Source of the DNA: Oceanospirillaceae bacterium
GTDB taxonomy: Bacteria > Pseudomonadota > Gammaproteobacteria > Pseudomonadales > Litoribrevibacteraceae
Direction: 5' to 3'
Assembly (NCBI GenBank): GCA_015665455.1
Contig: JADFAD010000002.1
Span: 248,001 to 312,000 of the forward strand
Length of the DNA: 64,000 nt
Shown: positions 1 to 64,000 of the stretch, piece by piece
How positions within the stretch are numbered: position 1 is the first letter of the stretch
How the letters are laid out: every line of letters starts with the position of its first letter
The notes under the pieces: generated by a model
Database searches by the model: none
Told to the model about the DNA's origin: nothing
Seen by the model: the letters and a program-made list of their open reading frames with translations, nothing else
Translations under genes and position numbers: made by a program

Positions 1-1740
1 CCATAAACCACGAAGCGCAACAGGAAGTACAGGCACAGGGTTACGCTCTAGGATTAACTCAATACCTCGACGGAACGTATCAATCTCACCTGTGCGGGTT
101 AGCCGACCTTCAGGGAAGATGCAAACCACTTCGCCATTCGACAACGCTTCACTGACTTGATCCATTGCATATTGATAGGCAACTGGGTCTCTGCGCTCAG
201 AAGTAATCGGAATGGCTTGAGCCAAACGGAAGAACCAGTTTAATCCCTTATTTTCATAGATGGGTTTATCCATCACAAATCGAAGCGGTCTGCGGCACGC
301 CCCCGCAATGAGCATCGCATCCACAAAGCTCACATGATTCGCCACGATGACAGCAGCCCCCTCATCAGGTAAGTTATCTAAGTTTTTCTGATCCACTCGA
401 TACATAGTGTGAGACAACATCCACAGACAGAAACGTAATACGAACTCAGGTACTTGTTTATAAATGTAACCCGCAACCACCAAATTCATGATGGCTAAAA
501 CAAAGAAGTACTCTGGAATAGATAATTCAAAAACGGTCAGGAATAAAATACCGCACGCTGCACTGGCCACCATGAATAAAGCACCAAAAACATTACTCGC
601 AGCTATCACTTGCGCACGCTCTTTTTCATCACTTCGTTCTTGAATAAGCGCATTCAAAGGCACAATAAACAACCCACTGAACATCGAAAGCAACAGTAAA
701 TCTATCATGAGACGCCAGTTTGCAGAGTCTTGGATAAACGCCATTGCACCAATCTCAGCTCCACTCACCACATCTGGAACAGCAAAATACAAATCAATAC
801 CAAAGATACTTAACCCCAAGGACCCAATAGGAACGATGCCCAATTCAATTTTATGACCCGACAAACGCTCACACACCAGAGATCCAAGCGCGATCCCCAC
901 TGAGAATAAAGTTAATAGGAGCGTCACAACCTGAGCATTGCCTTGAAGTACATCTTTTGCAAAATTGGGGAACTGGGTTAAATAACTGGCGCCTAAAAAC
1001 CAAAACCAACTGATGGCCATGATCGATAAATACACGGGGCGATTATTTAACGTTCGCTTCCAAACGCCGATCAATTCAGTAGCAGGATTCCAATTGATTT
1101 TAAGCTCAGGACTTGGAGCTTCTCCTTTTGGAATCGAGCGACAAACCAAATAACCAAAAATAGAAAACGCGACGATAGAGACAGGGATCGTGAACTTTGA
1201 ATCCGTTGCATCCACCAAATAACCCGCCAGAATCGTTCCAGATAAAATGGCAAGAAACGTCCCCATTTCAACCAAGGCATTCCCCCCCACCAATTCATCT
1301 TTCTTTAAATGCTGGGGCAATATAGAGAATTTCACTGGTCCAAAAAAGGCCGATTGAGTACCCATGGCAAACAAGAGAAAGATCATTCCCCATAGGGATT
1401 CAGTCCAAATCGCGACACACGCCAGCCCCATAACCACAATTTCAAAAATTTTTATTTTTCTAATAAGCTGTGATTTTTCATATTTATCCGCCAATTGCCC
1501 AGCCAAAGGCGAGAATAAAAAGAACGGTAAAATGAACAACCCCGCCGCTAAATTATTGATTAGGTTTTTATCCATCCCACCATCAGCGCCATTACTGATG
1601 GTTGTAAATGTCCCAAATGCAACAAACAGCAACAGCGCATTTTTATAAACATTATCATTAAATGCACCAAGGGCCTGCGTAAGAAAGTAGGGCAGGAAGC
1701 GCCTACTTTTCAGTAATTCAAATTGACTGTTCTGGCTCAT
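1..1740 (-). CDS. MFS transporter fused to 1-acylglycerol-phosphate acyltransferase (LplT-Aas-like), 3' end outside window
   Basis: Reading from an ATG at 1740, the frame stays open to base 1, giving 580 residues of a longer protein. The first ~400 residues are a hydrophobic multi-helix MFS domain (FLPYFLTQALGAFNDN near the N-terminus is typical of the LplT type). A PlsC-type acyltransferase domain follows, with the H-x4-D catalytic motif (NHVSFVDAM, His about residue 469) and an FPEGRLTRTG substrate-binding motif. This family imports lysophospholipid or couples it to re-acylation in the inner membrane. Whether an AMP-ligase domain follows, as in full Aas fusions, cannot be seen. The start overlaps the stop of the upstream TetR gene (ATGA) and has a GGAGAA ribosome site, so the two are cotranscribed and the TetR protein probably controls it. 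Confidence 0.88.
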   Translation of the reverse strand, partial: MSQNSQFELLKSRRFLPYFLTQALGAFNDNVYKNALLLFVAFGTFTTISNGADGGMDKNLINNLAAGLFILPFFLFSPLAGQLADKYEKSQLIRKIKIFEIVVMGLACVAIWTESLWGMIFLLFAMGTQSAFFGPVKFSILPQHLKKDELVGGNALVEMGTFLAILSGTILAGYLVDATDSKFTIPVSIVAFSIFGYLVCRSIPKGEAPSPELKINWNPATELIGVWKRTLNNRPVYLSIMAISWFWFLGASYLTQFPNFAKDVLQGNAQVVTLLLTLFSVGIALGSLVCERLSGHKIELGIVPIGSLGLSIFGIDLYFAVPDVVSGAEIGAMAFIQDSANWRLMIDLLLLSMFSGLFIVPLNALIQERSDEKERAQVIAASNVFGALFMVASAACGILFLTVFELSIPEYFFVLAIMNLVVAGYIYKQVPEFVLRFCLWMLSHTMYRVDQKNLDNLPDEGAAVIVANHVSFVDAMLIAGACRRPLRFVMDKPIYENKGLNWFFRLAQAIPITSERRDPVAYQYAMDQVSEALSNGEVVCIFPEGRLTRTGEIDTFRRGIELILERNPVPVLPVALRGLW

Positions 1741-2369
1741 AACATTTCTCCTTGTTGTTTCTGCGACGACCCTGTGCACCAGCCGGAAAGATAATGAGTA
1801 ATTAATGTTTCTACCATTTGCTCATTTGGTGTGTCCACCGGTGAAAACAGTTTGTCATCCACGGCTAACACAGTAATGCCATGTACGCTTCCCCAAAGTA
1901 TTCTGGCATTTTGTTCAAGCTCCGTTTCAGACGCTGCCTGATTCACTCTTTTAAGTAACTCCTTCAGCTGGGTAAATAGACGATCTATCCGTTTCATTTG
2001 CCACTCAGGAATGTCTTCATGCTCAGAAAGCCGATGTTCAAACACCAGCCGCCAAGCATGCGTATGCGCTTCAGCAAAGGCTAAGTACGACTTCGCCATA
2101 TTGATGATCAGAGCGCCTGGATCACGACCTATAACATTACCCTGAGCCATTGCGTTATCTAATTGATCGAGGGTTGAGGCATTTACGTGCAACAGCAACA
2201 TGCCGTAACTTCCAAAATGGTTAATCAACGTACCCGGAGAATAACCAATGGCCTTTGCAACTTGACGGAGGCTCAAGTTTTCGGCGCAACGCTCAGACAG
2301 ATACGTCTGTACCCAAGAAACCGTCATATCTGTTATTTGTTGTGAAGAATGATCTGATCGCCGAGCCAT
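1737..2369 (-). CDS. TetR/AcrR-family transcriptional regulator
   Basis: About 210 residues. The N-terminal helix-turn-helix (LSLRQVAKAIGYSPGTLINHF, roughly residues 32-52) is typical of TetR repressors. The C-terminal part, including ILWGSVHGITVLA, resembles the WHG-type ligand domain. I chose the ATG that gives MARRSDHSSQQ, preceded by GAGAGACTCAGG. A TTG 24 bases upstream would add eight residues and is less likely. It overlaps the downstream MFS-acyltransferase gene by four bases. Two palindromes of TGAACAnTGTTCA type lie just upstream and are the likely autoregulatory operators. The ligand is unknown; a fatty-acid or lipid signal is an inference from the neighbouring gene. Confidence 0.88.
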   Translation of the reverse strand: MARRSDHSSQQITDMTVSWVQTYLSERCAENLSLRQVAKAIGYSPGTLINHFGSYGMLLLHVNASTLDQLDNAMAQGNVIGRDPGALIINMAKSYLAFAEAHTHAWRLVFEHRLSEHEDIPEWQMKRIDRLFTQLKELLKRVNQAASETELEQNARILWGSVHGITVLAVDDKLFSPVDTPNEQMVETLITHYLSGWCTGSSQKQQGEML

Positions 2370-2400
2370 CCTGAGTCTCTCTTTGTGTCTCAATTAATTA

Positions 2401-2438
2401 TGAACACTGTTCAATAAGTATTAATTTAACAGTGTTCA
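2401..2438. promoter_or_regulatory. Tandem operator-like palindromes upstream of the TetR gene
   Basis: TGAACACTGTTCA (2401-2413) and TTAACAGTGTTCA (2426-2438) are two 13-bp near-perfect palindromes with centres 25 bp apart, in AT-rich DNA 30 bases upstream of the TetR start. Repeated palindromes next to a TetR gene are usually its own operators. They could also affect the divergent 7TM receptor gene at 2574. Confidence 0.6.
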
Positions 2439-2573
2439 ATAAAAAAACAAGAACCTAATAGTGTAATTACAATACCGCTCGTCTGTTAAATAATGACAAA
2501 TGTGCACCAAATCACATTTTTCTGGTATCTTTCCGGCGAAATGGACTATTGATAAAGAACTCTTTAACAGAAC

Positions 2574-4193
2574 ATGGATGATCTGCGCTCTTTTAGTTTT
2601 CATCATTACCTGTATTTGACCATTATTCTGCTTGTTTGCCATATACTCTCTGGCACGACCCAAGCGGCACCTATTTTGCTATCTACGCATTCCAGTCAAA
2701 TGGGTAATCACCTTGATGTATTGGAAGATCAACAACACCAATTCACAATTCATGACATCCAAAAAAACACTGCCCTAGATTTCAATCCGCTCTTCAATGA
2801 CTTGTTCACCAGCGGACCATCAAACGCCGTTTATTGGTTCAAAGGAACGATCATTAACGATCAAATAAGCAGTAATTTCTGGCTCGTATTAGAATCCATC
2901 CCAACCATCGTAGAAGTATTCCTCTTTAAAGATGGGGAAATGAGTCAACGCATTCATGGCGGCGCGAATCTCGCTGTAAATAAACGTCCTATTGCCCATC
3001 GAAATCAGATGTTTCCTTTAATTCTGGAACGGAACCAGGAATATCAGTTGGTCATTAAAATTACATCCCAAGGCGCAGTACGTACCGATTTTCAACTGTT
3101 AACGCCTGAAGAGGCATTCTTACAAGTTGATCAACAATCCTTATTTCAGGGGATGTTCATCGGTGTCATGCTGATTATGCTGTTTTACAATTTGGTATTA
3201 TGGACTTACATTCGAGACAACATATACCTCTATTACATTGCCTTTGTACTATGTTCCACTAGCTACTTCTCAAACCTATTCGGTCTGCCTGATCAATTCC
3301 TATGGCCAGCCATCGAAATTTTCAGAGCGGGTATCAACTTAATCCAAGTAGCCTTCATCATATGCTTTGCGGCGTTATTCACTCGCGCCTTATTTGAGTC
3401 GAAAGAACGTTTTCCTACTCTTGACCGAGCAATCCTTTTACTTGCAGCAATGGCTTTAATCAACGGAATAGCGTTCCTGACAACCGGCTTTGCCGCCGGT
3501 CCTATGTTGATGTCCTGTTTGCTACTTATTTATACGGTTCTTGCCTCCATCATTGCAATGAAAAGCCTATCAAGAATCCCGAGACAGGCGACGTTATTCA
3601 TCATTGGTTGGTTCGCATACTTTTCTGGTACCAGTCTTCTTGCTCTAGAAGTCATAGGCATTATTCCCGGCAGTTATTTAAACCTACATCTTGCGCCCAT
3701 CGGTTCCATGATAGAAGCCGTGGTTTTTTCATTAGCATTAGCCAGCCGAATCAAATTACTGCAGTCTGAACGCGATGAATTAAAGCAAGAGCGTAGCGAA
3801 CTGCTGCAAAGTAAGCCCTACGCAATGATCGTTGAAGATGATCCAGTCAGCCAACGCATGCTGACTAAGATGTTATCAAGCTTGAATTACCAACCCGTAG
3901 TCGCTTGTGACGGTCAACGCGCACTGGATTTATTATCAAATCATCCTTGGTCGATCATCTTTATGGATTGCCAAATGCCAATAATGGATGGATTAACCGC
4001 CACCAGCGAGATCCGTGCAGCGGGAGATGAATACGAACAAACGCCAATCATCGCCTTATCCAGCAACAGTTCTCGAGGATTTGAAAAGCGTTGCTTGCAA
4101 GCAGGGATGGACGATTACCTTTGTAAACCGCTTTCTCTAGAAAAAATCAAATGGTTGATCAATAAACACAACCCGTCTCACCTTGTGAACTAA
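2574..4193 (+). CDS. 7TM-DISM receptor with C-terminal response-regulator receiver domain
   Basis: 539 residues. An N-terminal signal peptide (cleavage near TQAAP) precedes a periplasmic 7TMR-DISMED2-like domain (about 40-175). Next come seven hydrophobic helices of the 7TM-DISM type (about 190-395), a short coiled coil (LQSERDELKQERSELLQ) and a receiver domain (about 417-535). The receiver shows the acidic pair in MIVEDDPVSQ, the phospho-acceptor Asp in FMDCQMPIMDG and the Lys in LCKPLS. No histidine-kinase or cyclase domain is present, so it probably senses an extracellular ligand and passes the signal through phosphotransfer with a separate kinase. The ribosome site is weak, but the start agrees with the signal peptide. 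It is divergent from the TetR gene. Confidence 0.85.
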   Translation: MDDLRSFSFHHYLYLTIILLVCHILSGTTQAAPILLSTHSSQMGNHLDVLEDQQHQFTIHDIQKNTALDFNPLFNDLFTSGPSNAVYWFKGTIINDQISSNFWLVLESIPTIVEVFLFKDGEMSQRIHGGANLAVNKRPIAHRNQMFPLILERNQEYQLVIKITSQGAVRTDFQLLTPEEAFLQVDQQSLFQGMFIGVMLIMLFYNLVLWTYIRDNIYLYYIAFVLCSTSYFSNLFGLPDQFLWPAIEIFRAGINLIQVAFIICFAALFTRALFESKERFPTLDRAILLLAAMALINGIAFLTTGFAAGPMLMSCLLLIYTVLASIIAMKSLSRIPRQATLFIIGWFAYFSGTSLLALEVIGIIPGSYLNLHLAPIGSMIEAVVFSLALASRIKLLQSERDELKQERSELLQSKPYAMIVEDDPVSQRMLTKMLSSLNYQPVVACDGQRALDLLSNHPWSIIFMDCQMPIMDGLTATSEIRAAGDEYEQTPIIALSSNSSRGFEKRCLQAGMDDYLCKPLSLEKIKWLINKHNPSHLVN

Positions 4194-4326
4194 CCCCAAT
4201 TCTCTCTAAGCCTCTAAGACCTTCCATAGTGTTTACACACTTACTTCGTTTTTCATGCAACATATTTATATAAATTGAGTTGTAACCAAGCCTAATTTCA
4301 ACAAAGGCTTGATGTCAGGAGGGGTC

Positions 4327-5943
4327 ATGCAATTCAATTCAAATAATACAAGTACATCCAACACAATTAGAGTTCATCAAACGTTCAAATTGCCTTTAAT
4401 GATTTCTATGATCACATTACTTACCGCGTGTGGCGGCGGGGGTGGCAGCAGTGATGAAGACAGCACCACAGACACAGAAGAAACCGTAACTACGGCCGTA
4501 GAAGACGAAGAGATCACACTCTCTGCAGCGGATGAAACCCTGGCTCCGATCATTTCAAACCAAAACCTAACGGGCAACCCAACCGAGAATAGAGACATTC
4601 CCGATATTACGGATTCGGTTGCTCAGCTAGGCATGAAGCTCTTTTACAGTAAAAGCCTAGGTGGGGGCTTCGACAGTGCATGTGTTTCTTGCCACCACCC
4701 GGTTCTTGGCGGAGGGGACGATCTTTCGTTATCTGTAGGAGTTGACGCTGTTTTACCAGATCTAGTTGGTGAGGGCCGTGAACACAGTAACAACCTACCG
4801 GTCGTCCCACGCAATGCACCCACGGTTTATAACGTCGCACTGTGGGATTCCAGCCTGTTTCTGGACTCTCGTGTAGAAAGCTTAGGCAAAGAAGCAGACA
4901 CAAACGGGGCCTTATCCGGCATTCGTACACCTGACTCAGATTTCGGCGTAGCAGACCCAAATGCTGGCGCAAACCTAGCGTCTGCCCAAGCACGCTTTCC
5001 CGTCACCTCCGCAGAAGAAATGAAAACCGATGCATTTGAAAATGGCAGTGATAATGAAACAATCCGAGCTCATCTTGCCGCTCGCTTAGGTGACTACGGT
5101 GTCGGGGAGGGAGAGCTTACAACGAACGATTGGCTCATTGAATTCCAAACCGCGTTTGGCAGTACCGCTGATGCTGAAACTCTCGTAACCTTTGACAATA
5201 TCGCTCATGCCATTGGTGAATATGAGCGCTCTATGGTCTTCACCGACAACCCTTGGAATCAATACCTGAACGGCGACCTAGACGCCATAACAGAAGATCA
5301 AAAAGAAGGGGCCATACTCTTCTTTACCTCCGTTGATGAAGGCGGTGCAGGTTGCTCCGCTTGTCACAATGGCGATTTGTTTTCGGACCAACTGCACAAC
5401 ACCGTAGCCTTTCCTCAGTTTGGCCCCGGAAAAGGCGACGGTAACAATGATGACTTTGGTCGTGAACGAGAAACAGGCGTTGAAGACGATCGCTACCGTT
5501 TCAGAACACCATCACTGTTAAACATCGCAACCACAGCACCATATGGCCACGTAGGCGCCTATGAAAGCCTGAACGAAGCAATTCGCCATTACACCAACCC
5601 TCGAGGCCGTGTGGACGACTTCTTCGATGATGGAGGCTGGTGTCAATTAGAACAATTTGAAAGTGTTGAAAACTGCGCAACCCTCTATCCAGATGCGGAA
5701 GCCAACTCTCTATTAGCAGTGGATAAACTGGACGAAGATAGAGCAGCAGGGACATCCAAGTTCCCACAAAATGCACGCTTAAATGGTGGAGAAGTAGGCC
5801 AACTTGTCGACTTCCTAGAAGCCTTAACGGATCCTTGCGTCGAAGATCGAGAGTGCCTGGATCCATGGATACCAGATACTTCAAACACAGGGCCTGACGG
5901 AAATCAATTAAACGCGGTGGATGAAAACAACGCACTTCTATAA
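4327..5943 (+). CDS. Di-haem cytochrome c peroxidase-family lipoprotein
   Basis: About 538 residues from the ATG that follows an AGGAGGGG ribosome site at 4317-4324. A more upstream TTG/ATG is less likely. The N-terminus ends in a lipobox (LLTAC, Cys about 35) followed by a glycine and acidic linker, so it is probably an envelope-anchored lipoprotein. Two c-type haem motifs are present: CVSCHH (about 119-123) and CSACHN (about 343-347), the arrangement of bacterial CcpA/MauG peroxidases. The protein is longer than typical CcpA (~330) because of the acidic N-terminal linker and loop insertions. It may reduce peroxide or modify a substrate in the periplasm. The immediate neighbours do not fix its role. 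Confidence 0.88.
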   Translation: MQFNSNNTSTSNTIRVHQTFKLPLMISMITLLTACGGGGGSSDEDSTTDTEETVTTAVEDEEITLSAADETLAPIISNQNLTGNPTENRDIPDITDSVAQLGMKLFYSKSLGGGFDSACVSCHHPVLGGGDDLSLSVGVDAVLPDLVGEGREHSNNLPVVPRNAPTVYNVALWDSSLFLDSRVESLGKEADTNGALSGIRTPDSDFGVADPNAGANLASAQARFPVTSAEEMKTDAFENGSDNETIRAHLAARLGDYGVGEGELTTNDWLIEFQTAFGSTADAETLVTFDNIAHAIGEYERSMVFTDNPWNQYLNGDLDAITEDQKEGAILFFTSVDEGGAGCSACHNGDLFSDQLHNTVAFPQFGPGKGDGNNDDFGRERETGVEDDRYRFRTPSLLNIATTAPYGHVGAYESLNEAIRHYTNPRGRVDDFFDDGGWCQLEQFESVENCATLYPDAEANSLLAVDKLDEDRAAGTSKFPQNARLNGGEVGQLVDFLEALTDPCVEDRECLDPWIPDTSNTGPDGNQLNAVDENNALL

Positions 5944-6134
5944 AGACTAAGCATTTGCTCCTTTTAAGTCGAAGTCAGAGCCTCCCCCCTCAATCCACTC
6001 TGGCTTCGCACCTCACACTCTTCGTATTCCATTCCTATCTGCTCAGTAATCTGACAAACGGCCTAACTTAGCCGAAAAGCTATCTATACTTGCTTATTAA
6101 GTGATTTCAAAATGACAGAGTTCAAGAGGCCAAA

Positions 6135-6953
6135 ATGATTCGTGTTATAAGAGCGCTGACGGTTCTTTTATTCATTATCAGCAGTTCATTAAGCGTCGCT
6201 GAAATAAAAAAGCGACCCGGATTACTTGCTGCGCCAGAAAAGCTCATCTTTTGTCATGAAGATCAAAACGCCTTTCCTTGGGTGTTTGCCAAAGACGGTA
6301 AAAACCAAGGTCTCGACATCAGTCTGCTTGAGCTTGTCTCAGATAAACTCGCCATCCCCATTGAGTTTGCGTCTTTGCCCTGGAAGCGATGTTTACGCGA
6401 AGTTCAAGACCATAAAATTCATGGTGCAATCGCTGCCAGCTTTAAGGCCGAGCGTTTAAACATGGGCCGTTACCCTGTTACACCAAAAGGAAATTTAGAT
6501 GCAAACCGCCGACTTCATACTTCGAGCTACTCCTTATACATTCCAAAAACATCTGACTTAGGCTGGAATGGCGAAACCTTTATAAACTTGGATGGCTTAA
6601 TTACCATTCAAAGTGGATTCTCTATCGGTGACTTACTCAAGAAAATCGACGTAGACGTCATCGAATTTACCAATCCAGTGGATAATTTAAGAATAGTCAT
6701 CGAAGGCCGAGCAGCAGGCGCAGCACTGCATACAGACCGAGTAGACTCTATTCTTATGCAGCAACCGAAATTGGCCAAAAAGATTAAAAAGTACCAAGTA
6801 CCAATTCTTACAAAACCCTATTACGTATTGTTGTCGTTTCAACTTGTTAGAGAATACCCGGAATTATCCGAGACGATTTGGGATACCATTGCTGAAGTGA
6901 GAGATTCAACTGAAATGGCTGAAATTAGAAACCAGTTTTTTAAAGAAAATTAA
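6135..6953 (+). CDS. Periplasmic solute-binding protein (SBP_bac_3-like)
   Basis: 272 residues with a clear signal peptide (cleavage near SLSVAE). The body follows the extracellular solute-binding family 3 fold: an N-terminal lobe with FPWVFAKDGKNQGLDISLLE and ASLPWKRCLREVQ, then a second lobe. No permease or ATPase gene lies beside it, so it may serve as a sensor-type or orphan binding protein rather than an amino-acid ABC transporter component. The ligand is unknown. Its stop lies three bases from the stop of the convergent norR. Confidence 0.78.
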   Translation: MIRVIRALTVLLFIISSSLSVAEIKKRPGLLAAPEKLIFCHEDQNAFPWVFAKDGKNQGLDISLLELVSDKLAIPIEFASLPWKRCLREVQDHKIHGAIAASFKAERLNMGRYPVTPKGNLDANRRLHTSSYSLYIPKTSDLGWNGETFINLDGLITIQSGFSIGDLLKKIDVDVIEFTNPVDNLRIVIEGRAAGAALHTDRVDSILMQQPKLAKKIKKYQVPILTKPYYVLLSFQLVREYPELSETIWDTIAEVRDSTEMAEIRNQFFKEN

Positions 6954-6956
6954 TCG

Positions 6957-8555
6957 CTACTCGATGTCTAAGCGTTTCAATAAACGATGGAAATTGCTTC
7001 TGTCTAATCCCAGTGCTTGCGCTGCGTTGGATCGATTGCCTTGACACTGATCTAATGTGCTTTGAATAAACTTGGCTTTGAAAATATCCATCGCATCTTT
7101 CAATGTCACACCTTCCAAGCCAGACTCGACACCGAAGGAAGCAAAGCCATTAGAATCTAGTTTGTCTTCTCTGCTCGAAGATGACGTTGAAGTTGAACCG
7201 TTAGGACGCTCTTGGTTGGTTGAGACATCCAAACCCAAGTGCTCTAAATTGATGACGGCCAAGCGTTCATCACTGCCTCGCTCAGAGTTCGCCTTTAATG
7301 CCGCTCGACTAAGCACGTGCTCTAACTCACGAACGTTACCGGGCCACTGATAAGCGATTAAAGCCAACTCTGCTTCCATAGAAAGCACCAAATTAATATG
7401 GCCTAACTTACGCTGCATTCTTGTTAAAAAGTAGCCCGATAAGGGGCCTATATCGATGAGACGTTCACGCAAACTTGGTACTGCAATGGGATAGATACTC
7501 AGACGGTGATATAAGTCTGCTCTGAATCGACCTTCCGCCACTTCTTGGGATAAATCCCGATTGGTCGCAGCAATGATTCGAACATCGACTTTTAATTCGG
7601 CGTCCGAACCCACACGCTGAATGTCACCACTTTGAATGGCCCGCAATAATTTAGATTGGGCAATTAACGGTAACTCACCCACCTCATCCAAAAATAGTGA
7701 GCCACCATCGGCCAACTCAAATTTACCTGCACGATTTTTAGTCGCCCCAGAAAAAGCACCTGAGATGTGTCCGAATAATTCACTTTCAACCAACGATTCT
7801 GGCAGAGCAGCACAATTAACTGCAACCAAAGGCGCATCGTTACGATTCGACCCCTGATGAATGCTATGCGCCACCAACTCTTTACCCACCCCCGTTTCAC
7901 CCGTCACAAGTACTGTAAGGTCCGAATGGGCCACCGTATTTATTTCAGACGTTAACTGCTGAAAGGCTGCACTTTTTCCAATAAAGTTAAACCCTGATTG
8001 ATGCTTGGAGACCGCCCGAGCAACCTCAGTCTGATGCTCTGCTTTTTGTTCTAGGTGCTCAATTAAGCCCGCTGTTTTAATCGCTGCTTCAGTAATCCGG
8101 ACCAAGGTATTGAGTAACAATGGGTCCACTTGATCAAATGTACCCGGCGTGAGCGCATCAAGCGTAATCACCCCCCATGGCTGCTCATCAATGTACAGAG
8201 ACGCTCCCATGCAATCATGCACATGAAGGTGACCGTCTTCCGTAGGGATAAGACCATCGTACGGATCAGGTAACTCACACTCCAAATCAAAGCGAATGTA
8301 TTGACGACTGTGAAGAATATTGGCCAAGCGAGGGTGATCATCCACCGAAAAGTGACGCCCCATCAAGTCGGTGCCAAAACCATTGGACGCTCGGGGCTGA
8401 AGGGCATGCCCTTCTAACTGAAGAATGGCACAAGCATCATTGGGAATGAGGTTTACCCACGCATCAATCAAACGCTGATAGCGTTCTTCGCTCGACATAT
8501 GTTTGGATAAATCACCCAATATTTCTGCTAAAACTTGGTATAACGGCGACGTCAA
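6957..8555 (-). CDS. norR: NorR: nitric-oxide-sensing sigma-54-dependent activator
   Basis: 532 residues, the usual NorR length. The N-terminal GAF domain carries residues matching the non-haem-iron/NO site of E. coli NorR: Arg76, the two Asp of DPYD (97, 100), His113 and Cys115 in HVHDCMG, and Asp133 in LDAL. The AAA+ domain has Walker A GETGVGKE and Walker B LFLDEVGE. The sigma-54 contact loop reads GAFSGA rather than the usual GAFTGA. A Fis-type HTH ends the protein (GNRSNAAQALGLDRSNFHRLL). It is the last gene of a minus-strand run with hmp, so it probably activates the sigma-54-type promoter at the head of that run in response to NO. Confidence 0.95.
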   Translation of the reverse strand: MTSPLYQVLAEILGDLSKHMSSEERYQRLIDAWVNLIPNDACAILQLEGHALQPRASNGFGTDLMGRHFSVDDHPRLANILHSRQYIRFDLECELPDPYDGLIPTEDGHLHVHDCMGASLYIDEQPWGVITLDALTPGTFDQVDPLLLNTLVRITEAAIKTAGLIEHLEQKAEHQTEVARAVSKHQSGFNFIGKSAAFQQLTSEINTVAHSDLTVLVTGETGVGKELVAHSIHQGSNRNDAPLVAVNCAALPESLVESELFGHISGAFSGATKNRAGKFELADGGSLFLDEVGELPLIAQSKLLRAIQSGDIQRVGSDAELKVDVRIIAATNRDLSQEVAEGRFRADLYHRLSIYPIAVPSLRERLIDIGPLSGYFLTRMQRKLGHINLVLSMEAELALIAYQWPGNVRELEHVLSRAALKANSERGSDERLAVINLEHLGLDVSTNQERPNGSTSTSSSSREDKLDSNGFASFGVESGLEGVTLKDAMDIFKAKFIQSTLDQCQGNRSNAAQALGLDRSNFHRLLKRLDIE

Positions 8556-8590
8556 CTTACTACTCCTAAACGGTAAAAGACGGCTTCTTG

Positions 8591-8815
8591 TTATAACAGT
8601 TTCAAGCCAAGTTCTTTTTGGGCAATAAGTCGTATTATATAACTGAATTTGAACACAGTCGCTAAAACTATGTTTGATAAATGCGCCATGACGGTCAACC
8701 CCATGGATTCAAAAGACACGCCAAACGCGCACACCAATGAACCAACGAGTAATATCAAAGAACACATCATAGAAGAGTTGGCGTAACTTAATAGCTCTGC
8801 ATAGTCCATAACCAT
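8591..8815 (-). CDS. Small membrane protein between hmp and norR
   Basis: 74 residues from an ATG five bases after GGAG; a second ATG two codons later and a GTG at 8848 are alternatives. Two hydrophobic segments (roughly SMMCSLILLVGSLVCAFGVS and a following LSNIVLATVFKFSYIIRLI) suggest a two-helix inner-membrane protein with a short cytoplasmic tail. I do not recognise the family. It lies 35 bases from norR and about 100 from hmp on the same strand, which suggests a role in the nitric-oxide response. Confidence 0.65.
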   Translation of the reverse strand: MVMDYAELLSYANSSMMCSLILLVGSLVCAFGVSFESMGLTVMAHLSNIVLATVFKFSYIIRLIAQKELGLKLL

Positions 8816-8840
8816 TCTCTCTCCGAGCATCAAAGAAGGC

Positions 8841-8889
8841 GTTCCCACTTACCATTCAAAACATAGGTTTCATCATGATCAGTGGGAAC
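8841..8889. other. Inverted repeat GTTCCCACT / AGTGGGAAC between hmp and the small membrane gene
   Basis: A 9-bp perfect inverted repeat (8841-8849 and 8881-8889) flanks 31 bases. No U-tract follows on either strand, so it does not look like an intrinsic terminator. It could be an mRNA processing hairpin or a regulator site controlling the distal genes. Confidence 0.4.
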
Positions 8890-8917
8890 ACTCCGGTTCA
8901 TCGAGCGCTATCAACGC

Positions 8918-10132
8918 TTATCGATTAATCGCTAACTCTTCTAATGGTCCAAAGAACTCAAAGTGCGTCTGAGATTCAGGAATGTTCAAATCAGCAGCCA
9001 GTTGTAAAACCTGCTTCATGAACAACTTAGGCCCAAGCACATACAACTCAACATCACTGTTCCCAGCAAGGTGCTTTTCAAGATGCGCTTTGGTTAAGTA
9101 ACCGAAATCATCTGCAGAACCTGTCACGCCATTCAAATCGTCATCGGACGGGTGGCTATAAACAAATGTGCTCTTAACTTGTTCATGAGCTCGATCAATT
9201 TGTTTAACTTCCGCACCGAAGGCATGACTCAATCCATTGCGAGCGCAGTGAATGAAGTGAATATCCTGGCCTTCTATTTTGTATTCACCCAACCCAGACT
9301 TCAGCATGGACAGTGCGGGCGTAATACCAACACCTGCAGTAACCAACACCATAGGTTTGTTATTCTCTCTCAACACGAAATCACCGCAAGGCGCCCTAAG
9401 CTCTACAACATCACCAGCATTTAGGTGATCATGCAGATAATTAGAAAGCACGCCGCCTTCTTCACGCTTCACTGCAATTTTCAACGTCTGTCGGCCAGGG
9501 GCATCCGTTAGACTGTAGTTACGTCTTAATTGTTGTCCATCCAATGTCATTACAATTGTGACGTACTGCCCCGGAGTAAAATCAATGGCTTCTTCAACGT
9601 CGGCTGGCGCGAGCACGAACGAAGTGATTACATCGCTTTCTTGCTTCTTTTCAACCAATTCAAACTTACGAAGGCCTGTCCAACCGCCTTGTCGTTCTTC
9701 GTTACTCTTATAAACACCTTGTTCAGCACCAATTAAAATGTCCGCAAGTTGTTGGTATGCAGCACCCCAAGCATCCAGTACGGATTCATCAACGGCATCA
9801 CCCAATACTTCAGAGATAGCAGCCAACAGACACTCACCCACGATAGGGTAGTGCTCAGGTAAAATACCTAAAGCGCAGTGTTTCTGAACAATAAGACTCA
9901 CGGCATCGGATAATGCCTCTAAGCGATCTAAATTTTTAGCATAAGCCACCACTGCGTTGGCCAATGCCTCACGTTGGGTGCCTTTCGCCTGATTTGCCTG
10001 ATTAAAGTAATCAAGCACTTGAGGGTAACGAGCAAACATTAATGGGTAGAAACACGCCGTAATTTTAACCGCGTTCTCTTCCACCGCAGGGAGGGTCGCA
10101 TCAATCACTTGTCTTTGCTGTACTGTAATCAT
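8918..10132 (-). CDS. hmp: Flavohaemoglobin / nitric oxide dioxygenase Hmp
   Basis: 404 residues, close to the family norm. The N-terminal globin domain (1-140) begins MITVQQRQVIDATLPAV and carries the KHCALGILPEHY segment with the proximal haem His. The FAD-binding domain has the RRNYSLT motif and the NAD domain has GVGITPALSML. The enzyme oxidises NO to nitrate with O2 and NADH in the cytoplasm. A GGAAA ribosome site precedes the ATG. It sits 60 bases downstream of the glycine-zipper gene and upstream of norR. NorR-type control is expected from the promoter region at 10588-10700. Confidence 0.97.
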   Translation of the reverse strand: MITVQQRQVIDATLPAVEENAVKITACFYPLMFARYPQVLDYFNQANQAKGTQREALANAVVAYAKNLDRLEALSDAVSLIVQKHCALGILPEHYPIVGECLLAAISEVLGDAVDESVLDAWGAAYQQLADILIGAEQGVYKSNEERQGGWTGLRKFELVEKKQESDVITSFVLAPADVEEAIDFTPGQYVTIVMTLDGQQLRRNYSLTDAPGRQTLKIAVKREEGGVLSNYLHDHLNAGDVVELRAPCGDFVLRENNKPMVLVTAGVGITPALSMLKSGLGEYKIEGQDIHFIHCARNGLSHAFGAEVKQIDRAHEQVKSTFVYSHPSDDDLNGVTGSADDFGYLTKAHLEKHLAGNSDVELYVLGPKLFMKQVLQLAADLNIPESQTHFEFFGPLEELAINR

Positions 10133-10192
10133 CGAGTCATTTCCTAATCTATTAATTATTGTGGTTATAAATTTTTATTAATGGAGAGCTAA

Positions 10193-10546
10193 TTATTTTT
10201 CAATCGGTCTTAAACGGTTTGAAATAACGGCAACTTCATCACCGTTTTTCCAAGCCCTGTTGGGAGAACGAACAACCTGTATCTCACCGTCTGAATCTTT
10301 CACTTGATAAGCCTGCTCACTTAAACCGGAGGACTCTTGAATCTCCCCACCGACCCAAGCAATACCAAGACCGCCCAAAATGGCACCGATAGGGCCTGCA
10401 ACTACACCACCGGCCATGACCCCGGACCAGCCGCCGATAAAATGGCCTGCAGTATTACTGGGTGATCGACCGACCACTTCATCTGCGTACCCCACAGAGG
10501 CTGCACCATACAAAGTGATCAAAGAGAAAAGAATGGATTTATTCAT
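10193..10546 (-). CDS. Glycine-zipper envelope protein heading the NO operon
   Basis: 117 residues: a signal peptide (cleavage near GYADE), a glycine-zipper segment (HFIGGWSGVMAGGVVAGPIG, then AILGGLGIAWVGGEI), and a short C-terminal domain with KNGDEVAVISNRLRPIEK. Glycine zippers of this type occur in 17-kDa-antigen/SlyB-like envelope proteins. No lipobox Cys is present, so it is probably periplasmic or membrane-inserted. It is the first gene after the sigma-54-type promoter and leads into hmp, so it is expected to be NO-induced. Its function is unknown. Confidence 0.75.
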   Translation of the reverse strand: MNKSILFSLITLYGAASVGYADEVVGRSPSNTAGHFIGGWSGVMAGGVVAGPIGAILGGLGIAWVGGEIQESSGLSEQAYQVKDSDGEIQVVRSPNRAWKNGDEVAVISNRLRPIEK

Positions 10547-10587
10547 CGGCTTACATCCCCAAATGAAAGAAAGTTATTCTTTTCAAC

Positions 10588-10602
10588 CCAAGAGACGTGC
10601 CA
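10588..10602 (-). promoter_or_regulatory. Sigma-54 (-24/-12) promoter for the NO operon
   Basis: On the minus strand the sequence reads TGGCACGTCTCTTGG: a consensus -24 element (TGGCAC), five bases, and TTGG in place of the -12 TTGC. It lies about 40 bases upstream of the glycine-zipper gene. Three GT-N7-AC sites lie just upstream, and a sigma-54 activator (NorR) is encoded in the same run. Confidence 0.7.
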
Positions 10603-10644
10603 ACTTATAAGGCACTGATTTTATTGATATTAAAATATCAGGTT

Positions 10645-10700
10645 GTACATAAGACAACAAGAACCTGTAGTCACAAGTACAACACAGTTGTCTTTATAAC
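10645..10700 (-). promoter_or_regulatory. Three NorR-type enhancer sites (GT-N7-AC)
   Basis: GTACATAAGAC (10645-10655), GTCACAAGTAC (10670-10680) and GTCTTTATAAC (10690-10700) each fit GT-N7-AC, the core described for E. coli NorR sites upstream of norVW, which also has three. They lie 45-110 bp upstream of the -24/-12 element, the usual position for sigma-54 enhancers. Confidence 0.6.
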
Positions 10701-10703
10701 CAC

Positions 10704-10728
10704 AAAAAAAGAGCCCCTAAAGGCTCTT
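10704..10728 (-). terminator. Intrinsic terminator after the UbiH-family gene
   Basis: On the minus strand, AAGAGCC-TTTAGG-GGCTCTT is followed by a seven-T run. It ends the transcript of the gene at 10814-12226 and separates it from the NO operon promoter region. Confidence 0.85.
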
Positions 10729-10813
10729 CATTAAAAAGTATGATTTCAAAACCGACACGAAACCGGTTCTACCAACCTAGAATAAAACAAGGTGGAAGCG
10801 ATCATCGAATATG

Positions 10814-12226
10814 TCATTCACGATCAGAAGGGCCGCCTTTCAGCTGCTGCCATAAACTTTTAGGTGACGGCATATCAGGTAACTTACTGAACTGTGCTTT
10901 TACATTTTCGAGAGGACTCGATGCCAATATTTCAGACAGAGCAGGGACCGCAGGCAGATTTTCTGGCCATACATGCACTAACCCCATGGCGTACTTCATC
11001 ACCAGCTTTTGACCAAACGCAAAACGACCCGCAACGGTCAACCCGAGATTTCGAGCCAGCTTGATAGGCGCAATGTCATTACTAAAGGTATGGTAGAAGA
11101 TATCCATGATGCGCATCATCATCCCGTTTTGAGGACGACGCACCTGTTGGTAACTCTCTAATACCGATTCAGACCAGAAGTCATCACAACGGTCTCGAGC
11201 ATCAATAATCTTAGACGTCAGTGTGAGCACATCCTGAAACCCTAAATTCACCCCCTGGCCCGCTAACGGATTAATGGTATGCGCCGCATCTCCGGCTAAC
11301 ACCACTCGATTACCGTAATAGGTTTCTGCATGTCGACGGATCAAGGGAAAACTTCCTCGCTCCAGAACCTCAGTCACTTCTGGGAGTTCATCAGGAAAAC
11401 TGCGCTGTAATTTTTTACGGAAAGGTTCATCATTCAACAGGCTTAGCGCATCGATATTCTCTGGTGTGTTGTACCAAACTAAAGACCCATAATGCTCACC
11501 ATCAATATCAGGCAACGGCAAAAATGCTTCTGGTCCTGTAGAGGTGAACCCTTGCCATGTAATGTCTTCTTGGCGACCCGTGTATTTCACCGTAACCACT
11601 AACGCATGCTGATCGTAAGGCTTAGTATCCGTTTCTATACCAGACCATTGCTTTACTAATGAATTGGCTCCATCCGCCCCCACTAACAGCTCACCGGAGA
11701 AGACACGGCCATCCGCCAACGTGACTTTAACGCCTTGTGCAACGTCTATTTCGGAAACTTCAGCTGGCACGATAAGCTCAACCGTATCCAGTTCTGCGAT
11801 GCGCTGATGAAGCGCTAGTTGGGTAATGCGATTCTCTACAATAACGCCGAGTAATGGTTCGCCCAGTTCTTCCGCGTCAAACTCAGTTCGGTTTAAATTG
11901 GTAGGGATTTCAGCCCCCGTCATCGGATGATAAAGCTTTTCCCAAACAGCCATACGCTGATAAGGCGCATAACGCATGGCTTCAATATTCTTCCAAGCAT
12001 TCACTTTTTGAAGCAAATCGATAGACGTAGGGCTTAACGCCGAAACACGCAAATCAGGCTGTTGATGCGCATCAAACGCTTGCGGAGAAAAACGATCAAA
12101 TACCGCAACCTTCATACCCACCTGACCTAACCGACAAGCTATGGCACTTCCTACCATGCCGCCACCGACGATAAGAACATCAAAGTGATTAGTATTAGGT
12201 GTTTCTGATCCGGTATTATTCGCCAT
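10814..12226 (-). CDS. UbiH/UbiF/COQ6-family FAD monooxygenase (ubiquinone biosynthesis)
   Basis: 470 residues from an ATG (MANNTGSE) preceded by AGGGGAAAATA; a GTG 12 codons upstream lacks a ribosome site. The FAD-binding VGGGMVGSAIA opens the protein. The GD motif LVGADGANSLVKQW lies mid-protein, and LAGDAAHTINPLAGQGVNLG is the second FAD/ribityl motif of this hydroxylase group. It probably hydroxylates the ubiquinone ring on the cytoplasmic membrane face, most like UbiF/UbiH. The exact ring position cannot be assigned. The C-terminus is about 70 residues longer than E. coli UbiF. Confidence 0.88.
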   Translation of the reverse strand: MANNTGSETPNTNHFDVLIVGGGMVGSAIACRLGQVGMKVAVFDRFSPQAFDAHQQPDLRVSALSPTSIDLLQKVNAWKNIEAMRYAPYQRMAVWEKLYHPMTGAEIPTNLNRTEFDAEELGEPLLGVIVENRITQLALHQRIAELDTVELIVPAEVSEIDVAQGVKVTLADGRVFSGELLVGADGANSLVKQWSGIETDTKPYDQHALVVTVKYTGRQEDITWQGFTSTGPEAFLPLPDIDGEHYGSLVWYNTPENIDALSLLNDEPFRKKLQRSFPDELPEVTEVLERGSFPLIRRHAETYYGNRVVLAGDAAHTINPLAGQGVNLGFQDVLTLTSKIIDARDRCDDFWSESVLESYQQVRRPQNGMMMRIMDIFYHTFSNDIAPIKLARNLGLTVAGRFAFGQKLVMKYAMGLVHVWPENLPAVPALSEILASSPLENVKAQFSKLPDMPSPKSLWQQLKGGPSDRE

Positions 12227-12403
12227 TATTTTCCCCTGCAAGCTTTGTAGCCATGAAAGCACGGAATGATGGCAGGCTGGCTGATATAAATCAAAATTCT
12301 AGAGACACAATTTTCTTCTAAGACCCGAAGAAATAGAACTTATGCAACACTTACTGTCACTGCGAATACGTTAATACCAACGCATTTAAAAACGACTGAC
12401 ATG

Positions 12404-12428
12404 AAAAAGCCGCTTAAAAAAGCGGCTT
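12404..12428 (-). terminator. Intrinsic terminator downstream of the 35-residue ORF
   Basis: On the minus strand, AAGCCGCTT-TTTT-AAGCGGCTT runs into five Ts: a 9-bp GC-rich stem with U-tail. The only gene it can serve is the short ORF at 12468-12575, about 40 bases upstream. Confidence 0.82.
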
Positions 12429-12467
12429 AGAAAGTCAATTCTATCAAGCATAGCTATTTAAATTTCA

Positions 12468-12575
12468 CTAGTTAGCGAAATACATCTCCTCAAAATAGTC
12501 TTTTAAAGCTCGCATACTTGCGCGTTCTGTTTCGGTTGATGCAATCATCACAACAAAGCTTTCGTCGTCTAACAT
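12468..12575 (-). CDS. Uncharacterised 35-residue small protein
   Basis: The ORF begins MLDDESFVV and ends FEEMYFAN. It has a strong ribosome site (CTAGGAG, seven bases before the ATG) and an intrinsic terminator 40 bases after its stop, with about 290 bases of otherwise empty DNA upstream. The peptide is acidic and probably forms an amphipathic helix in its second half (ERASMRALKDYFEEMY). No transmembrane segment or signal peptide is seen. I do not recognise it. A leader peptide, a small regulatory protein or a RiPP precursor are possible, but no maturase gene is nearby. The self-contained transcription unit argues that it is real. Confidence 0.6.
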   Translation of the reverse strand: MLDDESFVVMIASTETERASMRALKDYFEEMYFAN

Positions 12576-12863
12576 AATATTCTCCTAGTATTCAAAAGTT
12601 TGAGTTACTAATCAGAGCATCAGCTGTACCAACTTGAATTTCTCTTTTACTTTCAAACAACTAGTTATCAACCGAAATCAATCAATCCGTGAATTGTTTA
12701 AAAAACGAACTTCAAAAGGGCGTTTTGTTTAGCCATGCACTGAGTTGGTTATAATTCATACAACGTAGAATATAGGCCGGATTTATGACATTTCCGCGTC
12801 AAACATCATAAAAGGCTCATGACTTACAAAAGCTACAGAGATAACCGTTAATTCAGCTTTGAA

Positions 12864-13706
12864 TTACCCGCCCTGCATGTATCGGATAAGATGAGAAAAG
12901 GCTTCAGCAACACTGGAAACCGCATCACTGTCATACTCAAGTTCCAGCCATTGCTGGCCTGTTTCAGGATGATTCACCCAACATTGATCACCAACAATAT
13001 CACATTGCGTTTTCAGATAGGGGTTCACCCCATAAACGGAAATTGAATCTTGATTTAAACTGTAACCGCCTTCTTTATTGGCACGTTTTTCGAGAATCGA
13101 AACATCACCACCACGCACTTGAATTTGGTATTTACTGCCTAACCATTTACGAGTATCACGGTATCGCCCAGGAATGTATCTGTGATTTGAAAGAAGGGTA
13201 TTAATATGCAATTCCAGCGCGTCTCTTCCTTGATCCACCAAATAGAGACTTTTTAGCTTCTGAATGTATTTTTTATGTTCACTATCTTCTATGACTAATT
13301 GGCTGCTCATGGACTGACGAGTCCGCTCTGTTTTCTGAATCACTTCCGACTCTTCGATTTCGTTAAGCAATTCAAGACTCGCTCGATAGAACTCACCTTC
13401 ACGGCCTTCTTGTTCCAAATAATATTCCAAGGCTTCCTTCGCGCTTTGGTTATCGTTCAGTTCTATCGATACTTTACCTCGGTAATAATAAAACGCAGCA
13501 GGGAGTTCATCATCCAGTGCTTTCACTGCAATTAACCGCGTATTTGCTTTATCCCACTGTTGTTCCGACACGGACGTTTCTACACCCAACAGCAAGCGAT
13601 CTATTTCGATTTCTTTTGGCAACGCAAAAGCTGAAAACGAAACAAGAAAACTCACAGTAACCAATAACCTCACACGAATAGAACGGAACATTTTTAACCC
13701 TGTCAT
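12864..13706 (-). CDS. Secreted hypothetical protein with TPR-like helical N-terminal domain
   Basis: About 280 residues. A signal peptide (core VRLLVTVSFLVSFSAFALP) precedes helical repeats (WDKANTRLIAVKALDDELPA, then FYYYRGKVSIELNDNQSAKE), which look like one or two degenerate TPR units in residues 30-115. The C-terminal half is unfamiliar and contains two cysteines (TQCDIVGDQCW), possibly a disulfide. Three ATGs are in frame; I took the one preceded by GGAAAG, but MFRSIRVRLL with AGGG is equally good. A role in periplasmic protein assembly is only a guess. It is followed by about 290 bases containing no gene. Confidence 0.7.
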   Translation of the reverse strand: MTGLKMFRSIRVRLLVTVSFLVSFSAFALPKEIEIDRLLLGVETSVSEQQWDKANTRLIAVKALDDELPAAFYYYRGKVSIELNDNQSAKEALEYYLEQEGREGEFYRASLELLNEIEESEVIQKTERTRQSMSSQLVIEDSEHKKYIQKLKSLYLVDQGRDALELHINTLLSNHRYIPGRYRDTRKWLGSKYQIQVRGGDVSILEKRANKEGGYSLNQDSISVYGVNPYLKTQCDIVGDQCWVNHPETGQQWLELEYDSDAVSSVAEAFSHLIRYMQGG

Positions 13707-13763
13707 TTTTATTGCTCTTTCCATCATCTAAAAAACTCAATCCCTGAGTTTAGTTTAGATAAT

Positions 13764-14708
13764 CTATTTTAGCTGTGACAAACATTCTGTGAGTTGTCCG
13801 ACAAGACCATCAATAAAATGGATGTATTGCTGTTTTTGAGTATCTGGAAACGACAACTGGCTGCCTAGCGGGTCCAACATCTGATAATGCAGCTTTGCAT
13901 TTGTTACTCGATCTAGACGAATTGCCTGAAACTCCGGTTCATAAAAAACACAGGCCTGATCAACACCTTCTAATGTCCGAGATAAACGCCCCAACTGAGC
14001 GGCACTTGGTTTAATGCCCGGATTGACCGTTAACACCGCTCGACTTTTAACCTGAACCGCTTGCTCTAAGTATTGGTAAGCATCGTGATATACAAAATAG
14101 GGAGCATCTAGATATTGCTTAACAGAAGACTTCCAGGTCTGCTGAGCCTGCAATACCTCGTCGGTAAAGCGCTTTGCATTTTGATGATAAAATTTAGCCT
14201 GACTCGGATTTAAACGCGCTAAGTGTTCTGCGATGACCGTTGCAAATTCACTCGACGCGGCTGGGCTTAACCACTGATGAGGATCGACAGAGCCATGATG
14301 ATGACCATGCGCATCTTCTTTATGATCTTGCTTATCACGATGAATATGAACCGCTTCAGAAGTGCTTTCCATCATGGACAGCATTTTATCAGCGTATCGT
14401 TGTTCAAAGCGCACCATGAACTGTTCCAGTTCATCCCCGACCCATACAATCAAATCTGCGTCTTCCATTGCGCGTACATCAGAAGGTTTTAGCACTCGGT
14501 TATGAGGTGAACCATTTTGATTAAGAAGAGAGATTTCCGCCTGGCCATCTGCCACATCATGAGCAATCAAAGCCAAGGGAGGGATTGTCATTAATAGCTT
14601 AGGTTTGTTCATCTCACTCGCCGAAGACGACTGAACCGTAAACAACACCAATACAAACGCCCACAAACACCAAACAATGGATGTTTTATCTTTTCGATCA
14701 AAACGCAT
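13764..14708 (-). CDS. znuA: Zinc ABC transporter substrate-binding protein ZnuA
   Basis: 314 residues with a signal peptide (cleavage near SSSASE). Cluster A-I solute-binding fold. The His-rich loop (HKEDAHGHHHGSVDPHQWLSP region, residues about 130-150) is the zinc-capturing loop of ZnuA, and HQWLSP carries a zinc-ligand His. It delivers periplasmic Zn2+ to ZnuBC. It is divergent from zur-znuC-znuB across 64 bases containing a Zur box, so it is repressed when zinc is sufficient. GAGAGA lies eight bases before the ATG. Confidence 0.95.
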   Translation of the reverse strand: MRFDRKDKTSIVWCLWAFVLVLFTVQSSSASEMNKPKLLMTIPPLALIAHDVADGQAEISLLNQNGSPHNRVLKPSDVRAMEDADLIVWVGDELEQFMVRFEQRYADKMLSMMESTSEAVHIHRDKQDHKEDAHGHHHGSVDPHQWLSPAASSEFATVIAEHLARLNPSQAKFYHQNAKRFTDEVLQAQQTWKSSVKQYLDAPYFVYHDAYQYLEQAVQVKSRAVLTVNPGIKPSAAQLGRLSRTLEGVDQACVFYEPEFQAIRLDRVTNAKLHYQMLDPLGSQLSFPDTQKQQYIHFIDGLVGQLTECLSQLK

Positions 14709-14732
14709 CAGAATTCTCTCATAGCCAAAATA

Positions 14733-14751
14733 AATGTTATAGTATTACATT
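14733..14751. promoter_or_regulatory. Zur box between znuA and zur
   Basis: AATGTTATA-G-TATTACATT is a 19-bp palindrome with one mismatched pair. It closely matches the gammaproteobacterial Zur consensus core ATGTTATAnTATAACAT. Its central position lets one site repress znuA and zur-znuCB together. Confidence 0.85.
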
Positions 14752-14772
14752 ATCTCTTTTTTACAGGCGAAA

Positions 14773-15273
14773 ATGAAAGTGGATTCTGCCTTTTCACATC
14801 ATAATCATCATCAATGCCAAACCTCTGCAGTAGAACAAGCTCGTCAGTTATGTGAAAAAAACGGGGTTCGTTTCACTAAATTGCGGGAACAGTTATTCAC
14901 GCTTATTTGGCAAAGTCATAAGCCCGTCACGGCTTATAAATTATTGGATCAAATCAAAGGCAGCGATTTTTCTGCTACGCCACCAACGGTCTACCGCACG
15001 TTAGACTTCTTGTTAGATCAGGGCTTAATTCATCGAATTAATTCACTCAACGCGTTCATTGGTTGTTGTCAACCGGGCAAACGACACACCGGCACCTTCA
15101 TGATTTGTGAACAGTGTGATCACGCACTAGAGGTGGATAACACGAACATCCTCAATGCCATTCAGAAAGTAAGTCATCAACATAACTTTCAGGTAAAAAA
15201 TTACATCACTGAAATTTATGGTTTTTGCCCACAGTGCCAATCCGAGAAAGATAACTCAGAGGTTCAGTCATGA
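14773..15273 (+). CDS. zur: Zinc uptake regulator Zur (Fur family)
   Basis: 166 residues. The N-terminal winged helix (LCEKNGVRFTKLREQLFTLIW to TPPTVYRTLDFLLDQGL) is followed by a dimerisation domain with CEQCDH and CPQCQ, the two CxxC pairs that hold structural zinc. A His/Cys-rich N-terminal tail (SHHNHHQC) is unusual and may contribute to metal binding. It overlaps znuC by four bases (ATGA) and is autoregulated by the Zur box upstream. Confidence 0.95.
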   Translation: MKVDSAFSHHNHHQCQTSAVEQARQLCEKNGVRFTKLREQLFTLIWQSHKPVTAYKLLDQIKGSDFSATPPTVYRTLDFLLDQGLIHRINSLNAFIGCCQPGKRHTGTFMICEQCDHALEVDNTNILNAIQKVSHQHNFQVKNYITEIYGFCPQCQSEKDNSEVQS

Positions 15274-16037
15274 GCTTACTTTCTGTCTCTGATTTAACGC
15301 TCAAGATTCAAAAACGAACGATCTTAGATAACGTTCAGTTCAATCTACAACCGGGACAAATTGTGACGTTAATCGGCCCGAACGGCGCAGGAAAATCATC
15401 GCTCATCCGCTGCATTTTAGGGCTTCAAAAGTACCAAAAGGGCACTGTAACCACTCAAAAAGGCATACGTATCGGCTATATGCCTCAAAAGATGCACGTT
15501 GAACAAAGTTTGCCTATTACCGTCGACCGCTTCTTAGCGCTGGGGCCAAAATCCAGTAAAGCAGAGCGACTAACCGCATTAAAACGCGTTTCAGTCGAAC
15601 ACATTGCCCACTCTCCTTTGCAGAACATTTCCGGCGGCGAACAACAACGAGTGTTATTGGCTAGAGCATTATTAAATAAGCCACAATTAATGATCCTTGA
15701 TGAGCCCGCACAGGGCGTTGATATCAATGGCCAAGCCGAACTTTATCAACTCGTTAAGTCCATCCGCGATGAATTAGGGTGTGGCGTCTTAATGGTATCT
15801 CACGATTTACACTTGGTGATGGCCGCCACCGATCAAGTTTTATGCTTAAACCATCATATTTGTTGTTCCGGACACCCAGACGAAGTTACCCAAAACGACG
15901 AATACATCTCCATCTTTGGCCGGCAAGAAACCCACCCAATGTTGGCGCATTACACGCACCACCACGATCATACTCATGACTTGCATGGCGACTGCCAACA
16001 TCAGGACAGCAACTCAAAAGGACACAACCATGCCTGA
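15270..16037 (+). CDS. znuC: Zinc ABC transporter ATP-binding protein ZnuC
   Basis: 255 residues. Walker A GPNGAGKSS (about 37-45), signature ISGGEQQR, Walker B LMILDEPAQG and the switch His in VSHDLH are all present. The C-terminus is rich in histidine (THHHDHTHDLHGDCQHQ), typical of zinc-handling proteins. It drives zinc import with ZnuB. The start lies in the zur stop, and znuB starts inside its 3' end, so zur-znuC-znuB is one translationally coupled operon. Confidence 0.96.
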   Translation: MSLLSVSDLTLKIQKRTILDNVQFNLQPGQIVTLIGPNGAGKSSLIRCILGLQKYQKGTVTTQKGIRIGYMPQKMHVEQSLPITVDRFLALGPKSSKAERLTALKRVSVEHIAHSPLQNISGGEQQRVLLARALLNKPQLMILDEPAQGVDINGQAELYQLVKSIRDELGCGVLMVSHDLHLVMAATDQVLCLNHHICCSGHPDEVTQNDEYISIFGRQETHPMLAHYTHHHDHTHDLHGDCQHQDSNSKGHNHA

Positions 16038-16827
16038 GTTTATGTTATACGCGCTACTCGGCGGGCTTGGTATTGCTCTGATGGCAGGGCCTCTGGGTTG
16101 TTTCGTAGTTTGGCGAAAAATGGCTTACTTCGGTGATACCTTAGCCCATTCCGCATTATTAGGCATTGCCCTTGGTCTTCTACTGGACATTAACTTAATG
16201 TTAGCCGTTACGGCAGGCTGTGTATTGCTCGCTACCTCCTTAGTCATGCTCCACAGCAGAACCATTGCAATGGACACCATGCTCGGCATCATGTCTCACA
16301 CGACCTTGTCACTTGGTTTATTAGTGACCGCGATGATGGATGATGTTCGGATCGACTTAATGGCTTACCTGTTCGGAGACCTGTTGTCCGTAGAACCCGT
16401 CGATTTATATTGGATTGCCGCCTTATCCGTCGTGATTATCGGTCTCTTAATTAGGCTCTGGCATGGGTTACTCTCCATTACCCTACAGCCTGAATTGGCC
16501 GCTGCCGAAGGCTATAAAGTACAATGGCTGCAATGGATATTAATGATCATGATCGCCATCGTCATCGCACTGGCCATGAAAATTGTCGGTATTCTATTGA
16601 TCACGTCCTTATTAATTATCCCGCCTGCCATTGCGAGAGTACTGAGTAAATCCCCGGAACAAATGGCCGTCATAGCAACTATCTTTGGTATGTTGGCCGT
16701 ATGCGCAGGGTTAGCAGGTTCTTGGTTTATGGACTTACCCGCTGGCCCTGCCATTGTGACCAGTGCAGGGATTATGTTTCTGATGACACACAGTTTGGTT
16801 CGGTTAGTTCAAAGTAATCAAAGTTAA
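16030..16827 (+). CDS. znuB: Zinc ABC transporter permease ZnuB
   Basis: 265 residues from the ATG at 16030, which overlaps the last eight bases of znuC. A longer upstream reading frame is the antiparallel reading of znuC and lacks membrane character. Eight or nine hydrophobic helices of the ABC-3 permease family are visible (VVWRKMAYFGDTLAHSALLG is a family signature). The conserved IVGILLITSLLIIPPAIA lies near residue 185. It forms the inner-membrane channel of the zinc importer. Confidence 0.95.
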   Translation: MPEFMLYALLGGLGIALMAGPLGCFVVWRKMAYFGDTLAHSALLGIALGLLLDINLMLAVTAGCVLLATSLVMLHSRTIAMDTMLGIMSHTTLSLGLLVTAMMDDVRIDLMAYLFGDLLSVEPVDLYWIAALSVVIIGLLIRLWHGLLSITLQPELAAAEGYKVQWLQWILMIMIAIVIALAMKIVGILLITSLLIIPPAIARVLSKSPEQMAVIATIFGMLAVCAGLAGSWFMDLPAGPAIVTSAGIMFLMTHSLVRLVQSNQS

Positions 16828-16883
16828 TTACAGAGTCCTTCTGAACCCTTACGGAGCTCTTACTGAGCTCTTACGGTACATAA

Positions 16884-18254
16884 ATGTCATTACCTTCTGA
16901 TGCCCAACCTACAAAGCCTTTGAACTTACATCAAAGGCTTTGGCTGCTTGCCTGGCCTATGATGCTAAGCAATATCACGGTTCCCTTATTAGGGCTGGTG
17001 GATACGGCAGTATTGGGCCATCTTGATGAATCGAAATACCTTGCAGGCGTTGCATTAGGCACCACTTTATTTACGTCTGTTTTTTGGTTATTCGGGTTTT
17101 TACGCATGGGCACCTGTGGCATGACGGCGCAAGCCGTTGGCGGGCAAGACACTCGTAGAATCTTGCAGTTACTTATTTCTGCAGGGTGGTTGGCCACAAC
17201 GATAGGACTGATTCTTGCTCTATTTAGCCCTCTGTGGATGCCCATCGGTTTGGGGATATTAGCTGGGGATCATACCAACCTTCAAGACACGACGGATTCC
17301 GTTTATCAGCAAGCCGTGCTCTATGCGCAATGGCGAGTCATCGGTGCCCCCTTTGTTTTACTTAATTACGCAATCATTGGTTGGTTCGTGGGTCGTCAAA
17401 ACACCAAAGTCCCTTTGTACATGTTGGTCATTGCTAATCTGATCAACATCTTCCTCGACCTGATTTTAGTGATTGGCTTTAACATGAACGTTGAAGGCGT
17501 GGCGATTGCGACGCTAGCGGCTGATGTCTCAGCAACCGTTTTGGGGGCCGTGTTTATTCTACGCTACTATCGGAAGGAGTTTTCTTTCATCCGTCGTTGG
17601 CTACCTCAACTCGCCACATTGAAAGAAATGATCTTGGTAAATCGTTATATCTTTGTCCGAACTGGTACACTCTTGTTCACTTTCGCTTTTTTTACTGCCC
17701 AAGGCGCACGATTGGGCGAAGAAACCTTAGCCGCCAACGCCGTGTTATTAACCTTCTTACTCCTAATATCCAACGCATTAGACGGCTTTGCCCACGGCGC
17801 TGAAGCATTGGTCGGTGAAGCCTGTGGCCAGAAAAACCATAGCCAAACAATACGTGTCATTCGAGTGTGTTTGATTTGGTCTGCCGTATCGGCGGTGGTT
17901 CTTACCTTGGCGTTCGCTCTCGGTGGCCAGTTGTTAATTTCCTTCCTAACCGACCTTGAGCAAATAAAAGTGATCGCCAACCAATATTTACCTTGGTTAG
18001 CGGCAATGCCGCTGATAGCCGTTTGGTGCTACACCTACGACGGCGTATTCATCGGTGCGACTAAGGTTAAGGCCATGCAAAACATCATGTTAATCAGCAC
18101 CTTTGCCGTGTTTCTCCCCATACTCTGGTTGAGCCAAAAATACGACTTGGCTAATCACGGGCTATGGCTTGCTATGAGTTGTTTTATGGCAACAAGGAGT
18201 CTTGGCATGGCTTGGCGTAGCAATCGCTACTCCAAGCGACGCCAGTGGTTCTAA
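16884..18254 (+). CDS. MATE-family (DinF-like) efflux transporter
   Basis: 456 residues, twelve predicted membrane helices. The N-terminal LAWPMMLSNITVPLLGLVDTAVLGHL is the MATE signature, and the DinF subfamily pattern appears in FLRMGTCGMTAQAVGGQD. It probably exports organic cations or drugs by a cation antiport mechanism; the substrate is unknown. It follows znuB by 57 bases on the same strand. A short repeated GAGCTCTTAC in that gap is not obviously a terminator, so readthrough from the znu operon is possible. Its end overlaps the convergent hydrolase gene by four bases. Confidence 0.93.
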   Translation: MSLPSDAQPTKPLNLHQRLWLLAWPMMLSNITVPLLGLVDTAVLGHLDESKYLAGVALGTTLFTSVFWLFGFLRMGTCGMTAQAVGGQDTRRILQLLISAGWLATTIGLILALFSPLWMPIGLGILAGDHTNLQDTTDSVYQQAVLYAQWRVIGAPFVLLNYAIIGWFVGRQNTKVPLYMLVIANLINIFLDLILVIGFNMNVEGVAIATLAADVSATVLGAVFILRYYRKEFSFIRRWLPQLATLKEMILVNRYIFVRTGTLLFTFAFFTAQGARLGEETLAANAVLLTFLLLISNALDGFAHGAEALVGEACGQKNHSQTIRVIRVCLIWSAVSAVVLTLAFALGGQLLISFLTDLEQIKVIANQYLPWLAAMPLIAVWCYTYDGVFIGATKVKAMQNIMLISTFAVFLPILWLSQKYDLANHGLWLAMSCFMATRSLGMAWRSNRYSKRRQWF

Positions 18255-19054
18255 TGCGCCTTATTTACGGTTAGAAACGATCTCATCAATTCAACGGCCT
18301 TTTCCGGGGCCTCAGCCGGGACCCAGTGACCGTAATCCTCCAGATAAGTAATGCGGTCTGTTCCGAACGTTTCTGATATCTCTTTGCCGATAAAAGGATC
18401 ATGTCGCCCCCAAATCACCTGCGTGGGTACATCCTTAACCACAGACTGTAAGCGTTTATCCCAACCTTTAAACACAGAAGGGCTCGCCGCTCTGTACAGT
18501 TTTAAGATGGTTCTCTTGGTTTTCTTACTGATGCTCCGATAGCTCTTTACAATGGAAGCCTTAGGCAGTTTTGGCGCCATACGGCGAATACCTCCGACGA
18601 ATTTTCTTTCATCCATCAAGGCAAGACTCAATTCACCGATTAGCGGTGTACGCCAAATTTTACCTAGCTTATGCCAACGATAGTTCCTGTTGTAAGCGGT
18701 ATTAAAAATGGTGATCGATCGAACCTTTGCGCTGTGCTCAACCGCCCAACTTAACCCAAAAAACGCGCCCACATCATGAACCACCAAATGTACGGGCTCT
18801 TCTAAGTTCAGAGCAGTAACAAAGTCATCGATAAACTGGGCCAGGCCAGCCAATGAAAAATCGAAGCTGGATTGAATATCGGAACCTCCATAACCCGGTA
18901 GGTCTGGAGCAATACACAGATAGTTATCATCCAGTTGATCGATCATGTCTTCCCAAAGGTGGGACGTGTCTGGATTGCCATGAATAAACAGCATAGGTTC
19001 ACCAGAACCTCGACGAATATACTCTATTTGCTGACCATTAACGGACTGTTTCAT
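18251..19054 (-). CDS. Alpha/beta hydrolase with aspartate nucleophile (epoxide hydrolase/dehalogenase-like)
   Basis: 267 residues. The oxyanion-hole HGNPDTS, the nucleophile elbow VHDVGAFFG (Asp in place of Ser), the acid in WGRHDPFI and the His in YGHWVPAEAPE give an Asp-His-Asp type triad. This is found in epoxide hydrolases and haloalkane dehalogenases. The residue after the nucleophile is Val, where dehalogenases have Trp, so halide binding is doubtful and epoxide hydrolysis or another ester reaction is more likely. Cytoplasmic; no signal peptide. Confidence 0.85.
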   Translation of the reverse strand: MKQSVNGQQIEYIRRGSGEPMLFIHGNPDTSHLWEDMIDQLDDNYLCIAPDLPGYGGSDIQSSFDFSLAGLAQFIDDFVTALNLEEPVHLVVHDVGAFFGLSWAVEHSAKVRSITIFNTAYNRNYRWHKLGKIWRTPLIGELSLALMDERKFVGGIRRMAPKLPKASIVKSYRSISKKTKRTILKLYRAASPSVFKGWDKRLQSVVKDVPTQVIWGRHDPFIGKEISETFGTDRITYLEDYGHWVPAEAPEKAVELMRSFLTVNKAH

Positions 19055-19120
19055 ATTGACGCCTACGACTTTGTTTAAGTGATAAGCCTAGATTACAGAG
19101 AGGAAGAAAGTGATGAGAGT

Positions 19121-19158
19121 GGCAAAAACACACTTGGGAGTGCAATTTTTGCCTTTTT
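19121..19158 (+). terminator. Terminator-like hairpin
   Basis: GGCAAAAA and TTTTTGCC enclose an inner CACT-TGGG-AGTG stem, and five Ts follow on the plus strand. No plus-strand gene lies immediately upstream. It may instead act on the minus strand downstream of yheV. Confidence 0.4.
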
Positions 19159-19174
19159 AATCAAACAGAGACGA

Positions 19175-19426
19175 TCAGTGTTTCGTCGACGGGTTCGGAT
19201 GAAACTGCAACACTTGAGTTTCTTCACTGCGAACGGCTTCTTCCACGGGAGTGACTCGAGTAGCCAGTTCTTTCTCTTGCTGCGCTTCAAGGTCTTTCAT
19301 ATTTTCTGAGAAACCACAGGCTACGCACTCTTTGCTTTGAACACCGTCGTCACTGGTATACATAACAATTTTGTCCATCTCACTGCAACGAGGGCAAATG
19401 GCGCCTGCGATGAAACGTTTTTTCAT
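19175..19426 (-). CDS. yheV: YheV-family putative zinc-ribbon protein
   Basis: 83 residues beginning MKKRFIAGAICPRCSEMDKI. Two CxxC pairs (CPRC and CVAC, about residues 11-14 and 34-37) form a rubredoxin-like zinc ribbon, and the spacing matches the YheV/DUF2387 family. The C-terminal tail is polar and acidic. The family function is not established. It follows prlC on the same strand, 120 bases downstream. Confidence 0.85.
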   Translation of the reverse strand: MKKRFIAGAICPRCSEMDKIVMYTSDDGVQSKECVACGFSENMKDLEAQQEKELATRVTPVEEAVRSEETQVLQFHPNPSTKH

Positions 19427-19546
19427 ATTGGAATCTCTTAATGTTGATCTGATAGAGCCATTTTACAGCATTAAGGGAGGATTAGCAGCGTCGTTAACTT
19501 CACTGTCAAAACTTCACAGCCAAGTGAAGCTAACGACATAAGAACA

Positions 19547-21607
19547 CTAAGCAGTGATGCCTGAGTGTCTCAACAAAGCATCAACGGTCGGCTTACGACC
19601 TCGGAAGTTCACAAACAAATCCATCGGTGCTTGCGAGCCACCTTTTTCAAGAATGCTTGTCAGGAAGGATTTACCCACTTCTGGGTTGAATAAGCCTTCT
19701 TCTTCGAATCGGCTATAAGCATCAGAGGAAAGTACTTCCGCCCACTTATAACTGTAATACCCTGCAGCATAACCACCCGCAAAAATGTGACTGAAGCTGT
19801 TCGGGAAACGGTGCCATTCAGGCGGAATGATCACTGCCACTTTCTCTCGAACTTGAGCCAACACATCCAACACATCAGTGCCTTCGGTGTAATCTCTGTG
19901 AAGAATGAAATCAAACAATGCAAACTCCAACTGACGCGCCATTTGCATTCCTGATTGGAAGTTCTTAGCCGCAAGCATCTTATTGAGAAGCGCTTCCGGT
20001 AAGGTTTCTCCCGTTTCAAAGTGGCCGGAGATGAAATCCAAAACTTCTTTTTCCCAACAGAAGTTTTCCATGAACTGCGATGGTAATTCCACTGCATCCC
20101 AAGCAACACCGTTAATACCGGACACTGCAGAGTATGAAATTTTCGTCAGCATGTGGTGCAAACCATGACCAAACTCATGGAACAAAGTCGTCACCTCATC
20201 GTGCGTGAGAAGCGCAGGCGTATCACCCACTGGCGGAGTGAAATTACACACCAGATACGCTACCGGTAACTGAAGTTCACCTTCACTGTTTGTACGACGT
20301 ACACGACATTCATCCATCCATGCGCCGCCACGCTTTTTAGGGCGAGCATAAGGATCTAAATAGAAGCGAGCAATGGCATTCCCGTCTTTGCGAATTTCAT
20401 AGAAATACACTTGTTCATGCCAGGTATCAAAATCCGAGAGTTCAACCACTTCTACGCCATACAAGCGCTGAACCAATTCAAACATTCCCGAAACCACTTT
20501 AGGGAACGGGAAATAAGGTCGAAGTTGCTCTTGGCTTATATCGTATCGAGAATGTTTCAGCTTTTCACCATAATAACCCACGTCCCACGGATTCAGTTGT
20601 TCAACCTGAAACTCGTCTTTAGCAAACGTTCTCAGTTCATCCAAATCACGCTGAGCAACGGGTTTGGATTTTTCGGCCAAATCAAATAAGAAGTCGACCA
20701 CCTGATCCGGATTTTCAGCCATTTTAGTGGCCAAAGAACGCTCTGCGTAATTATCAAACCCAAGCAATTGAGCCAATTCTTTACGACATTTAAGAATGTC
20801 GTACATCAACGGCGTATTATCAAAACCCCCTGTTTTCGGGCCTTGATCCGATGCACGAGTAGCAAAGGCCGTGTACATTTCTTCACGCAACGCCTGATTA
20901 TCACAATACGTCATGATAGGTAAGTACACTGGAATATCTAGTGTCAGCAGATACCCTTCTTTTTCGCGTTGTTCCGCTTGTTGCTTCATTAAGCCCAGCG
21001 CGGACTCAGGAACACCCGCTAGTTCACTAACATCTGTAATTTCTTTAGACCAGGCATTGGTTGAATCCAACACATTTTCAGAAAATTTGCTGGTCAACTC
21101 AGACATCTGCTTCTTGAGTTCTGCATAACGCTGCTTTTTATCTTCAGAAAGATCTACCCCTGACAAATGGAAGTCACGCAACGCATGGCGAATCACTTCT
21201 TGCTGAGGACCGTCCAGCTCTGAGTATTGATCACTCTCAGAAAGCGCTTTATATGCATTAAAAAGATCTTTGTTTTGACCAAGTTTCGTTGAGTACTCGG
21301 ATAACAAAGGCAAGCATGAGTTGTAGGCATCACGCAGCTCATCCGAGTTAACAACCGAATTCATGTGACTGACAGGGGACCAAGCCTTACCTAACACATC
21401 GTCCCATTCGTCTGACGCAGCAACAAGGTTGTCCCAAGTCACAACGGCATCGCCGCTTAGATCAGAAAGCAACTTATCTGTATGCTTTTCATTGGTTTCA
21501 ATCAACGCTTTCACCGCCGGTTGAACATGCTCTGGCTTGATCTGAGAAAAATTCGGTAATTCCGAATTGTGCAATAATGGATTAGATGATGAATTGGCCT
21601 TTGTCAT
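19547..21607 (-). CDS. prlC: Oligopeptidase A (M3 metallopeptidase)
   Basis: 686 residues from the ATG at 21607; an upstream in-frame TTG would add 20 residues but lacks support. The thermolysin-like zinc motif HEFGHGLHH sits in LFHEFGHGLHHML at about residue 467. The sequence follows PrlC/OpdA throughout. It degrades short peptides in the cytoplasm, including released signal peptides. Confidence 0.96.
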   Translation of the reverse strand: MTKANSSSNPLLHNSELPNFSQIKPEHVQPAVKALIETNEKHTDKLLSDLSGDAVVTWDNLVAASDEWDDVLGKAWSPVSHMNSVVNSDELRDAYNSCLPLLSEYSTKLGQNKDLFNAYKALSESDQYSELDGPQQEVIRHALRDFHLSGVDLSEDKKQRYAELKKQMSELTSKFSENVLDSTNAWSKEITDVSELAGVPESALGLMKQQAEQREKEGYLLTLDIPVYLPIMTYCDNQALREEMYTAFATRASDQGPKTGGFDNTPLMYDILKCRKELAQLLGFDNYAERSLATKMAENPDQVVDFLFDLAEKSKPVAQRDLDELRTFAKDEFQVEQLNPWDVGYYGEKLKHSRYDISQEQLRPYFPFPKVVSGMFELVQRLYGVEVVELSDFDTWHEQVYFYEIRKDGNAIARFYLDPYARPKKRGGAWMDECRVRRTNSEGELQLPVAYLVCNFTPPVGDTPALLTHDEVTTLFHEFGHGLHHMLTKISYSAVSGINGVAWDAVELPSQFMENFCWEKEVLDFISGHFETGETLPEALLNKMLAAKNFQSGMQMARQLEFALFDFILHRDYTEGTDVLDVLAQVREKVAVIIPPEWHRFPNSFSHIFAGGYAAGYYSYKWAEVLSSDAYSRFEEEGLFNPEVGKSFLTSILEKGGSQAPMDLFVNFRGRKPTVDALLRHSGITA

Positions 21608-21848
21608 AATGATTCTATTTAACCTGCCTGTTGAATTCTGTTCCTGTGGTCTGAGTTTAAGACTCAATAATCACAATATAGTACCAAGTATATAAGGGTA
21701 TCGATGCATTTTTTAAAGTACCGGATAATCAAAAATAATTGACCTTGCTACTCGGTTTATCTGTCTATACTACACTTTACGATGTACGAATTTTGTTTCA
21801 GATACCAAAATTCACGGACAGTTCAACTTTTGGCTATTATTTTTATTG

Positions 21849-24689
21849 ATGAAAATTCGATCCCAGTTATTAATCAGTTACGTATTCATTGCTCTTCTTC
21901 CCGTCTCCATAGCAATGGGAGCGGCTCTTTTTCATAGCTTAAACCAAGCACAAAAACTGCAAATTGAAAGCATGCTGCTGTCCATTGAAACCAGCGCTGA
22001 ATCCATGTCTCAATACTTCACACAACGCATTTCAGAAATCTCCTTTTACTCTGAACACAAAGACGTTCGTTCTATGGATTTTAATAAAATGCGCCCATTC
22101 TTGATGCAGCAACATGGCCAACACTCAGACGTATATGAAAAATTTATCGTCGGCACCAAAGTCGGTTATTTCTATAACACGGCAGGGGGAAATCCCCACC
22201 AACAAATGCTCAGAACGTTCAATGACTCAGACCCTCAGGCTAAGAGAAAGAACATAAGAAAGCGGGATTACTGGAAGACGACCGTGGGTGAAAACATCAA
22301 TAACACCAATATCAATTATGTTTCCAACCCAATGATTTCCTATACCACGGGCGTTAAACAAGTGGTCGTTGCCTCCTCCATTCTGGATGAAGACAACAAC
22401 GTAACAGGACTTCTTGGGGGATCACTTCCTTGGAAATCGGTTACGTCATTAATCAAAAGAACCCAAACACAATTAATGAAATATTACCCACCCAGCACTC
22501 GATTCATGCTTTTATCAAAAGAAGGGGTGTACTGGTACCACTGGGATCAAAAGCGCGTCATTCACCTAAAAACCGATCAACAAGGTCAATCAGAAGTTGA
22601 TGCCTACGGTGAAAAGAAATCCATCATCAGTAACATATTAAAAGAGCCCAACCTCGCTTTGAGTAACGCCGGCAATCGAATGGTGGCCGGAGAGACTGGC
22701 TATGCCTTTCTTGATCTCCCCGAATACAATATGGAAGGTTATCTTTTCTTTGCTCCAGTTAAAGCCGCCAACTACTCAATTGCAGCCTTAGTCAGTACCG
22801 ATGAAATCAATGCACCGTCTATAGAGCTTGCCTACTATCTGGGCTTAAGCTTAGTCATTGCATTGTTGTTTATCTGCATGGGCATTTGGTGGGTAACGCA
22901 AAAATTATCCAAACCATTGGCCAGTCTATGTTCGAATCTAAGTCTTCAAGTATCCACCGGTAAGCTGGAAGAGCTTCAAACAGAGGGTCCTAAAGAACTT
23001 CAAGAAATCAGCTCGCTGTTGAATCAGCTGACCCAAAATCTCAACACCAGCCAAGCCAACCTCGAAATCAGTAAACAACGGTTTTCGCTCGCCATGGATG
23101 CGGCCAATGATGGTTTATGGGATTGGGACGTTAAAGAAAATACGGTGTATTACTCGCCACGCTGGAAAGCCATTGTCGGTTATCGTGCCGACGAGTTGGG
23201 GAACGACATTGATGTCTGGTTGGATTTAATACACCCCGATGATCAAGGCCGTGTTGAACAGTTACTAAATGCTTACTTGGAAGGCTTCAGTAACACCTAT
23301 GAAGTTTCCTTTAGGATGAAACACAAAGAAGGCCATTGGGTTCATATTCTTACAAAGGCAATTGCAGTAAGAGACGAAGAGCACAGTTGGCCCACAAGGG
23401 TTGTTGGTATTCATACCGATGTCACCCGAAGAATGGAAGCGGAAGAAGAACTTAAAACGCTTAATCAGGAACTTGAAAGTAGGATATCGGCCCAGACTAA
23501 AGAGCTGACCATTGCGAACTCAGAGTTATCGACAGCGAGAGATCAAGCTCTTCAATCACAAAAGAAATCTGAGACGGCAAATCATGCTAAAAGCCGCTTC
23601 CTCGCTAATATGAGTCATGAAATTCGTACACCCATGAATGCTATTCTGGGTCTCACGGAACTGTGCTTAAACTCGGACTTGAATACTAAGCAACAGAAGC
23701 AATTGAACAACGTTCGTAATTCCGCTAACTCATTACTTAATTTAATCAATGACATTCTGGACTTCTCTAAAATTGAAGCCGGAGAATTAGACATTAATCA
23801 TATTTCCTTTGATTTACCCGAATTAATGAAAGAAATCAAAACGTTACTCGACATTCATGTTGCCGAAAGCAGCATTACTCTTCAACTTAAACTGGATGGC
23901 AACATACCTAAACGACTGATCGGAGACCCCGATAGAATACGTCAAATCATGATCAACTTAGGTTCTAACTCCGCAAAATTCACCCATAAAGGATCCATCA
24001 CATTAGAAGTAAAACCAACAGTAATGAATCAAGACAACATTGAGTTGAGCTTTCATGTGCGAGATACCGGCATAGGGATGACCGAAGACAAGCTAACAAC
24101 GATCTTTGATGCGTTTAAACAAGCCGACACATCGACCACTCGAGAATACGGCGGAACCGGGCTTGGGTTATCCATATCCCAAGAACTGGTCAACATGATG
24201 GGAGGAAGGATTCAGGTTGAGTCTGTCTTGGCGAAGGGCAGCCATTTTTATTTCATACTGCCATTTGCTATTGATCATTCCGAACACCTCCCTGAAACCT
24301 TAACCGATCACTCTAATGAGAACATCGAGGGCAAAATTCTTCTTGTAGAAGATACTCTCATCAACCGAGAGATTGCGGCCGAAATGATTAAACAATTAGG
24401 ACGCATAACCGTTGATGTCGCTGAGAATGGTTTACAAGCGGTGGAAAAAGCAAAAATCACCAAATACGATCTGATTCTAATGGACATCCAAATGCCCGTT
24501 ATGGATGGCATTGAAGCCACAAGAAACATTCTTGAAAGCGGCCTGAATCAAAACACCCCCATTGTTGCATTAACGGCAAATGCAATGAAAGAAGACCAAA
24601 AACGATACAAAGCTGAAGGCATGGTTGATTACCTAAGCAAGCCGTTCCATATGAAGGATTTACATAAAATCTTATTTCATTGGCTATAG
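21849..24689 (+). CDS. Hybrid sensor histidine kinase (Cache-HAMP-PAS-HisKA-HATPase-REC)
   Basis: 946 residues. TM1 (about 7-28) and TM2 (about 333-355) flank a periplasmic Cache domain (with YFYNTAGGNP, RKRDYW and NYVSNPMISYTTG). A HAMP-like linker, a PAS domain (about 415-535; GLWDWDVKENTVYYSPRWK), a coiled coil, HisKA (MSHEIRTPMNA), HATPase (GSNSAKFTHKG, DTGIGM, GTGLGLS) and a receiver (LLVEDTLINRE, MDIQMPVMDG) follow. It detects a small external ligand and starts an internal phosphorelay. No Hpt domain or paired regulator is adjacent. It is followed 44 bases later by a paralogue of its sensor half. Confidence 0.93.
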   Translation: MKIRSQLLISYVFIALLPVSIAMGAALFHSLNQAQKLQIESMLLSIETSAESMSQYFTQRISEISFYSEHKDVRSMDFNKMRPFLMQQHGQHSDVYEKFIVGTKVGYFYNTAGGNPHQQMLRTFNDSDPQAKRKNIRKRDYWKTTVGENINNTNINYVSNPMISYTTGVKQVVVASSILDEDNNVTGLLGGSLPWKSVTSLIKRTQTQLMKYYPPSTRFMLLSKEGVYWYHWDQKRVIHLKTDQQGQSEVDAYGEKKSIISNILKEPNLALSNAGNRMVAGETGYAFLDLPEYNMEGYLFFAPVKAANYSIAALVSTDEINAPSIELAYYLGLSLVIALLFICMGIWWVTQKLSKPLASLCSNLSLQVSTGKLEELQTEGPKELQEISSLLNQLTQNLNTSQANLEISKQRFSLAMDAANDGLWDWDVKENTVYYSPRWKAIVGYRADELGNDIDVWLDLIHPDDQGRVEQLLNAYLEGFSNTYEVSFRMKHKEGHWVHILTKAIAVRDEEHSWPTRVVGIHTDVTRRMEAEEELKTLNQELESRISAQTKELTIANSELSTARDQALQSQKKSETANHAKSRFLANMSHEIRTPMNAILGLTELCLNSDLNTKQQKQLNNVRNSANSLLNLINDILDFSKIEAGELDINHISFDLPELMKEIKTLLDIHVAESSITLQLKLDGNIPKRLIGDPDRIRQIMINLGSNSAKFTHKGSITLEVKPTVMNQDNIELSFHVRDTGIGMTEDKLTTIFDAFKQADTSTTREYGGTGLGLSISQELVNMMGGRIQVESVLAKGSHFYFILPFAIDHSEHLPETLTDHSNENIEGKILLVEDTLINREIAAEMIKQLGRITVDVAENGLQAVEKAKITKYDLILMDIQMPVMDGIEATRNILESGLNQNTPIVALTANAMKEDQKRYKAEGMVDYLSKPFHMKDLHKILFHWL

Positions 24690-24733
24690 AATGGCTCTGA
24701 TAGTCTTACAGTTACCTGCTATATTTATACACT

Positions 24734-25786
24734 ATGCCAAAGAAAAAACCTTTAAAACCCACAAGATACCTTCTTGCCAGTGTTATATCCTTACTGGTGA
24801 GTCTTTTAATGGTTCGTTCCCTTATCTTGCCTATGATGGAGTCAGAACAACATAACCAGTATCTTCAAGCACTTAAAGCCGACGCTCAGATCCTTTCCAG
24901 TTTCATCAAAGAAAAAAAATCTGAGGTGCGTACGTTAGCCGATTTGGCTGCACTTCAAGGCATGAACTGGGACACCATGAAACCCATATTAACGTCTCAC
25001 CTTAGACAACAACATGACAGCTTTGAAAAGTTTATTGTTGGTCTAGCAAACGGGCACTTCCACAACACTCAAGTAGGAAACCCATACCAAGATGACATCG
25101 CTACATTCAATGACTCAGACCCAAATTCAAAACCCAAAAGTCTTACAAAGCGGGATTATTGGCAGGTCACGATCCAACGTAATTCGTTGAATCAAAAACT
25201 TAACTACGTTTCAAACCCAATGATTTCTTATACGACAAATGTTAAACAGGTAGTTATCACCTCCACTATTCATGATGAGACAAACCAGGTTGTAGGGTTA
25301 TTGGGCGGCTCAATTTCTTGGCAACACATGACTAAGTTAATTGATCAGCTCATTGAGAAATCATCCAATAGAACAGCCGATAAATATATGTTGATATCCA
25401 AGGATGGAAACTATTGGTACCACTGGAATTCTAATAAAGTTATTCAACCTATCCGCAACTCAAACGGAGACTTAGTCACCGATGACATGGGTGAGACATC
25501 CGCTAAACTGTTTAATATTTTGGCTGAGACGTCCAGCCAATTAAAAAGTATTGGTCGGAATATGGTATCCGGTAAACAGGGATCACAAACGGCATCCATT
25601 GAAGGAAAGACTTATCAAATTTTCTTTACTCCGATCAATGACACAAATTATTCTCTGGCAAAGGCAATAAATATATCCGACTACCGAGCCACCACGCAGC
25701 AGCTTCTTATTTATCTAATGGTCTCTTTCATTGCCGGTATGTTTGTTTATATATTCTGTGTGTATTTAATCCCGAGAGACCGTTAA
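24734..25786 (+). CDS. Stand-alone Cache-domain membrane protein, paralogue of the neighbouring kinase sensor
   Basis: 350 residues: TM1 (about 14-33), a periplasmic Cache domain and TM2 (about 325-345), then a short basic tail and stop. It matches the N-terminal half of the preceding kinase closely, e.g. TFNDSDPNSK / TFNDSDPQAK, KRDYWQVTI / KRDYWKTTV and NYVSNPMISYTT in both. The DNA is also visibly similar, indicating tandem duplication. No kinase, cyclase or methyl-accepting domain follows and no remnant of one is seen before the next gene, so it is a complete sensor without output. It may act by heterodimerising with the kinase. Confidence 0.85.
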   Translation: MPKKKPLKPTRYLLASVISLLVSLLMVRSLILPMMESEQHNQYLQALKADAQILSSFIKEKKSEVRTLADLAALQGMNWDTMKPILTSHLRQQHDSFEKFIVGLANGHFHNTQVGNPYQDDIATFNDSDPNSKPKSLTKRDYWQVTIQRNSLNQKLNYVSNPMISYTTNVKQVVITSTIHDETNQVVGLLGGSISWQHMTKLIDQLIEKSSNRTADKYMLISKDGNYWYHWNSNKVIQPIRNSNGDLVTDDMGETSAKLFNILAETSSQLKSIGRNMVSGKQGSQTASIEGKTYQIFFTPINDTNYSLAKAINISDYRATTQQLLIYLMVSFIAGMFVYIFCVYLIPRDR

Positions 25787-25789
25787 TTC

Positions 25790-26326
25790 ATGTCAAATAT
25801 ACGTTCCTTTAAAAAAATCACCCCAGCCTTAGGCAATCATTGTTGGATAGACCCAAGCGCTCACATCATTGGTGATGTAACCATTGGTCACGATGCTTCT
25901 GTGTGGCCAATGGCTGTCATTCGCGGGGACATGCACTGCATAACCATCGGTGATCGAGTAAGTATTCAAGACGGCTCCGTGTTGCACATAACCCACGCCA
26001 GTGAATACAACCCAGGCGGTTATCCACTCAAGATTGGAGATGACGTCACACTCGGCCACAAAGTATTGCTGCATGGCTGCACCATTGGCTCACGTGTTTT
26101 AGTAGGCATGGATACCGTCATTATGGACGGTACGGTTGTTGAAGACGATGTCATTATCGGCGCAGGAAGCTTAGTACCAGGCGGAAAGACGTTAGAATCA
26201 GGTCATTTGTATGTAGGTAGGCCCGCCAAGAAAGTCCGTCCATTGAAGGAATCGGAATACACTTACCTAAAATATTCCGCAATGAATTACGTCAAACTTA
26301 AAAACGAATATTTAGACGAACAATAA
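25790..26326 (+). CDS. Gamma-carbonic-anhydrase-like hexapeptide protein (YrdA family)
   Basis: 178 residues of left-handed beta-helix hexapeptide repeats (IGDVTIGHDASVWPMAVIRG, then IGDDVTLGHKVLLHGC). The His zinc ligands of the gamma-CA family are visible in DVTLGHKVLLHGCTIG and in the upstream SVLHITHASE. Trimeric cytoplasmic protein. Carbonic anhydrase activity is unproven for most YrdA members. It starts three bases after the Cache gene, so it is probably cotranscribed, and ends at a strong terminator. Confidence 0.92.
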   Translation: MSNIRSFKKITPALGNHCWIDPSAHIIGDVTIGHDASVWPMAVIRGDMHCITIGDRVSIQDGSVLHITHASEYNPGGYPLKIGDDVTLGHKVLLHGCTIGSRVLVGMDTVIMDGTVVEDDVIIGAGSLVPGGKTLESGHLYVGRPAKKVRPLKESEYTYLKYSAMNYVKLKNEYLDEQ

Positions 26327-26353
26327 TTTCTATAACAAAAAATCTAAGGCATT

Positions 26354-26390
26354 AAAAAGCCCGATCAATGCGTCATCGATCGGGCTTTTT
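26354..26390. terminator. Bidirectional intrinsic terminator
   Basis: AAAAAGCCCGATC and GATCGGGCTTTTT form a 13-bp stem around an 11-base loop. The A/T ends serve both the plus-strand gamma-CA gene and the convergent minus-strand phosphate-binding fusion gene. Confidence 0.92.
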
Positions 26391-26414
26391 ATCTCTAAAC
26401 ATGTAAACAGTTCG

Positions 26415-27854
26415 TTATTGCAACCAAACCTCAACACGTCGGTTTTTGATCCGACTTGTCAAAGAACTGTTGCCTGCAACCTGCAGCAAGGCGCCATTGG
26501 CAATCATGCGGATACGGCTGCGAGGAATGCCTTGATCAATCAATTCTTTCCTGACCACTTTAGCTCTCAGTTTTGATAACAAGATGGCGTACTCATTTTT
26601 AAGTCTAGGGTCGGAAGCCCCCACCAACACTACGCTCTTATGCTCATTACCTTTTGCATTCATGTACTCAACCAATCGCTGAACGTCCATAAAGGCTTTG
26701 TTATCAAGCTTTGCTTTGCCTTCTTTAAAACGAAAATTAAGTGACAATCGATCAGCGCCATCCACCGCATGGCGATAATATTCAGGCAAATCTTCCGCCA
26801 CAGGTAACTTATGGCTTTCAATGTTTTGTGACACATAACCAATGTCATCCACTAACGCTTGACCGTCGGATCCCAGTGCAAACTGAATAAACTCATCTAC
26901 AATCGGTTTTTTGTGTTTTGCTGGAGTATACAGAAACAAACGACGGGCCAATGGATAATCTTCTGTACCTACCGTTAAACGAGTAGGGTACAGCGCTGGC
27001 GAGTTATCCCCGTCAGCAACCGCCAATAGCTTACTGTTTCCCACAGAACTCAACCCAGAAAAACCAATGGCAGCGACGTCTCCTGAAACCTGTCGAGACA
27101 ATTCGTCGTTCGACACATAGCGTTTTGCGCTGTCATTCAGCTTATATTTCTTCGCCAAAACGAGCCCTTTAAAGGTATCCCAAGTTCCAGACTCATGATC
27201 TCGTGCATGCAAGCTCACTTCTAAATCAGGACCACCTAACTCAGCCCAATTGGTTATCTGACCACTGAACAATTGGGCAATCTGCTTAACCGTTAATGAC
27301 TGAACCGGATTGGAAGGGTGGACTATAATGGCCAAACCATCAATACCGACCACGTGCTCCGCTTCTTGCGACGTCATGTTGCCCATTTTTTTAAGCTTAT
27401 TCACTTCTTTCATTTTGATGGAGCGAGATGAAGCCCCCATGTCCGCAGCGCCAGACATCAGCCCTTTAAAGCCTGTAGATGAGCCATACGATTCAATTCG
27501 GATCTGCACGTAACGTGTATTAACCGGATCATAGCCCTGTATGTACTTATCGTACTGATCTCGACCCGTGGTAATACCAATGTCCTGAATGCCCTTATGC
27601 TTTAAAAAGTCGACAGCAATGGCTGGCGTTAAACGCTCACCTACGGTGTTCGATCCTTGCATATGAATCCAGGTATCGGTGTTTTTAGGGGCTTGCTGAA
27701 GACTGGATTGGGTGAGTGACGCCATTTGTAATGACGACTGAGCATGGACATTCTTCGCTGCAAGCAACAGGGTTGTTTGAGATACGCCCCATATAATGGC
27801 TGTGCTTATCCATACTACTAAATTAAAGATCGTAATGTTTTTTGACTTACTCAT
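26415..27854 (-). CDS. PstS-like phosphate-binding protein fused to an OmpA peptidoglycan-binding domain
   Basis: 479 residues from an ATG preceded by GGAG six bases away; an upstream ATG adds 13 residues. After a signal-anchor-like N-terminus (MSKSKNITIFNLVVWIS), the periplasmic binding domain (about 55-345) resembles PstS: HMQGSNTVGERLTPA, SYGSSTGFKGLMSGAADMG, GIDGLAIIVHPSNP and HARDHESGTWDTF. An OmpA-like domain follows (about 365-479; LVGASDPRLKNEYAILLSKLRAKVV, with NRRVEVWLQ at the end). This would hold a phosphate-binding lobe at the cell wall. No pstCAB lies nearby. A Pho-box-like site lies upstream. Confidence 0.87.
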   Translation of the reverse strand: MSKSKNITIFNLVVWISTAIIWGVSQTTLLLAAKNVHAQSSLQMASLTQSSLQQAPKNTDTWIHMQGSNTVGERLTPAIAVDFLKHKGIQDIGITTGRDQYDKYIQGYDPVNTRYVQIRIESYGSSTGFKGLMSGAADMGASSRSIKMKEVNKLKKMGNMTSQEAEHVVGIDGLAIIVHPSNPVQSLTVKQIAQLFSGQITNWAELGGPDLEVSLHARDHESGTWDTFKGLVLAKKYKLNDSAKRYVSNDELSRQVSGDVAAIGFSGLSSVGNSKLLAVADGDNSPALYPTRLTVGTEDYPLARRLFLYTPAKHKKPIVDEFIQFALGSDGQALVDDIGYVSQNIESHKLPVAEDLPEYYRHAVDGADRLSLNFRFKEGKAKLDNKAFMDVQRLVEYMNAKGNEHKSVVLVGASDPRLKNEYAILLSKLRAKVVRKELIDQGIPRSRIRMIANGALLQVAGNSSLTSRIKNRRVEVWLQ

Positions 27855-28027
27855 TGAATGCTCCGACACTGATAATTCAATCGTGTTCAACATTCAGAGT
27901 ATTTCTCGGCATATGGTTAACTCCGCAAACGCATAATATCCACGTTAATAGCCAAGAAGAATCCACTGCACGAAAAGAAACTCAGTCCTTTGTCTGAATG
28001 CCTGTTCGCGCAGCTTAAGTCAGTTTT

Positions 28028-28045
28028 ATTACATTATTATGACAA
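28028..28045 (-). promoter_or_regulatory. Pho-box-like site upstream of the phosphate-binding fusion
   Basis: On the minus strand TTGTCAT-AATA-ATGTAAT matches the PhoB consensus CTGTCAT-n4-CTGTCAT at 11 of 14 half-site positions with correct spacing. It lies about 175 bases upstream of the start, far for a PhoB site unless the leader is long. Confidence 0.4.
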
Positions 28046-28083
28046 AAAACTAAGCCTAAGTTATTGATAGAGTTAATAATATA

Positions 28084-28914
28084 CTATGATTTTAACAAGT
28101 CCCTTAGTTTCTCTAGGACTGGGGCCGTCGTCGGTCTTACCCCACGCCAAATAAAGAAAGACTCTGCCGCTTGTTCTACTAACATGCCTAAACCATCTAT
28201 GGTTTTTGCCGCACTTAAAGAATCGGCCCATTTGTTGAAGACCGTCACATCTGCACCATACATCATGTCGTAACAGACCGATTGGGTATCAATAACCGTT
28301 TTAGGAACGGGAGGCAGTTCTCCTGCCAGACTTGCCGAAGTGCCGTTAATGATCAAATCAAACCGACCTTCAACCGCCTCAAACCCGCAACCGGAAATCT
28401 CACCGAGATCAGCAAAATCCTCAGCCAGTTGAACAGCTTTACTGACCGTGCGGTTGGCAATTACCACATCGGCAGGTTTCTGGCCCAACAAAGGCTCAAG
28501 AATCCCTCTTACCGCTCCACCAGCACCCAAGATCAGTACGCGTTTGCCCTCAATAGCAACGTCATGATTATTTTGGATATCCGTTACAATGCCCACACCG
28601 TCCGTGTTTTCAGCTAACACTGAACCGTCGGCCTGAAACACCAACGTATTTACAGCCCCTGCACGTAACGCTCTTTCAGAATGCTTGTCCGCGTATTTGA
28701 ACGCCTCTTGCTTGAAAGGTACGGTCACATTTAGACCCTGGCCACCTTGCTCACGAAACGCATCAACCGACCCAGAGAAATTACTTTCATCACCAAGCAC
28801 CGCTTGATAAGCCACCGACTCTGACGTTTGTGTGGCAAACTCATTATGAATCCAAGGAGATTTACTGTGTTGAATGGGAGAACCAATCACAGCGTAAAGA
28901 TCGTTATCTGACAT
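28084..28914 (-). CDS. aroE: Shikimate dehydrogenase
   Basis: 276 residues from the ATG giving MSDNDLYAVIGSP. The substrate site is visible in SPIQHSKSPWIHN and the catalytic Lys in NVTVPFKQ. The NADP motif GAGGAVRGI and the NRT specificity segment (ANRTVSKA) are present. It reduces 3-dehydroshikimate to shikimate in aromatic amino-acid synthesis. It starts two bases after the hemF stop, the common hemF-aroE arrangement of gammaproteobacteria. Confidence 0.96.
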   Translation of the reverse strand: MSDNDLYAVIGSPIQHSKSPWIHNEFATQTSESVAYQAVLGDESNFSGSVDAFREQGGQGLNVTVPFKQEAFKYADKHSERALRAGAVNTLVFQADGSVLAENTDGVGIVTDIQNNHDVAIEGKRVLILGAGGAVRGILEPLLGQKPADVVIANRTVSKAVQLAEDFADLGEISGCGFEAVEGRFDLIINGTSASLAGELPPVPKTVIDTQSVCYDMMYGADVTVFNKWADSLSAAKTIDGLGMLVEQAAESFFIWRGVRPTTAPVLEKLRDLLKS

Positions 28915-28916
28915 GA

Positions 28917-29834
<918 letters not shown>

Positions 29835-29897
29835 CTAATCAGATTCTGTATTCTGAAAATTTATAAGTATGTAACTCTAAGCCCCATCCCAACAACG

Positions 29898-30461
29898 TTA
29901 CGCTCTGAACACTTGGTCCGTCATCAAATCACGTATGACGGAGGGCTGATCTTGACCTAATGTCTGACCCGGAACGATATAGTCCAAATAGTGGGTTATT
30001 GAACTGGATAATCCATTTTTAGTTCTGGCCGGCGCTTCACCTGCCAAATTGGCGGACGTTGAAATAATCGGTCGGCCTAATCGTGCACATAATTTATGAA
30101 CCAGAGGGTGCGAGGAAACCCTTACCGCCACGGATTCATGCTCACCTCGACTCCATTTCGGCACCCAGTTGTTGTCATCCGGTAATACCCAGCTGACTGG
30201 CCCTGGCCAACTCATTTCAAGCTTAGACAATTGGGCATGGTTGAGATTACCCAACAACGGGTCTAACTGCTTCATGTCAGAAGCCACCATAATGAGGCCT
30301 TTTTCCCACGGCCGTTGTTTCAACATCAATAACTTAAATACCGCATCACAGTTCCAAGGATCACAACCTAATCCCCAAACGGCTTCCGTAGGATAAGCGA
30401 TAACACCGCCTTGATTCAGTATTTTACTGGCAATACCTAAATGAACAGGAGAAACATACAT
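29898..30461 (-). CDS. tsaC: Threonylcarbamoyl-AMP synthase TsaC (YrdC/RimN)
   Basis: 187 residues from ATG; an in-frame TTG three codons upstream is possible. The nucleotide/threonine site reads VIAYPTEAVWGLGCDP, and the KQRPWEKGLIM and PIISTSANLAGEAP segments match TsaC. It makes threonylcarbamoyl-AMP for the t6A modification of tRNA. It lies in a minus-strand run with dprA and hemF-aroE, as in many gammaproteobacteria. Confidence 0.95.
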   Translation of the reverse strand: MYVSPVHLGIASKILNQGGVIAYPTEAVWGLGCDPWNCDAVFKLLMLKQRPWEKGLIMVASDMKQLDPLLGNLNHAQLSKLEMSWPGPVSWVLPDDNNWVPKWSRGEHESVAVRVSSHPLVHKLCARLGRPIISTSANLAGEAPARTKNGLSSSITHYLDYIVPGQTLGQDQPSVIRDLMTDQVFRA

Positions 30462-30587
30462 GGTCGTCAATTCATCAGTTGAAAGATGACATTGTCGACA
30501 GACAGACTCATTCCTGCAAGTTTCTGATAAAAAAGATATGACAATTGCTAAAACACACCTCTAAATTTTACATATATATCGAATATT

Positions 30588-31877
30588 TCATGCTCGGCAA
30601 TACCCGCCTTGAATGGATTGAAGTTCTCCTGACAACTCAAGAAGCAGAAGCTTTTGACTGAGCTCCGACCAACTCAAGCCTGTACGAACGATCAATTCAT
30701 CTGCCGTGCACAAATCCTGCCCCACGGCTTTCAATATCGGATCATCATTCAGGTTATCGGACTTAGAGTTCGGAGTATTTCTCGGAACAGAGCGTGTCGA
30801 GGAAGTCTTGGTCGATGTAGCCCTAGTCGATGTAGCCCTAGCCAAAGCAGGACTCGTTAGTGGCGTCGGTATATTAATGCGTTTCGGTGTATCTATCGCT
30901 AAAGGCTGTTGAACGGGCTCAAACTCAAATGCCTTAGGCATGCCTTGTTGCGTCATTCTAAACTCAAAGGCCTCAATGACATCCTCCACTGACGTCACGA
31001 GCTTTGCACCTTGTTGGATTAGTTGATGGCAACCGACGGCTTGCGGATTATTAAGCGCACCAGGGACAGCAAATACATCCCTGTTTTGCTCTAAAGCACA
31101 GCGAGCAGAAACTAATGACCCACTCTTTTGGCTTGCCTCGACCACCACAACGCCTTGTGACAGACCACTGATTATTCGATTACGACGAGGAAAGAAATTT
31201 GCTCTAGGTACAACACCAAGTGAATACTCACTTACAACACACCCACTATCACATATAAACTCATGTAGGTTTCGATGACTGCTTGGGTACACTTGATCTA
31301 ACCCCGTTGCCACTACGGCAACGGTTGAGGCTAGCCCATGTTGTTGGTACGCGTTTAACGCGCCTTGATGGGCTGCACCGTCAATGCCTAGGGCTAAGCC
31401 ACTGACCACCTGCCAATCTTTTTCAGCGAATTGATGACCAAACGTCTCTGCCACTGAAATGCCCTGCCGCGTTGCTTTTCGGCTGCCCACCATCGCAATC
31501 ACATCTTGTTTCAATAGCAACTCACTGCGCCCAAGCACATAAAGTACAACCGGAGGATCATAGATCTCGTTCAATAAAGGCGGGTAACGATCACTTTGCC
31601 AATCAATGATGGTGCCTCCTTTCTCCAGCCAAAGGTCAATTTTCTTTAATTGATCGGACAACGCTTGAGAAATATTTGAGTGATTCGCAGACAACCAATC
31701 TTTAGCTTGTTTATGCAAAGGAAGGTTACGCCATTCCAACACCACTACCTTTAAAATGTCTTCTGGCGATTGATAAAGACTCAAAAGCTTTAAGAGCGTC
31801 CGGCTTGATAAACCCGGTACTAGAGATAGCAACAACCAGTCTCTGGTTCTTTGATCCATTGAGGCATGCGATTTCAT
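30588..31877 (-). CDS. dprA: DNA-processing protein DprA (Smf)
   Basis: 429 residues, longer than E. coli Smf (~374). It has an N-terminal SAM-like domain (LSSRTLLKLL), the Rossmann core with VGSRKATRQG, SGLALGIDGAAH and FPRRNRIISGLSQGVVVVEA, and a C-terminal DprA winged helix (about 365-429). The extra length is a Ser/Thr/Arg-rich linker before the winged helix, containing a 15-bp tandem repeat. DprA loads RecA on incoming single-stranded DNA during transformation. The start has AGGAC five bases upstream. Confidence 0.95.
   Translation of the reverse strand: MKSHASMDQRTRDWLLLSLVPGLSSRTLLKLLSLYQSPEDILKVVVLEWRNLPLHKQAKDWLSANHSNISQALSDQLKKIDLWLEKGGTIIDWQSDRYPPLLNEIYDPPVVLYVLGRSELLLKQDVIAMVGSRKATRQGISVAETFGHQFAEKDWQVVSGLALGIDGAAHQGALNAYQQHGLASTVAVVATGLDQVYPSSHRNLHEFICDSGCVVSEYSLGVVPRANFFPRRNRIISGLSQGVVVVEASQKSGSLVSARCALEQNRDVFAVPGALNNPQAVGCHQLIQQGAKLVTSVEDVIEAFEFRMTQQGMPKAFEFEPVQQPLAIDTPKRINIPTPLTSPALARATSTRATSTKTSSTRSVPRNTPNSKSDNLNDDPILKAVGQDLCTADELIVRTGLSWSELSQKLLLLELSGELQSIQGGYCRA
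30811..30840 (-). repeat. Two copies of a 15-bp tandem repeat within dprA
   Basis: GTCGATGTAGCCCTA occurs twice in direct succession and encodes a duplicated R-A-T-S-T in the dprA linker. It is in frame, so copy-number change would alter linker length without breaking the protein. Confidence 0.85.
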
Positions 31878-31934
31878 TGGGCGTCCTATCGGCCATTAAG
31901 TGAATCCCCCAATGTACGTGTCAAACGGCAGGCA

Positions 31935-31968
31935 TAAAAAAACCGAAGGGGTTAGCCTTCGGTTTTTC
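31935..31968 (-). terminator. Intrinsic terminator after the LysM gene
   Basis: AACCGAAGG and CCTTCGGTT form a 9-bp stem flanked by A- and T-runs. It lies 50-85 bases downstream of the minus-strand LysM gene and just before dprA. Confidence 0.9.
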
Positions 31969-32020
31969 TTAAAAAGTCATCCGTTTTACCGAACAACCCT
32001 ACGATTTAACTCTGGGTTAA

Positions 32021-33067
32021 TTACGGGTTACGTACTTCATCAAGAACAGACAACACACGCTTAGAACGCAATACTAAACCATAACTGACCTTATCAAATA
32101 CACGGAAAATCATTAACAAACCAGCGCGTTCCGCAGGCAGTTCAACCGTTTCTTTGGCGATAGGATCTTTAACCAATACGCCTTTGCGGTAGATAGCCAA
32201 AACATTGCCCGGCTTCATTTTCTCACGCTCACCTTTGTTGATAACCACAACGTCATACTGACCGACTTGGCTTACACCACCCGGAACAGCGATGATGTGA
32301 CCACGGATCTCAAGTTCAGGAGAGCTCGGGTGGAAAACGGTTTCCAACTTTACTTCTTCAGATTCCAACAAACGGTCGCCAATACGAACGTCTTGATTCG
32401 ATTGAGTAAGAATCATGGTTAGAACATCATTGTTCTGAGCTGTAACTTTCGCCGTACCCATTTCAAGCGCTTCGTAACCCAACAACTCTTTCGTTACAGG
32501 ATCAACATACTGCTCGCCACCGCGATAAATGCCATATCGTTTTAAAGGCTTTCCACCGTAGTTGCCGCGCGCATAAACCTTATCGTCTTTACCACCGATC
32601 AACTGACCTTCTTCACCCGAAATAATGTAAGGCGCTTTTAATAGAAGCTCTTCATCAACAATTCGGTTATTCACAATAAAGCTGTTAACTGCGTCCATCG
32701 GAATGGCTGGAATGGCTGTATCGATGGGTGTAATTCGTGCTGTCGGTGTTAATTTGACTGTTCTACCTTGTGCACCACGACGCAGTACTGTCAGTTTTGC
32801 CTGTCCATCAATGTAAACAAGACCGATCGTATCCCCAGGAAAAATTAGATGAGGGTTTTCGATTTGAGGGTTAACCTGCCAGATTTCAGGCCATAACCAT
32901 GGGCTTTCCAAAAACTTATCCGAAATCCCCCACAACGTATCTCCCTTAATCACAATGTACTTATCGGGGTGGCCTTCCTTCATTGGGTTTTGTGCAGAAA
33001 AGTCTGCTGCAACAGAGTACAGACTGATCAAACAACCAATGGCAATAGATATAAGCCAAGTTCGCAT
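32021..33067 (-). CDS. LysM-domain periplasmic protein
   Basis: 348 residues from the ATG preceded by AAGGATAATTGAG; an upstream in-frame start adds 24 residues lacking signal-peptide character. A signal peptide (core WLISIAIGCLISLYSVAAD) is followed by one LysM domain (about 34-83; YIVIKGDTLWGISDKFLESP, then NPHLIFPGDTIGLVY), which binds peptidoglycan. The rest is a beta-rich domain common to LysM proteins found beside dprA and def. It is divergent from def and ends at its own terminator. Confidence 0.9.
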   Translation of the reverse strand: MRTWLISIAIGCLISLYSVAADFSAQNPMKEGHPDKYIVIKGDTLWGISDKFLESPWLWPEIWQVNPQIENPHLIFPGDTIGLVYIDGQAKLTVLRRGAQGRTVKLTPTARITPIDTAIPAIPMDAVNSFIVNNRIVDEELLLKAPYIISGEEGQLIGGKDDKVYARGNYGGKPLKRYGIYRGGEQYVDPVTKELLGYEALEMGTAKVTAQNNDVLTMILTQSNQDVRIGDRLLESEEVKLETVFHPSSPELEIRGHIIAVPGGVSQVGQYDVVVINKGEREKMKPGNVLAIYRKGVLVKDPIAKETVELPAERAGLLMIFRVFDKVSYGLVLRSKRVLSVLDEVRNP

Positions 33068-33229
33068 CTCAATTATCCTTATTTTTGTCTTGTGACCAAC
33101 AGTGCGGTCACCTGCGCTTTTTGCTAGAATAAACTCCAATTCTAACCATATCGCGCGGGTTATTAACGGCTTTGCTTAATATTAGCAGCCAAACCCAAAG
33201 ATTTACTACCAAATGTTGAAAACCTTGTT

Positions 33230-33745
33230 ATGTCAAAGCTCACAATTTTAGAATTTCCTGACGCCAGACTGCGTACAGAAGCGAAACCTGTAGACAATGT
33301 AAACGATGAAATTCGTACGATTGTCGATGATATGCTTGAAACAATGTATGACGCCCCAGGTATTGGTTTAGCCGCAACTCAAGTAAATATCCACCAACAA
33401 ATTGTTGTTATTGATGTTTCTGAAGAAAAAAATGAACCATTAGTATTCATCAATCCAACGGTTGAAGTCTTGAGTGGTGATCCTGAATCCATGCAAGAAG
33501 GCTGTCTATCCGTTCCAGGTTATTACGAAGACGTCACTCGTGTACCTCATGTTCGCATTGAAGCCCAAGATCGTAACGGTGATAAATTCCAAATGGAAGC
33601 AACCGATCTATTGGCTGTTTGCATACAACATGAGTTAGATCACCTAAACGGCAAGCTATTTGTTGATTACCTTTCTCCTCTTAAGCGTAACCGCATCCGC
33701 AGTAAGTTGGAAAAAGAACACAAACGTCAGAATAAAGCCTCTTAA
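33230..33745 (+). CDS. def: Peptide deformylase
   Basis: 171 residues. Motif 1 GIGLAATQ (about 44-51), motif 2 EGCLSVP and motif 3 QHELDHLNG give the Cys/His/His metal site and catalytic Glu. It removes N-formyl groups from nascent proteins. It is divergent from the LysM gene and 124 bases upstream of fmt, the usual def-fmt-rsmB-trkA order. A weak hairpin (CGGGC...GCCCG, 33778-33809) lies between def and fmt. Confidence 0.98.
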
Positions 33746-33869
33746 TGAGCATACAGTGATTGTAGACATTAAATACGGGCAGTGACGGTTGCACTGACAC
33801 TCGCCCGCATTTTCTGTTACCCAGCAACATACGCCTGAGCATTTAACCATTGTTATATAAGGATTCTTC

Positions 33870-34820
33870 ATGTCTATTGAGCCGTTGAAGATTATTTTTG
33901 CAGGAACGCCTGAATTCGCAGCCGAATCACTTAAAGCGCTGTTAGATGGTCCGGATCAAGTTATTGCTGTTTACACCCAGCCTGATCGCCGTGCGGGTCG
34001 AGGTCAAAAGTTCAAACCCAGCCCAGTGAAAGAAGTGGCATTAGACGCGGACATTCCCGTTTACCAACCCAAGTCGCTTAAATACGACGAAGCCCAACTG
34101 GAATTAGAGAATCTAAACGCGGACGTTATGATCGTTGCAGCTTATGGCTTAATCTTACCTAAAGCCGTTTTAGATATGCCTAAGCACGGTTGCATTAACG
34201 TGCACGCTTCCTTATTACCTCGCTGGCGAGGCGCAGCGCCAATTCACAGAGCGTTGCTAGCAGGGGATCAAGAAACCGGCATTACCATCATGCAAATGGA
34301 CGTAGGTCTAGACACTGGGGATATGCTTTTAAAGGCAACCACCCAAATCGAAGACACCGACACAAGTGCAAGTTTGCATGACCGATTGGCCACTCAAGGC
34401 GGCGAAGCCTTATTAACCGCATTAGAAAGCCTGAAGTCTCAAACGCTCGAGCCCGAAAAACAAGACGATGAACTAGCCAATTACGCGCATAAACTCACAA
34501 AAGAAGAAGGCCAAATTAATTGGTCGGAATCCGCGGAAGATATTGCGCGTAAAGTTCGGGGTCTTTTTCCTTGGCCGTCAGCGTATACATTATTAGATGA
34601 AAATAACATTCGTATTCATCAAGCAACGGCATTGAATCAATCCAGCCAAGCGGAACCAGGGTCTATTGTATCCTCTGATAAGCAAGGCATTTGCGTTGCT
34701 ACGAGTGAAGGCTTAATCCGTCTTGAGAAACTACAATTGCCCGGTAAAAAAGCAATGACCGCAGAACAGTTGTTAAACGGTAACAAAGACTTGTTCGAAA
34801 ACGGTCAGTTATTCAAATAA
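33870..34820 (+). CDS. fmt: Methionyl-tRNA formyltransferase
   Basis: 316 residues. The formyl-transfer core includes SLLPRWRGAAPIHRALLAGD (catalytic Asn in INVHAS just upstream, with the Asp of MDVGLDTGDML). A C-terminal OB-like tRNA-binding domain follows after about residue 205. It formylates initiator Met-tRNA with 10-formyl-THF. AAGGATTCTTC precedes the ATG. Confidence 0.98.
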   Translation: MSIEPLKIIFAGTPEFAAESLKALLDGPDQVIAVYTQPDRRAGRGQKFKPSPVKEVALDADIPVYQPKSLKYDEAQLELENLNADVMIVAAYGLILPKAVLDMPKHGCINVHASLLPRWRGAAPIHRALLAGDQETGITIMQMDVGLDTGDMLLKATTQIEDTDTSASLHDRLATQGGEALLTALESLKSQTLEPEKQDDELANYAHKLTKEEGQINWSESAEDIARKVRGLFPWPSAYTLLDENNIRIHQATALNQSSQAEPGSIVSSDKQGICVATSEGLIRLEKLQLPGKKAMTAEQLLNGNKDLFENGQLFK

Positions 34821-34859
34821 GAACCAACATCAATACCCACAACCAGATAAGCGAAAACT

Positions 34860-36161
34860 ATGAGCCAGATTCGAGCCAAGTGTGCCAAACTCATTGCCCC
34901 TATTTTAAAAGGGCAGGGAAGTCTCTCTCAAACACTTGAACCTATGCTGAATGATATCAGCAGTGATGATCGAAGCTTGGCTCATCAACTTATCTTAGGC
35001 ACATTACGTCAAGCCCCTAGGCTTGAGCGCATTGCCATGCAGTTAGTTCAAAAGCCTCTCAAAGACAAAGATAAAGACGTATGGGCACTTATCCTAATCG
35101 GACTTTATCAATTAGATTTCATGCGCGTTGCAGAACACGCAGCGCTCAACAAAACCGTAGACGCAACGAAATCGTTGAAGAAACCTTGGGCTAAGGGGTT
35201 GGTTAATGGCATTTTACGCAACTATCAGCGTGATAAAGCTGAAATTGAAGAAAAGCTTCAGAACGATATCTGCTTTCAAAGTGCTTTACCCGGCTGGTTA
35301 GCCAAGCGTGTTCGTAAGTTCTGGCCCGACCAAGCTTTGGATGTCTATCAAGCAACCAACAGCCAGCCGCCCATCACCTTACGAGTTAATAGATCCAAAA
35401 CGTCGATCGCTGATTACGCGGATCAATTAACCAAAGAATGCATTCAGTTTGAGGTGCATCCTGCGACTGGATTCATTACCTTAAAACAAGCCATCGATGT
35501 ACGCGCCTTACCTGGTTTTAATCAAGGGCTCATTTCAGTACAAGATACCGCCGCACAATATTCTGCACAGTTGATTGATTTAGCCCCAGACCAACGAGTG
35601 CTTGATGCCTGCAGCGCACCAGGAGGAAAAACCTGTGCGATGTTAGAACATGAAAACGCACTGGATGAAATGGTTGCCATTGACCTAGAACCAGCCCGAC
35701 TGACTCGCGTACAACAAAATCTAGATCGTTTAGAACTCACTGCAACGCTGAAAGCTGGCGACGTTGGTGACGTGAATCAGTGGTGGGACGGTCAACCGTT
35801 TGATCGTATTTTATTGGATGTACCTTGTTCTGCAACGGGCGTAATTCGTCGTCATCCTGACATTAAATATTTACGACGACCGGAAGACATCAACGCTCTG
35901 GCAGACACTCAACTGCGCTTAATCACCGAAGTATGGCCATTGCTGAAAGAGAATGGCGTGCTGCTTTACGCAACCTGTTCCATTCTTCCGACCGAAAACG
36001 AACACGTTATCGACCGCTTTTTAAAGAATCACCCTGATGCAAACGTTCAACCGCTGGACTTACCCATCGGGTTTAAACAGCCTATCGGCTGGCAGTTTTT
36101 GCCTGAACAAGACGGTTCAGACGGCTTCTATTACGCAAAACTGACGAAAATTTCGTCCTAA
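34860..36161 (+). CDS. rsmB: 16S rRNA m5C967 methyltransferase RsmB
   Basis: 433 residues: an N-terminal NusB-like domain (1-140) and a C-terminal SAM methyltransferase domain. SAM motif I is VLDACSAPGGKT. The catalytic Cys is in YATCSILPTEN and the release Cys in LDVPCSATGVIRRHPD. It methylates C967 of 16S rRNA. It is part of the def-fmt-rsmB-trkA cluster, 39 bases after fmt. Confidence 0.97.
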   Translation: MSQIRAKCAKLIAPILKGQGSLSQTLEPMLNDISSDDRSLAHQLILGTLRQAPRLERIAMQLVQKPLKDKDKDVWALILIGLYQLDFMRVAEHAALNKTVDATKSLKKPWAKGLVNGILRNYQRDKAEIEEKLQNDICFQSALPGWLAKRVRKFWPDQALDVYQATNSQPPITLRVNRSKTSIADYADQLTKECIQFEVHPATGFITLKQAIDVRALPGFNQGLISVQDTAAQYSAQLIDLAPDQRVLDACSAPGGKTCAMLEHENALDEMVAIDLEPARLTRVQQNLDRLELTATLKAGDVGDVNQWWDGQPFDRILLDVPCSATGVIRRHPDIKYLRRPEDINALADTQLRLITEVWPLLKENGVLLYATCSILPTENEHVIDRFLKNHPDANVQPLDLPIGFKQPIGWQFLPEQDGSDGFYYAKLTKISS

Positions 36162-36270
36162 TCACATAATTTAACGCTCCCGAAGCAAACACCTTATTTA
36201 TTTTAAGGATAATCCGAGTACAATATTCAGCCTTTCAAATCTGAACATAACAACCCGGATTTCGCTCAAT

Positions 36271-37647
36271 ATGAAGATCATTATTTTGGGTGCAGGCCAG
36301 GTCGGAGGCACATTAGCCGAGACCTTAGCCAGCGAAGATAAGGACATTACCGTAGTCGATCTCGACGCAGGTCGACTGAAAGATCTTCAGTCCAAACTGG
36401 ACATCAGCACAACTCAAGGTATGGGTTGTCACCCCAACGTGCTTAAACAGGCCGGCGCTGAAGACGCCGACATGCTGATCGCGGTGACCAATTCAGATGA
36501 AATAAACATGGTCGCCTGTCAGGTAGCCCATTCATTATTCAGAACACCTGACAAAATCGCCCGAGTTCGTTCTTCGAACTACACCAATATGAAAGACTCG
36601 CTATTTCAACGAGAAGCCTTTCCTGTTGATCATGTAATCAGCCCTGAAAAAGCGGTGACGAATCACATTAAGCGTTTGCTCCAATATCCGGATGCATTAC
36701 AGGTATTAGACTTTGCAGACAAAAAGGTTCAATTAGTAGCAGTGAAGGCTCGAAAGGGTGGCCCTCTGATCGGTCATGAGCTAAAAGACATTCGCGAGCA
36801 TATGCCAAACATTGACACTCGCGTTGCTGCAATTTTCCGTAAAGACAGCCCAATCATTCCAACCGGTGACACCATCGTTGAAGAAGACGATGAAGTGTTT
36901 TTCATTGCTGCACGCTCAAATATCCGTGATGTTATGAGTGAAATGCGTGAACTGGAAGGTTCCTATAAGCGCATTACGATTGCTGGTGGCGGAAACATAG
37001 GCGAGCGTCTGGCGGGTGACATTGAGCATCATTATCGCGTCCGCTTGATTGAACGCAATTATGATCGCTGTGAATACCTCTCGAACACCCTGCACAAAAC
37101 CATCGTTTTACACGGGGATGCATCAAACCAAGAATTGCTCATTGAAGAGAACATTGAAGAGACCGATGTTTTCTGTGCACTAACCAATGAAGACGAAGCA
37201 AACATTATGTCGTGCCTACTCGCCAAGCGCTTAGGTGCCCGTAAAGTGATGGCATTAATTAATAACCCTGCCTACGTAGATCTTGTCCAAGGTGGCGCCA
37301 TTGATATTGCTATCTCTCCTCAAATATCAACCATTGGTAGCCTTCTAAGTAAAATCCGACGCGGCGATGTAGTAAGTGCTCACTCACTACGAAGGGGCGC
37401 AGCAGAAGCCATTGAAGCCATCGCGCATGGTGATAAGCGATCTTCCAAAGTAGTAGGCAGAGCCATTGAAGACATCAAGCTTCCAGAAGGAACCACCATC
37501 GGTGCCATCGTACGTGATGATGAAGTTATCATTGCGCACCACGACACTGTGATCGAGCAAAACGATCACGTAATTATGTTCCTGGTCGATAAACGAAAAG
37601 TGCCGGAAGTTGAACGCTTATTCCAACCGTCGTTCATGTTCTTTTGA
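36271..37647 (+). CDS. trkA: Trk potassium uptake regulatory NAD-binding subunit TrkA
   Basis: 458 residues with two RCK halves. The first Rossmann motif is [11 protein letters not shown] and the second is [11 protein letters not shown] (about residue 236), each followed by a TrkA-C domain. It binds NAD(H)/ATP and gates the TrkH channel at the inner membrane. It is followed by trkH after 66 bases. Confidence 0.98.
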
Positions 37648-37713
37648 TGTTACTTCATTCTGATTGTCTTTCAGTTTATTGCACGAATAGACGCTAAACA
37701 CGGAAACTAATTT

Positions 37714-39162
37714 ATGCATTTAGTGCTGACATCTCGCATCCTCGGCATTCTCTTGATGATCTTCAGCTTGGCCATGCTGCCTCCCATTGCTGTATCACTT
37801 ATCTATCAAGATGGTGGCGCAGAAGCATTCGGAATCGGGTTTGCGATTAACGTAATCGCAGGGTTTTGTTTATGGTTCCCCGCGCGTCGTTACCGTAAAG
37901 AACTTTCTGTGCGCGATGGTTTCTTAGTTACTCTCATGTTCTGGTTAGTATTGGCTTTATTTGGTTCGTTCCCTTTGATGCTCTCCGAAAGCCCAGGTCT
38001 TTCGTTCACCGATGCATTTTTTGAATCTCTCTCTGGTTTAACCACCACTGGAGCGACCGTCATGACCGGGCTGGATGATTTACCCCACTCGATTTTATTC
38101 TACCGCCAACAACTTCAGTGGTTAGGCGGCATGGGAATTATCGTACTCGCCGTCGCCATCCTCCCTATGCTGGGGATTGGTGGTATGCAGCTCTACCGCG
38201 CAGAAACGCCGGGACCAATGAAAGACTCCAAGTTAACCCCTCGAATCACCGAAACAGCAAAAGCACTTTGGTACATTTATCTGTCATTAACGGTGACGTG
38301 CGCGCTGGGGTATTGGATCGCAGGCATGAGCTTATTCGATGCCATTTGTCACAGTTTTGCGACCGTTGCCATTGGCGGGTTTTCAACACATGACGCGAGC
38401 ATAGGTTACTTCGACAGCACGGCGATCGAACTAATTTGTGTGTTCTTCATGATTATTTCAGCCATCAACTTCAGCCTGCACTTTCTTTCCTGGCGCAGGA
38501 ATACGTTGATTTATTATTGGAAAGATCCAGAAACACGGTTTTTCTTAAGTATCATCATGGTCGCCATTCTAATCACGGGCTTAACGTTAACCGCAACGGA
38601 AGTTTACTCTGAAAGCACCTCCTGGCGGCATGCGTTGTTTGGAGTTGTATCCGTCGCAACCACGACCGGTTTCGGGATTGGAGACTTTTCTTCTTGGCCG
38701 AGCTACTTGCCGTTTTTGGTATTCTCATTAGCGTTCATTGGCGGTTGTGCTGGCTCCACTGGTGGCGGTATGAAAGTAATCCGTACGTTATTGGTCTATA
38801 AACAAGGATTAAGAGAGATTCGTCGCTTACTCCACCCAAGTGCCGTTATCCCGATCAAGGTGGGCCGTAAGCCCGTTCCTGACCGTGTCATCGAAGCGGT
38901 GTGGGGGTTTTTCTCAGTATACATAATAACCTTTATCGGCTTACAAATTGGCCTTCTAATGTCCGGCTTGGACATGGTCACAGCATGGTCTGCTGTAGGC
39001 GCCTGCATCAATAATTTGGGGCCAGGTCTTGGTGAAGTTGCCGCTAACTATGGCGGGATTAACGACTCCGCAAAGTGGATTCTGAGCGCGGCTATGTTAC
39101 TTGGTCGACTAGAAATCTTTACCGTTCTTGTCCTCTTTATTCCTGATTTCTGGGAGCGCTGA
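37714..39162 (+). CDS. trkH: Trk potassium transporter membrane subunit TrkH
   Basis: 482 residues. Four membrane-pore-membrane repeats are present, with the selectivity loops seen as GLTTTGATVM, TVAIGGFSTHD, SVATTTGFGIGDF and ACINNLGPGLGEV. It takes up K+ together with TrkA. The 259 bases after the stop hold no gene; an imperfect hairpin (CCTCC...GGAGAGG, 39253-39272) followed by CCTTTTGTC may be a weak terminator. Confidence 0.97.
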   Translation: MHLVLTSRILGILLMIFSLAMLPPIAVSLIYQDGGAEAFGIGFAINVIAGFCLWFPARRYRKELSVRDGFLVTLMFWLVLALFGSFPLMLSESPGLSFTDAFFESLSGLTTTGATVMTGLDDLPHSILFYRQQLQWLGGMGIIVLAVAILPMLGIGGMQLYRAETPGPMKDSKLTPRITETAKALWYIYLSLTVTCALGYWIAGMSLFDAICHSFATVAIGGFSTHDASIGYFDSTAIELICVFFMIISAINFSLHFLSWRRNTLIYYWKDPETRFFLSIIMVAILITGLTLTATEVYSESTSWRHALFGVVSVATTTGFGIGDFSSWPSYLPFLVFSLAFIGGCAGSTGGGMKVIRTLLVYKQGLREIRRLLHPSAVIPIKVGRKPVPDRVIEAVWGFFSVYIITFIGLQIGLLMSGLDMVTAWSAVGACINNLGPGLGEVAANYGGINDSAKWILSAAMLLGRLEIFTVLVLFIPDFWER

Positions 39163-39421
39163 TTTCCAGCGCTTCGCAGGCTTTTTCCTTTTTACAAACC
39201 CTGCCTTCAAATAAGCAAAATAAATCCGATAAAAACCTCGAAACACCCCTCCAGTGCATTGCATGGAGAGGCCTTTTGTCATTATCATTGTCCGTTTGCT
39301 TAACACGTCTGCCAGACAAAAAGATTGAGTCGTCATTGCATTGCCATCGGTCCTATATGACACGCCTTATTCGCACTCTGACGACACCAACAAATAAGAT
39401 AGACAAATAAAGGGGTCTTCT

Positions 39422-40429
39422 GTGACCAAACCAGCTTATCAAGAACCAGATGTATTAACCTTCCAAGGGCTGATAGCAGCTCTACAAAATTTCTGGTCAC
39501 AACACGGCTGTGTCATTAACCAGCCAATCGATATGGAAGTCGGCGCAGGCACATTCCATACCTCTACATTTTTACGTGCCATTGGTCCTGAAAAGTGGAA
39601 CTCGGCTTACGTACAACCTTGCCGTCGTCCAACGGATGGCCGCTACGGTGAAAACCCGAACCGTCTTCAACACTACTATCAATTTCAAGTAGCAATGAAA
39701 CCATCTCCTGACAACATTCAGGAGCTGTATCTTGATTCATTGCGCATGATGGGCATTGACACTAACGTTCATGATATTCGCTTCGTAGAAGATAACTGGG
39801 AATCACCAACATTGGGTGCTTGGGGTCTTGGTTGGGAAGTATGGCTAAACGGAATGGAAGTTACGCAATTTACCTACTTTCAACAGGTAGGTGGTTTAGA
39901 GTGCTATCCCGTCACTGGTGAAATCACGTACGGTCTTGAGCGTATCGCAATGTACTTACAAGGCGTAGACAGCATTTTTGATCTTACTTGGTGCTACGGC
40001 CCCGATGGTTCGAAAGTTACTTACGGCGATGTATTCCATCAAAATGAAGTTGAGATGTCAGCGTACAACTTCGAACACGCAGACATTGATTTCATGTTCA
40101 AAGCGTTTGACCAACATGAAGCAGACTGTCAGCGTCTCATTGATTCTGGTCTGGCACTGCCTGCTTATGAAAAAGTTCTGAAAGCATCACACGCCTTCAA
40201 CATGCTTGATGCACGAAGTGCAATTTCAGTTACCGAACGTCAAGGCTATATCTTACGAGTAAGAACACTGGCTCGCGCTGTGGCAGAAGCCTATTTCAAT
40301 AGCCGTGCGGAATTAAAATTCCCGCTGGCAGAAGAAGGCGCCAGAGAAGAAGTGCTTGCGAAATACGTTGCAGCCAAAGCCCAAAAAGAAAAAGCCAAGA
40401 ATAAGAATGCTCAAAAAGGAGATAAGTAA
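39422..40429 (+). CDS. glyQ: Glycyl-tRNA synthetase alpha subunit
   Basis: 335 residues from a GTG start preceded by AAGGGG. Class II aminoacylation motifs are clear: [38 protein letters not shown] and [21 protein letters not shown]. Ends in a Lys-rich tail. It forms the alpha2-beta2 enzyme with GlyS, whose start overlaps the stop by one base (TAATG). Confidence 0.98.
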
Positions 40430-42495
40430 TGTCGACTCGCGATTTCCTAGTTGAGCTAGGTACCGAAGAACTGCCACCGAAGGCACTGAAAAAATTAAGT
40501 GAAGCATTTGCTCAAGGCATTGAACTTGGCTTAGCCGATGCAAACCTATCCGGTTCCAAAACAGAAATTTTTGCTGCGCCTCGTCGTCTTGCAGTTCGCA
40601 TTTCAGATGTACCCGAAAAACAAGAAGACAAAGACGAAGTCGTCTATGGCCCTCCAGCCAAAATTGGCTTCGATGAAGACGGTAAGCCAACGAAAGCCGC
40701 TGAAGGCTTTGCAAAACGTTCTGGTGTTGATGTCTCTGAAATCAAAACAGGCGACAACGGCAAGTTGATGATTGAATTAAGCATCAAAGGTCAACAAACC
40801 ACGGAGCTATTGGCTGCGATTGTCCAAAACAGCTTGGATAAGTTACCTATTCCTAAACGTATGCGCTGGGGAGCAAGCCGTACTGAATTTGTACGTCCTG
40901 TCCATTGGTTAATTATGTTGTTGGGTGACAAAGTCGTTGAAGGGAATGTGTTAGGCCTTAACGCTGGAAACACCTCAAAAGGGCATCGTTTTCACGCGCC
41001 TGAAACTATCGAAATCAATTCACCTGCCGAATACGAAGAAAAGCTACGTCAAGCGTATGTAATGGCAAGCTTTGCGGAACGCCAAGACTTGATCAATGAG
41101 CAAGTAATTGCTGAAGGTAAGAAGCTTGGTGGCCAAGCAGTCATTGATGACGACTTACTGAATGAAGTAACAGCGTTGAATGAATGGCCTGTTGCACTCG
41201 CAGGTAAGTTTGAAGAAAGCTTCTTGGACGTTGCGTCGGAAGCACTTATTTCTTCTATGAAAGAACATCAGAAATACTTCCATGTTGTGGACAGTAATGA
41301 TCAGCTAATGCCGAACTTCATTACGGTTGCCAACATCGAAAGTAAAGACCCTAGCCAAGTCATCGAAGGTAACGAAAAAGTAATTCGACCTCGCCTGGCT
41401 GATGCTGCATTTTTCTGGAATACAGACAAGAAAAATCCACTGGAAAGTCGTTTTGAAAAATTGTCTTCTGTCGTCTGGGTTAATAAACTTGGAACGGTTG
41501 CAGATAAATCTCAACGTATTGCAACGTTAGCAGCTAAGATCGCTGACGCAACCGGTGGCGATAAAGCGCTGGCCGAACGCGCAGGAAAGCTGTGTAAAAC
41601 AGACCTAGTGACTCAAATGGTTTATGAGTTCCCTGACATGCAAGGTATCGCTGGACGCTACTACGCAGAAAACGACGGTGAAGCAGCGGATGTTTGTGCG
41701 GCTATGGTTGAGCAATATATGCCTGCATACGCAGGTGATCAACTGCCAGAAACAACAACAGGGACTGCCATTGCCCTAGCAGATCGCTTAGACAGTCTTG
41801 TAGGCCTATTCGGTCTTGGCCAAATACCAACAGGCACAAAAGACCCATTTGCGTTAAGACGCGCATCTCTGGGTGTACTGCGAATCTTAGTTGAAAAGAA
41901 GATCGACTTGGATCTATCTGAGCTGATTGACTGGGCAATTGATAATAGCTGGCCCATTGAACTTAAGCCTGAAACTAAGTCTGTCTTAACGGAATACATG
42001 CTTGATCGATTCAGTGCTTGGTATCAAGACGAAAACATTCCGGCGGAAGTATTTCAAGCCGTTCGAGCTCGTGGTGTAACCAAACCACTGGATATTAACA
42101 GCCGCGTTCATGCAGTGTTTGGTTTCTACAAGTTAGATGCCGCACAAGCGCTTGCTGCTGCAAATAAACGAGTGTCTAATATTTTGGCGAAACAAGCAGG
42201 CGAGGGGATTGGTAACTCAATCAACTCAGCGCTATTACAAGAAGACGCTGAAAAGTTACTTGCAGAAAAAGTGAGTAACGTAGCGAGTGAGCTTGAAAGC
42301 GTTTTCGAAGCAGCAAACTATACCGTTGCCATGGAAACATTAGCCCAACTTCGAGAGCCGGTCGATCAATTCTTTGATCAAGTGATGGTCATGGCGGATG
42401 ATCAAGCAGTTCGAGAAAATCGTTTAGCTCTTTTATCTAATCTAAGGAACTTGTTTCTAGAAGTCGCTGATATATCACTTCTTCAAACGTCATAG
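40429..42495 (+). CDS. glyS: Glycyl-tRNA synthetase beta subunit
   Basis: 688 residues, the usual GlyS length. It begins [20 protein letters not shown], a family hallmark, and has an HD-like core and a C-terminal anticodon-binding domain (DALR-type, after about 585). It is translationally coupled to glyQ. A hairpin (CGTTCTAA...TTAGAACG, 42523-42546) and a strong terminator follow. Confidence 0.98.
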   Translation: MSTRDFLVELGTEELPPKALKKLSEAFAQGIELGLADANLSGSKTEIFAAPRRLAVRISDVPEKQEDKDEVVYGPPAKIGFDEDGKPTKAAEGFAKRSGVDVSEIKTGDNGKLMIELSIKGQQTTELLAAIVQNSLDKLPIPKRMRWGASRTEFVRPVHWLIMLLGDKVVEGNVLGLNAGNTSKGHRFHAPETIEINSPAEYEEKLRQAYVMASFAERQDLINEQVIAEGKKLGGQAVIDDDLLNEVTALNEWPVALAGKFEESFLDVASEALISSMKEHQKYFHVVDSNDQLMPNFITVANIESKDPSQVIEGNEKVIRPRLADAAFFWNTDKKNPLESRFEKLSSVVWVNKLGTVADKSQRIATLAAKIADATGGDKALAERAGKLCKTDLVTQMVYEFPDMQGIAGRYYAENDGEAADVCAAMVEQYMPAYAGDQLPETTTGTAIALADRLDSLVGLFGLGQIPTGTKDPFALRRASLGVLRILVEKKIDLDLSELIDWAIDNSWPIELKPETKSVLTEYMLDRFSAWYQDENIPAEVFQAVRARGVTKPLDINSRVHAVFGFYKLDAAQALAAANKRVSNILAKQAGEGIGNSINSALLQEDAEKLLAEKVSNVASELESVFEAANYTVAMETLAQLREPVDQFFDQVMVMADDQAVRENRLALLSNLRNLFLEVADISLLQTS

Positions 42496-42556
42496 CTTAG
42501 AAATTGAGACGGCAAATAAAAACGTTCTAAAGAACACCTTAGAACGATAGTCGAAT

Positions 42557-42595
42557 AAAAAGGGGGAAGCACAATTGTTGCGTCCCCCTTTTTTT
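42557..42595. terminator. Bidirectional intrinsic terminator between glyS and acyl-CoA dehydrogenase
   Basis: AAAAAGGGGGA and TCCCCCTTTTTT surround a 15-base AT-rich loop (which itself can fold as CAATTG). The A- and T-runs serve both glyS and the convergent dehydrogenase gene. Confidence 0.92.
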
Positions 42596-42630
42596 ATTGA
42601 GTGCCCTATCCTAAATAGGATTAACACTTA

Positions 42631-43851
42631 TCACTTAAGCTCAGCGGAGGTTTTATTTAAAAGCCGTCGGGCAATAATGAGCAATTGAATTTGTTGAGTC
42701 CCTTCAAAAATATCAAGAATTTTTGAATCTCGCCCCCATTTCTCCAAAAGCTCCAACTCTGAATAACCGACACTTGAGCAAAGCTCTATACACTTCAAAG
42801 TAATGTAATTACACGTACGGCCTGCTTTTGCTTTTGCAATCGATGCATCCATGGAATTTGGTAAACCGTTATCGGCCATCCAAGCCGCCTTCAAAGTAAG
42901 TAAACGGGCGGCCTCTAAATCCGCTTCCATGCGATAAAGCTCTGCATCCACGTAAGAGGCATTATTGATCGGTGACGCATACGAATTTTTTGCTGTGGCT
43001 TGATCTAAGGAACCAGACAATAACTCCTTGGTTTTCTCAAGTGCGGCTCTGGCTAACCCAACCGCCATAGAGGCAACAACGGGACGAGTATTATCAAAGG
43101 TCTCCATGACCCCACCGAAACCTTTTTTAACATCCACCTCTGGATTACCCAATAGGTTTTCTTTAGGCACACGGCAATCACAGAAATTGATGGTTGCAGT
43201 ATCAGACGCCTTAATTCCAAGCTTATGTTCTAACCGACTGACCTCCATTCCCGGAGTGCCTTTCTCCACGACAAACGATTTAATGGCGGCTTTCCCGAGC
43301 GCCTTATCTAAGGTAGCCCAAACAACCACCGCGTCCGATCGTTCACCCGAAGTCACAAAGATTTTTTCACCGTTCAGGATATAGTGATCCCCATCTTCCT
43401 TCGCTGTTGTACTGATATTTGCAGAGTCAGACCCTGCTCCCGGCTCTGTAATAGCCATAGAAGCCCAAGTATTCTTGAACCTAACCAATTGCTCTTCATT
43501 TGCTACGGCTGCAATGGCGGCGTTACCAAGCCCTTGTCGAGGAAGACTAAGTGCTAACCCTACATCGCCCCAACACAATTCGGTTAGCCCAAGCACCGTT
43601 GACATATTCGTGCCATTTTTTATGCCCTCCGATTGCCTCGTTTTATCTTTACTTAGTTTTCCTGCACCTGCGCCCCCATGGATATCACCATCATTCATCC
43701 CATCCATGACGGCAGCGAGCATATCCAACTCTTTGGGGTAGGAGTGTTCAGCATTGTCGTATTTACGAGAAATAGGACGAAAGACTTCATTTGCAACCTG
43801 GTACGCTTGATTAATCAATGCACTGAATTTTTTTGGTGTTTCTAAGTTCAT
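42631..43851 (-). CDS. Acyl-CoA dehydrogenase family protein
   Basis: 406 residues from the ATG of MNLETPKK, eight bases after AGGAG. FAD/substrate motifs are typical: MAITEPGAGSDSANISTTA, LNGEKIFVTSGERSD, and the C-terminal FEGTQQIQ with the catalytic-type Glu. It probably oxidises a CoA thioester at C2-C3 in fatty-acid breakdown; the chain length is unknown. It lies 37 bases downstream of a second, divergent dehydrogenase gene on the same strand. Confidence 0.92.
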   Translation of the reverse strand: MNLETPKKFSALINQAYQVANEVFRPISRKYDNAEHSYPKELDMLAAVMDGMNDGDIHGGAGAGKLSKDKTRQSEGIKNGTNMSTVLGLTELCWGDVGLALSLPRQGLGNAAIAAVANEEQLVRFKNTWASMAITEPGAGSDSANISTTAKEDGDHYILNGEKIFVTSGERSDAVVVWATLDKALGKAAIKSFVVEKGTPGMEVSRLEHKLGIKASDTATINFCDCRVPKENLLGNPEVDVKKGFGGVMETFDNTRPVVASMAVGLARAALEKTKELLSGSLDQATAKNSYASPINNASYVDAELYRMEADLEAARLLTLKAAWMADNGLPNSMDASIAKAKAGRTCNYITLKCIELCSSVGYSELELLEKWGRDSKILDIFEGTQQIQLLIIARRLLNKTSAELK

Positions 43852-43888
43852 AGCCATTACTCCTGTTAATAAAAGACGAGACGATTAA

Positions 43889-45214
43889 TCAAAGATGTAT
43901 ACCGCCTTCTGCTAACCCGATAACACGTAGATCTCGATACCAGCGCTCAACAGGGTGCTCTTTTGTGAACCCATGACCGCCTAGGAGCTGCACACCGTTA
44001 GTTGCTATATTCATCGCTTTTTCAGCACACATAACTTTGGCTAAAAAAGCTTCCTTCTGAAAGTTGAGGCCATTCTCTGCTCGACTGACAGCTCTAAGCG
44101 TCAGCATTCGCATGGATTCCAAATCAATCTTCATATCTGAAATCATGAACGCAACGGACTGTCTTTGACTGATGGGCTCTCCAAAGGCAACACGCTCATT
44201 ACAGTAAGGAATAACGTAATCTAGAATTGCCTGACAAGTTCCTATGGCTAATGAACACCAGCCCAGCCGAGAGTTATCTACAAACGCCTGATAACTGAAC
44301 TCCTTATCCAGTCCCAACCTTTGCGCCTTATTCACTTCAACATTATCAAGCTTCAATCGGGCCAGAGAAGAAGCTCTAATTCCCATGCTGTTATCTTCTT
44401 TAACTGACAGACCTAACGTCGAGCTTTCAACAATGAATACGGCTTGCTCAGTCTCTTGGTTATCTTCAATTACTTTTGCAGCAACCAAATATAATTCTGA
44501 ATTTAATCCAACGGGGACCAAACTCTTTACCCCATTTAAAACATACGAGTTGCCAATTACTTTCGCCGTTGTTTTTAAATCATAAGGGTCGAATAGGGGT
44601 GTAGGTTCATTAACCGCAATAGAAGCCACAGGTGAATCATCGTCTAGAAATGTAGGTAGATATTTTCCCTGCTGCTCAGCCGAACCCCATTGCGATATTG
44701 CACTGGCTACACCAATAGGAGCCATTAAAGAAATCGCTGTTCCCATGTCTCCGTAGGCAAGATCCTCTGTAATCAGAGCGTTGGTCATTTGACTTCTTTG
44801 TGCTGCAGCGCCACCCAGTGATTCAGGTATTGAGCAATAAATTAAGCCCAGCGTTTGAGCTTGTAGGAAAATATCCTGCGCCGTTTTGCAGGCGTCATTT
44901 GCTTCGGCTGAAATAGGTCTAATAACTTCCGTCGAAAACCGTTGAACATTCTCACGAATCATTTTCTGTTCGTCACTGATGTTCAAATCAAATAAGTTAT
45001 TCCCTTGTTTAGGAGCGGTTAACCGAGCTGGATTTAAAAGTTTATTAACTGCTTTGAATTGCCTAGAGGCTAGACCAACGGCTTGAAAGCCTTTCTTTGT
45101 TGATGAATAACTTATTGTCTCAATCAATTTCCTAAGCCCAAACTTGTCAGCTAAGGATGATCCAGCAAATTGATTCAGCACTGATAAAGCAAAACCTGTT
45201 GCATCTCTACTCAT
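43889..45214 (-). CDS. Acyl-CoA dehydrogenase family protein, extended N-terminus and short C-terminus
   Basis: 441 residues. An unusual ~75-residue N-terminal segment (LADKFGLRKLIETISYSSTK) precedes the acyl-CoA dehydrogenase fold (after FDLNISDEQKMIRENVQRF). The usual ITEPGAGSD segment is replaced by IAVNEPTPLFDPYD. The protein stops at GLAEGGIHL, just after the catalytic-Glu position, lacking the normal EGT-x-x-IQ and last helix. It may be an altered-specificity enzyme or a non-catalytic partner of the adjacent gene. AAGGAG precedes the ATG. Confidence 0.88.
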   Translation of the reverse strand: MSRDATGFALSVLNQFAGSSLADKFGLRKLIETISYSSTKKGFQAVGLASRQFKAVNKLLNPARLTAPKQGNNLFDLNISDEQKMIRENVQRFSTEVIRPISAEANDACKTAQDIFLQAQTLGLIYCSIPESLGGAAAQRSQMTNALITEDLAYGDMGTAISLMAPIGVASAISQWGSAEQQGKYLPTFLDDDSPVASIAVNEPTPLFDPYDLKTTAKVIGNSYVLNGVKSLVPVGLNSELYLVAAKVIEDNQETEQAVFIVESSTLGLSVKEDNSMGIRASSLARLKLDNVEVNKAQRLGLDKEFSYQAFVDNSRLGWCSLAIGTCQAILDYVIPYCNERVAFGEPISQRQSVAFMISDMKIDLESMRMLTLRAVSRAENGLNFQKEAFLAKVMCAEKAMNIATNGVQLLGGHGFTKEHPVERWYRDLRVIGLAEGGIHL

Positions 45215-45258
45215 GAAAATACTCCTTTACCGTGTGATTTTCTTAAATACACAATCAA

Positions 45259-45274
45259 TGTTTCATGTGAAACA
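45259..45274. other. parS: parS-like site (one mismatch)
   Basis: TGTTTCATGTGAAACA differs from the ParB-binding consensus TGTTTCACGTGAAACA at one central base. It lies in noncoding DNA 45 bases upstream of the acyl-CoA dehydrogenase start and within 10 kb of dnaA, where chromosomal parS sites are usually found. Confidence 0.65.
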
Positions 45275-45585
45275 TATTAGGTGTTTTACAGAGTCACACA
45301 GTAAAGAGTCATTTCCATTGGCTGTTTTGCATCTACCTCTTGGCAAAAAGGTCAATCAATGACAAGGCTTAAAACATACACGGAGCTGCGTAGGAATACA
45401 GGACAACTGAAGGGGACATTCTCGGAATACATAGTCTCTTGAATCAATAAATAGTGCCTTTAACCTTCAAATAAACTAAGTGATTAACATCAGAAATTTC
45501 AAACAAACTACTCCATAAAGCTATTAAATAACCGATTATTTTTGCACCTATAGTCATATTCACGAACTTGTCATCAACTCTTAAC

Positions 45586-45614
45586 TTGCATACAGTTATC
45601 TCGATAACTATTAT
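45586..45614 (+). promoter_or_regulatory. Sigma-70-type promoter with embedded operator, upstream of the 75-residue gene
   Basis: TTGCAT (45586-45591), a 17-base spacer, and TATTAT (45609-45614). A palindrome AGTTATC-TC-GATAACT (45594-45609) fills the spacer, the place where a repressor or a promoter-remodelling activator would bind. It leaves a leader of about 55 bases before the ATG at 45677. Confidence 0.55.
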
Positions 45615-45676
45615 TGCACTACTATAGATAATATAAATACGATTCAAATAAAAGCTAACGATTGAGGAAGATATAA

Positions 45677-45904
45677 ATGTCAGATAAATGGTTAACAAGC
45701 ATGAAAACAGAAGACCCACAATCCGGATATGAATTAGCGATAAAGCTATCCAGAATGGGCGTTAAGTACACTCAACCGTCCGACGAAGTAAGAAAAAAAG
45801 TTCGCCCTGCTTACGCAGAAGACCCTACAAACCTTATTGCATCATCCCAGGTTATTGCTACTAACTTTCAAACGATTGCTGCAGCCAATAACTACTGGCT
45901 GTAA
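45677..45904 (+). CDS. Uncharacterised 75-residue protein
   Basis: A self-contained gene: promoter with palindromic operator upstream, a GAGGAAG ribosome site about eight bases before the ATG, and an intrinsic terminator 40 bases after the stop. The protein is soluble, polar and Lys/Asp-rich at first (KWLTSMKTEDPQSGYELAIK), with a hydrophobic Ala/Ile-rich C-terminal helix ending in AAANNYWL. No signal peptide, membrane helix or known motif is seen and I do not recognise the family. The surrounding 460 bases upstream hold only a parS-like site and this promoter. Confidence 0.7.
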   Translation: MSDKWLTSMKTEDPQSGYELAIKLSRMGVKYTQPSDEVRKKVRPAYAEDPTNLIASSQVIATNFQTIAAANNYWL

Positions 45905-45941
45905 GTAATATGAATTAAGAAAGAGGGGGATTAAAAATCCC

Positions 45942-45970
45942 AAAAAAAAAGCCCTGAATAGGGCCTTTTT
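45942..45970. terminator. Bidirectional terminator between the 75-residue gene and gyrB
   Basis: An A9 run, GCCCT-gaat-AGGGC, one mismatch, then TTTTT. The short GC stem is extended by A-T pairs. It lies 40 bases after the plus-strand gene and 30 bases after the gyrB stop on the minus strand. Confidence 0.8.
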
Positions 45971-45999
45971 ATTACATCAATAAAACAAGAAGTGTCGAA

Positions 46000-49528
<3,529 letters not shown>

Positions 49529-49621
49529 ATCTGCCCTAAATACATAAATAAAATTTAAGAAGATAAACTAATTAACAGGACTCGGCTTATCAACACTAAG
49601 ATAACATTTTAGCAACACCAT

Positions 49622-49662
49622 AAAAAAATCCCTACTCCAGAATCAGTGGAATAGGGATTTTA
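49622..49662. terminator. Bidirectional-type terminator after the lipase gene
   Basis: ATCCCTA-C-TCCA pairs with TGGA-A-TAGGGAT, flanked by A7 and TTTTAT. On the minus strand it ends the lipase transcript about 50 bases after the stop. The 181 bases between the lipase and recF hold nothing else recognised. Confidence 0.85.
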
Positions 49663-49709
49663 TTTGTATCGTTAAAATGTAAAAAGGATCGAGTCCTAGT
49701 TATACAGAC

Positions 49710-51015
<1,306 letters not shown>

Positions 51016-52116
51016 CTAAAGCTTCATAGGCATAACAACGTAAACGGACGTTCCGCCATCAAAGTCTTCAACCAACGCACTGCTGTTTGCATTGGACAAT
51101 GTCATTTTTACTTGTTCGCCAGATAAAGCATTTAAGACGTCCAACAAGTAAGTGACATTAAAACCAATTTCAAGCAAGTCGCCTTCGTAATCTACGCCGA
51201 CTGTTTCTTCTGCTTGTTCTTGTTCCGGGTTGTTAGCAACCACTTGAAGAGAATCCCCTTCAACCGTTAAACGAACACCACGATATTTTTCATTTGATAG
51301 AATGGCCGTACGCTGAAAAACTTGACGAAGTTCTTGGCGATTACCACACAGGTATTTGTCACCGCCTTTAGGGACAACGCGCTCGTAATCAGGAAATTTA
51401 CCTTCCACCAGCTTTGATGTAAATAAGTAGTCACCAGCACCAATACGAATATGATTTGTGCCAACGGTTACCGAAATAACATCATCACTGTCACCCAACA
51501 AACGTTGTAATTCAATAACGCCTTTACGAGGAACAATGACTTGCTTCTTGTCGCAAGCCACATCTGCAGAACTGTCGGACATGGCCAGTCGGTGACCGTC
51601 CGTAGCTACCGTACGAACAACACCTTGAGAAACCTCAAGTAACATTCCATTTAGATAATAACGAACGTCTTGCTGAGCCATTGCAAAACTTGTTTGATCG
51701 AACTGGGTTTTTAAATCTTCAGCTTTCATTGTGAAGTTTAATGCCGCTTCACTTTCTTCCACATTCGGAAAATCATCCGCAGGAAGGGTCGCTAGAACAA
51801 ATCGGCTTCGACCCGCTTTAACTTGTGCTTTAGCCCCATCGGTTGAAAATTCGATTTCAGACTGATCAGGTAAAGACTTACAGATATCTAACAATTTACG
51901 AGCAGGAACGGTTATTTGACCCGATTCACCCGGTTGCTCCAGCGTTAAAGTGCCTATTAGTTCAACTTCTAAATCCGTGCCCGTCAGCTTTAACTGACCT
52001 TCTTCAAGCACCATTAAAATATTCGATAAAATAGGTAGTGTATGTCGACGCTCAACAACCCCTGCAACCAGCTGCAAAGGACGCAACAGAGCTTCCCTGG
52101 AAATCGCAAATTTCAT
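51016..52116 (-). CDS. dnaN: DNA polymerase III beta subunit (sliding clamp)
   Basis: 366 residues, starting MKFAISREALLRPLQLVAGVVERRHTLPIL (family hallmark begins here) and ending VVMPMKL, the conserved clamp C-terminus. It forms the dimeric ring that tethers Pol III to DNA. It follows dnaA by 145 bases on the same strand and ends at its own terminator rather than running on into recF. Confidence 0.99.
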   Translation of the reverse strand: MKFAISREALLRPLQLVAGVVERRHTLPILSNILMVLEEGQLKLTGTDLEVELIGTLTLEQPGESGQITVPARKLLDICKSLPDQSEIEFSTDGAKAQVKAGRSRFVLATLPADDFPNVEESEAALNFTMKAEDLKTQFDQTSFAMAQQDVRYYLNGMLLEVSQGVVRTVATDGHRLAMSDSSADVACDKKQVIVPRKGVIELQRLLGDSDDVISVTVGTNHIRIGAGDYLFTSKLVEGKFPDYERVVPKGGDKYLCGNRQELRQVFQRTAILSNEKYRGVRLTVEGDSLQVVANNPEQEQAEETVGVDYEGDLLEIGFNVTYLLDVLNALSGEQVKMTLSNANSSALVEDFDGGTSVYVVMPMKL

Positions 52117-52261
52117 TAGATCCCGCTCTCTTATTCTAAGTAATTCAAATGAGTTCTATTATTCACTAAAAAACAAACAGATGCACCCATCGATGTGGGA
52201 TACATTGTTATCATTATTCCACTGGAATAACTGCTTATTTGTAAGATAATAAACGTGGATT

Positions 52262-54037
52262 TTAAGTAGTCAACATTCTGTTCAGCTTACCGTAGTCGGA
52301 AGCCATGTCGTTGTCGGTACTTTTTAATTCTTTAATTTTCCGGCAAGCGTGCAATACAGTTGTATGATCACGCCCACCAAACGCCTCTCCAATCTCAGGC
52401 AAGCTATGATTGGTCAGCTCTTTCGCTAATGCCATTGCGACCTGTCGAGGTCGAGCAATAGACCGAGTTCGTCGTTTTGAATTCATGTCTTTCTGTCGAA
52501 TATCAAAATAATCAGCAACGGTTTTTTGAATGTTGTCGATACTGACTTGCTTATCTTGCAGTGCGAGAAGATCTTTCAACGACTCTTTAATAAAGTCAGG
52601 ATTGATATCACTGCCGGTAAAGTGGGCGTTTGCAATGACTCGTTTCAAAGCCCCTTCAAGTTCACGAACGTTTGAACGTATTCGTCGAGCTATGAAGAAT
52701 GCAGATTCATCCCTTAATTCAACGCGCTGCTCTTCCGCTTTTTTCTTTAGAATTGCAACACGTGTTTCTAATTCAGGAGGCTCAACAGCAAAGGTTAATC
52801 CCCAGCCAAAACGAGAGCGTAATCGATCATCAACCCCATCAATCTCTTTCGGAAAACGGTCTGACGTCATAACGACCTGTTGGCCAGCTTCTAATAAAGC
52901 ACTGAACGTGTGGAAGAACTCTTCTTGTGATCGCTCTTTACCTGAGAAGAATTGGATATCATCAATCAATAGTGCGTCGACTTGTCGGTAATAACGCTTA
53001 AACTCAGTAATTGCGTTTAATTGAAGCGCTCGAACCATATCAGCTACAAACTGCTCTGAACGTAAATACAAGATTCTTGCATTTGGATTTTTTTGCAACA
53101 TGTAGTTACCAATGGCATGCATCAAGTGGGTTTTACCAAGGCCCACACCACCGTATAAAAACAGCGGGTTATTACTTCCACCCGGACTCTCTGCAACCTG
53201 CCTTGATGCAGCCAACGCTAGCTGATTGGACTTACCTTCAACAAACGTCTCAAACGTTAGGTTTCGATCCAAGTTCGCTTCACGTTGAATTTTCCCACCC
53301 ACACTGACATTTCGATTCGACTGAGGCGGAGGAGATATCGGTTGAGCAGGCGCACCGGTATCATACGAAGAACGACCAAACCCAGGATTATTCGTTTCAG
53401 GCGGCGGAGTAGAGCGATGAATAATCGCCGAACTGTTTTCAAGCACCGAAGCATAGTTTTGTGGCGCTTGACCCGATACCGCTTGGGATACTTGTACTGA
53501 AGGACTTTCTGCACTGATAACTGACTCTGTGCTTGCTAAGTTCTGCAAAGCCGACTCAACACTTATCGAACCATCGTCAGATTCATTGGTCTCTGAAGAA
53601 GGACGATCAGGTTCACTCCAAGCAGGCGCGTTCTGTGAAGAGTACATGCCCGTTGGTGGCGTGAAATTAGGTTGAGACGTTTCAGAACTGAATCCAGATG
53701 AATTCGCTTGATTCACATTTGCAGACGCTTGGCTTTCGCGGTGATAAGGGTTGGTCGGACGAGTTGGTCGACTCATGCCAAAATTAGCACGGCCACCCTG
53801 ACGAACTTCAAATGTTAAGCGAGGAGGTGCCGAGTTAGAATACTCCATCATAAGGCTGGATATTCTGCTTAAATATTTATCTGATACCCAATCTCGAATA
53901 AATCGATTCGGGGCCACTATGGTCAACTCCTTTTCATCACCTTCTACTTCTAAAGGACGTAACCAAGTATTAAATTGCTGGGAAGGTAACTCACTTTCTA
54001 AGCAACTTAAACACTGCTTCCATAGCTCAACAGACAC
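52262..54037 (-). CDS. dnaA: Chromosomal replication initiator DnaA
   Basis: 591 residues from a GTG that gives the canonical start (M)SVELWKQCL, with GGAG six bases upstream; an upstream start would add 13 residues. Domain I (1-85) is followed by an unusually long, Ser/Pro/Gln-rich domain II (about 90-250). The AAA+ domain III has Walker [11 protein letters not shown] and Walker [10 protein letters not shown]. Domain IV has the DNA-binding signature [16 protein letters not shown]. coli DnaA is 467 residues; the excess is all in domain II. Confidence 0.98.
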
Positions 54038-54335
54038 AACAAACTCCAAATTCATTACAGCCGAAAGATTGTACATAAAAGTTTAATCAAGGGACAATAA
54101 AAAATAGCACTACCAACAGATATATCCACAAGTTTTTCTTCATTTGTTTTTATACACACAAAGACTTTTATACAATAAATTCAACAGGATAAAAACTTAA
54201 TAACCATTTAAAAACAACTTAGTAACAACATACACACAAACTTACCAACAAATCTATATACAACCAAAAATCAATAATTAAACGTAACTGGCTATCTGAA
54301 CTAAACTCTATACAGAGAAATTATGAGGAGCCTTG
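54038..54335. other. oriC: Putative oriC / dnaA upstream region
   Basis: About 300 bases of very AT-rich noncoding DNA upstream of dnaA. One perfect DnaA box (TTATACACA, 54150-54158) and one with a single mismatch (ATATCCACA, 54122-54130) are present, plus looser matches (TTATACAAT, ACATACACA). This is the best origin candidate in the window by position and composition, but it has fewer strong boxes than E. coli or Pseudomonas origins. No cluster of boxes was noticed upstream of rpmH. Confidence 0.5.
54068..54097 (-). promoter_or_regulatory. Candidate dnaA promoter
   Basis: On the minus strand TTGTCC (54097-54092), 18 bases, TACAAT (54073-54068), about 30 bases before the GTG start. Near-consensus DnaA boxes lie just upstream, consistent with autoregulation. 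Confidence 0.45.
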
Positions 54336-55337
54336 ATGTATTCTCTAAGACCGGCAAAACAAACGGATATTTCAGACATTTTAACCTTGGCATGTGAACA
54401 AGGGTCCTGCCATGCAAGCCTACCCAAAACAGACGAAGCGATAAGATCTGTTATCCAAACCAGTGAAGACGCATTCAGAAATCCCAGCGATCAACCCAGC
54501 CTCACAGGTAACTATTTTTGGGTCCTTTCTAAAGAGAGTGCGATCGTTGGAACCATCGCAATTGAAGCTTTTACAGGTCAAAAAGAACCGTTTTATAGCT
54601 ATCGGAGAGAAACATTAATTAACGCCAGCTATCGCCTTAAGGTAAAACAATCCATTCCTGTTTTATACCAATCCCATGAGCTGGCAGGGTACTCTCAATT
54701 ACATTCAATAACGCTTCACCCTAAACATAGAACCTCCAGTACCATTGCGCTACTCATCCAAGGCGTCATTCTCTATATTTCAGAGCATCCCGAGAACTTC
54801 AGTTCAAAGTTATTAATTGAATTCCCGGGGTTTAAAGATGAAAGGGGAGAATCTCCTTTATGGAATGATCTTGGATTGCATTTTTTCCAAATGAGCCTAA
54901 AGCAAGCCTGCTATCACGCCAGTGTCGAAGATAAAGCACTCATAGCACAGCTTATGCCGAACCATCCTTTATATGAAAATTTACTGAGCAGTACGAGTCA
55001 ATCAACCCTTGGGGAACCCCAACAAGATCTAGATGATTACTATCAATCGTTCATAAGAGAAGGTTTCCGACCATCCAACCACATAGACATCTTTGATGGA
55101 GGCCCATGCCTAACGTGTCAATCATCAAACAGTTGGTCCCAACAAGAAAATGCACGAACTCGTCTCGATGTCCTTCCCGTTCTCAGCCATGAAACCATTG
55201 TCATGAATGTAAACAAAGAACAGCCCATCGTTGTCCTTGTGGGTGTAGAGCAAAGAGACAACGCCATAGCCACTTTAAACCTATCACCGAGTTCATGGAT
55301 TCGCTGGGTACCTATAAATACAGAGGAGGGCTATTGA
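54336..55337 (+). CDS. Arginine/ornithine N-succinyltransferase-like protein (AstA family, divergent, first copy)
   Basis: 333 residues from the ATG after GAGGAG; a TTG one codon earlier is less likely. The AstA pattern is recognisable: LRPAKQTDISDILTLA, EPFYSYRRETLINAS, RGESPLWNDLGLHFFQ, IAQLMPNHPLYENLL and DIFDGGP. It is less conserved than the next gene and has a variable C-terminus. By comparison with Pseudomonas AruF/AruG, the two adjacent genes probably form the alpha and beta subunits of one enzyme that succinylates arginine at the alpha-amino group. The stop overlaps the next start (TGATG). Confidence 0.85.
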   Translation: MYSLRPAKQTDISDILTLACEQGSCHASLPKTDEAIRSVIQTSEDAFRNPSDQPSLTGNYFWVLSKESAIVGTIAIEAFTGQKEPFYSYRRETLINASYRLKVKQSIPVLYQSHELAGYSQLHSITLHPKHRTSSTIALLIQGVILYISEHPENFSSKLLIEFPGFKDERGESPLWNDLGLHFFQMSLKQACYHASVEDKALIAQLMPNHPLYENLLSSTSQSTLGEPQQDLDDYYQSFIREGFRPSNHIDIFDGGPCLTCQSSNSWSQQENARTRLDVLPVLSHETIVMNVNKEQPIVVLVGVEQRDNAIATLNLSPSSWIRWVPINTEEGY

Positions 55338-56395
55338 TGTTTGTACGGCCCATTCAAGAATCAGATCTAGACTCTTTATTCCATTTGGCGTCATCGGTTG
55401 GTGTTGGAATGAACAGCTTGCCAGCCGATAAAGATTTCTTAGCAAAAAAAATAGACCGAGCAGTAAAATCCTTTCATCAAAACCTCCCAAAAGAGCAGGC
55501 CAGTTATTTATTTGTTTTAGCCAATTCTGACAATCAAGTTTTAGGTGTTTGTGGCATCGAAGCATCCATCGGTTGGGACGAACCTTGGTATACCTACCGC
55601 ATCAGCCAAATGGTACATGCCTGCCAAGACATCAATATTTATAGCAATACCCCAACACTGTTTCTTACTAATGATCAGATTGGATACTCAGAGCTTTGCT
55701 CTTTACTTTTACACCCGGATGCCCGAGGAAAAAAGAACGGCCCTCTGCTAAGTCGAGCTCGATTCCTATTTATCCATCAGTTTCGACAACTCTTTGCCAA
55801 AAAAATATTTGCTGAAATGCGAGGATACAACGACCAGCAAGGGCAATCTCCATTCTGGGATAACTTGGGGAAAAAATTCTTCAACATGGAGTTTGAGCGA
55901 ATAGACTTCTTAACAGGACGAGGTCAGCGATCAATCATTGCGGAGCTCATGCCTAAATACCCGGTATACAGCCACTTACTGTCTGATGCAGCCAGAGAAT
56001 GCTTCGGCAAGGTCCATCCAAACACTCAACCCGCATTAGAAATGCTTAAACAAGAAGGATTAAGGTTTGAAAACTACATAGCTATTTTTGATGGCGGGCC
56101 CGTCATGGAAGCCTACATTGATGATTTACGCCTGATCAATCAATCCCACTCTCTGACCGCCAAGGAATTAACAGACCAACACCAAATGATAGAAGACCAA
56201 GCGCCACTGCTGCTTTCAAATAATTCATTGGAAAACTTTCGTTCAACATTGAGTTTTCATTACCAGTTCGAAGATCAAACAATACGACTCCCTAAAGAAG
56301 TGTTGTTAGAACTCAATCTACAAGAAAGTGACGTTACCGTCGCTCCTCTGTACGCCAAAGATGCACTTATTACAGAACCCAAGGCAACATCATGA
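55337..56395 (+). CDS. Arginine/ornithine N-succinyltransferase (AstA/AruG family, second copy)
   Basis: 352 residues from ATG with GAGGAGG eight bases upstream. Conserved AstA segments: FVRPIQESDLDSLFHLAS, SLPADKDFLAKKI, NTPTLFLTNDQIGYSELCSL, GQSPFWDNLGKKFFNMEF, IAELMPKYPVYSHLL and AIFDGGP. This is the better-conserved member of the pair. It transfers succinyl from succinyl-CoA to arginine, the first step of the AST pathway. It overlaps astD by four bases (ATGA), so the genes are translationally coupled. Confidence 0.92.
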   Translation: MFVRPIQESDLDSLFHLASSVGVGMNSLPADKDFLAKKIDRAVKSFHQNLPKEQASYLFVLANSDNQVLGVCGIEASIGWDEPWYTYRISQMVHACQDINIYSNTPTLFLTNDQIGYSELCSLLLHPDARGKKNGPLLSRARFLFIHQFRQLFAKKIFAEMRGYNDQQGQSPFWDNLGKKFFNMEFERIDFLTGRGQRSIIAELMPKYPVYSHLLSDAARECFGKVHPNTQPALEMLKQEGLRFENYIAIFDGGPVMEAYIDDLRLINQSHSLTAKELTDQHQMIEDQAPLLLSNNSLENFRSTLSFHYQFEDQTIRLPKEVLLELNLQESDVTVAPLYAKDALITEPKATS

Positions 56396-57870
56396 AAGTT
56401 CGCCAAGACCTCTACATCGATGGTCAATGGCAGGCCGGAATGGGAAACAGCTTTTGCTCAAAAGAACCCGCCAGCCAAACAATTATCTGGGAAGGACGAG
56501 GTGCCAATGAAGGCCAAGTCTCACAAGCGGTAGAAGCGGCACAAGAAGCATTTAAATCATGGCGTACGCTGAGCGCCTCGGAACGATTAAAATATTTACA
56601 TAATTTCGAACAACTTATCCACAAGCACAAGAGCCATTTGATTGATGCCCTATGCCATGACACTGGGCGACCACAGTGGGAAGTTCAAACAGAAGCCCAA
56701 GCCGTCGCAGACAAGACGCACTTAGCTTATCAAGCCTATCAACAAAGAACAGGTGAAAAGATCATTGCAAGCACCGGAGGACATATCCAATTACGTCATA
56801 GAGCTCATGGCGTGATTGCGGTCATTACGCCGTTCTCGTTCCCTGCATCTATCAGCATTGGACACATCATTCCTGCACTTCTGGCTGGTAATAGCGTTGT
56901 GTATAAGAGCAGTGATATGACCCCCAAAACGGCAGATTTTATCGCTCAACTCTGGCAACAAAGCGGACTTCCAGCCGGTGTTTTCAATTTAATCCAGGGG
57001 GATAGTCAGGTAGCAGAACAACTTGTGAATAACCCCAAAATAAACGGAGTTCTATTTACAGGAAAAACATCAACAGGCATAAAAATAAATCAAGCAATGG
57101 CAAGCCATCCTGAAAAACTGGTCTGTCTGAATATGAGCTCTAACAATCCTTTAATCGTAGGTGAAACAACTCAAGTAAAGGCCACCCTCTATCAGATTTT
57201 ACACTCAGCATTTATTACTACAGGGCAACGGTGCTCAAATGCTCGCCGTTTATTTTTGCCTGATACCGCTCAAGGTGACCACATATTGGAACAATTGGTA
57301 GAGCAATGTCATTTACTTTCTATTGGCCAATACGATGAACATCCAAGCCCCTTCATGGGTCCCGTCATCAACATTACTTCAGCAAAGCTCATTATCAAGC
57401 AGCAGCAATTGCTACTTTCCCTTGGTGCAAACGTATTACTTAGCGCACATCAAGCGGATGAAAACAGCGCGTTCATAACACCAGGGTTATTAGATGTTAG
57501 CCAACTTAAACAACCTTTTGACGAAGAAATTTTTGGTCCCGTGCTCCAAATATCACGTTACAAAAAATTTGAAAACGCAGTTGAACAAGCCAATAACAGT
57601 AAATTTAGACTGACCGCAGGTTTAATAAGCGATCAACAGAGCCAGTTTGATGAATTTGATTGCACTATCCAATCGGGTGTAGTTAACTGGAACCAGCCAA
57701 TAACAGGCGTCAGTGGTGCAGCACCATATGGTGGCATCGGGCTAAGTGGCAACCACCGACCAGGAGGATGGTATTCAGCGGATTATTGTGCGTATCCAAC
57801 CACAACAATGTGCCAACAAGGAGTTTCCTTCCCGTCCTCTCCCATACCTGGCATTAACTTGAGCAGCTAA
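56392..57870 (+). CDS. Succinylglutamate-semialdehyde dehydrogenase-like (AstD family) with altered active site
   Basis: 492 residues, the AstD length, and alignable throughout (DLYIDGQWQAGMGN, GHIIPALLAGNSVVYK, FITTGQRCSNARRLF, APYGGIGLSGNHRPGGWYSA). The nucleophile Cys is kept (Cys281 in GQRCSN). However, the general-base Glu in the usual LEMGGNN is Asn247 (LNMSSNN), and the transition-state Asn in PFNFP is Ser149 (PFSFP). The cofactor motif KPSE is KSSD and FTGS is FTGK. This family normally oxidises succinylglutamate semialdehyde with NAD. These changes suggest reduced, different or lost activity. Confidence 0.87.
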   Translation: MKVRQDLYIDGQWQAGMGNSFCSKEPASQTIIWEGRGANEGQVSQAVEAAQEAFKSWRTLSASERLKYLHNFEQLIHKHKSHLIDALCHDTGRPQWEVQTEAQAVADKTHLAYQAYQQRTGEKIIASTGGHIQLRHRAHGVIAVITPFSFPASISIGHIIPALLAGNSVVYKSSDMTPKTADFIAQLWQQSGLPAGVFNLIQGDSQVAEQLVNNPKINGVLFTGKTSTGIKINQAMASHPEKLVCLNMSSNNPLIVGETTQVKATLYQILHSAFITTGQRCSNARRLFLPDTAQGDHILEQLVEQCHLLSIGQYDEHPSPFMGPVINITSAKLIIKQQQLLLSLGANVLLSAHQADENSAFITPGLLDVSQLKQPFDEEIFGPVLQISRYKKFENAVEQANNSKFRLTAGLISDQQSQFDEFDCTIQSGVVNWNQPITGVSGAAPYGGIGLSGNHRPGGWYSADYCAYPTTTMCQQGVSFPSSPIPGINLSS

Positions 57871-57922
57871 TTACTAGCTTTTTTGTTCATCACCTAAAAA
57901 TATTTTTGAGGTCTGTACAACA

Positions 57923-59137
57923 ATGACAAACAGATCGACCTTCGATGACGTCATGGTCCCTAATTATTCACCCTTAGCAGTCATTCCTTCTCATGGAAAA
58001 GGAAGTCGTTTATGGGATGAAGATAATAATGAATATATTGATTTAGCGGGTGGTATCGCAGTATCCAGCTTAGGCCACTGCCACCCAAAATTAGTCCAAA
58101 CGCTTCAACAACAAACAGCGCAGCTATGGCATGTCAGTAATGTAATGACCAACCAGCCCGCTCTACGTTTGGCGACAAAACTAACAGAACTGACATTTGC
58201 GGAAAAAGTCTATTTCTGTAATTCCGGCGCGGAAGCCAATGAGGCCGCACTTAAGTTAGCACGTAAGTATGCCTTTGATAAATTTGGTGCGGAAAAAACT
58301 GAAATCATTTCGTTCAGTAACTCTTTCCACGGCCGAACGTTGTTTACAGTCTCCGCAGGAGGCCAAGCCAAATATTCAGATGGTTTTGGGCCTTTACCGA
58401 GCGATATTAAGCATGCAACATTTAATGATCTTGCTTCCGTCGAAGCGATCATTTCAGATAAAACATGCTCTGTAATTGTTGAGCCTATTCAAGGCGAAGG
58501 GGGGGTTTCTTCAGCCTCAAAAGATTTTTTGAATGGCTTACGTGACCTGTGTGATAAATATAACGCCTCATTAATATTTGATGAGATTCAAACGGGTGCG
58601 GGCCGAATCGGCGAACTTTACGCTTATCAACACTATAATGTGATTCCTGATATTTTGACCTCAGCGAAAGGCTTGGGTGGCGGTTTTCCTTTTGGCGCCA
58701 TGCTCACTTCAACAGAAATAGCGTCTTCTTTTGTTGTTGGTACTCATGGCAGCACTTATGGCGGAAACCCTTTGGCCTGTGCGGTAGCAGAATCCGTCCT
58801 CGATATTATTTCTGATCAGCAGTTATTAGATAACGTAAAGTCTAAACACCGTAAATTCATTGATGGTTTAGATCACATAAATCAACGTCACAATATCTTT
58901 AAAGATATTAGAGGCATGGGCTTACTTATCGGGTGTGAATTGAAACCTGAATACCAAGGTAAAGCTAAGGATTTAATGGATTTAGCCTTAGAACAAAACC
59001 TACTTATCTTAGTTGCTGGTCCTAACGTCATGCGTTTAGCACCTTCGCTTATTATTCCAGACGAAGATATCGCTCAAGGTTTAATGAGTTTAGATAAAGC
59101 CATTGAAAAGTTTTTAGGCAATCAAGCACCGGCTTAA
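57923..59137 (+). CDS. Acetylornithine/succinylornithine aminotransferase (ArgD/AstC family)
   Basis: 404 residues, class III aminotransferase. The PLP Lys is Lys249 in [11 protein letters not shown], the phosphate-binding segment is [16 protein letters not shown] and the Asp is in IFDEIQTG. It would convert succinylornithine to succinylglutamate semialdehyde (AstC), or acetylornithine in arginine synthesis (ArgD); sequence does not separate the two, but it follows astA-astA-astD on the same strand. No astB or astE is in the window, so the pathway here is incomplete. Confidence 0.9.
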
Positions 59138-59176
59138 GGTCTAAAACGGCAATAAGTCAGCGTTCTTTTGGCTTTA

Positions 59177-59218
59177 CTGAAATACAAACGGAACTCACAT
59201 GCTCAGTTTGTATTTCAG
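59177..59218. other. 13-bp inverted repeat downstream of astC
   Basis: CTGAAATACAAAC (59177-59189) and GTTTGTATTTCAG (59206-59218) pair perfectly around a 16-base loop, 40 bases after the aminotransferase stop. There is no U-tract. It could be an mRNA-stabilising hairpin or a protein-binding palindrome. Confidence 0.7.
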
Positions 59219-59251
59219 GCGCCATCCTAAATAAATGCGTTTGCATGCAAT

Positions 59252-59353
59252 CAAATCCCCCTCTCATTCGTTTAAACTCTTGTGTTTAACTTCCAAAAAA
59301 AACACAACTCGACTTCGGTTGAGGGGTTTGTCATAAGCATCTTGGTGCTTATG
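59252..59353. ncRNA. Structured intergenic element, possible ncRNA or leader (strand uncertain)
   Basis: Several nested or adjacent helices were found. TTGTGTTT/AAACACAA (59280-59287 with 59300-59307) abuts CTCGAC-TTCG-GTTGAG (59308-59323, a C(UUCG)G-capped stem). CAAA-CCCCTC (59252-59263, two-base bulge) can pair with GAGGGGTTTG (59321-59330), competing with the UUCG stem. CATAAGCA/TGCTTATG (59332-59353) forms a further stem. Read on the minus strand, the capped stem plus ACAA/TTGT leads into eight Us, like an intrinsic terminator. No known RNA family was recognised. Confidence 0.4.
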
Positions 59354-59415
59354 GCATCTTTCTAATCCAAATAACACGACGTTACAAAAATTTCGAATGG
59401 CAAACTCTGCTTTTT

Positions 59416-59443
59416 GGAACTGATGAAACAATCCGCAATCACA
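59416..59443 (+). promoter_or_regulatory. Candidate ECF-type promoter upstream of the sigma/anti-sigma pair
   Basis: GGAACT, 17 bases, TCACA. GGAAC is the usual -35 core of ECF sigma promoters, and ECF genes are often autoregulated. The -10 match is weak. It lies about 60 bases before the sigma gene start. Confidence 0.3.
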
Positions 59444-59504
59444 GTCATAAGCGTTGCTGATAAAACAACAGATAGCTCATAGCGTCGGGTAGGTAGGATA
59501 TTCC

Positions 59505-60032
59505 ATGTTTAATGAACAACAACTGAATCAATTGTATAAATATGCGTATTCACTATCTAAAAATAAAGACGATGCTTATGACCTTGTATACAACTCTTTA
59601 GAACGCTATCTCCAGCAAGAAAAACCTAAAAACGAAGCGATGGCCTATATAAAGAGATCCATTAAGAATGCATTTATTGATCATTTAAAATCCTCCCGCC
59701 ATCGGAAAGAAGTGTATTTAGAGGATTCGCTAACACAGGATGACAATAGTAATCCCTCGGCAAGCTTTGATAATTTAATAGATATCAATACAAACTGTTT
59801 GGAAGAAACGCTGATTAATGAACAACAGGTATCTGCATTTACAGAACAATTAAATACTGAAGAAAATGAGCTGCTCTATTACTGGGCAGTGGAAGGCTAT
59901 ACAGTGCAAGAGCTTTCTGATGAAACAGGTAAGCCTAAGGGCACATTACTGTCTAAACTGCATAGAATCCGCAAAAAAGCAGAACAATTCACATCTCGGA
60001 TCAGCCAATTAAATACCGGGAGAATTCTATGA
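59505..60032 (+). CDS. ECF-type RNA polymerase sigma factor
   Basis: 175 residues. Region 2 (LYKYAYSLSKNKDDAYDLVYNS, about 10-75, with IKRSIKNAFIDHLKSSRHRKE) and region 4 (LLYYWAVEGYTVQELSDETG to KGTLLSKLHRIRKKAEQ, about 115-165) are separated by an acidic linker, the two-domain ECF layout. It is translationally coupled by a four-base overlap to a membrane anti-sigma gene, so it is probably released by a periplasmic signal. The regulon is unknown. Confidence 0.9.
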   Translation: MFNEQQLNQLYKYAYSLSKNKDDAYDLVYNSLERYLQQEKPKNEAMAYIKRSIKNAFIDHLKSSRHRKEVYLEDSLTQDDNSNPSASFDNLIDINTNCLEETLINEQQVSAFTEQLNTEENELLYYWAVEGYTVQELSDETGKPKGTLLSKLHRIRKKAEQFTSRISQLNTGRIL

Positions 60033-60685
60033 CGGATAAAACTCTGAAAGAGGCCATTCAGGATCAATATAAAGCGGTCCAACTCACCGACGATCAACTG
60101 AACCAGTTGGATCAATTACAAGCAAAACATCAAGTAAACAAACAGGTTTCAGGTAAAAAAAGCTCGATTAATTATTACGGCTTGGCCGCTGCAATCACGG
60201 TCACGTTACTGTTAGGTTTAATGTTTGGCAGTCAATTTACGACGTTTAATTCCGACTCACAAGATACCATTGCTCAAGGAGAGTCTTCGGACTTATTTCG
60301 TCGGGTTGCAGAAGAAGTAACGTTAAACCATCGAAAACTACGCCCCTTAGAAGTCACGACCAATAGCTTTGATGAAATTCGAGGGTACTTCACTCAATTG
60401 GATTTTCGACCAAGCAGTTCAAACATCTTCAACCCAAAAGACAGCACTTTAATAGGTGGGCGTTATTGCTCCATTGAAGGCATTACTGCCGCACAAATAC
60501 GCTATCAAAATAGTGCAGGCGAAATGACAACCTTGTATGAGACGGCTTACAAACCGTCCGTATTTAAAGGATTTCCAAACGTAGACCAAGGAAAACAACC
60601 TATAATTCAGTATACAGACGGTTATAAAGTATCTCTCTGGATGGAAAAGGGGTTAATAATGGCTGCCGTTACAGCCCCCGAATAG
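60029..60685 (+). CDS. Membrane-anchored anti-sigma factor
   Basis: 218 residues: a cytoplasmic N-terminal helical part (1-45, LTDDQLNQLDQLQAKHQVNK), one membrane helix (about 49-68) and a periplasmic domain (about 70-218). The latter contains GGRYCSIEGITAAQIRY and ends in WMEKGLIMAAVTAPE. It overlaps the sigma gene by four bases. The N-terminal part is short and lacks an obvious zinc-binding HxxxCxxC, so it is not a ZAS-type anti-sigma. It probably holds the sigma factor at the membrane until a signal is received. Confidence 0.78.
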   Translation: MTDKTLKEAIQDQYKAVQLTDDQLNQLDQLQAKHQVNKQVSGKKSSINYYGLAAAITVTLLLGLMFGSQFTTFNSDSQDTIAQGESSDLFRRVAEEVTLNHRKLRPLEVTTNSFDEIRGYFTQLDFRPSSSNIFNPKDSTLIGGRYCSIEGITAAQIRYQNSAGEMTTLYETAYKPSVFKGFPNVDQGKQPIIQYTDGYKVSLWMEKGLIMAAVTAPE

Positions 60686-60775
60686 CTCAAAGCACCATCA
60701 ACAAACCAAAACCTTGGCTCGATATTCACAGAGATACGTTTATACTGCTTCGTCTCTGAAATAAATGAGTCTGTT

Positions 60776-61225
60776 ATGACTGAAAGTGAAATCAAAGATT
60801 ACCTATATAACAACATTCCCTTAGCAAAGGCAATGGATGTAGAAGTTCTTGATGTAAGCAAATACTCACTTACGCTAAAAGCACCTCTTTACAGTAACAG
60901 CAACATGCATGGCACTGCGTTTGGCGGCAGTTTATCTTCCATAGCGTTATTAACTGGCTGGAGCCTAATTCATTCTCAAATCACGGATCAATGGCTCCCA
61001 ACAGGCGACTTAGTGATCGCCGAAGCAAATATCGTTTATGAAAAGCCAGTCGCTACTGATCTAGTTGCGCAAGCCAAAGTGGATCAAACCCTCTTTCAAA
61101 ACTTTGTTAACACCTATAAAGAGAAAGGGAAAGCACGCATTACCATTGAAATAGAAGTGGTTACAGAGAAAGGAACAGGCTGTCGAATGAAAGGGTGTTA
61201 CGCTTTGATTCAACAAAGCGTTTGA
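60776..61225 (+). CDS. YiiD C-terminal-type thioesterase (hot-dog fold)
   Basis: 149 residues. The HGTAFGGSLSSIALLTGWSL segment (about 45-65) is the hot-dog central helix with the HGT-x-FGG motif of the YiiD_C group. A beta-sheet half follows, with KGKARITIEIEVV. It probably hydrolyses an acyl-CoA or acyl-ACP. In E. coli the domain is fused to an acetyltransferase; here it stands alone. It lies between the anti-sigma gene and rpmH and is probably transcribed separately (90 bases from the anti-sigma stop). Confidence 0.85.
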   Translation: MTESEIKDYLYNNIPLAKAMDVEVLDVSKYSLTLKAPLYSNSNMHGTAFGGSLSSIALLTGWSLIHSQITDQWLPTGDLVIAEANIVYEKPVATDLVAQAKVDQTLFQNFVNTYKEKGKARITIEIEVVTEKGTGCRMKGCYALIQQSV

Positions 61226-61307
61226 TCAAAAAATCGCTAAAATCGGTTCTAAAACAATAAATTTACGTATCTTCTCGCCAAAACGGCGCATAAAATTTAA
61301 ACAACAC

Positions 61308-61336
61308 TTGTTTGGTCGCCTTGTTTTCTCTATAAT
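61308..61336 (+). promoter_or_regulatory. Sigma-70 promoter of rpmH
   Basis: TTGTTT, a 17-base spacer, and a perfect TATAAT, 60 bases upstream of the rpmH ATG. Confidence 0.8.
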
Positions 61337-61395
61337 TCTCGGCCTCAAATTTGAAGTGTATACAATTCATTTGCCTTAATAGGTAGTAATATATT

Positions 61396-61530
61396 ATGAA
61401 AAGAACTTTTCAACCTAGCGTACTAAAGCGTAAGCGTACTCACGGTTTCCGTGCTCGTATGGCTACTGCTAACGGCCGTAAGATTATCAATGCACGTCGT
61501 GCAAAAGGTCGTAAGGCTTTAACTGTTTAA
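61396..61530 (+). CDS. rpmH: 50S ribosomal protein L34
   Basis: 44 residues beginning [20 protein letters not shown] and ending KGRKALTV, the invariant L34 pattern, very basic. The start follows TAGGTAGTAATATATT. It is 22 bases upstream of rnpA in the conserved rpmH-rnpA order. Confidence 0.99.
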
Positions 61531-61551
61531 TCGACAGTTAAGACTTATTCA

Positions 61552-61923
61552 ATGTCTGGTTATAGCTACCCAAAACAGTTAAGACTCTTAACCCCAAGGG
61601 ACTATAGCCGGGTATTTGAAAACAGTCAGTTTAAAGTGACTGGTCCCCTCGGCGTATTCATCGCTACCCCTAATGAACTTAATCACCCCCGCATCGGTTT
61701 TGTTATTGCAAAAAAGAAAGTAAGATTTGCAGTAGGTCGTAATCGAATAAAGCGTGTCATCAAAGACTGCTATCGTCTTAGTCAACATAAGCTTCCTTCC
61801 GTCGATATTGTATTTATTGCTCGCCCAGGTATTGGCGAAAAAGAAAATATAGCCATCACGAAGTTTTGTAAGTACAGCTGGCATAAGCTTTCTGAACAAG
61901 CAAAAAAAGCCGCTAAAGCATAA
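61552..61923 (+). CDS. rnpA: Ribonuclease P protein component
   Basis: 123 residues. The RNR signature is AVGRNRIKRVIKD (about 61-73), preceded by PRIGFVIAKKKV. It binds RNase P RNA to mature tRNA 5' ends. The gap to yidC (180 bases) contains no yidD, which usually lies here. Confidence 0.97.
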   Translation: MSGYSYPKQLRLLTPRDYSRVFENSQFKVTGPLGVFIATPNELNHPRIGFVIAKKKVRFAVGRNRIKRVIKDCYRLSQHKLPSVDIVFIARPGIGEKENIAITKFCKYSWHKLSEQAKKAAKA

Positions 61924-62102
61924 TTCACAGATTGCTTCCCAATTTATCCCCTCTGAAATCCCAAACTCTTTTGATTAGCGCCATTATTAAGCAGGTTATT
62001 TCTGGCTCTTCGCGCAACAAATGAATAAAATGTGCGCTGTTCCTGGAAAGCGTTACTGAAGTTTTCCTCAAACTCATCGATTAAAGAAGTTTGGCCTAAA
62101 TT

Positions 62103-63773
62103 ATGGATTTTCAAAGAGTCGCATTGATTCTTGGTTTGGCAGTGGTTTCTTATCTACTGGTTTTACAGTGGAATGAAGACTACGGTCAGCCAACAACAAC
62201 ACAACAAGTATCTTCGGCACCCGTTTTATCTGATTCGGTAACCAGCTTACCGACAGAAACAACGTCACCTAGTGCACCAGCAGGTGATGTACCAACCGTT
62301 ATCGAAGAGCCCGTCGTAACCAAAACCACGGATACTCCGACGAAGAGTCGCATTATCCGCGTCGTTACAGACACCCAACAGATACTAATCGATACGTTAG
62401 GCGGTGACATCATTGAGGTTCAATTACCTCAATATCCAGTATCAATCGATCAACCAGATACACCATTCCGTTTGCTTGAACAAACACCTGCAAGAATTTA
62501 TACCGCTCAATCAGGTCTTATCGGTAAAGACGGTCCAGATAAATCATCTAAAACTCGTCCGGTTTATCAAACATCCGCCAACGAGTTCAGTTTAAAAGAC
62601 AATGAAGATAAATTAACCGTTGATTTGAACTTCAGTAAAGACGGTGTCTCTATCACAAAGCGCTATACATTTACACGAGGCGACTATTTGGTTCAGCTAG
62701 AGCACATTGTTGATAACCAAACAGATTCAGATTGGAGTGCAAATATTTTCGCTCAAATCAAACGAGATCGAAGTTCAGATCCGAGCCAGGGTAACGCAAT
62801 GGGCATGCAAGCCTATTTAGGTGCAGCCTTGTTTACACCTGAAGAGCCTTATACAAAAATCGACTTTGATGACATGGATGAGCAAAATTTCAGCCAAAAA
62901 ATCAATGGCGGTTGGTTAGCAATTCTTCAACATTACTTCATCAGTGCTTGGGTCCCTTCATCTGAAGGCGCTTACAATTATCAAACACGCGTCCTTAAAG
63001 ATAAGGGCCTATACATTGTAGGTTTAACAGGCCAACGATTTACCGTAGCACCAGGAAGCACTGAAACTGTCGACTTACAGTTCTATGCGGGTCCGAAAAT
63101 TCAAGATCAATTAAAAGAAATTGCAAACGGCTTAGAATATACCATTGATTACGGCTGGTTATGGTTTATAGCTCAACCACTGTTCTGGTTACTGAACATG
63201 CTGCATGGCGTTGTTCAAAACTGGGGTCTTGCCATTATCTTAGTAACAGTAGTAATTAAAGCCGTATTCTTCCCATTATCTGCAGCGAGCTACCGATCAA
63301 TGGCGAATATGCGTCGTGTTGCTCCTAAGCTGCAAGATCTGAAAGAACGTTATGGTGATGATCGTCAAAAGATGTCGCAAGAGATGATGTCTCTCTATAA
63401 AGAAGAGAAAATTAACCCACTTGGTGGTTGCTTACCAATACTGGTTCAAATGCCGGTGTTCATCGCTCTTTATTGGGTATTAATGGAAAGTGTGGAATTA
63501 CGCCAGGCGCCATTCTATCTTTGGATCATTGATCTATCCGTGAAAGATCCATTCTTTATTCTGCCTATTTTGATGGGGATCACGATGTTCATTCAAACGT
63601 CTCTGAACCCAACACCGCCAGACCCAACGCAGGCAAAAGTAATGAAGATGATGCCAATCATGTTTACGTTCTTCTTCATGTTCTTCCCGGCCGGTCTTGT
63701 TCTTTACTGGCTAGTAAACAACATCTTATCGATTGCACAGCAATCGTATATAAATAAGAAAATCGCAGGATAA
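62103..63773 (+). CDS. yidC: Membrane protein insertase YidC
   Basis: 556 residues. TM1 (about 5-22), a long periplasmic domain (about 23-345) and the conserved C-terminal core (WLFIA region onward) with SMANMRRVAPKLQDLKERYG and NPLGGCLPILVQMPVFIALYW. It inserts inner-membrane proteins with or without SecYEG. It is followed by a terminator and mnmE. Confidence 0.98.
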   Translation: MDFQRVALILGLAVVSYLLVLQWNEDYGQPTTTQQVSSAPVLSDSVTSLPTETTSPSAPAGDVPTVIEEPVVTKTTDTPTKSRIIRVVTDTQQILIDTLGGDIIEVQLPQYPVSIDQPDTPFRLLEQTPARIYTAQSGLIGKDGPDKSSKTRPVYQTSANEFSLKDNEDKLTVDLNFSKDGVSITKRYTFTRGDYLVQLEHIVDNQTDSDWSANIFAQIKRDRSSDPSQGNAMGMQAYLGAALFTPEEPYTKIDFDDMDEQNFSQKINGGWLAILQHYFISAWVPSSEGAYNYQTRVLKDKGLYIVGLTGQRFTVAPGSTETVDLQFYAGPKIQDQLKEIANGLEYTIDYGWLWFIAQPLFWLLNMLHGVVQNWGLAIILVTVVIKAVFFPLSAASYRSMANMRRVAPKLQDLKERYGDDRQKMSQEMMSLYKEEKINPLGGCLPILVQMPVFIALYWVLMESVELRQAPFYLWIIDLSVKDPFFILPILMGITMFIQTSLNPTPPDPTQAKVMKMMPIMFTFFFMFFPAGLVLYWLVNNILSIAQQSYINKKIAG

Positions 63774-63787
63774 CTGTTTCTGCTACT

Positions 63788-63813
63788 AAAAAAGCTCCTT
63801 CGGGAGCTTTTTT
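63788..63813 (+). terminator. Intrinsic terminator after yidC
   Basis: AAAAAAGCTCC-TTCG-GGAGCTTTTTT: an 11-bp stem capped by a UUCG tetraloop, 15 bases after the stop. Confidence 0.93.
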
Positions 63814-63908
63814 ATTGTCTGAATACTTTCTAGAAGACCAATCGCCGTATAAAATTTCCCTATAAACGGTAATATCACGACCTAACGATCAATCAATAGA
63901 AGTAACTC

Positions 63909-64000
63909 ATGTCCAAACTCTACACCGAAGACACAATTGCAGCTCAAGCAACCCCTCCAGGAAGAGGAGGGGTCGGTATCATTCGTATTTCTGGACCCCA
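63909..64000 (+). CDS. mnmE: tRNA modification GTPase MnmE (TrmE), 5' part only
   Basis: 30 residues before the window ends: [20 protein letters not shown], followed by [10 protein letters not shown]. This N-terminus is diagnostic of MnmE. The position after yidC is the conserved one. It modifies the wobble uridine of tRNA with MnmG. Confidence 0.95.

Follow-up and report, generated by a model that had tools for sequence, protein, structure and literature searches.

The window analysed here is a stretch of 64,000 nucleotides from an Oceanospirillaceae bacterium (contig JADFAD010000002.1, positions 248,001 to 312,000 of the forward strand). Judged from its letters, it holds a paralogous cluster of four genes, aruF*-aruG*-astD*-astC* (asterisks mark the members of this cluster), which lacks astB and of which AstD* is one member. 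The cluster adjoins the replication-origin genes (dnaA, dnaN). Its genes are:

aruF*, 54336..55337, + strand, divergent paralogue of the arginine/ornithine succinyltransferase alpha subunit, 333 aa from ATG
aruG*, 55337..56395, + strand, succinyltransferase beta subunit / AstA paralogue, 352 aa from ATG 55337
astD*, 56392..57870, + strand, AstD-family protein, 492 aa, with Cys281 kept, E247 replaced by N and N149 replaced by S
astC*, 57923..59137, + strand, succinylornithine/acetylornithine aminotransferase paralogue, 404 aa

A paralogous cluster in addition to a canonical ast operon

The listed open reading frame of aruF* begins at TTG 54333, and a longer start of aruG* at 55295 is also open. 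With the ATG at 55337, aruF* and aruG* share one base; the start of astD* overlaps the stop of aruG* by four bases, and astC* follows 52 bases downstream. On the curated score models, AruF* fell below two cut-offs (TIGR03243, 250.3 bits against 284.35; TIGR03245, 240.9 bits against 458.8), AruG* exceeded one (TIGR03244, 409.1 bits against 391), and AstC* reached 673.9 bits on TIGR03246. AstD* scored 583.8 bits on TIGR03240 (AstD), passing the equivalog cut-off of 579.3 by a narrow margin. Identity between each star protein and the canonical copy of the same genome was 35% for AruF, 42% for AruG, 42% for AstD and 60% for AstC. That the cluster as a whole is a paralogous copy was absent from the first-pass annotation, which dealt with astD*.

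The window's own genome (G000) also carries a normal astC-aruF-aruG-astD-astB operon on C1 (L038), and a search of the same genome placed astE at C1:479251-480234. A second, canonical astD, which the first-pass annotation had proposed to look for, is thus present (G000:C1:612981-614429; 823.4 bits on TIGR03240), and the idea that AstD* is the only AstD of this genome was rejected. A normal operon of the same order is found in G001, a genome of another genus (L040), with genes 81-88% identical to those of G000. Since both genomes carry it, the normal pathway is independent of AstD*.

The orthologous cluster of a second genus

In a search of 56 related genomes we found an orthologue of AstD* (L039), 70% identical, in G001, the sole other genome of the same family among those searched. 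Its active-site letters read SFSFP, KGSE, FTGT, LNMSANN and GQRC. The gene neighbours match in the two genomes, with what we take to be dnaN and dnaA on one side and astC*, a sigma-like gene and a presumed yidC on the other, the names dnaA, dnaN and yidC having been recognised from the sequence rather than by family search.

We then considered how widely a second AstD copy occurs. An AstD match at E <= 1e-110 was obtained in 140 of the 390 genomes of the order, and two matches only in G000 and G001, at most four candidates being scored per genome, so that an additional, divergent copy might have escaped. When every candidate was scored in the 56 related genomes at the same threshold, two matches were again seen only in these two. 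The AruF* query (E <= 1e-70) likewise matched only G000 and G001 among the 390 genomes. A class-wide sample of 369 genomes gave an AstD* match at E <= 1e-144 only in the own genome; G001 would have matched and must therefore lie outside this sample. When named genomes were scanned with two peptide patterns (87 relatives, of which 80 were kept), nothing closer than 44% identity was obtained, in a set from which records of, or close to, the window's own genome may be absent. Literature searches on AstD paralogues, duplicated ast clusters and AstD structure, which left most subscription journals uncovered, returned nothing on point.

Comparison of the two genera gave pN and pS of 0.190 and 0.786 for astD*, 0.273 and 0.765 for aruF*, 0.177 and 0.834 for aruG* and 0.116 and 0.820 for astC* (0.12-0.27 and 0.77-0.83 over the four star genes), and of 0.109 and 0.739 for the canonical astD. 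We report these values rather than dN/dS because most genes were saturated at synonymous sites; for this comparison minus-strand genes lacked their initial codon and included the stop codon, a shift of one codon at each end, and the reading of some canonical genes began at a longer start. Purifying selection on astD* appears strong, as gauged from one orthologue pair.

A gene in decay, or a sequencing or assembly artefact, could account for the faster evolution of AstD*, which is 70% identical between the genera compared with 84% for the canonical AstD. Against this, the frames are intact in two separate genomes, the neighbourhood and the two substitutions are common to both, and pN lies well below pS in all four star genes. 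The second-genus orthologue, with its intact frame and the same substitutions, led us to reject decay or artefact, to which we give only a very slight chance. The first-pass annotation had argued against simple decay, and had named changes unique to this genome under relaxed selection as what would overturn its view; the orthologue, together with a pN far below the saturated pS, bears its argument out. AstD* combines two marks of a pseudoenzyme, in that conserved catalytic residues are missing and the gene seems to be maintained by selection, the latter seen in one pair.

The AstD* stem in the tree of AstD sequences measured 1.98 changes per column; its two tips measured 0.20 and 0.26, and those of the canonical pair 0.13 and 0.07. 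The tree program marked the G000 AstD* as deviating from the other rows in its letter composition. These lengths point to a burst of change before the genera split, followed by constraint. The star genes do not join their own canonical copies in the trees, and AU tests left a grouping of star and own canonical genes unrejected (p = 0.159 for AstC, with the rows of L166-L168 and short rows omitted; p = 0.0772 for AstD). The cluster may thus have arisen by duplication inside the family or have been acquired.

The active site of AstD*

The frame of astD* is open and its product spans positions 1-483 of 484 of TIGR03240 in the profile search, so that the first-pass description of an intact, full-length gene stands; Pfam recognised a single family, Aldedh (360.6 bits). 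The active-site letters of AstD* are PFSFP (S149), KSSD (172-175), FTGK (222-225), LNMSSNN (N247) and GQRC (C281). We aligned them with 43 non-identical canonical AstD rows drawn from the best-scoring loci, of which 39 came from the 138 other AstD-matching genomes of the order sample (15 via the 56-genome search) and the remainder were two own-family copies and 2 contigs of the named-genome scan. N149, E247, P173, E175, S225, G249, G250 and C281 were each invariant in 43/43 canonical rows, and among these eight positions AstD* retains Cys alone; Lys172, Glu379 and Phe381 are also retained. The three catalytic assignments made earlier were confirmed, as both AstD* orthologues have the Cys of GQRC (C281), Asn in place of the general-base Glu and Ser in place of the oxyanion-hole Asn. 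Conservation among orthologues, which had been proposed as a check, was found in part: the E to N and N to S changes recur in the second genus, whereas the KPSE and FTGS sites are altered in both orthologues with letters that differ (KSSD/KGSE, FTGK/FTGT) and are not fixed. The change is wider than the first-pass annotation described: of 137 near-invariant columns (at least 97% invariant in canonical AstD rows), 32 were changed in each of the two AstD* copies and a further 12 in a single copy, including G249S, T282S, C283N and most of 145-156. Canonical rows, left out one by one, departed at a mean of 1.9 near-invariant columns and at 16 at the highest.

Published work on aldehyde dehydrogenases (ALDHs) assigns Glu268 to the deacylating water (PMC8160307, PMC4286809) and describes an oxyanion hole formed by the side chain of the Asn together with the backbone of the Cys (PMC10599462). 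Replacement of Glu by Ala is reported to leave sulfolactaldehyde dehydrogenase with 1/63,000 of wild-type activity (PMC10599462); in 2-aminomuconate-semialdehyde dehydrogenase, steady-state activity was no longer detectable and a thiohemiacetal accumulated (PMC4286809). In crystals of the E268A enzyme the thiohemiacetal was slowly converted to the thioacyl enzyme (PMC4286809), and hydride transfer is therefore slowed, not abolished.

AstD* could still be an ordinary dehydrogenase with an unusual base, either another residue or a water ordered by Asn247, and perhaps with another substrate. It keeps Cys281, Lys172, Glu379 and Phe381 and passes the equivalog cut-off of TIGR03240, and an NADP-dependent ALDH in which Glu replaces a Ser that contacts the coenzyme, probably the Ser of FTGS, is functional (PMC5121451). 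Against this reading, Glu and Asn are invariant in all canonical rows, the Gly-Gly after the Glu is lost as well (S249, S/A250), and Glu-to-Ala changes carried the costs given above; we consider it improbable. The earlier emphasis on the cofactor site is upheld in so far as its letters are altered, and is weakened by the differences at these sites between the two orthologues, of which the one in the second genus keeps E175, and by the same NADP-dependent enzyme.

In the oxyanion, base and Cys loops, 13 of 30 near-invariant columns show an identical change in both orthologues, compared with 1 of 17 in the NAD loops (Fisher p = 0.008; this and the following p values are descriptive, the loop classes having been chosen after the substitutions were seen). 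Sites differing between the orthologues made up 6/17 columns of the NAD loops and 4/30 of the pocket loops, which was not a significant difference (p = 0.14). Pocket and NAD loops together were altered at 24 of 47 columns, against 20 of the remaining 90 (p = 0.001), the other 70 being kept in both AstD* copies. Within the Cys loop, both orthologues retain 7 of the 9 near-invariant columns. Loops were assigned by residue roles that we take to be those of ALDH2. Such a distribution is consistent with a remodelled pocket and gives a hint of a less tight cofactor site. We considered whether AstD* had changed chiefly by losing the ability to bind NAD, a claim that the retention of Lys172, Glu379 and Phe381 does not allow.

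A structure model of AstD*, built on 12 sequences, had a mean pLDDT of 81.5 and a pTM of 0.83, with residues 441-471 below 50; this segment presumably corresponds to a part near the active site in ALDHs. Its best fold match was the AstD 3ju8 (Z 50.0, rmsd 1.9 over 459), followed by 4kna, 5u0l and then, among the best 50 matches, other ALDHs at Z 42.5-45.2. According to the model AstD* keeps the ALDH fold, a result that is silent on activity. AstD* thus resembles AstD (TIGR03240; PDB 3ju8, 4kna, 5u0l) in its full-length homology with 38-45% identity to canonical copies, in its fold (Z 49-50), in the Cys of GQRC and in Arg285-Arg286, and in being clustered with succinyltransferase subunits and AstC. 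It differs in the replaced general-base Glu, oxyanion Asn and Gly-Gly, in the altered KPSE and FTGS, and in a cluster without astB while the canonical AstD lies elsewhere in the same genome.

The conserved columns outside the pocket and NAD loops and the intact modelled fold would suit a purely structural protein, a scaffold or heteromer partner of AstC*, AruF*G* or the canonical AstD with Cys281 bearing no ligand. Human ALDH16, which lacks the Cys and is termed a pseudoenzyme and proposed binding protein (PMC8160307), offers a precedent. Compared by description only, ALDH16 and AstD* are both maintained ALDH-fold proteins that have lost catalytic residues; the human protein lost its Cys and bears a large additional C-terminal domain (PMC8160307), whereas AstD* keeps the Cys. 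That Cys281 and most of its loop are kept is more than a pure scaffold seems to need, and a solely structural role is unlikely.

Possible roles of AstD* and other genes of the window

AstD* might also be a CoA-acylating, or other nucleophile-accepting, semialdehyde dehydrogenase, which would oxidise the aldehyde to a thioester at Cys281 and then acylate CoA or an amine rather than water, as methylmalonate-semialdehyde dehydrogenase (MMSDH; TIGR01722, ALDH6) does in the absence of the Glu. MMSDHs, which use CoA, were compared in an alignment of 8 loci from relatives and the own canonical pair. Glu is absent from the aligned motif in 8/8 MMSDHs, as it is from AstD*, and its loss is therefore tolerated where a thiol replaces water. 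The loop of AstD*, ITPFSFPA, is nearer to IT/SPFNFPA of MMSDHs than to FGPYNFPG of canonical AstD; both proteins thus have a PF-N/S-FPA loop, besides the ALDH fold and a Cys in GQRC/GERC. However, the oxyanion Asn, the KPSE motif and the Ser of FVGS are present in all 8 MMSDHs, and AstD* is changed at all three; its NAD-site letters vary between orthologues; a comparable loop, ISPFNFPL, occurs in a different ALDH of the same genome, and the resemblance may therefore be of little significance; and the MMSDH 1t90, at Z 44.6 in the fold comparison, ranked beneath the AstDs and alongside other ALDHs. AstD* scored 172.4 bits on TIGR01722, under the cut-off of 448.5, and the own genome gave no TIGR01722 match at E <= 1e-130. 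Literature searches on the CoA-acylating mechanism yielded no usable paper on the missing Glu of MMSDH. Because MMSDHs keep the oxyanion Asn and the NAD motifs, we lowered this reading, which we hold to be less likely and indeed rather doubtful.

AstC* is apparently intact, since 2 of 131 near-invariant columns were changed in both orthologues (the only changes counted, with the AstC rows of L166-L168 and short rows left out) and both have K249 and R138. By position these are Lys252 (PLP) and Arg141 of E. coli AstC, whose residue roles are given in PMC3590144; the numbers were matched by motif, without an alignment to the E. coli sequence. In a combined AruF/AruG alignment, 4/25 near-invariant columns of AruF* and 3/25 of AruG* were changed in both copies, and the star succinyltransferase may therefore have shifted in substrate or partner. 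The altered residues common to both genera are R144, F202, A221 and R298 in AruF* and S96, F200 and D249 in AruG*.

Taken together, these results suggest that AstD* is probably not a normal hydrolytic dehydrogenase, a statement that covers our best explanation as well as the non-hydrolytic rivals. In the absence of both Glu and Asn, hydrolytic oxidation of the ordinary kind and at a normal rate appears improbable, and aldehyde binding at Cys281, or a part as structural partner, would be the most likely role. As a whole, our preferred reading, which we hold tentatively and at somewhat less than an even chance, is that AstD* is a maintained, lineage-specific pseudo-dehydrogenase in a succinyltransferase/aminotransferase cluster, where an aldehyde would be held at Cys281 rather than oxidised. 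By analogy with the mutants of other ALDHs, AstD* without its Glu would lack turnover at a useful rate and might retain the aldehyde in the form of a thiohemiacetal. Less surely, AruF*G* would transfer a succinyl group to ornithine or a related diamino acid, AstC* would produce an N-succinyl semialdehyde, AstD* would hold it at Cys281, perhaps partnered with AstC* or the canonical AstD, and its oxidation would fall to the canonical AstD.

Several points count against this pseudo-dehydrogenase reading. Conservation of the E to N and N to S changes is known from two sequences, a single pair; loss of the oxyanion Asn should weaken stabilisation of the thiohemiacetal, so that aldehyde binding at Cys281 is not assured; the general base could have been replaced by another residue; and the kept NAD-serving positions Lys172, Glu379 and Phe381 appear compatible with NAD binding. 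The star cluster may instead form a separate pathway, in which the Cys of AstD* would form an adduct with the semialdehyde made by AstC* and pass it to an acceptor other than water or act as carrier or sensor. This we think unlikely; if true, it would be a non-dehydrogenase use of an ALDH cysteine. The thioesterase- or transferase-like use of Cys281 proposed in the first-pass annotation is no more than conceivable, and an ALDH-type esterase role is less likely because the esterase and dehydrogenase activities of ALDHs use the same active-site residues (PMC8160307).

Pseudoenzymes of the ALDH family are already known, and AstD* is a catalytically altered paralogue seen here in two genera. The curated score model still names it succinylglutamate-semialdehyde dehydrogenase, and as it passes the TIGR03240 cut-off, automatic annotation would assign to AstD* a reaction that it probably cannot perform. 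AstD* also offers a clean natural case of an ALDH without general base and oxyanion Asn that has kept its cysteine, with the canonical paralogue as a control in the same cell.

Three further loci of the window were recorded:

43889-45214, - strand, 441-aa protein, 212.8 bits on an acryloyl-CoA reductase model, far under its cut-off of 640
59505-60685, + strand, sigma-70-like gene (Sigma70_r2, 25.2 bits against a cut-off of 24) and a 218-aa protein
49710-50687, - strand, lipase-like alpha/beta-hydrolase gene (Abhydrolase_1, 64 bits) between dnaN and recF

The 218-aa protein directly after the sigma-70-like gene gave no Pfam match and is possibly its anti-sigma factor. This sigma-like pair adjoins the astD* cluster in both genera, and the 218-aa protein is only 46% identical between them. 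The lipase-like gene breaks the usual dnaA-dnaN-recF-gyrB order, and an orthologue with 81% identity is found next to dnaN in G001 as well.
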